A stretch of 38,374 bases of DNA, from contig NZ_JADMKV010000044.1 of the NCBI RefSeq assembly GCF_015476545.1, positions 1-38,374 of the forward strand, written 5' to 3'. Source of the DNA: Methylobacter sp. BlB1 (GTDB taxonomy: Bacteria; Pseudomonadota; Gammaproteobacteria; Methylococcales; Methylomonadaceae). The position numbers and the translations under genes were made by a program. The notes under the pieces were generated by a model. That model ran no database searches. It saw nothing but the letters and a program-made list of their open reading frames with translations, and had not been told where the DNA came from. Positions 1 through 38,374 of this stretch are shown here, in pieces. Position 1 is the first letter of the stretch. Each line of letters begins with the position of its first letter.

Positions 1-123
1 ATAAGGATGACTGGTTTGGCGGCGTTAGCACAGATGGTCGGACTGGACGCTTACACACTAACGGGAGTAAATCCCATTTGTTTGCGACTATGCCAATACT
101 AAGCCATGTGATAATGTTGGCGG
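1..123 (+). other. possible 3' end of a truncated reading frame
   Basis: The frame starting at base 3 stays open from the window edge to a TAA at about 129 and encodes roughly 41 residues rich in Gly, Thr and Ser. It could be the tail of a gene cut off by the window edge. No family is recognised and there is no independent support such as an RBS or terminator. The rest of the stretch up to 288 shows nothing I can name. Confidence 0.15.
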
Positions 124-288
124 AATAAAATCCGACGGGAGCCCATCGGCCCAGCCGGGATAGACGTTTCGTTGAATGACTGTTTTTCATGACTGACACC
201 TTTTTTCAGCCTGAATAGGATTTATGATTTTCAGCACCGTCAGTGGACGGATTTTTGAATTGTGATAGCCGTGAGTGGAAGATCCAGG

Positions 289-1050
289 TTATTTCCGCGG
301 GCGAATCTGGAGGAAATCTTGATCACAAGAGAAACGAAATCCTCCGGCTGGGTAAGTAAAGTAGCTTCGTACATAAGCCTCAAGATCATTGCGGGTAGGC
401 GGATTGGGCATCGGAAGCAAATTGAGCATGAACTCAGCAACCGCATAGGCGGAGTCAAAGTCCGACGTGGTAACATGCGCGGGCACAGTTTCAATCGCTA
501 CTTCGTACCGATCTTTGTTCTCATTTTGAAAAGTCTGAGCCAGTTCGGTTAAGTCGAAGCTCTGATCAAAGAAATGCTGCAACATCTGCATACATTCTGA
601 GTTATGGTGCTGGAGAATCACCACCAAAACCCCATCTGGTGATAAAAACGAAGCCAATCGTTCCAGATAAAGCATCCACTCTACACTATCGATGTAATAG
701 AGCACGTGTGAGCAAAGCACAAAGTCTCCAGAGCTCATTATTTTCGCATCCAAAATCCCTTCAGGAAACACTTCAACCTGAGGGCAATGCTGCTTCAGTT
801 CCGTGCGCAGTGACTCATTAGGCTCAAGCGCAATTGTTTGATCGAACGCATCGGTGAACCAAGCAGTTACTTTGCCATTACCTGCACCAGCATCTATGAA
901 AACACGCCGTGACGGCAGCGTTTGCACGAGTTGGTTGAGCCACTGTTGGGCCTGCAACTTCTGGTCAGTGTGATCGAGAAAGATCTGGAATGCGTGGTGG
1001 TATTCTTTGGTTTGCGAGTCAAATACATTTATCCGTTGTGGCATGCTCAT
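289..1050 (-). CDS. class I SAM-dependent methyltransferase
   Basis: This encodes a 253-residue soluble protein with a Rossmann-type methyltransferase core. Motif I (FIDAGAGNGK, residues 51-60) binds the SAM amino acid portion. The acidic residue ending beta-2 is Glu76 in ALEPNE, and a later beta-4 segment reads FVLCSHVLYYI. A GAGG-type RBS (GAGGAC) lies about 4 bases before the ATG, which supports this start. The substrate cannot be told from sequence; the general layout resembles small-molecule N- or O-methyltransferases. It is monocistronic, with AT-rich non-coding DNA upstream and no partner genes nearby. Confidence 0.85.
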   Translation of the reverse strand: MSMPQRINVFDSQTKEYHHAFQIFLDHTDQKLQAQQWLNQLVQTLPSRRVFIDAGAGNGKVTAWFTDAFDQTIALEPNESLRTELKQHCPQVEVFPEGILDAKIMSSGDFVLCSHVLYYIDSVEWMLYLERLASFLSPDGVLVVILQHHNSECMQMLQHFFDQSFDLTELAQTFQNENKDRYEVAIETVPAHVTTSDFDSAYAVAEFMLNLLPMPNPPTRNDLEAYVRSYFTYPAGGFRFSCDQDFLQIRPRK

Positions 1051-1604
1051 CTTAGTCCTCTATAAAGCTAGTCTAAATCTAGCTCTCAGGCTACGAATAA
1101 ATTACCGCATCCTGATAACCATTTTTAATGGCTGCGGCAAAATGCGATATAGCCCTATTTCCCCAACCTTAGATCAACAGTATATGAACAGTATATGTTG
1201 AGAGCTTAATACACAATATGTATGAATACCCATAAGCACTGAATCGAAAAATTAGCGGTTTTGTTATTCCAAATCCCATTCACGTTATTTAAACATGTAA
1301 ACAAATACATAAAGATCACTGATCTCTCACTGACCGGTTTTGGCACATAGTGGTTATTGACTAAGCAATGGAACCTTCCCGGACATCGGCTCGTCGAATG
1401 ATGAACGATCATCAGTTACCCAATCACTTATCAGACATCCGGGCTTTGCTTGAGCACTGAGCGAAAGGTCAGCGGCGCCAAGCTAAGTGCGAAATAGACA
1501 TTATTTGCGTCCGCATTTTGATATTAACTTGTCACTATGAACATCTTTGTCACTCGACACGAAGGATGCGTGACAGGGGGCACCAGATAGAAGGAGTCCG
1601 CGCA
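1051..1604. other. intergenic region, AT-rich
   Basis: About 550 bases lie between two diverging genes. The stretch is AT-rich with only short, composition-poor open frames, the longest being 68 codons on the minus strand at 1206-1412, with no RBS or recognisable product. It presumably carries promoters for both flanking genes, but no convincing -35/-10 pair was identified. Confidence 0.5.
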
Positions 1605-2411
1605 ATGCTTCTCAGAACTGCATTCACGTTAACGATCGGCGCATTGGCCCAGTTGGCGCTGGCGTCACCAGCCGACGATGCGGTCCTGCAAGACAGGCCC
1701 ATTGCTTACTTCACGATGGGCTCCCCTTTTCGGGTACTTTGGGAACCGGATCAGACTCGCTCCGGGTTTCGCGCCGTCCGCCACCCACGCGGCGGATTGC
1801 CGTGGACTGCGATGCCCAACGGCGACAGGGCGAGCGTCCTCAACGGCACGAACCAGTACCTCGAGGTCGCCTCACATCCACGCCTGTCCGTACCAACAAC
1901 CGGAGCCCTCACGATCGAGGCCTGGATACGCCCCGACACCCTGCAGTTTCCTTCTCAGGAAGGCACCGGCTACGTGCACTGGGCGGGCAAGGGCGAACCG
2001 AACATGCAGGAATATGTGCTACGCATGTACTCGCTCTCGAACGACGAGTCGCGTCCGAACCGGCTCTCCGCTTACGCCTTCAATCTCTCGGGCGGATTCG
2101 GATCGGGGTCTTACTTCCAAGATCCGGTCGCGCAGGGCGAGTGGATCCACGTCGCCGCGGTGATCAACACTAAAGCCATCTCGCCCACCTACCCGACCGG
2201 CTATGTGCGCATCTACAAGAACGGAGTCTTGCGTGATACGACGGGACTTGATCAGTTCGGCGTGGTACCGGGCGCCGGACCTGCGCCGCTTCGCATCGGA
2301 ACACGTGACAAGCGCAGCTACTTCAAAGGAGCGATCGGCAAGTTCGCGATCTACGATTACGAGGTGCCGCCCTCACGGCTGCAAGCGCACGTGCGAGAGG
2401 TTGTTCAGTAA
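1605..2411 (+). CDS. exported LamG/concanavalin A-like domain protein
   Basis: The 268-residue product starts with a signal peptide (hydrophobic residues 4-20, likely cleavage after Ala20 in LALA|SPAD). It continues with a single LamG-3/concanavalin-like beta-sandwich from about residue 75 to 262. Typical family pieces are visible: NGTNQYLEV, ALTIEAWIRP, GEWIHVAAVINT, VRIYKNGVL, LRIGTRD and the closing IGKFAIYDYEV. Such domains bind glycans or act as adhesive modules outside the cytoplasm. The frame is open 29 codons further upstream, but AAGGAG at 1591-1596 sits 8 bases before the ATG at 1605 and the signal peptide begins there. Base composition is clearly more GC-rich than both AT-rich flanks, which suggests acquisition from elsewhere. 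The ligand is unknown. Confidence 0.8.
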   Translation: MLLRTAFTLTIGALAQLALASPADDAVLQDRPIAYFTMGSPFRVLWEPDQTRSGFRAVRHPRGGLPWTAMPNGDRASVLNGTNQYLEVASHPRLSVPTTGALTIEAWIRPDTLQFPSQEGTGYVHWAGKGEPNMQEYVLRMYSLSNDESRPNRLSAYAFNLSGGFGSGSYFQDPVAQGEWIHVAAVINTKAISPTYPTGYVRIYKNGVLRDTTGLDQFGVVPGAGPAPLRIGTRDKRSYFKGAIGKFAIYDYEVPPSRLQAHVREVVQ

Positions 2412-2710
2412 GTGGCCTCTGTCGATGAAGCTGATGGTAGAGATAGTCGTTGTTCGCCGATCAAACTAATCGGGTAATTGGCAATAACAATACTTCAGCT
2501 CGCTTGAGCTTTTTCTTGATGACTTTGTTATCCGCCTCAAAGCTGTACATGTGAAAAATGTCTTTGGCATTGCTTCAAAGGTGTTCATAGAAAGCACAAA
2601 AAATCATGTTGGCTTCATGCGATAGACCGCATCAACACCAAATTTCTGAAGGGGATATTGCGTATTGTTTTTTAAAAACTCAGATGAATTAAACTTTAAA
2701 AAATTATGCC

Positions 2711-2888
2711 AAGACTTACGCAAGCCTGTGGGGGCAACTGCACCTAAAGCACTTACTGTTGATAGTCCGCCTATATCTGGGCGACTAAAGTCGCCCCCAC
2801 ATTATTTTTAAAAAACAGCTTTTTTTCATTTTTAGATAGCCCAATCCCACCTTCAACCAATGGCACAAGAGCAAAATGCGTAAGTCCT
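2711..2888. mobile_element. MITE-like element with 12-bp terminal inverted repeats
   Basis: The left end AAGACTTACGCA (2711-2722) and the right end TGCGTAAGTCCT (2877-2888) are inverted copies matching at 11 of 12 positions. Inside, GTGGGGGC (2728-2735) pairs with GCCCCCAC (2793-2800), so the left half can fold into a long hairpin. There is no coding capacity. This architecture fits a non-autonomous miniature inverted-repeat element mobilised in trans. No clear target-site duplication was confirmed. Confidence 0.5.
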
Positions 2889-3180
2889 GTCAAAATAGAA
2901 GCCTCTGTTCATTTGGTATCTGAGTGAATGAAAGACTTCTGGAATTTCGGAAATGACTTAAGAAAAAAATTAGCTTTAGCGTCATGTCCATCAATAGACC
3001 TCTACGGGTGGTAGCGCTCAGTGAAATTTTGGCTAACCAGCGGTTCAGACCGACGTTTACGCTTCCGCGCAACTGCGGGTTAACCTAAATGTTGAGAGAG
3101 CAATTTGTAACCTAAAGCAGCTGCTCGAAAATTTACATTGACCGGCAAGAAATGGCACATAGCTGACCTTCTCCTGAGCA

Positions 3181-3200
3181 GCGCGAGATATATCTCGCGC
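3181..3200. repeat. perfect 20-bp palindrome
   Basis: GCGCGAGATA is followed immediately by its exact reverse complement TATCTCGCGC. It lies about 80 bases beyond the stop codon of the minus-strand methyltransferase. A second perfect palindrome, CAAACGTTTG, is at 3231-3240. It could be an operator or a cruciform/transcript hairpin; its role is unknown. Confidence 0.6.
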
Positions 3201-3239
3201 CAGATGATTCGACTGAATTGGAAGTTCAATCAAACGTTT

Positions 3240-3263
3240 GAGGCGGGTTGAATAACCCGCCTC
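3240..3263 (-). terminator. probable terminator hairpin of the downstream-facing methyltransferase
   Basis: GAGGCGGGTT (3240-3249) and AACCCGCCTC (3254-3263) form a perfect 10-bp stem with a GAAT loop, starting 17 bases after the minus-strand stop codon at 3281. There is no clean U-run on the minus-strand side, so it may be a transcript-stabilising hairpin or a weak terminator. Confidence 0.5.
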
Positions 3264-3280
3264 GCTGAGAATCAATCCGC

Positions 3281-4111
3281 TCAACCCTGCGCCAGATCCG
3301 CATTATGGTCGATGACATACATGAACCGGACCAGCGTCTCGCGCTCGGCGTGGTCCTTGAACCAGCCGTTCTCGGCCATACGGGCCTCGCACAGGAAGGC
3401 GTTGCCTTCGGCGGCGAAGTCAGGCTGGAGCGTTCGTGAAAATTCGTAGTTCTTGATCCAGTGGTTGCGGATGTTTGGCGTGAAGTCGTGCTGAATGTAG
3501 CGGAACGACAGCGCCTGCAAAGCCTCGTCCATGCGCGTATGGCCGGGCAGCAGGATTGTGTCGGGATCGCTGTCCTCTTTGGCCTGAAACGCAGCGATGA
3601 TCATACGGCCGCCGGGTTTCAGCTTGGCGTTGAGCTTGGCCAGCGTCTTGTTGTAATCGCCCATGAAGTAAATGGAATCGATGGCCAGGATAACATCGTA
3701 ATCGCCGCCGGGCAGCTCGTCCTGAATCAAATCCGCACATCGGAAATCCAGCGTGGCGGCCTTGTCCCGGGTTCTGGCCTGCGCCTGGGCAATGGCGATA
3801 TCCGCATAATCGAGGCCCAGAATGTTGCAGCCAGCTTTTTCGTGGAGATGCTCTGTGATGTGGCCGTTGGAGCAGCCGATTTCCAGCACTTTCTCGCCGG
3901 TCTTGAGTAGCGAGGCCAGAAAATCCATCTCCTCGACATCCATCATGCCGTGCTGGCACAGGTCCCTGCCATAAACGGCCTCGCAGAAGCGCGAGTGCGC
4001 CTGACTTTCGGCTGCGCGCCGGAAATATTCGTTGTACCAGGCCTTCGAAAACATTTCCGCCTGGCCCATGTCGGCCGTGTGGTTCATCAGTTCATTCATA
4101 CTCTGTTCCAT
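3281..4111 (-). CDS. class I SAM-dependent methyltransferase
   Basis: The 276-residue protein has a helical N-terminal cap (residues 1-70) followed by a class I methyltransferase domain. Motif I is VLEIGCSNGHIT (75-86), the acidic residue after beta-2 is Asp101 in LGLDYAD, and the beta-4 region is DYDVILAIDSIYFM (137-150). LKPGGRMIIA follows as the post-motif segment. The C-terminal 90 residues probably shape the substrate pocket. AGGCGAG precedes the ATG at 4111; a second ATG four codons in is less well placed. It is followed by a hairpin and lies 87 bases downstream of the acyl-CoA-dehydrogenase-like gene on the same strand, so both may share a transcript. The substrate is not predictable. 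Confidence 0.85.
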   Translation of the reverse strand: MEQSMNELMNHTADMGQAEMFSKAWYNEYFRRAAESQAHSRFCEAVYGRDLCQHGMMDVEEMDFLASLLKTGEKVLEIGCSNGHITEHLHEKAGCNILGLDYADIAIAQAQARTRDKAATLDFRCADLIQDELPGGDYDVILAIDSIYFMGDYNKTLAKLNAKLKPGGRMIIAAFQAKEDSDPDTILLPGHTRMDEALQALSFRYIQHDFTPNIRNHWIKNYEFSRTLQPDFAAEGNAFLCEARMAENGWFKDHAERETLVRFMYVIDHNADLAQG

Positions 4112-4198
4112 ACTCGCCTTTTACCCCCATTGGTTAATAAATCATTACTTTCTAATATACCATCTGGACCGCTCTCTGAATAGGTCCGTATTTCAAGC

Positions 4199-5368
4199 TT
4201 AGAATTGGAAAAACGGCCACTCGGGATCGAGCCCGAGCAGGATCTGCCCGACCGACTCCAGCTTGCTGGCGTTCAGAAAGCCGTGCTGCGTGATGACGTG
4301 AATGTCGCGGAAGTGCCGCTCAAAGGCATACTCCTCGCGGATACCCGAAGCGCCGGCGATCTCGTGAATGAGGCTCACGGCCTTCGCGCATTCGAGCGCG
4401 GCATGCGTCATGGCCAGTTGCATCCGGCCTTTCAGCGCTACTGTGATGGGCCTGCCGGCGACAGCGGCCTGCCAGGCTTCTTCAAAGGTGCCGAAGAAAA
4501 AGGCGCGGCTGGCGCCGAGCTTGGCTTCGGCCTGCGCGAGCTGCGATTGCACGACGCCATAATCCTTGAGCGTTTTTGAGCCATAGGCCGGCGTCTTGTT
4601 GATGATGAGTTCTATGGCTTCATCGATGGCCGCACGTGTGATGCCGAGCGCCGGCGCGACGAGCGCCGCGATCGCCGGCCAGACCGTCAGCCGGTAAAGC
4701 GGGCCTTGATAGGCGCTGCCCGGCTTCTCCAGCGGCCCCCACGGCGCGGCCCAGTGCTCGGGGATGAATGCGTCCCGCATCTCGACGTCATGACTGCCGC
4801 TGCCGCGCATGCCCATCGTGTTCCAGTTGTCGACGATCTCGGCTTCGGCTGCGGGAACTGCAATCAACCGCATCTCGGGCACGCCATTGGCATCCAGGCG
4901 CAACTTGTCGCCGTCATACATATTGGCGAAGCCGATAAATGCCGTGGCATGGTGCGCGCCGCTCACGAACGACGTGCGTCCTGAGATGCGATAGCCGCCC
5001 GCAACCGGAACGGCTTTGCGCGCGGGATTGAAAGCGCCGACCGGAATCGCGTCGACATTGAAAATCTCCTGCGCAGCCTGGTCACTGAACCAGGGCGCGA
5101 ACATATCGTGTGCGACGGCGATTTGCAGGTTCCAGCCCGCCGCGCTGTCGATGCGTGAAACGTCCTCGATAATGCGTAAACCGGAAACTGGATCAAGCTC
5201 GAAGCCGCCGAACGCCTTCGGCCGCCACAGCCGGTAAAGTCCTGCCTGGTGCATTGCCTTGGCTACGGGCGCGGCCAGCTTCCGGTTGCGCTCGGCCTCA
5301 GGTGCGTGCTCCCGGATGATCGGCTCGATTTCTCGCACGGTTCTTAAAAGGGTATCGGTTGTGGACAT
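4199..5368 (-). CDS. acyl-CoA dehydrogenase-fold flavoprotein (group D monooxygenase-like)
   Basis: At 389 residues this has the usual length and architecture of the acyl-CoA dehydrogenase superfamily. There is a helical N-terminal domain (1-110, with LYRLWRPKAFGG), a central beta domain (about 115-220, with FVSGAHHATAF and WNTMGMRGSGSHDV), and a helical C-terminal bundle ending in RHFRDIHVITQHGFLNASK. The N- and C-terminal signatures resemble flavin-dependent two-component monooxygenases of this fold, such as indole-acetate or hydroxyphenylacetate hydroxylase types, more than fatty acid dehydrogenases. Such enzymes need a separate flavin reductase, and none is seen here. AAAGGAG is ideally spaced before the ATG at 5368. 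Substrate unknown. Confidence 0.75.
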   Translation of the reverse strand: MSTTDTLLRTVREIEPIIREHAPEAERNRKLAAPVAKAMHQAGLYRLWRPKAFGGFELDPVSGLRIIEDVSRIDSAAGWNLQIAVAHDMFAPWFSDQAAQEIFNVDAIPVGAFNPARKAVPVAGGYRISGRTSFVSGAHHATAFIGFANMYDGDKLRLDANGVPEMRLIAVPAAEAEIVDNWNTMGMRGSGSHDVEMRDAFIPEHWAAPWGPLEKPGSAYQGPLYRLTVWPAIAALVAPALGITRAAIDEAIELIINKTPAYGSKTLKDYGVVQSQLAQAEAKLGASRAFFFGTFEEAWQAAVAGRPITVALKGRMQLAMTHAALECAKAVSLIHEIAGASGIREEYAFERHFRDIHVITQHGFLNASKLESVGQILLGLDPEWPFFQF

Positions 5369-5722
5369 AAAGTCTCCTTTGTTTGCATCGCTATCGAATT
5401 CAGGCGTCAGGCGCGAAACTCATCGCCTGCCGAAATCGGATTATAACGCACAAAAACCATAATTTAATTATGGAAATATCGTAAACTTCATGGCGCAAGA
5501 CTTCTGGCGTTCTTGTTCAAAAGACAGTCGTTTGGCTTCAGATGATTGTCTATATAAAACTTCGGGATCTGGTTTCTCAATGCGGACATGTGGCGGCAAT
5601 GCTTGCTGAAATGCGCTCTCGATGATCTGGACACTTTGTCGCCCGATATCAACGCATTGGAGTGTTCGACTTCGGTATGTCCGAAAACCGCGAAGAGACG
5701 TTGTTGAATCTGAGAAGAGTAA
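5369..5722. other. intergenic region
   Basis: About 350 bases separate the APE-type operon end from the flavoprotein gene. I see no credible coding sequence; the plus-strand frame that runs through it is mostly antisense to the lipoprotein gene. Apart from the terminator hairpin at its right edge, nothing recognisable is present. Confidence 0.4.
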
Positions 5723-5750
5723 AAGGGCTTCAGCCGCGGCTAAAGCCCTT
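5723..5750 (-). terminator. terminator hairpin at the end of the APE-type operon
   Basis: AAGGGCTT (5723-5730) pairs with AAGCCCTT (5743-5750), and the intervening bases extend the stem with two mismatched positions. On the minus strand the hairpin is followed by a T-rich run (TTTACTCTTCTC). It starts 11 bases after the lipoprotein stop codon, where an intrinsic terminator is expected. Confidence 0.6.
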
Positions 5751-5760
5751 GCCCGGCCGG

Positions 5761-6123
5761 TTATTCCTGCTTGTCGTTAACCAAGTCGTAAGTGATGTCC
5801 GGATTGAAGCCCATCGGCCAGTAGATGAGGGCCGCCGGTGGCCAGAAGATGGAAACGGTGCGGAATTTGGCTCTCAATTTGCCTTCCTTGACGGTCTGGC
5901 CGTTCTGCTCCAGACGGTAGGGGATGCCGCCGCCGGGCGGCATGCCCGCCGCAGTCCAGAAGAAAGGTTTGGTCGTGACTTCGCCGTTGGCCTTGATATC
6001 TACCGGCTCCGGCCGTTTATAAACATACAGTTGCGATCCTTCCGGCACCTTGAAATGGCCCGTTGTCGTACAGCCCGTTACGGCTGTCGCTAACGCTAGA
6101 ACCCCACAAATTTTTCTTATCAT
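5761..6123 (-). CDS. small putative outer-membrane lipoprotein
   Basis: The 120-residue product has a lipoprotein signal: positively charged start, hydrophobic stretch and a lipobox ending TAVTGC with Cys18 as the predicted lipidation site. The residue after Cys is Thr, compatible with outer-membrane sorting. The mature part is short, with a YVYKRPEPVDI segment and a hydrophobic aromatic segment SIFWPPAALIYWP near residues 91-103. No domain is recognised. GAGGAAG precedes the ATG, and the gene starts only 14 bases after the upstream ketosynthase stop, so it is the last gene of the APE-type operon. A role in envelope handling of the pigment is inference only. Confidence 0.7.
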   Translation of the reverse strand: MIRKICGVLALATAVTGCTTTGHFKVPEGSQLYVYKRPEPVDIKANGEVTTKPFFWTAAGMPPGGGIPYRLEQNGQTVKEGKLRAKFRTVSIFWPPAALIYWPMGFNPDITYDLVNDKQE

Positions 6124-6137
6124 TTTTATTTCTTCCT

Positions 6138-7361
6138 CTATGCTACGCGTTTGAAAATCAGAGACGTATTTATACCACCAAAAGCGAAATTATTGCTCAT
6201 GATGTGTTCGCATTCCAGAATCCGGACATCGCCTGTTATGTAATCAAGCTCCGCGCATTTGGAATCGATGTGGTCCAGATTGACCGTGGGATGAAACCAG
6301 CCTTCGTTCATCATCCGGATGGCCGTCCAGGCTTCCAGTGCGCCGCAGGCGCCCAGCGTATGGCCCGTATAGCTTTTCATGGCGCTGATCGGCGTGCGCG
6401 AGCCGAACACGGCCGCCGTGGCATGGCTTTCGGCGATGTCGCCGTGATCGGTCGCCGTGCCGTGCGCGCTGATGTAGCCGATGTCGGCCGCTTCAAGCCT
6501 CGCATCCTGCAGCGCCAGACGCATGGCGATCTGCATGCTCTCACTGTTGGGCTGGGTGACGTGCAGGCCGTCCGAGTTGGTGCCGAAGCCGGCCACCTCG
6601 GCGTAAATATGCGCACCGCGCGCCAGCGCATGCTCGCGCTCCTCCAGAATCAAGGTGCCGGCGCCCTCGCCGATGACCAGGCCGTCGCGGTCGCGGTCGA
6701 AAGGCCGCGGCCTTCTGTGCGGCTCGTCGTTGCGGATGCAGGTCGCGAACAGCGTGTCGAACACGGCCGCTTCGGAGGCCGAAAGCTCCTCGGCGCCGCC
6801 GGCCACCATCACGGTCTGGTAGCCGTGCCTGATCGCCTCATAGGCATAGCCTATGCCCTGGCTGCCCGAGGTGCAGGCGCTGGAAGTCGTATAAACACGG
6901 CCGTTGATGCCGAAAAACAGGCCGATATTGACCGGCGCCGTATGCCCCATCATGCGGATATAGGAGGTGGCGTTGAGGCCGTCGACGGCATGATTGATCA
7001 GCATATTGCCGAATTCGGCCACTGCCTCGAGGCTGCCGGCCGAACTGCCATAGGCAATGCCCGTCTGTCCGCTGCTCAGGCAAGGATCGCCTAAAAGTCC
7101 GGCATCGGCCAGCGCCAGTTCGGTCGCGTAAACGGCCAGCAGGGCGATGCGGCCCATGCTGCGCGTCTGCTTTCGCGTATAATGCGCCGGCTTCGTGAAC
7201 TCGGCCGGCGCGCCGAGCCGCGTATTCAAGCCCCGGTATTTTTCCCAGTCGGCCATATAGCGGATGCCCGTGGACCGGGTTTTCAGCCGTGCCGCGACCT
7301 GCGGCCAATCGTTGCCTATCGGCGAAATGCCGGCCATGCCGGTCACAACGACTCGCCTCAT
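6138..7361 (-). CDS. FabF-like beta-ketoacyl-ACP synthase, APE type (ApeR position)
   Basis: The 407-residue condensing enzyme has the full thiolase-fold catalytic set: Cys163 (TTSSACTSGS), His300 (ISAHGTATDHGD), Lys329 and His334 (MKSYTGHTLGACG). It should therefore be active in decarboxylative Claisen condensation on an acyl carrier protein. The open frame extends far upstream, but that part is only a shadow of the reductase gene. The genuine ATG at 7361 overlaps the reductase stop as TGATG, indicating translational coupling. In described APE operons the order is ketosynthase, dehydratase, ketoreductase, ketosynthase, and this gene sits in the last position (ApeR). That enzyme is thought to act early in chain building; its role here is inference. 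Confidence 0.88.
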   Translation of the reverse strand: MRRVVVTGMAGISPIGNDWPQVAARLKTRSTGIRYMADWEKYRGLNTRLGAPAEFTKPAHYTRKQTRSMGRIALLAVYATELALADAGLLGDPCLSSGQTGIAYGSSAGSLEAVAEFGNMLINHAVDGLNATSYIRMMGHTAPVNIGLFFGINGRVYTTSSACTSGSQGIGYAYEAIRHGYQTVMVAGGAEELSASEAAVFDTLFATCIRNDEPHRRPRPFDRDRDGLVIGEGAGTLILEEREHALARGAHIYAEVAGFGTNSDGLHVTQPNSESMQIAMRLALQDARLEAADIGYISAHGTATDHGDIAESHATAAVFGSRTPISAMKSYTGHTLGACGALEAWTAIRMMNEGWFHPTVNLDHIDSKCAELDYITGDVRILECEHIMSNNFAFGGINTSLIFKRVA

Positions 7362-8086
7362 CAGCACAGGCCTCCGTTCACGGAAATGACCTGGCGCGTG
7401 ATGTAGCCGGCATCGTCCGACATCAGGAAGGCCACGGCCGCGGCGACTTCGCGCGGATTGCCGACGCGCCGCGCCGGCACTATTTTTTTGATCTCGTCGA
7501 GCGGCAGTTCGCTGACCATCTCGGTATCGATCAGGCCCGGCGCCACGCAGTTGACGGTAATGTCGCGCTTGGCCAGTTCCAGCGCCAGCGCTTTCGTGGC
7601 GCCGATGATGCCGGCCTTGGCCGCGCTGTAGTTGACCTGCCCGCGATTGCCGATCAGCCCCGACACTGATGACAGCGTCACGATGCGGCCCGGCTTGCGG
7701 CGCCTGACCATAGGCATGATCACGGGATGCAGGACGTTGTAGAAGCCGTCCAGATTGGTATGCACGACATTGTCCCACTGCATGCCGGTCAGCGACGGAA
7801 AGGCGTTGTCGGCCGTGATGCCGGCGTTGCAGACCACACCGAAGTAAGCGCCGAAAGCCTCGATATCGGCGTTGATTTGCTCGGCGCATTGCGCCCGGTC
7901 GGCGATGTCGAATTGCAGAATGCGGACAGTCCGGCCCAGCCGCTCGATGTCGCCTGCTACGGCCTCGGCCTCGGCGCGCCGGCTGCGGCAGTGCAGCACC
8001 AGATCGAAGCCGCGCTCGGCCAGATACAAGGCAATGGCCTTGCCGATGCCGCGGCTGGAGCCCGTTACTAAAATCGTTTTATTCAT
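7361..8086 (-). CDS. FabG-like 3-oxoacyl-ACP reductase (ApeQ position)
   Basis: The 241-residue classical short-chain dehydrogenase has the cofactor loop TGSSRGIG (8-15), CNAG (86-89), and the catalytic triad Ser140, Tyr153, Lys157 (YSAAK). Arg12, part of the cofactor loop, favours NADPH. In an aryl-polyene pathway it would reduce the 3-oxo group after each condensation. It starts at an ATG overlapping the dehydratase stop (ATGA) and its stop overlaps the next ketosynthase, so the four pathway enzymes are translationally chained. Length and motifs are those of ordinary FabG, so assignment to the pigment pathway rests on context. Confidence 0.9.
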   Translation of the reverse strand: MNKTILVTGSSRGIGKAIALYLAERGFDLVLHCRSRRAEAEAVAGDIERLGRTVRILQFDIADRAQCAEQINADIEAFGAYFGVVCNAGITADNAFPSLTGMQWDNVVHTNLDGFYNVLHPVIMPMVRRRKPGRIVTLSSVSGLIGNRGQVNYSAAKAGIIGATKALALELAKRDITVNCVAPGLIDTEMVSELPLDEIKKIVPARRVGNPREVAAAVAFLMSDDAGYITRQVISVNGGLC

Positions 8087-8514
8087 AACTCTGTGTCATT
8101 AAGCGGAGGTTGGTAAACATTCAGATTGGCGCTGATCTCGATGTCATCGCCCAGAATCCGGCATTCGAAAGCGCCCAGCCTGTCGTCCTGCATGATTTTC
8201 TCGACATGCACCGTCAAAGTAGTGCCGACCTTGAATTCGGCTGCGTTGCCGCTGTAACGCCGCGTGCCCAGCAGGAAGCCGAGCCTGATCGGCTCCCCGG
8301 CGAGCCTGGCTTTCATGCCGGCATAGGCGCCGATGGTCTGCGCCATGTATTCGATGCCGACCCAGGCCGGTACGGTTTTATCGTCGCCGAACAGGCCGCT
8401 GCGCACGACCAGTTCGGCCGACAGACTGTTATCGTCAAAGGCAATCACGCGGTCCAGCAGTATCATCGGGCCGGTATGCGGGATCAGTTCGGCAATAGCG
8501 GGAAAATCGTTCAT
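8083..8514 (-). CDS. 3-hydroxyacyl-ACP dehydratase, hotdog fold (ApeP-like)
   Basis: At 143 residues this is a single hotdog domain. The N-terminal IPHTGPMILLDRV resembles the FabA/FabZ active-site His segment, with His13 in the catalytic position. WVGIEYMAQTIGAYAG (51-66) gives the central helix with the acidic Glu55. It would remove water from the 3-hydroxyacyl intermediate to create each conjugated double bond. It overlaps the reductase by ATGA. Upstream of its ATG lies a 157-base gap with a pair of palindromic repeats, the only sizeable break in this half of the operon. Confidence 0.82.
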   Translation of the reverse strand: MNDFPAIAELIPHTGPMILLDRVIAFDDNSLSAELVVRSGLFGDDKTVPAWVGIEYMAQTIGAYAGMKARLAGEPIRLGFLLGTRRYSGNAAEFKVGTTLTVHVEKIMQDDRLGAFECRILGDDIEISANLNVYQPPLNDTEL

Positions 8515-8529
8515 AAGTCTATGAAAGTT

Positions 8530-8608
8530 GTAGGGTACGCAGCGCGTACCATCCCGGATTCATGATGGACCGGCAGATGTTGAAAAAGGTATGCAATGCA
8601 TACCCTAC
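8530..8608. repeat. paired palindromic repeats (BIME-like) inside the APE-type operon
   Basis: Two inverted copies of a small palindromic unit are present. The first has GTAGGGTACGC at 8530-8540 and GCGTACC at 8544-8550. The second has GGTATGC at 8588-8594 and GCATACCCTAC at 8598-8608. Each can form a 7-bp hairpin, and each carries a GTAGG/CCTAC tail on its outer side. A third copy is at 23395-23415. This fits extragenic palindromic repeats (REP/BIME). Confidence 0.65.
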
Positions 8609-8671
8609 AAAGCTTCGTGTCCTTTGTGGCAAATCTATTTATGCCGTGCTCTTTAATTCTTCCATCGCCGA

Positions 8672-9850
8672 TCATGCTCTACCTACCACTATCGATAGAT
8701 TGTTGCCGCCGAACGCGAACGAATTGCTCTGGCAGGTGTCGATGCGCCGCCCCAGGCGCTCACCTTTTCTTACCAGATGCAGCGGCGCTAGTTCGGGATC
8801 GGGCTCATCGCCGCTGACATTGGGGATCAGGGCGTCTTCGCTGCTGCCGGTCAGCAGCAGCCAGCAGAAACCCAGCTCCAGCGCGGCCGCCGCGCCCAGG
8901 GTATGGCCGGTCATGCCCTTGCTGGAACTGACCGCCAGAGCCGGCCCGAACACGGCGTTGACGGCCGCGCTTTCCATGGCATCGTTTAATACCGTGGCAG
9001 TGCCGTGCAGGTTCAGGTAATCGATTTGATCGGGCGTCTTGCCAGCATCGGCCAGGGCCAGCTGCATGGCTTTGATCACGGCCTTGCCGGCCGGGTCCGG
9101 CGCCGAAAAGTGGTAGGCGTCGCTGGTCGCGCCGATGCCCAGCAAGGCGACGGGGCCGGGCTGCCGGCTCAGCACGAACAGGCTGGCCGCCTCGCCGATG
9201 TTGATGCCGTCGCGGCGCCGCCCGAACGGCTTGCAGTGGCCGGCGCTGATCGATTCAAGCGCGGCAAAGCCGTTGATGGTCAGGCCGCACAGGCTGTCGG
9301 CGCCGCCGACGATGACCGCATCGCAAAGGTCCAGATTGAGCAGTCGGCGCGCCGAAGCAAACGCCTTGCCGCTGGACGAGCAGGCTGTGGAGATCGTGTA
9401 GGCAGTCCCGGCCAGGTTCAGATAAGCAGTCAGAAAGTCGGCGCCGGCGCCCATTTGCTGCTGCTTGTAGTGGAACCGGTCGGGCAGGGCGCCGGCTTGC
9501 GTCACCGAAGCCAGTGCCTGTTCGGTGCTTAGTACGCCCGACGTACTGGTGCCGATGACGACGCCGATGCGGTCGCGCCCGAACGATGCGGTCATCGCAT
9601 CGACGGTCGGCCTGATTTGTTCCAGAGCGGCCAGCAGCAATTGATTGTTGCGGCACTGGTAAACGCTGTATTCAGTCGGGATCTCGGGCAATTCGCTGTC
9701 AATGCGGCCCACGATGGTCTCGCGCCCGGGACTGAACCGATCGGTCATCACCAGCCCCGAGCGGTCGCCTGCCACGAGCCGCCTGCCGACCTCGGCTTTG
9801 GAACCGCCGAGCGCGCACAAGAGGCCTAAATCATTCAGGTAAAACGTCAT
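8672..9850 (-). CDS. beta-ketoacyl-ACP synthase (ApeO position)
   Basis: This is a 392-residue condensing enzyme. The nucleophile is Cys157 in STACSSSGKA, with His282 (LHGTATVLND), Lys311 and His316 (SSKGMTGHTLGA). All catalytic residues are present, so this is a ketosynthase and not a degenerate chain-length factor. It differs clearly from the second ketosynthase at 6138-7361. In characterised APE systems the ApeO type pairs with a catalytically poor partner (ApeC); no such partner is visible here. It overlaps the preceding lipoprotein gene by 20 bases, indicating the same operon. Its own downstream neighbour is separated by paired palindromic repeats. Confidence 0.88.
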   Translation of the reverse strand: MTFYLNDLGLLCALGGSKAEVGRRLVAGDRSGLVMTDRFSPGRETIVGRIDSELPEIPTEYSVYQCRNNQLLLAALEQIRPTVDAMTASFGRDRIGVVIGTSTSGVLSTEQALASVTQAGALPDRFHYKQQQMGAGADFLTAYLNLAGTAYTISTACSSSGKAFASARRLLNLDLCDAVIVGGADSLCGLTINGFAALESISAGHCKPFGRRRDGINIGEAASLFVLSRQPGPVALLGIGATSDAYHFSAPDPAGKAVIKAMQLALADAGKTPDQIDYLNLHGTATVLNDAMESAAVNAVFGPALAVSSSKGMTGHTLGAAAALELGFCWLLLTGSSEDALIPNVSGDEPDPELAPLHLVRKGERLGRRIDTCQSNSFAFGGNNLSIVVGRA

Positions 9851-10433
9851 AACTGAGAGTCTTGATGTCCAAGCGATAATGGTATTGATGATTGGTCAGC
9901 TCGACGTCCCGGGGCCATGCGGCATCGGGCGACAAATAGCGGACTTCAGCCTTCTTATCATCCTGATGATATAAAATCCGGCCGTTCGGGTCGGCCTCCA
10001 GCCGCCAGCCGGCCGGCAGTATTTTTTCCAGGCCGGCGACGGGCCAGTAGACCAGCTGCAGATCGGCGATTATGAATTCCGGCGCCACGGCATCGGGCAG
10101 CAGCGGGCTCTTGTCGGACGTCAGGGTATGGCCGTCGTAGCTTAAGTTGAACAGGCTCAGCCCTTCGTTCGTCAGACCGGCCATGGCGATATGCCGGTCA
10201 TCCAGTTCCAGCACGCAAACCAGGGTTTCCTGCCTGTCCGTCCAGGTGGCCGTCAATTGCTGCACGACATGCCGCGCCGGCCCTGTCGGCGGCGCAATCG
10301 GCAGCGCGACAGGTTCTCCTGCAATTTCTTTGTGTTGCAGCGCCGAGCAGCCCGTCAACAAGGTCAGCATCATGAAAAAAACAGCCATAAAAACGGGCGG
10401 CCTGCCGGTCGCTGCGTCAATCAATCCGGTCAT
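9831..10433 (-). CDS. DUF3261-type lipoprotein of aryl-polyene clusters
   Basis: The ATG at 10433 overlaps the flavoprotein stop (ATGA). It gives a 200-residue product with a hydrophobic segment and lipobox LLTGC, with Cys29 as the predicted lipid attachment site, followed by Ser (outer-membrane sorting). The mature domain contains CVLELDDRHIAMAGL, LFNLSYDG and VYWPV, patterns I associate with the DUF3261 family found in APE loci (ApeN position). It is thought to act at the outer membrane with the LolA-like and MMPL proteins encoded upstream. The frame is open six codons further upstream, but the coupled ATG is preferred. Exact function is unproven in the family. Confidence 0.75.
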   Translation of the reverse strand: MTGLIDAATGRPPVFMAVFFMMLTLLTGCSALQHKEIAGEPVALPIAPPTGPARHVVQQLTATWTDRQETLVCVLELDDRHIAMAGLTNEGLSLFNLSYDGHTLTSDKSPLLPDAVAPEFIIADLQLVYWPVAGLEKILPAGWRLEADPNGRILYHQDDKKAEVRYLSPDAAWPRDVELTNHQYHYRLDIKTLSYDVLPE

Positions 10434-11710
10434 TCCTTGTCGCTGCGGCAAAATGCCGCCAGCGTATCGAGCCTTGAACGGGCATTTTTGACGTAAGGGT
10501 TGTTTTCGTCCCAGGCATAGCCGGCCAGTATCGAACTGATCATCGCCTTGACTTCGGGCCGCTGTTTGTCGTGGAAGATCACATCCTGAAACCGGCCGTC
10601 GTACCAGGCGTCGACGAACACGCGGAAGGTGTCGACGCCGCGCTGCAAGGGGCTCGCGTAATCGGACTGCCAGTCGACCGCTTCACCGTTGAACTGGCGG
10701 TCCAAAGCCGCGGCGGCCAGGCTGGCCGATTTCATGGCGATCGTGACGCCGGACGAAAACACCGGATCCAGGAATTCGCCGGCATTGCCCAGCAGGGCGT
10801 AGCCCTTGCCGTACAGGTTTTTGACATTGGCCGAATAGCCGGTAATGGTGTTCACGGGGCTGTCGAATTCGGCCTTGCCCAGCAGCTCCGTCAGGCTCGG
10901 GTCCTGGCCCACGACCTGCCGCAACGCCGCCTTGTTGTCAGCGGGCAGCGCATCAAAGAATTCCTGCCGGGCCACGACGCCCAGGCTGCTGCGGCCGTTG
11001 CTGAACGGTATCAGCCAGAACCAGACGTCTTCATGGTCGGGATGCACGGTAATGCGGATCTTGTTCCGGTCGAAGCGCGCATCGGCGTCGATGCGGTCCT
11101 CGATATGCGTGAACAACGCCTGCCGGATCGGAAAGCCCGAAGGCGATTCCAGATCCAGCAGTCTTGGCAATATGCGGCCGAAACCGCTGGCGTCGAGCAC
11201 GAAATCGGCTTCACAGGTCGACAATTCGCCCGACGCATCGCGCACGGTCAGCTTCGGCTTGTCGGCCGAGAAATCGGCCTCCAAGACCTCCTGCTGCCAG
11301 CGGATTTCGACGCCCATGCGCTCGGCTTCCTGCGCCAGCAGCATGTCGAATGCCCCGCGCTGTACCTGGAAGGTCGTGCCGATGCCGGCGGTAAACTTGT
11401 CTTCGAAGGAAAAATCGGTGTATTTGCAGCCGCGCACGAACGAGGCGCCGTCCTTGTATTGAAATCCGGCATTAATGACGGCTTCCAGCATGCCGGCTTC
11501 CTTGATGAATTCCATGCATTGCGGCAACAGGCTTTCACCGATGCTGAAGCGCGGGAACAGATTGCGCTCCAGAATCGTGACGCGATAGCCCTTGTTTGTC
11601 AGCAAGGCTCCGGCGATGCTGCCCGAAGGCCCGGCGCCGATAATGATGACGTGGTGAGGATGGCTGTTTTGAATATTAGCGCCTTGTTGCTGACCTGCTG
11701 CTGATGACAT
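10430..11710 (-). CDS. FAD-dependent halogenase-like oxidoreductase
   Basis: The 426-residue flavoprotein has an FAD-binding GAGPSG (25-30), the GESLLP signature (58-63) after an NLFPRFSIG segment, and a second FAD motif GYALLGNAGEFLDPV. Two hallmarks of FADH2-dependent halogenases are present: a WxWxIP motif (W230-F-W-L-I-P235) and a lysine at the position of the hypohalite-handling residue (Lys86 in GFQYKDGA). If functional it would halogenate a phenolic ring, needing a flavin reductase that is not in the window. The alternative is a hydroxylase or polyene oxidase of the same superfamily. It is the first gene of the downstream half of the APE operon; its 3' end is coupled to the lipoprotein gene. 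Upstream lies a divergent intergenic region. Confidence 0.75.
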   Translation of the reverse strand: MSSAAGQQQGANIQNSHPHHVIIIGAGPSGSIAGALLTNKGYRVTILERNLFPRFSIGESLLPQCMEFIKEAGMLEAVINAGFQYKDGASFVRGCKYTDFSFEDKFTAGIGTTFQVQRGAFDMLLAQEAERMGVEIRWQQEVLEADFSADKPKLTVRDASGELSTCEADFVLDASGFGRILPRLLDLESPSGFPIRQALFTHIEDRIDADARFDRNKIRITVHPDHEDVWFWLIPFSNGRSSLGVVARQEFFDALPADNKAALRQVVGQDPSLTELLGKAEFDSPVNTITGYSANVKNLYGKGYALLGNAGEFLDPVFSSGVTIAMKSASLAAAALDRQFNGEAVDWQSDYASPLQRGVDTFRVFVDAWYDGRFQDVIFHDKQRPEVKAMISSILAGYAWDENNPYVKNARSRLDTLAAFCRSDKE

Positions 11711-11997
11711 GGTTAAATGCCTACGACCTGATAAAAAATGCTAATTATATCAGAATAGGTCCGGCGAAATCAGGGTCATCGATTGCTTGTCCGGCCTGAA
11801 TGGTTTCGTCTCTTTTTCTCTCAGCATTCAATCATTGGCGCGGCGCGGGCCGCAGCTCCCATCGATAAAAACCGATTTTCCGCAATCGGCACATGAAAAA
11901 ACGGCCGCCGTTTAAAATCCACTTTATGACGTTGACCGGCCATTGATTATATAATGGCGGGTTACCGTTATTATTTTAAAAATTAAGGCTCTTTAAT
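11711..11997. promoter_or_regulatory. divergent intergenic region between flavoprotein and TauE genes
   Basis: This is 287 non-coding bases between genes transcribed away from each other, so both promoters should lie here. A perfect TATAAT occurs at 11950-11955, about 46 bases before the TauE/SafE ATG, in a good position for a -10 box. The nearest TTGACC (11932-11937) is only 12 bases away, too close for a normal -35, so a full promoter cannot be claimed. Confidence 0.35.
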
Positions 11998-12789
11998 ATG
12001 GACTTAGCGTATATCGTTTCGGGCTTGCTGGTCGGAACTTTAGTGGGTTTGACCGGCGTGGGAGGCGGCTCGTTGATGACGCCGCTGCTGGTTTTCCTGT
12101 TTGATTTTGCCCCGAAAACGGCGATCGGCACGGATTTGTTGTTCGCGGCCATTACCAAAACCGGCGGTGTGCTAGTTCATCACAACAAGCATCAGTCGGT
12201 CGAATGGAAAATCGTCGGGCTTCTGGCATTGGGCAGTCTGCCGGCCTCGCTGACGGTTGTTTATTTGCTGACTTATGTGATGGAAAAGAATGACGGCGTC
12301 ACGCAACTGATGACCACGACATTGGGAGTGACGCTGATTTTAACGGCCATGTCACTGATTTTCCGCAGCGTTTTTACCCGCAAAAGCCATGAAATTGCAT
12401 TGCAGCGCAAGACGCACCATGAGCGCTTCGGACGCTGGCAGAGCCCTCTAACGGTCCTGACCGGCATCGTTCTGGGCGCACTGGTCACGCTGACTTCGGT
12501 AGGCGCGGGCGCGCTGGGCACGGTGACTTTATTATTCCTGTATCCGCGCCTGGCGACCGTGCGCATCGTCGGCACCGACCTGGCGCACGCGATTCCGCTG
12601 ACGGCCGTCGCAGGGCTCGGGCATATGCACATGGGCAATGTGGATCTGGTATTGCTGGGCAGCCTGCTGGTCGGCTCCCTGCCCGGCATTTACGTCGGCA
12701 GCTATTTCAGCGCCAAGATTCCGGAAAAGGTGCTGAGACCCCTATTGGCGAGCCTTTTGATATTAATTGGCCTAAAATTCGTCTTGTAA
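11998..12789 (+). CDS. TauE/SafE-family membrane permease
   Basis: The 263-residue integral membrane protein has about eight hydrophobic segments in two homologous halves. The first half carries LVGLTGVGGGSLMTPLL and the second LVTLTSVGAGALGTVTLLFLYP, the repeated glycine-rich signature of this family. Members export sulfite, sulfonates or other organic anions; the substrate here is unknown. It lies on the plus strand between two minus-strand halves of the APE-type operon, so it interrupts that operon and is probably transcribed alone. An AAGG lies upstream of the ATG. The gene converges on the P-type ATPase gene, with a GC-rich hairpin possible between the two stops. Confidence 0.85.
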   Translation: MDLAYIVSGLLVGTLVGLTGVGGGSLMTPLLVFLFDFAPKTAIGTDLLFAAITKTGGVLVHHNKHQSVEWKIVGLLALGSLPASLTVVYLLTYVMEKNDGVTQLMTTTLGVTLILTAMSLIFRSVFTRKSHEIALQRKTHHERFGRWQSPLTVLTGIVLGALVTLTSVGAGALGTVTLLFLYPRLATVRIVGTDLAHAIPLTAVAGLGHMHMGNVDLVLLGSLLVGSLPGIYVGSYFSAKIPEKVLRPLLASLLILIGLKFVL

Positions 12790-12808
12790 GACGAGACGAG
12801 CGCGAAGC

Positions 12809-12825
12809 GAGCGGCACCGCCGCTC
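12809..12825. terminator. possible hairpin between convergent genes
   Basis: GAGCGG (12809-12814) and CCGCTC (12820-12825) can pair with a five-base loop, between the TauE stop and the ATPase stop. No U-run follows on either strand, so this is only a weak candidate for a shared terminator. Confidence 0.25.
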
Positions 12826-12866
12826 TCCGAACAAGCTGCCCGCGCTTTAGGGCATGAGACATCGCC

Positions 12867-15560
12867 TCAACTTTTTCCGGTCCAGTATTTCCATTTGGCA
12901 ACCGCGAACTTGCGCACTTCCTCCAGCAACAGCATCGCCAGCGCAAACGGCAGGATGAATAGCCACACATCAGGCGCCAGCGGCAGCGTGCCGAATATCA
13001 AATTGCCCCAGGCTGTGTAGTCGATGATGACGACCAGCGCGATTTCCAGGACGATGCCCCCCAGGATGATCCGGTTGTCGAAGGCGGGCGCGCTGAATAC
13101 ACTGCGCTCCGGCGTCTTGCAGAGAAACACGTTGACGATCTGCATGACGATGATGGCGCTGAAGCAGGCGGTCGTGGCCTTAAGGTACAAAGGATCCTGG
13201 CTGTCCCGCCCTTCACCCCACTGCCAGCCGCCGCTGTACAGCACATAGAAATAAGCCGACATGGCGGCAATCGCCTCCATTACTCCTAAAAAAAGATAAG
13301 CGCGGGTTAACAGACGCCAGTCCAGCAGTCTTTCCTTGCGCGGGCGCGGCGGCTTGGCCATGTTGCCCGGCTCGGGCTTGGCTGCGCCCAGTCCCAGGGC
13401 CGGCAGCATATCCGTTCCGAGATCGACGGCCAGGATCTGGATGATGGTCAAGGGCAAGGGGATTTTGAGCAGCGCAAAGGCCAGATAGGGTACGACCTCG
13501 GGAATGTTGGAGGTCAGGATATAGGTGAGGAATTTGCGGATATTCTCATAAACGGTACGCCCCTCCTCGATGGCTGCGACAATACTGGCGAAATTGTCGT
13601 CGAGCAGGACCATATCGGCAGCCTCCTTGGCCACGTCCGTGCCGGCCACGCCCATTGCGATGCCGATGTCCGCGGTTTTCAGAGCTGGCGCATCATTGAC
13701 GCCGTCACCCGTGACTGCGACGACGTGTTTTTTCTTCTTTAGCGCTGTGACGATGCGCATTTTCTGGTCGGCCCCAACCCGCGCGAAAATGAGGTCCGGC
13801 GCATCCAGGACCAGGCGCAGCTGGATGTCGGACAGTCTATGCAACTGTTCGCCGGTAATCACGATCGGGTTGTCAGTCTGAATTTGGCCAATCTGCCGGC
13901 CTATCGCCTGCGCCGTATGCGGATGATCACCCGTTATCATGATGACCTTGATGCCTGCGGCCCGGCACTTACTTATAGCGGCCGGCACCTCGGGCCTGGG
14001 CGGGTCTTCCAGCCCGACCAGCCCAGCTAGGATCAGGTCCCTCTCCTGCGCCGGCGCATTGTGGCTGTCCTCCAGCATCCGCCATGCGAACGCCAGTACG
14101 CGCAGCCCTCTGCCGGCCATATCTTCCTGAGCATTCAGATACGCTTGCCGGGCATCCTGCGTCATCGGTACGGTCCCTGCTGCGGTCTGTATTTGCGTGC
14201 ACAATGGCAGCAGCGCTTCCAGGGCGCCTTTGCAATACAGCACGATGCCGGCCGGCGTATGATGGATTGTGGACAGGCGCTTGCGATCGGTATCGAACGG
14301 TACTTCATTGATCTTGGGATAGCCGCGCACCTCGCCCAGGCAAGTCTTGGCCATACGCACCAGCGCGATTTCCATAGGATCACCCATTAATTGCCACTTG
14401 CCATTGAGCAGCGTTTCCTTCAGGTTATGGCACAGCAGCGCATCTTCGAAGAGCCGGCGGTGCGTATGCGCCAGTTCCGGCTGCCGCTGTACCGCTGTCG
14501 GCGTCAACATCTGCCCGTCCAGATAGAGCGCGTTGACTGTCATGCGGTTCTCGGTCAGCGTGCCGGTCTTGTCGGTACAGATCACAGTCGCCGAGCCTAA
14601 TGCCTCCACGGAAGGCAGGTGCCGGATCAGAGCATTGCGCTTGGCCATGCGCTGCGTGGCCATAGCCAGCGACAGCGTGACCGTCGGCAGCAGGCCCTCC
14701 GGCACGTTGGCAACGATAATGCCTATCGCAAAAATGAAGTTGTCCCAGAACGACATGTGCATGCTGTGCCCGATCAGGAAAAACACCAGGCCCAGCGTGA
14801 CGGCCAGAATCGCGATCAAACGGCTCAGGCGCACGATCTCGCGCTGCAGCGGCGAGCGGGTTTTGCTCGCGGTCTGGGTCAGATGGGCGATTTTGCCGAA
14901 TTCGGTATGCATGCCGGTCGCAAACACCAGGGCCCGGCCCTCGCCCGAAACGACCGACGTACCGGCCAGCAATGTATTGCGGCTGTGCTCCAGACGTTCT
15001 TCGGAAGAAGGCAGGGCATCGCGTGCTTGCGGTCGTGATTCGCCGGTCACGGTGGCGTTATTGACGCGCAGCGAGAACGCTTCCAGCAGGCGGCAATCCG
15101 CCGGCACGTTATCGCCTTCCTGCAATAAAATGACGTCGCCTGGCACCAGGGCAGCCGCGAAAATCAATCCGACCTTGCCGTCCCTGATCACCTTGACATG
15201 CTGAGGCAGCAGTTTCTGCAGCGCGGCGATGGCGCGTTCAGCGCGGTACTGCTGCCAGAAAGAGAACAAGCCATTGATAACGATAACGCCCAGGATGGCA
15301 TAGCCCAGCATGGCCATGCCCTCGCCCGGATGCCGGGATTCGGCGAAAAACGCCAGCCCCGCCGCAATCCAGAGAATCAGCGCAAAAAAATGTACAAACT
15401 CCCGGATAAAGCTCAGCCACAGCGGCTCGCCCTGCACCTGTTCGACGCGATTGGGGCCGTATTCGCGCAAACGGTTTTCAACTTGTGCCGCCAACAGTCC
15501 TTCATGATGACTGTGGAGGCTGGCAAGTGCTTCATCGATACTGAACTGATGTATTTTCAT
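12867..15560 (-). CDS. type II cation-translocating P-type ATPase (Na+/K+-ATPase-like)
   Basis: The 897-residue pump has the complete P-type set: TGES (172-175) in the actuator domain, PEGLLPT (287-293) in membrane helix 4, the phosphorylated Asp330 in DKTGT, MITGDHP, and GDGVNDAPALK at the hinge. The VANVPEGLLPT wording and the C-terminal LEEVRKF resemble type IIC (Na+/K+-, H+/K+-) pumps more than the PEGLP of calcium pumps. An N-terminal cation-ATPase domain (1-70) precedes the first helices. The frame opens four codons earlier at a TTG; the ATG at 15560 is preferred. It lies on the same strand as, but functionally apart from, the pigment genes on both sides. Transported ion is inferred only. 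Confidence 0.85.
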   Translation of the reverse strand: MKIHQFSIDEALASLHSHHEGLLAAQVENRLREYGPNRVEQVQGEPLWLSFIREFVHFFALILWIAAGLAFFAESRHPGEGMAMLGYAILGVIVINGLFSFWQQYRAERAIAALQKLLPQHVKVIRDGKVGLIFAAALVPGDVILLQEGDNVPADCRLLEAFSLRVNNATVTGESRPQARDALPSSEERLEHSRNTLLAGTSVVSGEGRALVFATGMHTEFGKIAHLTQTASKTRSPLQREIVRLSRLIAILAVTLGLVFFLIGHSMHMSFWDNFIFAIGIIVANVPEGLLPTVTLSLAMATQRMAKRNALIRHLPSVEALGSATVICTDKTGTLTENRMTVNALYLDGQMLTPTAVQRQPELAHTHRRLFEDALLCHNLKETLLNGKWQLMGDPMEIALVRMAKTCLGEVRGYPKINEVPFDTDRKRLSTIHHTPAGIVLYCKGALEALLPLCTQIQTAAGTVPMTQDARQAYLNAQEDMAGRGLRVLAFAWRMLEDSHNAPAQERDLILAGLVGLEDPPRPEVPAAISKCRAAGIKVIMITGDHPHTAQAIGRQIGQIQTDNPIVITGEQLHRLSDIQLRLVLDAPDLIFARVGADQKMRIVTALKKKKHVVAVTGDGVNDAPALKTADIGIAMGVAGTDVAKEAADMVLLDDNFASIVAAIEEGRTVYENIRKFLTYILTSNIPEVVPYLAFALLKIPLPLTIIQILAVDLGTDMLPALGLGAAKPEPGNMAKPPRPRKERLLDWRLLTRAYLFLGVMEAIAAMSAYFYVLYSGGWQWGEGRDSQDPLYLKATTACFSAIIVMQIVNVFLCKTPERSVFSAPAFDNRIILGGIVLEIALVVIIDYTAWGNLIFGTLPLAPDVWLFILPFALAMLLLEEVRKFAVAKWKYWTGKS

Positions 15561-15638
15561 GGCGGTTCCCAAGCACGATGTTCCTATCGAACAGAGGCTT
15601 ATGAGCGCTGATCAGTTCCCGACGGTTGCGGATCGCCC

Positions 15639-17951
15639 TTATCGTGTCTGTTTACCCACCAGCGGCGCCAGCAGCAAGGCCGTCAGAATGCCGGCCGCGA
15701 CGGTAAAGCCGAAGGCGTGGACGATAGCTGTGGAGCTGACGGCCAGCAGACCGAAAGACAGCAGCGTCGTGATGGCCGACAGCGTGACGGCCAGCGAGGT
15801 GCTGGACCGTTCATCTTCGGCCAGAAAGAAGAAGATGCCGTAGTCCACGCCTATGCCCAGCACCAGCAGCAGCGCGAACAGGTTGAACAGGCTGAACAGC
15901 TGGTCAAACCAGCCCAGCATGGACAGGGAAACGGCTGTCGCGAAAACAGGCACGGAAATGATCATCAGCGCATTGCGCCAGCCGAATTTGAGTGCCAATC
16001 CTATCAGTACAATGCCGTAGGCGGCGATCAGCAGAGCGCTGGCGCTGGTCCGGTAGCGCTCGAACAGCGACGAGAGCTGGGTCGCCTGGTCCACCCAGCG
16101 TACGCCCTGCAAGTCGTTCAGCTGCGACAGGGCATTTAGATTCTTGATGTCGGTTAATGACACGGTACTTATACAACGACCGGCATCGCAGCCCAGCCAG
16201 TGAATTTTCCGGGCTTCATCGGCGCTGTCGAGCCATTCGGCCAGGCTGATGCGGCTGTTTTCGGCGGCTTTAAACCGCTGCTGTTCTGCGGCAATGGCCT
16301 GCTCGTCAAAGCCCAGCTCCGCCATGTAGCGTTTCAGCAGGCCGGCCTCATAGAACGTCCGTTTCAGCAGATGATAATTGTCGCGCTGCGTGTCCGGGTC
16401 AGGCCAGTAGCGGCTGAGGCCGTCGTAAGACTCCATTGCGCCCTGTTGTTTCAGGGTTTCAAGACGCGCCAGCAACGCCTGCTCGTTCCGATGCCAGTCC
16501 TGCGGGTCTTTTCCGGACACCAGAAAAAATTGGCTGTCGGCTCTCACAGGCAGCAACTGCCGGATTTTCTGATCGGCCGCCAGGCGTTCGGTGGAGGCCG
16601 ACTGCAACAGGCGCACGTCATCGCGCGGCGTCAGCTGCCAGAGCCCGCCCGCAACTGCCGCAATCGCCACCGGCGCGAGCCAGGCTCGGTTTCTCAGCAG
16701 CCAGACCCGCCAGTGCTGTTGCCAATAATTCGTCAGCCGTAGCATGGTCGGCTTGTGCGCAGGCTTGAAGCCCGTCAGCAGCAGCGGGAACAGCAGGACC
16801 ACGGTGGCCCAGGCGCCGATCAGGCCGATGACCGAGAAAAACGCAATCTCCTGCAGGAGAGGAAACGGCGCGACGCCCAGGCTGGCGTAGCTGACCAGGC
16901 TGGTTCCCAGATCCAGCGTGATGCCCAGCAGGATGTACTGCAATCCCTTGGCAGGCGCCCAGTTTTCCGAACTGAAGCTGCTGCAGAAATAATGCAGCGC
17001 ATAGTCGATGCCGACGCCGATCAGGCTGGCGCCGAACACCAAGGTCAGGAGGTGGATTTTGCCGAACACCATGATGCTGACAACCAGCGCCGCAAACGTG
17101 CTGGCCGCGATGCCTAAACAGGACAGCAGCAGCGGCCGGGCGCTGCGGAAGGTCAGCAGCAACAGCAGGATGCCGAGCGTGGAGCCGATGCTGACGATGG
17201 CGATCTCGCGTTGCGCGCTGTGCGAGCCCTCGGCCGTGAACAGCGGCATGCCGGTCGCGAGCAGTTCGCCGCCGGCTGCCTCGATCCGGCCTTGCGCGCC
17301 ATTCATGAGCTCCCGCAATACATCCAGATTGTCCAGATGCAGCTTGTTGTCGGCCATGTCAGCGATCAGCAGCGCCCAGAAGCGGCCGCCGTCCTGCACG
17401 AGCACCACGCCCTGTTCCAGCGTGAACCGGCCCGGATTCTGGGCGTTGAAGTAGCGGCTGAACAGCAGCAGCGGGTCGCGTTCGAGATTCGCCGCCTGCA
17501 GTTGCCCGAGCGGGCTGTAGAGCATTTCCAGATTGCGGCCTATAAGCGTCTCGGGCTGGGCCAGCAGCATGCCGCGCGTCTGCGCATCAAGCAGTTGGTA
17601 ACGGTAAACGAACAGCTGCTGATAACGTTTGGCAAAGTCCTGCTGATCCACCTGCAGCCGGATATCCTTGAACAGGCCGCTTTGCTCGAACCGTTCCTTA
17701 AGCTGGCCGGCATAGGCGATCGCTTGCGGCGCCGAACCCGCGCCGGTCAGACAGATGACCTTGCCGTTGATAAGTTCGTTATGTTGGCGTACGGCCTGGG
17801 CGATTTCAGGCTGCTGTTCGGTGGCCGGCAACAGCGCCAGGAAGCCTGTTTCCAGCCAGTCTGCCGTCAACAGGCGGCTGCCGGCGAAGCCCAGCGCCAG
17901 CAAGCCCAGCAGCCAGACGAATGCGGCTGTCCTAGGGCGATAAATGCGCAA
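15639..17951 (-). CDS. MMPL/RND-type exporter of the APE cluster
   Basis: This is a 770-residue membrane protein of two similar halves. Each has one N-terminal helix (about 9-29 and 425-441), a large periplasmic loop, and a five-helix block. The blocks contain the MMPL-type GVGIDYALHYF and GIGVDYGIFFF signatures, whose charged helix-4 residues serve proton coupling in RND pumps. In aryl-polyene loci such a protein is thought to move the lipid-linked pigment out of the inner membrane. Translation starts at a TTG (17951) inside the end of the LolA-like gene (20-base overlap), with GGAGAAG placed upstream, so the two are coupled. Downstream the operon is broken by the ATPase and TauE genes. Confidence 0.85.
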   Translation of the reverse strand: MRIYRPRTAAFVWLLGLLALGFAGSRLLTADWLETGFLALLPATEQQPEIAQAVRQHNELINGKVICLTGAGSAPQAIAYAGQLKERFEQSGLFKDIRLQVDQQDFAKRYQQLFVYRYQLLDAQTRGMLLAQPETLIGRNLEMLYSPLGQLQAANLERDPLLLFSRYFNAQNPGRFTLEQGVVLVQDGGRFWALLIADMADNKLHLDNLDVLRELMNGAQGRIEAAGGELLATGMPLFTAEGSHSAQREIAIVSIGSTLGILLLLLTFRSARPLLLSCLGIAASTFAALVVSIMVFGKIHLLTLVFGASLIGVGIDYALHYFCSSFSSENWAPAKGLQYILLGITLDLGTSLVSYASLGVAPFPLLQEIAFFSVIGLIGAWATVVLLFPLLLTGFKPAHKPTMLRLTNYWQQHWRVWLLRNRAWLAPVAIAAVAGGLWQLTPRDDVRLLQSASTERLAADQKIRQLLPVRADSQFFLVSGKDPQDWHRNEQALLARLETLKQQGAMESYDGLSRYWPDPDTQRDNYHLLKRTFYEAGLLKRYMAELGFDEQAIAAEQQRFKAAENSRISLAEWLDSADEARKIHWLGCDAGRCISTVSLTDIKNLNALSQLNDLQGVRWVDQATQLSSLFERYRTSASALLIAAYGIVLIGLALKFGWRNALMIISVPVFATAVSLSMLGWFDQLFSLFNLFALLLVLGIGVDYGIFFFLAEDERSSTSLAVTLSAITTLLSFGLLAVSSTAIVHAFGFTVAAGILTALLLAPLVGKQTR

Positions 17952-18516
17952 AATCGGCTTCTTCTCCGGCGGTTAAGCGTTCGGGATGAATGATGTTTTG
18001 AAAGTGCAATATGCTGCTGTTGCCGTTGCTCTCGAAGATTTCCAGCTCGCGCAGTTCATGGTCGCCGGACAATTGCATCCGGCTGATGACTTTCTTCATC
18101 ATCTCGTCCTTGGGCACAAGGCTGACCTGCCAGGCTATCTTTCTGACCGTTCCGTTGATGTCGAACGCCGTGGCCAGTTGCGACAGGTCCGCGCCCAGCA
18201 TGGCCTGGAACACCTTGCCGAACGCCGCCGGAACGGGCTGTTCGCCCTGCTCCGTCCACAGGCGCGTGTCGCTGATCAAGAGCAGCGACGGCACGGGCGA
18301 CAGCGTTTTCCAGGCGATGCCGCGGCTTTTATGGTAAATGAACGTGCCGTTCGAAATCAGCGGCTTGCGCAATACTTTCAGCTGCTTGGTCTGCTCAAAG
18401 GCGCCGCGCGTAATCGTGGCTTTGGTCAGACGGGCATGAATTTGATCGAGCAGCTCATCGGCCATGCAGACATTGACTGTTAATAGAAATAGCACCAGGG
18501 CTTTCAAATAAATCAC
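17932..18516 (-). CDS. LolA-like outer-membrane lipoprotein carrier protein of the APE cluster
   Basis: The 194-residue product has a signal peptide (hydrophobic 5-17, likely cleavage after Ala19 in CMA|DE) and a LolA-type beta-barrel sheet domain. The family's GAFEQTKQLKVLRKPLISNGTF segment near residues 38-59 matches the LolA pattern of an F-Q stretch followed by a strand of lipid-cavity residues. It is a periplasmic carrier thought to ferry a lipidic pigment intermediate. The start is GTG at 18516, overlapping the thioesterase stop as GTGA. Upstream and downstream genes overlap it, so the trio thioesterase-LolA-MMPL is one coupled unit. Confidence 0.82.
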   Translation of the reverse strand: MIYLKALVLFLLTVNVCMADELLDQIHARLTKATITRGAFEQTKQLKVLRKPLISNGTFIYHKSRGIAWKTLSPVPSLLLISDTRLWTEQGEQPVPAAFGKVFQAMLGADLSQLATAFDINGTVRKIAWQVSLVPKDEMMKKVISRMQLSGDHELRELEIFESNGNSSILHFQNIIHPERLTAGEEADFAHLSP

Positions 18517-18935
18517 GAAACCTCCACGCCCAGCTTCTCAAGCAGAATGCCCGGCGATTCAAAACACATTTCATCCTTGGCCAGATTGACGGCCACTTGA
18601 ATGCTGTAGCCTTTGGTCAGCCTGTCGCCGGTTTCCTTGTCGACGATCAGATAATTGATTTTCAGCCGGTTTTCCCATTCGACAATCTCCGCTTTTACGG
18701 TGATGACCTGTTCGAAAGCGGCCGGCTTGATATAACGCATGCGCAGATCGATCACGGGCCACGAGTAGCCCGAATCGCGCATTTGCCGATAATTGTAGCC
18801 GATCTGGTCCAGCAGGGCACAGCGCGCGATCTCAAAATACCGGACGTAATGGCCGTGCCAGACGATTTCCATCATGTCGACGTCGTGGAAGGGGATTTTC
18901 AGGTCGATAGCGGTTTGGCGGATTGGATCAGTCAT
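18513..18935 (-). CDS. 4HBT/YbgC-type hotdog acyl-thioesterase (ApeK-like)
   Basis: The 140-residue hotdog protein has the 4-hydroxybenzoyl-CoA thioesterase signature FHDVDMMEIVWHGHYVRYFE (residues 16-35). It includes the catalytic acidic residue (Asp18 or Asp20) and the conserved His-Gly-His-Tyr. Thioesterases of this type in APE operons release or edit carrier-bound chains. The ATG at 18935 overlaps the stop of a 17-codon micro-ORF (ATGA), and its own stop overlaps the LolA-like gene. It is the first complete gene of the operon as it now stands. Confidence 0.82.
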   Translation of the reverse strand: MTDPIRQTAIDLKIPFHDVDMMEIVWHGHYVRYFEIARCALLDQIGYNYRQMRDSGYSWPVIDLRMRYIKPAAFEQVITVKAEIVEWENRLKINYLIVDKETGDRLTKGYSIQVAVNLAKDEMCFESPGILLEKLGVEVS

Positions 18936-18985
18936 GCCGGTTTATCCAACGGCTCGAGCAAATCCTGAAATTTATGGTTAGTCAT
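18932..18985 (-). CDS. 17-codon micro-ORF, possible deletion remnant
   Basis: An ATG at 18985 opens a short frame encoding MTNHKFQDLLEPLDKPA. Its start overlaps the stop of an upstream fragment (ATGA) and its stop overlaps the thioesterase ATG (ATGA). Chained overlaps on both sides are typical of operon genes. The product is too short to be assigned; it may be what is left of a longer gene after an internal deletion, or a coupling leader. Confidence 0.3.
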   Translation of the reverse strand: MTNHKFQDLLEPLDKPA

Positions 18986-19050
18986 TTACTGTTCTTTGTT
19001 TTCTGCTTGTTCTGCCAGGCTGGCAATATTTCCAGCTCAGGCTTGGTAGT
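18982..19050 (-). pseudogene. C-terminal remnant of an upstream APE-operon gene
   Basis: A 22-codon open stretch without a start codon ends in LEILPAWQNKQKTKNSK and a TGA that overlaps the micro-ORF ATG. The lysine-rich tail and coupled stop look like the genuine end of a protein whose body is missing. Upstream of it the sequence becomes AT-rich and changes to the restriction gene on the other strand. I infer a truncation breakpoint near 19050-19130. Confidence 0.35.
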
Positions 19051-19173
19051 TTAGTCTGTAAAAATTAAGAAAATTATAAAACTATTTGCCCGCTCTACAC
19101 GGTTTTATAATCATCAATTCGAAAATATATGTGGAATTGGAAAAACTTCAAAACGAAGATCTACGGGAAAAAG

Positions 19174-19200
19174 ATCGTTCCCACGCCGGAGCCTGAACGA
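19174..19200. repeat. decayed REP unit in the 5' part of the restriction gene frame
   Basis: ATCGTTCCCACGCCGGAGC at 19174-19192 matches one half of the REP units that flank the RAYT gene (20323-20372 and 20934-20983), then diverges. It lies between two candidate start codons of the Mrr-like gene, which suggests that the codons before 19282 are not native coding sequence. Confidence 0.5.
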
Positions 19201-19281
19201 TATAAATTTAGTTTAATAGATCGAGTTTACTGCGTTTTTGCCTGCTCTGAACGTTTTATATTTAATAATTGGAAAACAAAA

Positions 19282-20304
19282 ATGGAAAAATTAACCGAAA
19301 ACCGGTGTTATCTGATCCGGACTAAACGTCATTTCGTAGATAGAGGTCTTGTTGCTATAGGATGGAGTAACATTGACTTCACGCAATATTCAAACTCTAA
19401 AGAGATCGTCGAAGCAATTAGTAATAAGTACATGATCGGTCGGAGAGCAAATCAAATTCGTCGTTTTGTTAATATGAAACAGGGAGATACCATAGTTATC
19501 CCACTTTCCATGGCAGTCGCAATCGGTTCTGTAAAGGATGATAATCTTATTTATTCGCCAGAAGATAAAGCAAAAGATCGAGCAAATCAGAGGCGCATTA
19601 ATTTTTTTAAAAATAGTAATGGGGAACTTGCCCTTATCCCACGAAAATCATTCGCTACTGCATTTCAGAGCAGATTAAGAGCGCCAGGAATAATTGTTAA
19701 TGACATCAGTGAATTCAAAGGACAGCTTGACAAAATCATTAATGATTTAGAGTCAAGTAAAAGTTTTTCATGGAGCAACCGAGCTCGTCAGGAAATAGAA
19801 AAGCTTGAAGAGGAGTTCAAATCGATGCTTTTAAAAAACATTAGAAACGGAAAGACAAATCTTCAAGCTGGCGGCATTGGATTGGAGCACCTTGTAAAGG
19901 AGCTCCTCAAGGTAGAAGGATATGAAGCAGATGTTCTAAGTAAAAGAGCATTTTCGAGTTTTGCAGATGCTGATGTTAAAGCATCAAAATCAGATAGATT
20001 CACGCAAACAAATTTACTGATACAAGTTAAACACCATCAAGGGACAACAGGTCATTGGGGAATCTGGCAATTAAAAGAAATCAAAAACCAATCCAAAATT
20101 GACTATTCTGATCACCAGCTAGTGCTAGTTACGTCAGCATCAGTTAGTGAGAAGCTGCGCGAAGATGCCAACGAGTTAGATATCACTGTTATTGATGGAA
20201 AAGGATTAGTTGACTGGATTTTTGATTGTCTTGAGGAATTGCCAGAAATGACGAAAATAAAACTTGGTATTTGTGAAGTTCCTCGAACCATTGAGTATCT
20301 ATAG
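19282..20304 (+). CDS. Mrr-like type IV restriction endonuclease
   Basis: This encodes 340 residues from the preferred ATG at 19282 (the frame is open from 19129, but that part carries a REP remnant). The N-terminal half (about 8-140) is an uncharacterised module beginning CYLIRTKRHFV. The C-terminal half from about residue 195 is an Mrr-type PD-(D/E)XK nuclease: GGIGLEHLVKELLKVEGYEA with Glu202, FADADV with Asp229/Asp231, and IQVK with Gln248 and Lys250. Such enzymes cut modified DNA. It is markedly AT-rich compared with both neighbours and has no methyltransferase partner, which fits a transferred type IV defence gene. The RBS is weak (GGAAAA). Target modification is unknown. Confidence 0.7.
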   Translation: MEKLTENRCYLIRTKRHFVDRGLVAIGWSNIDFTQYSNSKEIVEAISNKYMIGRRANQIRRFVNMKQGDTIVIPLSMAVAIGSVKDDNLIYSPEDKAKDRANQRRINFFKNSNGELALIPRKSFATAFQSRLRAPGIIVNDISEFKGQLDKIINDLESSKSFSWSNRARQEIEKLEEEFKSMLLKNIRNGKTNLQAGGIGLEHLVKELLKVEGYEADVLSKRAFSSFADADVKASKSDRFTQTNLLIQVKHHQGTTGHWGIWQLKEIKNQSKIDYSDHQLVLVTSASVSEKLREDANELDITVIDGKGLVDWIFDCLEELPEMTKIKLGICEVPRTIEYL

Positions 20305-20322
20305 AATCGCCAGCATTTTATC

Positions 20323-20372
20323 ATCGTTCCCACGCTCCGGCGTGGGAATGCCGATCAAGACGCTCCTGCGTC
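20323..20372. repeat. REP unit upstream of the RAYT gene
   Basis: This is a two-hairpin unit: CCCACGC and GCGTGGG with a TCCG loop, followed by GACGC and GCGTC. It is an inverted near-identical copy of 20934-20983 and lies 26 bases before the transposase ATG. Confidence 0.75.
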
Positions 20373-20397
20373 AACTAATCAATACAAAAAATCACCC

Positions 20398-20928
20398 ATG
20401 GGCAGAAGCCGTTACTTTATTACCGAACCCGACAAGCCGCATTTTTTAACCTGTACGGTGCTGGAATGGCTGCCGGTTTTCACCCGCCCGGAAACCGTGC
20501 AAATCGTGCTCGACTGCTGGCGCTACCAACGGGAACATCAGGGCTTGCGGCTATACGGTTATGTCGTTCTGGAAAACCATCTGCATTTTGTAGCGCAGGC
20601 AAACCGGCTGGATAAATGCGTCAGCAGCTTTAAATCCTATACGGCGCGACGCATCATTGATTATTTGGAAGCGCGCCAGGTCAAGCTGTTACTGACGCGG
20701 TTAAGCTTTTCCAAAAGGGCGCATAAGATTGACCGCAAGTATCAGTTCTGGCAGGAAGGCGTTCATGCCGAGCTCATTTTCAGCGAGACCATGATGAGGG
20801 AAAAGCTCGAATATATTCATGCTAATCCCGTTAAACGCGGTTATGTGGATCTGCCTGAGCATTGGCGCTATTCCAGCGCCAGAAACTATACGGGATTGGC
20901 AGGTCTGATCGACATCGATTCGTGGTGA
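20398..20928 (+). CDS. REP-associated tyrosine transposase (RAYT, Y1_Tnp family)
   Basis: The 176-residue single-domain HUH nuclease has the metal-binding His-Leu-His at residues 61-63 (ENHLHFV, in place of the usual PNHVH). The conserved EKLEYIHANPVKRG (135-148) carries the nucleophilic Tyr139. Length and motifs fit the REP-associated group, which cuts and moves single-stranded REP hairpins. It is bracketed by two inverted REP units at near-equal distance, the usual arrangement for a genomic RAYT. It is probably a domesticated chromosomal element and not an IS200/IS605 insertion. ATG chosen at 20398 because the frame upstream is closed by the REP. Confidence 0.88.
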   Translation: MGRSRYFITEPDKPHFLTCTVLEWLPVFTRPETVQIVLDCWRYQREHQGLRLYGYVVLENHLHFVAQANRLDKCVSSFKSYTARRIIDYLEARQVKLLLTRLSFSKRAHKIDRKYQFWQEGVHAELIFSETMMREKLEYIHANPVKRGYVDLPEHWRYSSARNYTGLAGLIDIDSW

Positions 20929-20933
20929 AAGGC

Positions 20934-20983
20934 GACGCTGGAGCGTCTTAGGATGCATTCCCACGCCGGAGCGTGGGAACGAT
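20934..20983. repeat. REP unit downstream of the RAYT gene
   Basis: This is the inverted counterpart of 20323-20372. GACGC and GCGTC (20934-20947) are followed by CCCACGC and GCGTGGG with the loop CGGA read on this strand. The two units differ mainly in the six-base linker. Confidence 0.75.
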
Positions 20984-20996
20984 GTCGCTGCTGCGG

Positions 20997-21593
20997 CTAA
21001 ATTTGTATCAATAACGAAGAGACGGCCCGAAAATAGAGCTCGAGCAGCTCCGACAGCAGGTAATGAATAGAGGCTTCCAGTGTTTCAGCAGGCTGCTTCA
21101 TGAGTTGGCCGAGCAGGCTGCCTAAGGCGTAATAACCGCTTACCAATGCCGCTTCAGCCGCTTCGGTCGCCGCAGCAAGGTAAGCTGTGACAGGCTGGAT
21201 TGCTGCCGCTGCAGTGGCTTCAGGATTTTCCATGAAATTCTGTAGATAAAGCTGTGTTTCCCGCCCCGCATCGGCTACATTGACAACAAGCTGTTGGTAA
21301 GAGGTCTGTACTTTCGGCAACAGCTCTTCGTTGATTTGTGCGTGAAGTTCGGCAGCGCGGCCAGCGGCCTGACCATACCAGGCTGCCAGGGTTGGCCCCG
21401 GTTGTTCATACAACTGTTTGGCCGATGACGCTATCAGCGTATGGCTATCGATCAGCGCTGTGCGGATATCCTGATACAGCACCTGCAACTGGGCATTCAA
21501 CTGTGCATAGAGCTTCGATGTCGGCAAAAACAACTTGTTTTCCAGATCGAGATCTTGAGGGAATTGAAAGTTTTGATTATCGAAAAAAATCAT
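20997..21593 (-). CDS. helical phasin-like protein of unknown function
   Basis: The 198-residue product begins at the ATG at 21593, where AAGGAG is well placed; the open frame extending upstream is discarded. The protein is almost entirely predicted amphipathic helix with many Ala, Gln and Leu residues and no Cys. Its periodicity, for example TAYLAAATEAAEAALVSGYY and the Tyr-rich N-terminal helices, resembles phasins or other surface-coating helical proteins. I do not recognise a specific family. A hairpin with a T-run lies in its 5' leader, which may affect expression. A REP unit follows the stop codon. Confidence 0.65.
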   Translation of the reverse strand: MIFFDNQNFQFPQDLDLENKLFLPTSKLYAQLNAQLQVLYQDIRTALIDSHTLIASSAKQLYEQPGPTLAAWYGQAAGRAAELHAQINEELLPKVQTSYQQLVVNVADAGRETQLYLQNFMENPEATAAAAIQPVTAYLAAATEAAEAALVSGYYALGSLLGQLMKQPAETLEASIHYLLSELLELYFRAVSSLLIQI

Positions 21594-22057
21594 AACACTC
21601 CTTAAATAATTCAACCTTGGATTTAATGTGCCGAAAAAGAATGCGGGCAAGGGAGCCCGCATTTGAAGGGAAGGATAAAAAAACTCCGGTTCTCGTAAAG
21701 AGCGCATACAAGAGTCAGGGAGAGTGTATTCATCCCGGAACTCTTTGAAAATGCGACATGATGACGCGCGACAATATGCCTCTATAGCTGGCATGCAATC
21801 TGCACCGTATTAAAGGTTTTGCCTTCGGAAAACCAGTACCGTAGCGGCTTTGCCTCTGATTGAAGTGTTTAAAATAGGGCATTTGTCGCACTAAAACTGT
21901 GTGATTCCACACATTCTTCAAACAAAACATCATCAAATGCATGAGACGGAAGCTGATGCGCCGGATTGATCCGGGCTTGAAAAATGCTTAAAATGATTTC
22001 TAACATGGATAATAAGCGGCAATGGCTGCTTCCACATCAGGCATACAAGGAGCTTTC
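21594..22057. other. intergenic region upstream of the phasin-like gene
   Basis: About 460 bases contain a hairpin terminator at 21641-21662. A 70-codon minus-strand frame (21730-21942) has no RBS or recognisable product. Nothing else was identified. Confidence 0.4.
21641..21670 (-). terminator. intrinsic terminator or attenuator in the 5' leader
   Basis: ATGCGGGC (21641-21648) and GCCCGCAT (21655-21662) form an 8-bp stem with a six-base loop. Read on the minus strand the stem is followed by TTCTTTTT, the form of an intrinsic terminator. It sits 48 bases before the ATG of the phasin-like gene and has no gene immediately upstream on that strand, so it could end an unannotated small transcript or attenuate the phasin-like gene. 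Confidence 0.6.
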
Positions 22058-22195
22058 ATGCCCGTACTTCTGCAATCTTCATTCGCACCGCTGCTGATCG
22101 CGCCGGTTGCCTTTCTGAGCCCGAACTTCTCTCACGCCCTGCACGGACGCTCTAGCGGCCTTAATCGTGATTACTGCCGGCGGATGCGCCGTTGA
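22058..22195 (+). CDS. small ORF, possibly a frameshifted lipoprotein gene
   Basis: An ATG at 22058 with AAGGAG 5 bases upstream opens a 45-codon frame (MPVLLQSSFAPLLIAP...) that ends at 22195. In the +1 frame the same DNA reads LAALIVITAGGCAVDREYLQQ, which looks like a lipoprotein lipobox and a charged mature start. The pair could be the two halves of a small lipoprotein gene broken by a frameshift, or a short real gene. No homologue is recognised. Confidence 0.3.
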   Translation: MPVLLQSSFAPLLIAPVAFLSPNFSHALHGRSSGLNRDYCRRMRR

Positions 22196-22257
22196 CCGTG
22201 AATATCTGCAACAAAAAACGCGACCAAAACCTTTACCTCCACCCAAAAAAGGACACT

Positions 22258-23073
22258 ATGAAACCGATATCCAATACCGCTTTTTATTGCTGCGGGGTCC
22301 GCATGCAGGATGCCGAAACTGCAAACCCGGTCTGCCGAGACACCTACGCCAGGGTTTTTATGGATGAGCGCGGCTTGAACATTTTTTCCGCTTTCAAAGA
22401 GGAAACTAATCCCAATGCCGGCAACGTGGCAAGGCATAGGATTATCGACGACTGCATACGGCAGGCGCTGGCCGAGAATCCCGATTTAAAGATCATCCTG
22501 ATCGGCGCCGGCTTTGACAGCCGCGCCTACCGGCTTGACGGCGGCGTATGGATCGAACTGGATGAGCCGCAAATCATCGCCTATAAAAACGAGCGGCTGC
22601 CGGTTGATGCATGCAAAAACCGGCTGCAGCGCATCGCGATCGATTTTGAAACCGAGTCGCTGAAAGAGAAACTGCAGGCATTTTCCACCGATGAGCCCGT
22701 CATGGTTGTCATAGAAGGCGTTTTTATTTATCTGCAAGAAGATGCCATCAGGCAGACTCTGCAAACCTTGCGCCGGTTGTTTCCGGCGCATAAACTGGTC
22801 TGCGACCTCATGACGGAAAAGTTTTTCAACAAATACAGCTACACCCTGCAGCAGAAATTGGGCAAGTTGGGCGCCGATTTCAGGTTTACCTTATCAAATC
22901 CTGCCGAATTATTCTGCCGCTGCGGCTATCAGATCGTTCAAAAGCATTCCATCGCCGGCAAAGCCGTGGAATACGGAGCGGTAAAAGCGCCCATGCTGCT
23001 GTTTAACGTTTTTATGAGAACACTGGTGCATGGCTATTCGATTTTTGTCTTTGAACGGGCACTTAGGCGATAA
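22258..23073 (+). CDS. LCM/PPM-family SAM-dependent methyltransferase
   Basis: The 271-residue protein carries the family's fingerprints. IGAGFDSRAYR (82-92) is the SAM loop typical of leucine carboxyl methyltransferase relatives, ELDEP (100-104) supplies the acidic residues after beta-2, and VIEGVFIYL (152-160) is the beta-4 segment. Bacterial members modify small molecules, often carboxylates or polyketides; the target here is unknown. AAGGA is 5 bases before the ATG at 22258, which sets the start 22 codons inside the longest frame. The next short frame (23095-23343) begins 21 bases after its stop. Confidence 0.82.
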   Translation: MKPISNTAFYCCGVRMQDAETANPVCRDTYARVFMDERGLNIFSAFKEETNPNAGNVARHRIIDDCIRQALAENPDLKIILIGAGFDSRAYRLDGGVWIELDEPQIIAYKNERLPVDACKNRLQRIAIDFETESLKEKLQAFSTDEPVMVVIEGVFIYLQEDAIRQTLQTLRRLFPAHKLVCDLMTEKFFNKYSYTLQQKLGKLGADFRFTLSNPAELFCRCGYQIVQKHSIAGKAVEYGAVKAPMLLFNVFMRTLVHGYSIFVFERALRR

Positions 23074-23094
23074 CCATTTGTAGGAATTGATCTT

Positions 23095-23343
23095 TTGTTT
23101 AACCCAAAGCGCGGGCAACTCGATACAGGATTATCTGTCAGTGAAAATCAGGGAGTCGGCAGGACCGAATACGGGCTGGAACTGCCGCCCAAAATCTTCA
23201 AGGCAATGCAAGGCGAGTTTCTGGATATGGTAAAAATAACGCCCATGCAGGTTGATCTGCGGGCCGAAGTCAAAAGTCCCGGCGGCAAGCTGCTGGCGAC
23301 TTGCACATCCAGTTCCGCTGTTATGAGGAGATTGAAGGGTTGA
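23095..23343 (+). pseudogene. short unassigned frame downstream of the methyltransferase
   Basis: This is an 82-codon frame with a TTG start 21 bases after the methyltransferase stop and a weak AGGA. It contains YGLELPPKIFKAMQGEFLD and ITPMQVDLRAEVKSPGGKLLA, which look coding and could be the tail of a thioesterase-like domain. The 3' part also reads plausibly in the +1 frame (LHIQFRCYEEIEGLMKQ), so a frameshift or a gene fragment is possible. Function is not assigned. Confidence 0.35.
23309..23338 (+). repeat. 30-bp direct repeat, copy 1 (left of rnk)
   Basis: The motif around TTCCGCTGTTATGAGGAGATTG matches 24065-24094 at most positions (about 24 of 30). Both copies encode SAVMRRLK in one frame and CYE in another, so they may descend from one coding ancestor. 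Confidence 0.45.
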
Positions 23344-23394
23344 TGAAGCAGGTTACTCATCACGCATTATCTTCATGAATCAAACTGCAAAAAA

Positions 23395-23415
23395 GGTATG
23401 CGATGCATACCCTAC
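23395..23415. repeat. dispersed palindromic repeat, third copy
   Basis: GGTATGC, GA, TGCATACC and CTAC form the same hairpin unit as 8588-8608, 14.8 kb away, differing by one loop base. It is isolated here, between the fragment at 23095-23343 and rnk. Confidence 0.6.
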
Positions 23416-23611
23416 CTGGCTGTCGGGCAAAAGAGGCTATGCCGGATTAGCTTGTACACCCTGAGTTATTCGTCTGAACTGGCAACAATAAAAACGATCA
23501 ATTGAAACATCACGAAAGACAGACGGTAAATTAAGTTATACGAACATTTGATGTTATATACGTCATGTTAGGCTTATGCATTCGTACTAACAGAAACCTA
23601 AGAGACCTGAA

Positions 23612-24025
23612 ATGTATATGAAACCGAAATTGATAATCTCGTCGCTAGACGCGGAACGGCTCGATAGTCTTATTGATTCATTACCGGGCAAGTCTTTTCC
23701 GGGAAAGGACGAGTTGGAGCGTGAGCTGGCGCGTGCGGAAATAGTAGATCCGGAGGATGTCCCGCTCACAGTGGTAACGATGAATTCCACTGTGAGGTTT
23801 GAAATCGAATCTTCGTCCGAGGAGTTCTGCCTGAGGCTTGTCTATCCCAAGGATATTGACGCTTCGGGCGAGAGGATTTCCATTCTTGCGCCTGTTGGCA
23901 GCGCCTTGCTTGGGCTTTCTCAAGGCGATGAAATCGAATGGCCCAAGCCGGGCGGTGGTGTATTGCGAGTGCGCATCAAGGAAATTACCTATCAACCCGA
24001 ACGTGCCGGCGTGCATCATCGTTGA
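23612..24025 (+). CDS. rnk: Rnk, nucleoside diphosphate kinase regulator (GreA/GreB-like)
   Basis: At 137 residues this matches Rnk in length and layout. A short N-terminal helical region has KPKLIISSLDAERLDSLIDS and a conserved EIVDPEDVPLTVVTMNSTV linker. It is followed by a GreA/GreB-type C-terminal domain (70-130) with LRLVYPKDIDASGERISILAPVGSALLGLSQGDEIEWP. Rnk binds RNA polymerase through this fold but lacks the long coiled coil of Gre factors. The start is either ATG 23612 or the in-frame ATG 23618; AAGAGA upstream fits the first. The gene sits between two short direct repeats. Confidence 0.88.
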   Translation: MYMKPKLIISSLDAERLDSLIDSLPGKSFPGKDELERELARAEIVDPEDVPLTVVTMNSTVRFEIESSSEEFCLRLVYPKDIDASGERISILAPVGSALLGLSQGDEIEWPKPGGGVLRVRIKEITYQPERAGVHHR

Positions 24026-24370
24026 GCGGCCCGCCGGCCCAAAGCGCAGCAGGCTCTTGCGCTTCCGGTTCGGCTGTTATGAGAAGACTGAAAGATCAAG
24101 CCCGCACCCATAACGCCGTCGAGCTAACTGTCAAAACCTGCGGGTACTTTACCGGATGTCGGTTGGATACCGCACGGAAATTTTCTGATAAAGGACTAAC
24201 CTTGTTTGCCCGTTAGAAATGCCAGCTGTTGCCGCTGAATAAAAAAATTCATGGGCTTGAAGCGAGGCATCGATGCTGTGTGCTGATTCAGTTGGTATTT
24301 TCTGATGAGTTAACCTCCCGTCTTGTAACAAGGCGAATGTAAACCGGAGACACAGACACGAGGCAAGCAT
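24026..24370. other. intergenic region downstream of rnk
   Basis: About 345 bases. It includes copy 2 of the direct repeat (24065-24094) and a short stem formed by AGCGCA and TGCGCT near 24042-24062, with no following U-run. The remainder is AT-rich and without a recognisable gene. Confidence 0.4.
24065..24094 (+). repeat. 30-bp direct repeat, copy 2 (right of rnk)
   Basis: TTCGGCTGTTATGAGAAGACTG matches the copy at 23309-23338. The two copies are 756 bases apart and bracket rnk. Confidence 0.45.
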
Positions 24371-25414
24371 ATGAATTTAAAACCGTTAGCAGAACAAACT
24401 CTGGTGATTACGGGCGCCACTTCAGGTATCGGCCTGACGACGGCGCGTCTGGCGGCGAAAGAGGGCGCCAAAGTGGCCCTTGTTGCACGGAATGAGAAAG
24501 CGCTGCGCGATTTGACGGATGAAATAATCGCCGCTGGCGGACAGGCCATTTATGCGGTTGCGGACGTGGCCAACAAAAGTGCGCTGCAGGCCGCATCGGA
24601 TAAAGCCATCGCCGAGTTTGGCGGTTATGACACTTGGGTGAATAATGCGGGCGTCTCCATTTACGGACGAATAATGGACGTGCCGGAGGAAGATTTGCGC
24701 CGTTTGTTCGAAACGAATCTGTGGGGCGTGGTCAACGGCTCCAAGATCGCCGTGGAGCATTTGCGCAGCAAAGGCGGAGCGCTCATTAATGTAGGCAGCG
24801 AAGCTTCCGATGCTTCCTTGCCGCTGCAAGGCCTTTATGCGGCTTCAAAACACGCCGTCAAAGGGTTCACCAACAGTCTGCGCATAGAACTTGAAGCTGA
24901 TGGCCTGCCGGTATCCGTGACGCTGATTAAACCGACAGCGATTCACACGCCATTTCCTGAGGATGCAAGAAATTACCTGCCGTATGAGCCGAAGCTGCCG
25001 GTGCCGGTGTATGCGCCGGAGCTCGTCGCCGAAGCTATCCTTTACTGCGCTGAACACGCGAAACGGGAATTTTTTGTCGGCGACATGGCGAAGCTTAATT
25101 CTGCCATGGCCCTGCACACGCCCCGCCTCTATGAGAAAATGAATGAAGCCATGATCGATTCAAGGCAGAACTCGGGCAAAAAGGCAGAGGCAAACCGGTC
25201 TGACGGCCTTTATGCAACCAATTCCAGACTGCATGAGCGAGGCGCGGAAGAGCGCTTCGTTTTGGAAAATAGCCTGTATCAACAAACCAAATTTCATCCT
25301 CTTCTATGGAGTATGTTAATGGTCGGCGGCGCTTTTCTGGCGGGGTTATATATCAAGGAACGCGGCTCATTTGCCGAGATTAAGCCGAAGAAGCTGGTAG
25401 CGGCTGTAAAATAA
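24371..25414 (+). CDS. short-chain dehydrogenase/reductase with C-terminal membrane anchor
   Basis: The 347-residue protein has a classical SDR domain (1-250): TGATSGIG (14-21), NNAG (91-94), Ser143, Tyr156 and Lys160 (YAASK). Beyond the usual 250 residues it carries an extension of about 95 residues. This ends with a hydrophobic segment around 306-326 (LLWSMLMVGGAFLAGLYI) and a basic tail, so it is probably membrane-attached. Family members of this form are common but their substrates are undetermined. AGGCAAGC precedes the ATG. There is no operon partner: the next gene is convergent. Confidence 0.85.
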   Translation: MNLKPLAEQTLVITGATSGIGLTTARLAAKEGAKVALVARNEKALRDLTDEIIAAGGQAIYAVADVANKSALQAASDKAIAEFGGYDTWVNNAGVSIYGRIMDVPEEDLRRLFETNLWGVVNGSKIAVEHLRSKGGALINVGSEASDASLPLQGLYAASKHAVKGFTNSLRIELEADGLPVSVTLIKPTAIHTPFPEDARNYLPYEPKLPVPVYAPELVAEAILYCAEHAKREFFVGDMAKLNSAMALHTPRLYEKMNEAMIDSRQNSGKKAEANRSDGLYATNSRLHERGAEERFVLENSLYQQTKFHPLLWSMLMVGGAFLAGLYIKERGSFAEIKPKKLVAAVK

Positions 25415-25553
25415 TTACCGACAATCAGCTCATCGGCTTTTGTGAGTATCGGCACAAACGCCTGGCTGGCAGGTTCATCTTGACACGGGGCGGCTTGCCA
25501 GGAGCGCAACGGAAGAGAACGCAGCCTTTCAAAGCAATCTCCAGGCTTGTCCA

Positions 25554-26024
25554 TTACAGGCCTGCCTTGAGCTTGCGGCCGCCTGTAATAGCGAATCCTT
25601 CCCGCTCGTAAAAGCCAAGCGTTCTTTCAAACTGGGGAAGAGGCGGCGTCGTGACTTCGAGCCGGGTCCACTCCTTCGCCGCGGCAAGCTCTCTTGCCCT
25701 GTCGATGAGTTTTTTACCGACGCCTTTTGAACGGTATTGAGGGCGTACATAAAGCTCCGCTATTGTTCCAAACGCTCCTTCAGCATAGAGCGCATAGCTT
25801 TCATAAAGCGCTATGAATCCCACCGGCTTGCCTGCGTCTTCTGCCATAAACACGAAGTATTTCTGATCCACCAAAAACTGCCGCAGTCTTTCCGCAGTTT
25901 GGTTACGATCAAAGTTGAAAGCTTTTACATCGATTCTGCTTATTATTTCTGCCAGCAGCTGTCCCACCATTTCTGCTATGTCAGGGGATTGTTCCGGCGT
26001 TGCCGGCTTAATCGCAATAGTCAT
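25554..26024 (-). CDS. GNAT-family N-acetyltransferase
   Basis: The 156-residue single-domain acetyltransferase has motif A at ELYVRPQYRSKGVGKKLI (about 91-108), with the RSKGVG pyrophosphate loop of the acetyl-CoA site. LPQFERTLGFYEREGF (129-144) is the C-terminal motif B region. The size is normal for the family; the substrate is unknown. AAGGAAG is placed upstream of the ATG at 26024. It is convergent with the SDR gene and monocistronic. Confidence 0.85.
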   Translation of the reverse strand: MTIAIKPATPEQSPDIAEMVGQLLAEIISRIDVKAFNFDRNQTAERLRQFLVDQKYFVFMAEDAGKPVGFIALYESYALYAEGAFGTIAELYVRPQYRSKGVGKKLIDRARELAAAKEWTRLEVTTPPLPQFERTLGFYEREGFAITGGRKLKAGL

Positions 26025-26160
26025 TTTCGATCTTCCTTAAGGCTATAAGAGGCGCCGACATGTGGAAGCGCATCGGTTGCAATTGATGTATCTCATCCCG
26101 GGATACATCCTGTCAAACTAACGATGGCGGCCGGCAATATTCCACAGACGAGAAGAGAAA

Positions 26161-26194
26161 TAAAAACCCGCCGCAGCTTTCGCCGGGCAGGTTT
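26161..26194 (-). terminator. intrinsic terminator of the VPLPA-CTERM gene
   Basis: AACCTGCC pairs with GGCGGGTT on the minus strand (plus-strand positions 26186-26193 and 26165-26172) with one G-U pair, and is followed by TTTATTTC. It lies 60 bases after the stop codon of the exported protein gene. Confidence 0.6.
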
Positions 26195-26255
26195 CTTTAT
26201 AGTGCGGAAATCTTAGGTTTCCGGCTGAACAGGCCGTGCCATTTCGGTTGATATC

Positions 26256-26948
26256 TTAGGCTGTGCGGCGTTTGCCGAAAACGCCCAATCCGGCCAGTGC
26301 CGAACCGAATAACCAGAAGGCGGCAGGAACGGGTACGGGCGAAGGATCATTTACGCCAACGCCAAAGTCGGCCGCATCAATGAAGTTGCCGATAGCCGGG
26401 TTACCGCCTGCCGCCGAAATCGAGACATATGAGAAACGAAGGGTATTGCCTAATGCAACGATGGGTGCCAGGCCATCGCTGGTGTAAAAGCCCCAGGCCG
26501 TGTTGCCATCGCTGTATTGGCTACTGAACAATGTAATATCGTCCCCGCTTCCGAACAGGTTGTCAGCACCCAGGTCAACGATATCCAATTGCATGGTGTC
26601 GACGCCTAGCCTGCCGCGGTGAGCGAAATGAAAGTCAACAATGCTGTTCGTTGCGATGCCGGCAACATCCTGGTAGAGCGCGGATACCTGATTGGCGTTC
26701 AATTCCGCAAACTGGGCGCCATCATAAGCGGCGACTCCTTGAAAGTTATCGCTCCATAACTCAATTTGGTGGTCAGTAGCGGTGGTTTTCCAGCCTATTC
26801 CTTCGGTGCTGTCAGAGTAGAGCGTCCAGTCGGCAGTACCCGGCGTAAAACGCGGCGTTTCAAAGCTGCCATTAATAAATGCGGCGTTGGCATTGAGTGA
26901 CAGCATCAGTCCCAATGCCAATAGCGTTAAGGAATGTTTTTTCTTCAT
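26256..26948 (-). CDS. VPLPA-CTERM (PEP-CTERM-type) exported protein
   Basis: The 230-residue product has a signal peptide (basic MKKK, hydrophobic 8-20, cleavage near NANA|AF). The beta-rich mature domain starts FINGSFETPRF and contains IELWSDNFQGVAAYDG and AQFAELNANQVSALYQ, a wording common among PEP-CTERM proteins. The last 26 residues form the sorting signal: PVPVPAAFWLFGSALAGL, a hydrophobic helix, then FGKRRTA. Such proteins are processed by an exosortase and delivered to the cell surface or matrix; no exosortase is in this window. CAGGA is placed before the ATG at 26948. The frame open further upstream is discarded. Confidence 0.82.
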   Translation of the reverse strand: MKKKHSLTLLALGLMLSLNANAAFINGSFETPRFTPGTADWTLYSDSTEGIGWKTTATDHQIELWSDNFQGVAAYDGAQFAELNANQVSALYQDVAGIATNSIVDFHFAHRGRLGVDTMQLDIVDLGADNLFGSGDDITLFSSQYSDGNTAWGFYTSDGLAPIVALGNTLRFSYVSISAAGGNPAIGNFIDAADFGVGVNDPSPVPVPAAFWLFGSALAGLGVFGKRRTA

Positions 26949-29075
<2,127 letters not shown>

Positions 29076-29079
<4 letters not shown>

Positions 29080-29348
29080 CGCACCGGCGACGATTAAAAC
29101 AGCAGGTAGACAATCAGGTCAAACGTATGAAAAAGGCGGAGCGAGAACGCCCGAATCTGCTTGCGCAAACGGTCTTTCTCGGAACGCTTGGATTGGTCAT
29201 GGTACTGCCCATCATCGGCGGCGTCTACCTGGGCCACTGGCTGGACAGCATTATGCCGGGCTCTCCGATATGCTGGACTTTCAGCCTGATGTTTGCCGGT
29301 ATTGTGGTCGGCATTTTTAACGTTTATTTTCTCATTCAAAATAAATAG
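29076..29348 (+). CDS. atpQ: AtpQ, AtpI-like membrane protein of N-ATPase
   Basis: The 90-residue protein starts at an ATGA overlap with epsilon. It has a basic N-terminus (1-27) and two membrane segments (about 33-55 and 66-87), the second reading CWTFSLMFAGIVVGIFNVYF. It matches the AtpQ type (PF09527-like), which belongs to N-ATPase operons and is thought to help c-ring assembly or Mg2+ handling like AtpI. In canonical operons atpR follows directly; here only 34 non-coding bases follow before atpB. Confidence 0.78.
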
Positions 29349-29382
29349 AGTTTTTGAATGGCCTCTTTGGTAAGGTTGAATC

Positions 29383-30054
29383 ATGGAAAGTGAATTTGTT
29401 TTTGAGCTCGGGCCGCTGGCTGTCAGTTTATCCATCCTGACCACCTGGGGCATCATGCTGTCCGCTGCAGTGCTGTCCTGGCTTGCCACACGGCATCTGG
29501 ACATGATGCCGGGCCCGCTGCAAACGGTGGTGGAAGGCGTCGTTTCCGCGCTGGAGGAAGCCATTTCCGCGGTCGAGCCGGTGTACGGCCGGCAGATCAT
29601 GCCTTTTATCGCAACCTTATGGCTGTTTCTGATTGTCGCCAATCTGCTCAGCTTAATACCCGGCCTGCATTCGCCGACACGCGATCTTTCGGTCACTTCG
29701 GCGCTGGCCGTGCTGGTGTTTTTTTCGGTGCACTGGTTCGGCATCAAGATCCAAGGGCTTAAAAAATACCTGCATCATTACCTGGCGCCCAGCCCGATTT
29801 TGCTGCCTTTTCACATCATCAGCGAATTGACCCGAACGCTGGCGCTGGCGATTCGTCTGTTCGGCAACATGATGAGTCTGGAAATGGCGGCGATGCTCAT
29901 TTTGCTGGTCGCAGGTTTTCTCGCGCCGGTGCCGATTCTGATGCTGCATATTATCGAAGCGCTGGTGCAGGCTTATATCTTTGGCATGTTAGCACTGATT
30001 TATCTGGCCGGTGCGATACAATCCCAACAATTCAATAGACAGGAACAGTTATGA
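29383..30054 (+). CDS. atpB: N-type F1Fo-ATPase subunit a
   Basis: The 223-residue membrane protein has about five hydrophobic helices. The essential arginine is Arg158 in [14 protein letters not shown]. The final helices carry [20 protein letters not shown] with the conserved Gln. This is the stator half-channel subunit that works with the c-ring. AAGG lies before the ATG. Its stop overlaps the c-subunit ATG (ATGA). It is shorter at the N-terminus than the housekeeping a-subunit, as usual for N-ATPases. Confidence 0.9.
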
Positions 30055-30317
30055 CAGACATCGCCTTAATCGTGTTCGGCTCCACCATTGCCGCCATTAT
30101 CGGCATCGCCATAGGCGTCATGATGCCGGCGCTGGCCATGGGAAAAGCGATCAGCAGCGCGCTGGAGTCACTGGCCCGTCAGCCGGAATCGGAACAGTCG
30201 CTCATGCGGACGTTGTTTATCGGACTGGCGATGATCGAATCGCTGGCTATCTATTGTCTGGTGATTATTCTGATCGTCTTGTTCAGAAACCCATTGCTCG
30301 AGCTCATCGCCAAGTAA
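30051..30317 (+). CDS. atpE: N-type F1Fo-ATPase subunit c
   Basis: The 88-residue hairpin protein has two membrane helices (about 5-34 and 52-80) joined by an ARQPE loop (42-46). The ion-binding Glu63 is followed by Ser64, and Tyr68 lies one turn on (IESLAIY). Aligned to Na+-binding c-subunits (PxxxQ in helix 1 and ES-T-xxY in helix 2), the helix-1 Gln is Met30 and the Thr after ES is Leu65. Only part of the sodium site is therefore kept. Overlap with subunit a is ATGA. Confidence 0.9.
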
Positions 30318-30332
30318 TCAATCCAGACAATC

Positions 30333-31082
30333 ATGGAATTCAACTTCACCACCTTTGCGCTTGAAATCGCCAATTTCCTGATTCTGATCTGGATCCTGCA
30401 ACGGCTTTTCTATAAGCCGGTGTTGGCCGTCATTGCCCGGCGCAAACAGCACATCGACCAGACACTGGCCGATGCCCAGAAATTGCGGCAGGAAGCCGAA
30501 GATTTGCGCCAACACTATGAAAACCGGCAAAACGAGTGGGAGAAGGAAAAACAGGCCGCGTTTGGCGTACTGCGGCGGGAAATCGAGGCCGAAAGAAAAA
30601 CGCAAATGGACCAGCTGCAGGCCGATCTTGAGCAGGAGCGGCAAAAAGCCAAAGTCATCCTGTCCCGGCAGCAGCATGATATTCAGCGTCAAGCTGAAGA
30701 AAAAGCGCTGCAGAACGGCGCCCGCTTTGCCAGTCTGGTGCTGCGGCAATCCGCCGGCCCCGAACTGGAAGCGCGCTTGTGCGCCATGCTGCTGGAGCAT
30801 TTCAATGAGTTGCCCGAGGAATGCAAGCGCTGCCTGAAAATGCTAGACGCTGAAAAATCGGTGTCCATCCTCATTACCAGCGCCTATCCCCTTCCGGACG
30901 AGTTAAGGCAAAAGCTGGAGCAAAAGCTGGGGGCGCTCATCGACAGGCCCGATGTGTTTCATTATGCCCAGGATGCCGAGCTGATCGCCGGCCTGCGCAT
31001 CGACATCGGCGCCTGGGTCCTGCACGCCAACCTGCAGCATGAACTGGCCGGTTTTGCCGAGATTGATCATGGATCTGATTGA
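30333..31082 (+). CDS. atpF: N-type F1Fo-ATPase subunit b with a delta-like C-terminal domain
   Basis: At 249 residues this is much longer than a normal b-subunit. An N-terminal membrane helix (9-30) leads into a long charged coiled coil (about 40-150). The last 80 residues ([19 protein letters not shown] ... [21 protein letters not shown]) match the C-terminal domain of the delta/OSCP subunit. No separate atpH gene is present, so this fusion supplies the peripheral stalk on its own, as known for N-ATPases. It overlaps the alpha gene start by 14 bases. Confidence 0.88.
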
Positions 31083-32568
31083 GCCCGAAGCTGCCGACCT
31101 GGTAAACAAGCAAAGCGCCTGGCTGGATCAGTACCAACCGGGGCTTCGGGTCACCGAACAAGGCACAGTCGTAACGGTCGGGGACGGCATTACTTGGATC
31201 AAGGGACTGCCTTCGGCAGCCATCGAAGATATCCTGGTTTTCGGCGACGGCAGCCGGGCCATGGTGTTCGACCTCAACCGCGACCTGGTGGGAGCGATCC
31301 TGCTGTATGAAACCGAAGCGCTGACAGCCGGCACGCTGGTCCGTCTGTCAAAAAACGCGCCCAGCATACCGGTCGGAGACACTTTCATCGGCAGGGTGGT
31401 CGATCCCTTGGGTGCGCCGCTTGACGGCAGCCCCGCTCCGGCCTCCGTCGGGCGGAGCTGTCTGGAAAAAGCATCGCCGCCGATTATCGCCCGGGATTTT
31501 GTTCATAAACCGCTGTATACCGGCATTAAAATCATCGACACCCTGATTCCGATCGGCAGAGGCCAGCGGCAATTGCTGATCGGCGACGAGGGCCTGGGCC
31601 GCAGTTCGATCGCGATCGACACCGTGATCAATCAGAAAGACAAAAATGTGGTCTGCATTTATGTGCTGATCGGCCAGAAGCGATCGACCGTGGTAAAGAC
31701 CATTGAAACCTTGAGAAAACAAGGCGCCATGGACTACACCGTCTGCGTCGTGGCCGAAGCCAGCGCCTTGCCTGGCCTGCAATATATTGCGCCGTTCGCC
31801 GGTTGCGCGCTGGCCGAACACTGGATGGCGCAGGGTCGCGACACGCTGGTCATCTATGACGATTTGTCGACCCACGCCAGGACCTACCGCGAACTGTCCC
31901 TGTTGTTGCGCCGCCCGCCCGGGCGCGAAGCCTATCCTGGCGATGTTTTCTTCGTGCATTCCCGGCTGCTGGAACGCTCGACCTGCCTGAATGCCGAAAA
32001 CGGCGGCGGCAGCATGACGGCCCTGCCCATCGTCGAAACCCAGCAAGGCGAAATTGCCTCCTATATTCCTACTAATCTGATCTCCATTACCGACGGCCAG
32101 ATCTATCTGGATGCCAATCTGTTCGCATCGGGATTCCGCCCCGCCATCGACATCGCCAAGTCGGTCTCGCGGATAGGCGGCAAGGCCCAGCATCCGAGCA
32201 TCAGCAGCCAAGCCGGACGCATGAAGCTGGATTATCTGCAGTTTCTGGAGCTGGAAGCCTTTTCCCGGTTCGGCCAGCGCCTGGAGGCCTCGATGGAGGC
32301 ACGGATTCAACGCGGGCGCGTGCTGCGGGAAATTCTCAAGCAGGACCGGCTGAGTCCGCTCAGCAGTGCTTTTCAACTCGCCTGGCTGATCGCCTTCAAC
32401 GAACACTTGTTCGACCAGGCCAAGCCGGAGGACATCAAAGATTTTCTGGCGCGGCTCCAGCGAGGCGTCAGCGGCACGGCGCTGACGCTGAACAGCAGCC
32501 CCGAGCAGTGGCTGCAGGCCATCAGAGACTGGCTGGGCATTAAGCCGGAGCCGGAGCCGCAGCCATGA
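31069..32568 (+). CDS. atpA: N-type F1Fo-ATPase subunit alpha
   Basis: The 499-residue product starts at the ATG 31069 inside the end of the b gene; the longer frame from 31039 adds ten residues without family resemblance. The usual three domains are present, with the arginine finger in [10 protein letters not shown]. The phosphate loop reads GDEGLGRSS (172-180) in place of the standard GDRQTGKTA, so the Walker lysine of the non-catalytic nucleotide site is Arg178. The stop overlaps the gamma ATG (ATGA). In all other respects it is a complete alpha-subunit. Confidence 0.9.
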
Positions 32569-33386
32569 GCCAGAGCCGGCGGCTGAAGCAGCATATTACC
32601 CAGATGGAGGACATCCGGAGTATTTTAAACTCGATGAAAAATCTCGCATTTATAGAAATTCATAAATTGCTCCGCTTTCAAACCATGCAGAACAAGGTCG
32701 TCGAAGCCATTGAAGATGCGGCCGCGGATTTCCTTACGTTTTACCCTTATGTACCGGATACCGCTGGCAGCGCGCCCCCTATCGTTATTGTGATCGGGTC
32801 CGAGCGAGGCCTTTGCGGTGATTTCAATGACAGTCTGATCAATGAAATGGCGACGACAGCCTACGCGGACGTCATTATTATCGGCAGCAGGCTGGCCAAC
32901 AAGTGGCCGGATACCTATCCTGAACCGATGGCTACGATAGAAGGCGCCAATACGGCGGAAGAAGTCCCCGATGTCGTTAACCGTCTGCTCGGCACAGTTA
33001 CTTCTTTGCAGGAAACGCGCGGTTTCTTTGAATTGAAAGCCATCTATCACGACAGCGCGCTTAACCGGCTCTCTCATCTGACCCTGTTGCCGCCTTTTCA
33101 GGAAGCCGCTCAGAGCCATCCCCGCTCCGGTTTTCCGCCGTTGCTGAACCTTGATCCGGCCGATTTCTTCGCAGATATGGTGGAGCATTATTTATTCGCC
33201 GTCATGCATAAGCTCTGTTACACGTCGCTGATGGCGGAAAATCACCTGCGCTTGCAGCATCTGGACGGCGCGGTGCTGCATCTCGACAATGAAACGGTAA
33301 AACTGCGCCGGAAATTTCAGATCCATCGACAGGAAGAAATCACCGAGGAAATTGAAGTCATACTGTTGAATGTGGAAAATCTTTAA
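32565..33386 (+). CDS. atpG: N-type F1Fo-ATPase subunit gamma
   Basis: The 273-residue central-stalk subunit has an N-terminal helix beginning [22 protein letters not shown] (4-25), a Rossmann-like middle domain ([15 protein letters not shown], 73-87), and a C-terminal helix (about 215-273). It starts at an ATGA overlap with alpha and is the last gene of the operon. The length and lower similarity to the housekeeping gamma fit the N-type enzyme. Confidence 0.88.
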
Positions 33387-33662
33387 GGAAGCGGATGAAT
33401 TCGGCGCTCCAACTTTATTAGGAGTATCTCGCACTCGGCCAATTTTTAGCCAAACTGATCCAAATGACTGAGTAATAAGGTTTTTGGGATGAATTCCCTG
33501 TTTTTTTAACAGAGTTATCCACAGTTTTTGTGGATAAGCTTGTGTTTCGTGAATGAAGTGAAAAAGCTTGTAAATACGGCAGCCAGACACGCTTTTCTGG
33601 CATTTTATTTGGCAACCCGCTGCTGATGGTTTGATTTCATTAACTTATCATAAGGATATCCC
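33387..33662. other. intergenic region with a terminator candidate and paired DnaA boxes
   Basis: This is 276 bases after the N-ATPase operon. A short GGGA/TCCC stem followed by TGTTTTTTT (33488-33507) could be a weak terminator. The paired DnaA boxes are described separately. A CCAGA/TCTGG stem with an AT-rich tail lies at 33583-33610. The minus-strand frame across it is a shadow. Confidence 0.45.
33515..33537. promoter_or_regulatory. two perfect, inverted DnaA boxes
   Basis: TTATCCACA at 33515-33523 and TGTGGATAA at 33529-33537 are both exact matches to the consensus DnaA box, facing each other across a five-base spacer. The sequence can also fold into a hairpin. It lies between the N-ATPase operon and the acetyltransferase gene, away from any replication gene seen here. 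Confidence 0.6.
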
Positions 33663-34193
33663 ATGAACATAACTGAGCTTCAAACCTCCCGTACTATCCT
33701 CATTCCTTTTTCAACGGACCATGCAACGGAAGCATTCACATGGTTCGGTGATCCCGAAGTTATGAAATTCACGCCTTTCGGCCCGGATAAATCGGTTGAT
33801 GCCACGCTTGACAGGATACGGCATTATCTTGAGCATCAGGCGCAATACGGTTTTGCGAAATGGATTATTCTTGAGCGCGGTTCAGGGAAGCCCATCGGCG
33901 ACTCAGGTCTTATGTATTGCTCCGAATTAAAGCGTTTTGAGCTGGGATACCGGCTATTGCCGGACTATTGGAACAAAGGGCTGGCTACTGAAGCGGCATC
34001 GGCATGGGTGCAGCATGGCGCTCATGCTCTCGGCTTGAAATATCTGATGGCTTTCACTCATCTCGATAATTTTGCATCAATCCGGGTTCTGGAAAAAGTC
34101 GGCTTTAGATTCTCCCATCAGGCGTTTCTTATGGGGATGCCGAGCAAAGTATTTGCTCTCCCGGATAGTGCGGTAGGATGTGGTGAAGCATGA
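33663..34193 (+). CDS. RimJ/RimL-type GNAT acetyltransferase
   Basis: The 176-residue protein has the RimJ/RimL layout: an opening substrate segment with DPEVMKFTPFGP, a motif A loop near residues 98-112 (PDYWNKGLATEAASA), and a C-terminal HLDNFASIRVLEKVGFRF (about 139-156). Members acetylate ribosomal proteins, amino acids or antibiotics; which applies is unclear. AAGGAT precedes the ATG. Its stop overlaps the next start (ATGA), so it is co-translated with the RNase H-like gene. Confidence 0.85.
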   Translation: MNITELQTSRTILIPFSTDHATEAFTWFGDPEVMKFTPFGPDKSVDATLDRIRHYLEHQAQYGFAKWIILERGSGKPIGDSGLMYCSELKRFELGYRLLPDYWNKGLATEAASAWVQHGAHALGLKYLMAFTHLDNFASIRVLEKVGFRFSHQAFLMGMPSKVFALPDSAVGCGEA

Positions 34194-34912
34194 ACCGCAT
34201 CGCTCGCGATGCCGGCGACAGAGAGGCCATGGCAGCTGATCACGCCGTTCGGTACAATGCCATAAAAGACATGCATCATTGCCTTATGACACGGCAAACC
34301 CAGGCCCAACAACTCAACACACTTGTCGACAGTGCGCTTTTAGCTCCGACCGACGAGACTCGCAAAAAGCTCAGGCAGCTTGCCGAAGCCAGTGAACCCG
34401 GGCCGCTGGCCGAGCGGATCCGCAGGCGCGCCACGCTGTTGGCCAGGCGGCGAAACGCTGACCGTACGCCTCTGTTACGCTTGCGCGATGAACTGATCCT
34501 GGCCGTCTATGCCGCTGAGGTACCGAAGGGGTGGAGCTGCGGTTGGGCAGATGGGGCGAGCTTTGAAGCTAACGGGCGCCAGCAAGCCGGTATCGGCGGC
34601 CTGCTGGTGGACAGTGACGGCCTGGTCATTGAACGTATAAGCCGATCGATAGGGGAGAAAGGCGCCTTCGCCGCTGAACTGGCCGCACTGGCAGTCGTCA
34701 TGCAATGCGCCACGGAAAGACAGCAAAAATGGCTATGGCTTTACACCGACAATCGGGGTTTGGTGCAGTTATGGGACGAACACCGCGGCGATAATCGGCT
34801 CAATGAGTTGCGCAGGCAGGCAGCAAGCCTGAAGCGGTTTATCCTTCGCGCTATCCCTCGCCTGCACAACCAGCCAGCCAATGCCCTGGCAAGGGCTGCG
34901 GTCCCACGGTAG
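34190..34912 (+). CDS. RNase H-fold protein with N-terminal extension and altered catalytic site
   Basis: The 240-residue protein has a charged, probably helical N-terminal region (1-112) without known domain, followed by an RNase HI-type domain. Asp121 (GWADGASFE), Glu163 (AAELAALAVV) and Asp187 (LYTDNRG) match three of the four catalytic acidic residues. The fourth is Asn231 in NQPANALA, where active enzymes have ADxLA. Residual activity or a nucleic-acid-binding role are both possible. It is coupled to the acetyltransferase by ATGA overlap; the reason for the pairing is not known. Confidence 0.75.
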   Translation: MNRIARDAGDREAMAADHAVRYNAIKDMHHCLMTRQTQAQQLNTLVDSALLAPTDETRKKLRQLAEASEPGPLAERIRRRATLLARRRNADRTPLLRLRDELILAVYAAEVPKGWSCGWADGASFEANGRQQAGIGGLLVDSDGLVIERISRSIGEKGAFAAELAALAVVMQCATERQQKWLWLYTDNRGLVQLWDEHRGDNRLNELRRQAASLKRFILRAIPRLHNQPANALARAAVPR

Positions 34913-34925
34913 ACACGGCGGATAT

Positions 34926-36083
34926 TCAGCGGGTTGCCAGCTCTTCCTCCAATTCCCTGACCAGCGTGGCGGCCACGGTTCTTAAGGAGCCGGTTTCCTG
35001 AAAAAGCCGACGTTGACGGAGATAGCTGGGTTTGTTGACAAGATGATTTTCCAGATGCCGCAGGTAGTCTGTGGTTCCCAGTTCAAGAGCGGTTGGAGCC
35101 AGCTTCTGGAAGGTCTCCTCAATCACTGCCTTGATAGGGCTGCTATGGTCTTGGTTATCGACAATATAGTCGGCATTCAGCCCCCAGCAGGAGGCGTTGA
35201 AATGATTCATCTTTTCCATCCACCAGTGCTGCGGAGGAAGATGGCCCAATGCTTTTTGTTCGTGGCAACGCAGGAGATAAACGATCAGGGTGTATGTCAA
35301 CGCCGCCATCATGATGTTCTCGCGGACAGTGGGCAGCGCATCCATCACCCTGACTTCAAGGGTGCCGAAGCCGGGGGAAGGGCGAAGATCCCAGTGGATA
35401 TCGCGGCAGATCAGGCTCAGCCCGGATTTACGGGTGTGGCTGAAGAATTCGGCAAAATCGCTCCAGGTACCGAAGCTTGGCGGCACGCCGTAATCTCTCA
35501 TTATCGCCAGAAATCGCTGACGGAATGAGGAACAACCGGTATCTTCTCCTTCCCAAAAAGGCGAGCTGGCCGATAATGCCAATAAGATGGGCAAATAGGG
35601 CTTGAGCAGGGTCATGACGGCAAGTGCCACATCGCCGGAAGGCATCCCTACATGGACATGCAGGGCGAAGGTTTTCAGCCGGCGCGACAGATAGCTCATC
35701 TTCTCCCCGATGGCGAGATAACGCGGCCGCGGGGTAATGCCGACCGGACGCCGGCAGAAAGGATGGGTGCCGGCGGTACAAAGGGCCATGCCCAGCGCAT
35801 CGCAACGTTCCTTCAACGTCCTGGCCAGCGACATCACATCCGCTTCCAATTCCCGGATGTTTGCGCATACCTTCGAGTTGATCTCAACGGAACATTGGGT
35901 CATTTCCGGCTTGATTGCCGGCGTTTCGGGATAGCTGTCCAACAGCGACGAGATGCCGTCCGTCAAGTCCAGCGTCAGAGGGTCCAGCAGCTGAAACTCG
36001 ATTTCGATGCCTAGCGTGGCATCGGCGCAAGCTTTGAACTCAATGTCCGGATGAGTTGTATGCTCAGGATTCTTCTTGGGCAT
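34926..36083 (-). CDS. YbdK-type carboxylate-amine ligase (GCS2 family)
   Basis: The 385-residue protein has the glutamate-cysteine ligase 2 architecture. An N-terminal GIEIEFQLLDP carries the metal-binding acidic residues, TQCSVEINS is followed by AGTHPF (around 104-109), and ALHVHVGMPSG is typical of the family. A later GFGTLEVRVMDALPT also matches. Members catalyse ATP-dependent amide bond formation to glutamate; the amine acceptor is unknown and need not be cysteine. The ATG at 36083 overlaps the end of the M20 gene by 20 bases, so the two are in one transcript. Confidence 0.85.
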   Translation of the reverse strand: MPKKNPEHTTHPDIEFKACADATLGIEIEFQLLDPLTLDLTDGISSLLDSYPETPAIKPEMTQCSVEINSKVCANIRELEADVMSLARTLKERCDALGMALCTAGTHPFCRRPVGITPRPRYLAIGEKMSYLSRRLKTFALHVHVGMPSGDVALAVMTLLKPYLPILLALSASSPFWEGEDTGCSSFRQRFLAIMRDYGVPPSFGTWSDFAEFFSHTRKSGLSLICRDIHWDLRPSPGFGTLEVRVMDALPTVRENIMMAALTYTLIVYLLRCHEQKALGHLPPQHWWMEKMNHFNASCWGLNADYIVDNQDHSSPIKAVIEETFQKLAPTALELGTTDYLRHLENHLVNKPSYLRQRRLFQETGSLRTVAATLVRELEEELATR

Positions 36084-37242
36084 AGGCTCTGATCGCTTCC
36101 CTGGCGACCTCGTCGAAGAAGGCCGCTCCGACCTTCAAGGCTTCTTCATCAAAATCAAAGGCGGGACTGTGCAAGGGGATATTTTCCCAGCCTTCGCGCC
36201 GGGCGCCGAAACGGACGTAACAGCCCGGGATTTGCTTGAGATAATAGGCGAAATCTTCTGCCCCCATGCTCGGATTATCGATAGGGACCAGTCCCTGCTG
36301 CCCGACCACCTTAAGCGCTGCGAGTCTGGCGATCTCTGCCTCTTGCTGGGTATTGACCACGGGCGGGTAGCCTTCCGAAATTTCCACATCGACGACCGCG
36401 TTATGCAGAGCGCCGGTCGCTTTCGCTATGCGCTTGAGTCCTTCGATGATGTGTCTTCGCACCGGGCGCTCGGTGGTTCGAATCGTGCCCTGTAAAATAG
36501 CATGCTCGGCAATGACGTTGGCCGCCGTGCCGGCCTGTACCTGGCCGATAGTCACCACCGAAGGGTGAAACGGGCTGATTTCTCGCGACACCAGGGTCTG
36601 CACCGCCATGATCAGCAAACCGGCGACCACTACGGCATCTACGGCCTCATGAGGCCGCGCGCCATGCCCGCCGCGCCCGCGTATCCGGATGGTGAACTTG
36701 TCGGACTGGGCGGTAATTGTGCCATGGGCGACCATGATCTCGCCCACCCTGAACTGGCGCATCACATGACCGCCGAAGATTGCTTTCACACGGTCGAGCG
36801 CCCCGGACTGGATCATCACTTTGGCGCCGCCCCCTCGCTCTTCGGCAGGCTGGAAAATTAGCACCACGCGGCCTGGCGGCGGGTTTTCCTTGAGCATGGC
36901 CGCCGCTCCCAGGAGCATGGACATATGGCCGTCGTGGCCGCACGCATGCATCCTGCCCGGATTGACAGAGGCAAAAGGCAGTCCGGTCGTCTCGTCGCCG
37001 GGCAGGCCGTCCATATCCGCCCGCAATGCAATCGTCGGGCCGTCGTCCTGACCAGTGATCTTGCCGACAATGCCGCCGCCCACGCCGCCATATTCAAAAG
37101 GAATATCCAGACGCCGCAGTTCCTCCATGATGACCAGCGCGGTTCTCTCCTCCTCAAACGCCAGCTCCGGGTAGCGATGGAAGGTCCTGCGCAGTTCCAC
37201 CATGCGGGGAAATATCGACTCAATCAATGTCAGCCGGCTCAT
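36064..37242 (-). CDS. M20-family amidohydrolase
   Basis: The 392-residue metallopeptidase-type enzyme has metal and catalytic motifs throughout: ALRADMDGLP (72-81), HACGHDGH (99-106), QPAEER (131-136) and FGGHVM (156-161), plus the C-terminal metal His in IPLHSPAFD. This set is that of hippurate or IAA-amino-acid hydrolase relatives, which hydrolyse N-acyl amino acid conjugates. GGGAGG is ideally placed before the ATG at 37242. It is coupled to the YbdK-type ligase, so this pair both makes and cleaves amide bonds; the metabolic purpose is not clear from sequence. Confidence 0.88.
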   Translation of the reverse strand: MSRLTLIESIFPRMVELRRTFHRYPELAFEEERTALVIMEELRRLDIPFEYGGVGGGIVGKITGQDDGPTIALRADMDGLPGDETTGLPFASVNPGRMHACGHDGHMSMLLGAAAMLKENPPPGRVVLIFQPAEERGGGAKVMIQSGALDRVKAIFGGHVMRQFRVGEIMVAHGTITAQSDKFTIRIRGRGGHGARPHEAVDAVVVAGLLIMAVQTLVSREISPFHPSVVTIGQVQAGTAANVIAEHAILQGTIRTTERPVRRHIIEGLKRIAKATGALHNAVVDVEISEGYPPVVNTQQEAEIARLAALKVVGQQGLVPIDNPSMGAEDFAYYLKQIPGCYVRFGARREGWENIPLHSPAFDFDEEALKVGAAFFDEVAREAIRAYAQEES

Positions 37243-37407
37243 AATCCTCCCACTGTCTTTCTATCTGAAAAATGAAGCTGTTGTTACGTTTGATTCAATT
37301 CACTGAGTAAGATTCCTCTAACGTTTAGACTCTGACCTATATCGTATAAATGTTGTGGATGGGACGAATACTAGGGTTGGCTTGCGTATGCGCCGATGCT
37401 GACTGAC

Positions 37408-37734
37408 TCAGACGGTAGTTACAACTTTGTATGCTTGTCCTATGTACATAGTTGTTTTTTCGAATAGTCCCATTTGAATTTCTTGAAATGCGTCCTCATG
37501 GGCTCTGTCGTATTTTGCAGAGTCTTCGTCCCAAAATGGATACTTCAGAGATGCATTAAGCATTTCAATCCGAGCAACATCAATTAGTGCTTGGGCTTCT
37601 GTCTGAGAATTAAGAATTAGCTCCTCTTCAGTTCCTCTATTCAATACTTCAATTACAACAGGATATTTTCGTTCCATTGCAATCTGCTTCATTGTATTTT
37701 TTAACGACGCGGGGAAAGGGATTATCGTACTCAT
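37408..37734 (-). CDS. downstream partner of Tse2-like toxin, probable antitoxin
   Basis: The 108-residue protein resembles no family I can name. It starts at an ATG overlapping the toxin stop (ATGA), the usual position of an immunity protein or antitoxin. It is mainly helical with some acidic clusters (FWDEDSAKYDRAHEDAFQE). The gene pair is AT-rich and at the window edge. The antitoxin role is inferred from position only; alternatives include a chaperone or unrelated helper. Confidence 0.5.
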   Translation of the reverse strand: MSTIIPFPASLKNTMKQIAMERKYPVVIEVLNRGTEEELILNSQTEAQALIDVARIEMLNASLKYPFWDEDSAKYDRAHEDAFQEIQMGLFEKTTMYIGQAYKVVTTV

Positions 37735-38165
37735 GATATTTTCACTCCAGTATATTCCATCATTTTTTCGAGTTCTTTTAGCTTTTCTACAAGTTCAGGT
37801 ACAGTCATCTTCTTCTTGACATTCACAAGTGGGTGATCGATAGAATTGTAATTAATCACCAGATCTTCAGGAAGAGTCTTGTCTCTAGGCAGTCGCCAAA
37901 CTTTTCCTCGTATCGGCAGATCTTTTAGTCGTTGCAGTGAGTTTGAAAAAGAGAGTCCTTTTGTTACATCGGGATAAACGACGTATTCTCCAAGGGTTTT
38001 ATCGAATAAGATTTTAAAGTCAGCGGGTCTTACGGATTCTGCTCCATTTTCGCTTTTGTACATCTTAGGAGAGGCTTCATTACCTCCTCCTCGATATAGG
38101 CCCTGCGGGGCATTTGCTTTTGTGTAGACATCCCAAATGTCTTCTCGGTCAATTTGAATATACAT
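37731..38165 (-). CDS. Tse2-like ADP-ribosyltransferase toxin
   Basis: The 144-residue product begins at the ATG 38165, with AGGACTGG upstream. The frame is open to a TTG at 38267, but no RBS supports that start. Central and C-terminal patterns match the Tse2 family: LYRGGG near residue 22, ESVRPADF, GLSFSNSLQRL, then GKVWRLPRDKTLPEDLVIN, and IDHPLVNVKKKMT near the end. Tse2 is a bacterial type VI effector and a free-standing toxin in other lineages. Here it has no T6SS genes nearby and is coupled to a downstream partner, so it looks like a toxin-antitoxin or toxin-immunity pair. The toxic activity is inferred from family. Confidence 0.6.
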   Translation of the reverse strand: MYIQIDREDIWDVYTKANAPQGLYRGGGNEASPKMYKSENGAESVRPADFKILFDKTLGEYVVYPDVTKGLSFSNSLQRLKDLPIRGKVWRLPRDKTLPEDLVINYNSIDHPLVNVKKKMTVPELVEKLKELEKMMEYTGVKIS

Positions 38166-38374
38166 TTCCAGTCCTGGTTTCGATTGGTTTGAAAAAAGTT
38201 CCGTACATCGAGTATTAGCTTTGAGATCATAGCAAAGCTTCTGTTCTATAGGGAATCCATCTTCCAAATTTTGCTGTCGTATTCTAACTTTTTTGTTATT
38301 CAGCTATTTATCAGTATATTAGGATAATGGTATGGACTCCTCCTCTTCCCTGCGGCATCACGATGTGCCAAAGT

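What the first reader, a model, noticed from the sequence alone, without database searches (positions are those of the whole stretch)
10430..11710. Halogenase-type flavoprotein inside an aryl-polyene operon
The protein keeps the WxWxIP motif (W230-F-W-L-I-P235) and the Lys86 that occupies the halogenase hypohalite position. Aryl polyenes of Xanthomonas (xanthomonadins) are brominated, while typical gammaproteobacterial APEs are not. This locus may therefore make a halogenated aryl polyene. A flavin reductase would have to come from elsewhere.
Basis: partly seen in the sequence, partly recalled or inferred. Interest (0 to 1): 0.75.

Follow-up and report, generated by a model that had tools for sequence, protein, structure and literature searches.

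The report
Halogenase-like enzyme of aryl-polyene pigment clusters
The gene encodes a flavin enzyme that looks like a halogenase and belongs to a widespread branch found in gene clusters for yellow membrane pigments (aryl polyenes and flexirubins), so it may add chlorine or bromine to the pigment, but the papers searched tie no activity to this branch.

Summary
Window 10430-11710, minus strand, is an intact 426-aa flavoprotein with GxGxxG, Lys86 and W230-F-W-L-I-P235 in an aryl-polyene (APE) operon, plus a third halogenase signature, FLDPVFSSG 313-321. The gene is a recurrent APE accessory, usually between ApeM and ApeN: 16 of 17 sampled carrier genomes also have ApeP. Orthologues sit in Bacteroidota flexirubin-type clusters. 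It belongs to a clade (100/100) whose one solved member, 3nix, is titled only flavoprotein/dehydrogenase, apart from the solved halogenases in the tree and from FADs beside KS-CLF pairs in other aryl-polyene loci. Lys, WxWxIP and FxxPxxSxG are invariant in 119 of 119 clade rows, favouring halogenase chemistry. Against a simple reading: Asn309 (119 of 119) where 7 of 7 solved halogenases have Asp, and a chlorine-free flexirubin in Chitinophaga pinensis (PMC3992019), whose congeners' clusters carry the gene. Best reading: a two-component halogenase for the pigment's phenolic head group, product unproven (about 0.5).

The parts
10430..11710 (-). FAD-dependent, halogenase-type flavoprotein of the APE/flexirubin clade, 426 aa
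11453..11455 (-). codon of Lys86, position of the catalytic Lys of flavin-dependent halogenases
   Evidence: alignment (K in 119 of 119 clade rows, 6 of 6 solved halogenases with a residue there)
11006..11023 (-). W230-F-W-L-I-P235 (WxWxIP)
10748..10774 (-). F313-L-D-P-V-F-S-S-G321 (Fx.Px.Sx.G halogenase motif)
   Evidence: motif as described in passages of PMC8407142 and PMC12871659
10784..10786 (-). codon of Asn309, clade-wide Asn where the solved halogenases compared have Asp
9831..10451 (-). DUF3261 protein, ApeN; its listed start overlaps the end of the FAD gene
8672..9850 (-). beta-ketoacyl synthase, ApeO
8083..8514 (-). ApeP-like dehydratase (PF22817)
7361..8086 (-). ketoreductase, ApeQ/FabG type
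6138..7361 (-). beta-ketoacyl synthase, ApeR (the listed ORF 6138-7889 is longer; the KS domain starts at its residue 177)
15639..17951 (-). MMPL/RND exporter, ApeM
17932..18516 (-). LolA-like carrier, ApeL
18513..18935 (-). thioesterase, ApeK
12867..15572 (-). P-type cation ATPase lying between ApeM and the FAD gene; not an APE gene
11998..12789 (+). TauE/SafE transporter, divergent from the FAD gene; not an APE gene

Best explanation
The gene encodes a two-component, FADH2-dependent halogenase dedicated to aryl-polyene/flexirubin pathways. Shown here: sequence, predicted fold, motifs, clade and cluster membership. Inferred: a general flavin reductase encoded elsewhere supplies FADH2; O2 gives the C4a-hydroperoxide; a halide is oxidised to HOX; HOX travels the tunnel lined by FxxPxxSxG to Lys86; the electron-rich phenolic head group is chlorinated or brominated ortho to its hydroxyl, perhaps while carrier-bound, because the nearest solved halogenases by fold (ChlB4, Mpy16, PltA) are of the kind that acts on tethered substrates. 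The modification may be partial or dependent on conditions.
For: Pfam Trp_halogenase. Solved matches in order: 3nix 381.7 bits, ChlB4 147.4, CndH 143.6, CmlS 141.9, Mpy16 132.2, FasV (8zop) 125, PltA 120.9; p-hydroxybenzoate hydroxylases 27.3 bits or less (names of 3e1t, 5buk and 8zop). AlphaFold2 model with pLDDT 92 matches 3nix (TM 0.91-0.92), then ChlB4 0.84-0.86, PltA 0.79-0.85, Mpy16 0.83-0.84; in the 50 rows shown kynurenine and p-hydroxybenzoate hydroxylases come after all 40 rows of 3nix and halogenases. Lys86, W230, W232, I234, P235, F313, P316, S319 and G321 are invariant in 119 of 119 clade rows, whereas only 53 of the window protein's 426 positions are; 2 of 23 other FDH-like rows lack the Lys. 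Tight tie to APE clusters and to flexirubin-type clusters. A homologue of the ApeB methyltransferase ends less than 400 bases upstream in 33 of 80 Bacteroidota-led loci, pointing to head-group tailoring. Flexirubins are reported to vary in methylation and/or chlorination at the polyene ring (PMC3992019 introduction passage).
Against: Asn309 replaces the Asp found in 7 of 7 solved halogenases and 23 of 23 other FDH-like rows. I found no member of the clade with a known activity in the papers searched. C. pinensis flexirubin is C43H54O4, no halogen (PMC3992019 section 7). The gene lies in the flexirubin-type cluster next downstream of the methyltransferase in all six named Chitinophaga isolates among my loci (L132, L137, L140, L146, L155, L157; within 400 bases in five, not L140); two MAGs titled C. 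pinensis (L122, L168) have the gene but no methyltransferase in their stretches, and C. pinensis DSM 2588 itself was not seen. Six of the 49 Bacteroidota-led loci of 20 kb or more show no pigment gene at all beside the FAD gene. The lyases of proteobacterial APE clusters mostly have an F-H pair at what I recall as the selectivity site (13 of the 14 printed, own LYTFHGCGLG), so a phenolic starter is not proven here.
Confidence: 0.5

Rival explanations
1. A halogenase-fold flavoprotein that does another oxidation (for example hydroxylation or a redox or quality-control step) on the APE/flexirubin intermediate, leaving no halogen in the product.
For: The clade is separate from the seven solved halogenases in the tree (100/100); clade-wide Asn for Asp at 309; halogen-free flexirubin in C. 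pinensis and a non-brominated arcuflavin in Azoarcus despite a gene listed as halogenase (PMC3992019; PMC3949708); related families named QhpG monooxygenase and LodB maturase are among the hits.
Against: Lys86 and WxWxIP, whose proposed roles are handling HOX and hindering monooxygenation (passages of PMC7336383, PMC8407142, PMC12871659), are invariant in 119 of 119 rows. The C. pinensis formula fits a plain methylated octaene (my reckoning), so no extra oxygen is seen either.
Confidence: 0.33
2. Orthologue of the xanthomonadin halogenase, making a brominated xanthomonadin-like pigment.
For: Both are halogenase-type FAD proteins in aryl-polyene loci; xanthomonadin clusters carry a halogenase (passages of PMC3691225 and PMC3838355).
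Against: FADs next to a KS-CLF pair, which I take from that arrangement for the xanthomonadin/arcuflavin kind, fall outside the clade: L112, L115, L116 (clade 99 SH-aLRT; their own place is weak) and L028 with its relatives L019 and L022. Genome G034 has the window type in an APE cluster and two other FAD types within about 25 kb. XanB2 genes were not looked for and no named Xanthomonas sequence was compared.
Confidence: 0.07
3. Member of a geranylgeranyl-reductase or hydroxylase family without halogenase chemistry by descent.
For: NCBIfam GG-reductase superfamily 111 bits and QhpG 100 bits appear among the hits.
Against: Both are below their curated cut-offs (158.8 and 240); the fold and sequence ranking favours halogenases; all four halogenase motifs are present. 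No true QhpG or reductase was in the trees.
Confidence: 0.1

Closest known systems
PDB 3nix, 'flavoprotein/dehydrogenase' of Cytophaga hutchinsonii
   Same: Same clade, 44% identity, TM 0.91-0.92, same motifs and the same Asn at 309
   Different: The entry title names no activity; Bacteroidota
Flavin halogenases ChlB4, Mpy16, PltA (carrier-dependent kind)
   Same: Fold (TM 0.79-0.86); WxWxIP and FxDPxFSSG in all three, Lys in ChlB4 and Mpy16 (that part of PltA was not in the alignment)
   Different: 23-28% identity over the structural alignment; outside the APE/flexirubin clade; Asp instead of Asn309
Flexirubin-type gene clusters (loci of Chitinophaga, Flavobacterium, Chryseobacterium, Maribacter and others)
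   Same: Contain an orthologue of the window protein (41-45% identity in A2 and A3), often close behind an ApeB-like methyltransferase
   Different: Other gene sets; the own genome has no ApeB match at E <= 1e-20
E. coli CFT073 APE cluster (ApeA-R)
   Same: ApeK-L-M-N-O-P-Q-R gene order
   Different: ApeM and ApeN overlap with no FAD gene between; has the ApeB methyltransferase and no annotated ammonia-lyase (PMC8253772 Table 1 passage)

Membership tests
Flavin-dependent halogenases (two-component) | GxGxxG FAD motif | tested here: met
   GAGPSG at 25-30
Flavin-dependent halogenases (two-component) | WxWxIP | tested here: met
   230-235; 119 of 119 clade rows keep W, W, I, P
Flavin-dependent halogenases (two-component) | Catalytic Lys | tested here: met
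   Lys86; 119 of 119 clade rows, 6 of 6 solved halogenases with a residue there
Flavin-dependent halogenases (two-component) | Fx.Px.Sx.G | tested here: met
   FLDPVFSSG 313-321
Flavin-dependent halogenases (two-component) | Asp of the GD motif (shared by the solved members compared; not a published defining feature in what I read) | tested here: not met
   Asn309; D in 7 of 7 solved and 23 of 23 other FDH-like rows; of the 4 rows grouped with KS-CLF-adjacent loci 1 has D and 3 have E
Flavin-dependent halogenases (two-component) | Partner flavin reductase | tested here: inconclusive
   Two PF01613 proteins elsewhere in the genome, none on this contig
Flavin-dependent halogenases (two-component) | Halogenating activity | not testable with these tools
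   needs enzyme assay or mass spectrometry
APE/flexirubin flavoprotein clade (3nix type) | Falls in the clade | tested here: met
   100/100 support, 47-row tree; 99 SH-aLRT, 89-row tree
Aryl-polyene gene cluster | ApeO, ApeP, ApeQ, ApeR, exporter and LolA beside it; ApeC, ACPs, ApeG, ApeH in the genome | tested here: met
   window; contig C205 holds the rest plus an aromatic ammonia-lyase
Xanthomonadin/arcuflavin halogenases | Orthology to FADs beside KS-CLF pairs | tested here: not met
   (unnamed loci judged by arrangement; no named Xanthomonas or Azoarcus sequence)
Geranylgeranyl reductase / QhpG families | Score over the curated cut-off | tested here: not met
   111 < 158.8 and 100 < 240 bits

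The most novel reading that the evidence does not exclude
The APE/flexirubin clade is a distinct halogenase subclass, marked by Gly-Asn instead of Gly-Asp at the flavin site, that halogenates aryl-polyene head groups across Proteobacteria and Bacteroidota. That would make halogenated aryl polyenes common (16 of 36 and 26 of 36 ApeP-bearing genomes in my two samples carry the gene) and would name the chlorinase of flexirubins.
Probability: 0.42. Interest if true: 0.65.

Novelty: new variant of a known kind. Interest (0 to 1): 0.42.

Why it matters
[quoted passage not shown] coli cluster that was dissected gene by gene lacks this enzyme. If the clade halogenates, a large share of these pigments has a head-group chemistry that I found no report of in the searches made, and the enzyme behind chlorinated flexirubins becomes a single-gene question. 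If it does not, a large halogenase-like clade with intact catalytic motifs does something else, which would weaken motif-based annotation of halogenases.

Tried and rejected
FAD and ApeB methyltransferase as alternative head-group tailoring genes: suggested by the class sample (36 ApeP genomes: FAD 16, ApeB 7, both 1; one-sided Fisher p 0.08), not repeated in the order sample (36: FAD 26, ApeB 5, both 3; p 0.43); pooled without the two shared genomes p 0.03. In Bacteroidota-led loci the two lie close together in 33 of 80. Rejected as a rule. What remains: no proteobacterial locus printed held both; in L208 the methyltransferase occupies the ApeM-ApeN slot; in G435 and G472 the FAD gene stands alone, away from the APE cluster (L200, L202).

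FAD as hydroxylase needed for a cinnamate starter: the gene also occurs in APE loci in whose fetched stretch no lyase was found (L004, L058, L061, L062, L067, L068), and F-H lyases also occur in loci without the gene (L102, L103, L105, L107, L201, L203). Not supported, not excluded.

Xanthomonadin orthology, GG-reductase and QhpG membership: rejected as above. The QhpG family search gave no match over its cut-off in 369 genomes, so no true QhpG entered the tree. One scan of viral contigs with six peptide patterns found no relative. PHROGs gave one family, 'tryptophan halogenase', at 54.2 bits.

Literature: searches for aryl polyene or arylpolyene with halogenase or halogen, xanthomonadin with halogenase, flexirubin with halogenase, chlorinated or flavin-dependent halogenase, and aryl polyene with FAD-dependent hydroxylase gave, in the listings and passages seen, no paper that assigns an activity to this clade; only open-licence papers are held. 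Supplementary tables of PMC3992019 were not readable, so the cluster content of C. pinensis DSM 2588 is inferred from congeners.

Full report
What is there. Window 10430-11710 on the minus strand encodes a 426-residue FAD protein. Pfam places it in Trp_halogenase (81.8 bits) and FAD_binding_3 (63.7 bits). NCBIfam's best match is CmlS at 160.8 bits, far below its equivalog cut-off of 900, so it is not CmlS itself.

Neighbourhood. Minus strand, in transcription order: thioesterase (ApeK), LolA-like (ApeL), MMPL exporter (ApeM), a P-type ATPase, the FAD gene, DUF3261 (ApeN), KS (ApeO), ApeP-like dehydratase, KR (ApeQ), KS (ApeR). A TauE transporter on the + strand lies between the ATPase and the FAD gene. 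ATPase and TauE also lie there in the same-genus genome G002 (L030), and TauE stands next to the FAD gene in the short loci L009 and L010 (G003 and G001), whereas in the same-family genome G017 (L051) the exporter adjoins the FAD gene; I read this as an insertion particular to the genus. The other half of the pathway (ApeC-type chain-length factor, acyltransferase, two ACPs, ApeG, ApeH, glycosyltransferase, acyltransferase, aromatic ammonia-lyase) is on contig C205 of the same genome. The search of the own genome found one match to the FAD protein and two PF01613 flavin reductases, both on other contigs.

How common. In Pseudoalteromonas and Acinetobacter records the same gene sits between ApeM and ApeN. 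In E. coli CFT073 ApeM and ApeN overlap and the gene is absent, as in Table 1 of PMC8253772 (passages). Among 41 genomes (own and relatives) 12 have a match of 59% identity or more. In an even sample of 369 genomes of the class, 17 have the gene at E <= 1e-60 and 36 have ApeP over its cut-off; by my comparison of the two lists 16 of the 17 are among the 36 (G163 is not). In 135 genomes of the order of G201 the counts are 27 and 36, with 26 shared (not G432). Fisher p values are 3e-17 and 1e-18; the samples share at least G201 and G310, and relatedness is not corrected. Of 15 neighbourhoods fetched for the class carriers other than G000 and G013 (L056-L070), 13 show APE genes and 2 (L069, 4.9 kb; L070, 11.4 kb) only the FAD gene; in 12 of the 13 the gene detected next upstream is the exporter, or LolA where no exporter was detected (L058); L065 is the exception.

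Relatives outside. The best solved match is 3nix (Cytophaga hutchinsonii, 'flavoprotein/dehydrogenase'), 381.7 bits; named halogenases score 147.4 or less. Of the 49 loci of 20 kb or more, 31 carry both APE-like KR and KS genes and 26 an ApeB-like methyltransferase; 9 show neither the KR-KS pair nor methyltransferase nor lyase, and 6 of these 9 (L121, L130, L133, L135, L138, L139) show no gene of my query set but the FAD gene. Across all 80, 33 have the methyltransferase ending less than 400 bases upstream of the FAD gene. The gene order in Chitinophaga loci such as L132 (lyase, KR, KS, ACP, acyltransferase, dehydratase, thioesterase, KS, methyltransferase, FAD...) is consistent with the lettered functions given for the flexirubin cluster of C. 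pinensis (PMC3992019 section 4, first of two parts). None of the terms halogen, FAD, oxidoreductase, monooxygenase, dehydrogenase, FlxJ or FlxK occurs in that paper's main text.

Phylogeny. A 47-row tree (mixture model) groups the proteobacterial APE type, the Bacteroidota type and 3nix (29 rows) against seven solved halogenases and eleven other FDH-like rows at 100/100. An 89-row quick tree agrees (99 SH-aLRT) and also leaves out the FADs next to a KS-CLF pair in L112, L115 and L116, whose own position is weak and long-branched. Rows were hand-picked from 152 distinct rows plus 8 PDB rows. L028, a FAD next to another KS-CLF pair in G034, and its relatives L019 and L022 are separate too. I take the KS-CLF-adjacent kind for the xanthomonadin/arcuflavin halogenases because PMC3691225 describes that arrangement (Figure 5 legend); XanB2 was not looked for and no named Xanthomonas sequence was available.

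Active site. Over 119 clade rows (38 of the proteobacterial type, window included; 81 of the Bacteroidota-led set, 3nix included) Lys86, W230, W232, I234, P235, F313, D315, P316, S319, S320 and G321 never vary. Eight rows were set aside before this count: by elimination a duplicate of the window (L001), two fragments (L080, L085), the truncated G188 copy (L045) and four FDH-like rows outside the clade or not placed (L220, L221, L222, L226). 53 of the window protein's 426 positions are invariant in the 119 rows. Lys is thought to hold or react with HOX (PMC7336383 passages), WxWxIP to prevent monooxygenation and Fx.Px.Sx.G to line the tunnel (PMC8407142 and PMC12871659 passages). One residue sets the clade apart: Asn309 in 119 of 119 rows, Asp in 7 of 7 solved halogenases and 23 of 23 other FDH-like rows; of the 4 rows I had grouped as KS-CLF-adjacent 1 has Asp and 3 Glu. 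I recall this Asp as the GD-motif residue that binds the FAD ribityl chain in this fold; the change to Asn is not evidence of loss of function but marks a distinct group.

Structure. The model (pLDDT 92.0, pTM 0.90, 26 aligned sequences) matches 3nix best, then ChlB4, Mpy16, PltA, CmlS, RadH, FasV, Bmp2, CndH, CtcP and PltM, and from row 41 of the 50 shown kynurenine and p-hydroxybenzoate hydroxylases; no tryptophan halogenase is among the 50.

Chemistry. Flexirubins are said to vary in methylation and/or chlorination at the polyene ring (PMC3992019 introduction passage), which makes a chlorinase in these clusters plausible. The flexirubin of C. pinensis itself is C43H54O4 and carries one methionine-derived methyl and no halogen (PMC3992019 section 7). 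Arcuflavin of Azoarcus is non-brominated although its table lists a halogenase (PMC3949708, passages and discussion). So the gene alone does not predict a halogenated product. Of 14 proteobacterial lyases printed, 13 have F-H and one (L060) Y-H where the one Bacteroidota lyase printed (L191) has S-H; I recall this as the selectivity site and do not claim a 4-coumarate starter for the window.

Tailoring logic. I tested whether the FAD gene and the ApeB methyltransferase exclude each other. They do not at genome level (class p 0.08, order p 0.43, pooled 0.03), and in Bacteroidota they are often neighbours. In the proteobacterial loci printed no single locus held both, and in L208 the methyltransferase occupies the very slot between ApeM and ApeN. 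This fits two head-group tailoring enzymes that are gained and lost independently.

Verdict. Observation confirmed; interpretation partly supported. Most likely a halogenase for the pigment head group (0.5), with a non-halogenating flavoenzyme as the main rival (0.33). The decisive evidence is chemical and cannot be had from sequence.

Noticed in passing
window 11998-15572: A P-type cation ATPase and a divergent TauE/SafE transporter separate ApeM from the FAD gene; both are seen in G002 (L030) and TauE also in L009 and L010, but in the same-family genome G017 (L051) the exporter adjoins the FAD gene.
   Followed up: partly
own contigs C166 (window) and C205 (L027, L048): The APE pathway is split into two loci on different contigs, with the ammonia-lyase in the second.
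   Followed up: yes
L200 (G472) and L202 (G435): Lone copies of the FAD gene with no APE gene detected within the 20-kb stretch, while the APE cluster of the same genome has an ApeB homologue in or near it.
   Followed up: no
L208, 5086-10353: ApeB-type methyltransferase placed exactly between ApeM and ApeN, the slot of the FAD gene elsewhere.
   Followed up: no
L068 / L045 (G188): The FAD gene appears in two overlapping pieces; the match in the longer open frame starts at residue 85 of the query. May be a sequencing error or decay; only described.
   Followed up: no
L028 and L029 (G034); L019, L022, L023, L026: Further FDH-like genes: in G034 two beside the APE cluster, one nearest FasV, Mpy16 and PltA and one nearest ChlB4 and Mpy16 among solved structures; in L019, L022, L023 and L026 the same two kinds stand side by side, surroundings not examined.
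   Followed up: partly
L112 5590-7161, L115, L116: A deep, long-branched FAD group next to a KS-CLF pair; the L112 protein's best solved match is 3nix at only 69 bits.
   Followed up: partly
L121, L130, L133, L135, L138, L139: Bacteroidota loci in which the FAD orthologue stands without any gene of my APE query set within about 10 kb.
   Followed up: no
window 19129-20304: A protein with an Mrr-type restriction endonuclease domain beside the APE operon.
   Followed up: no
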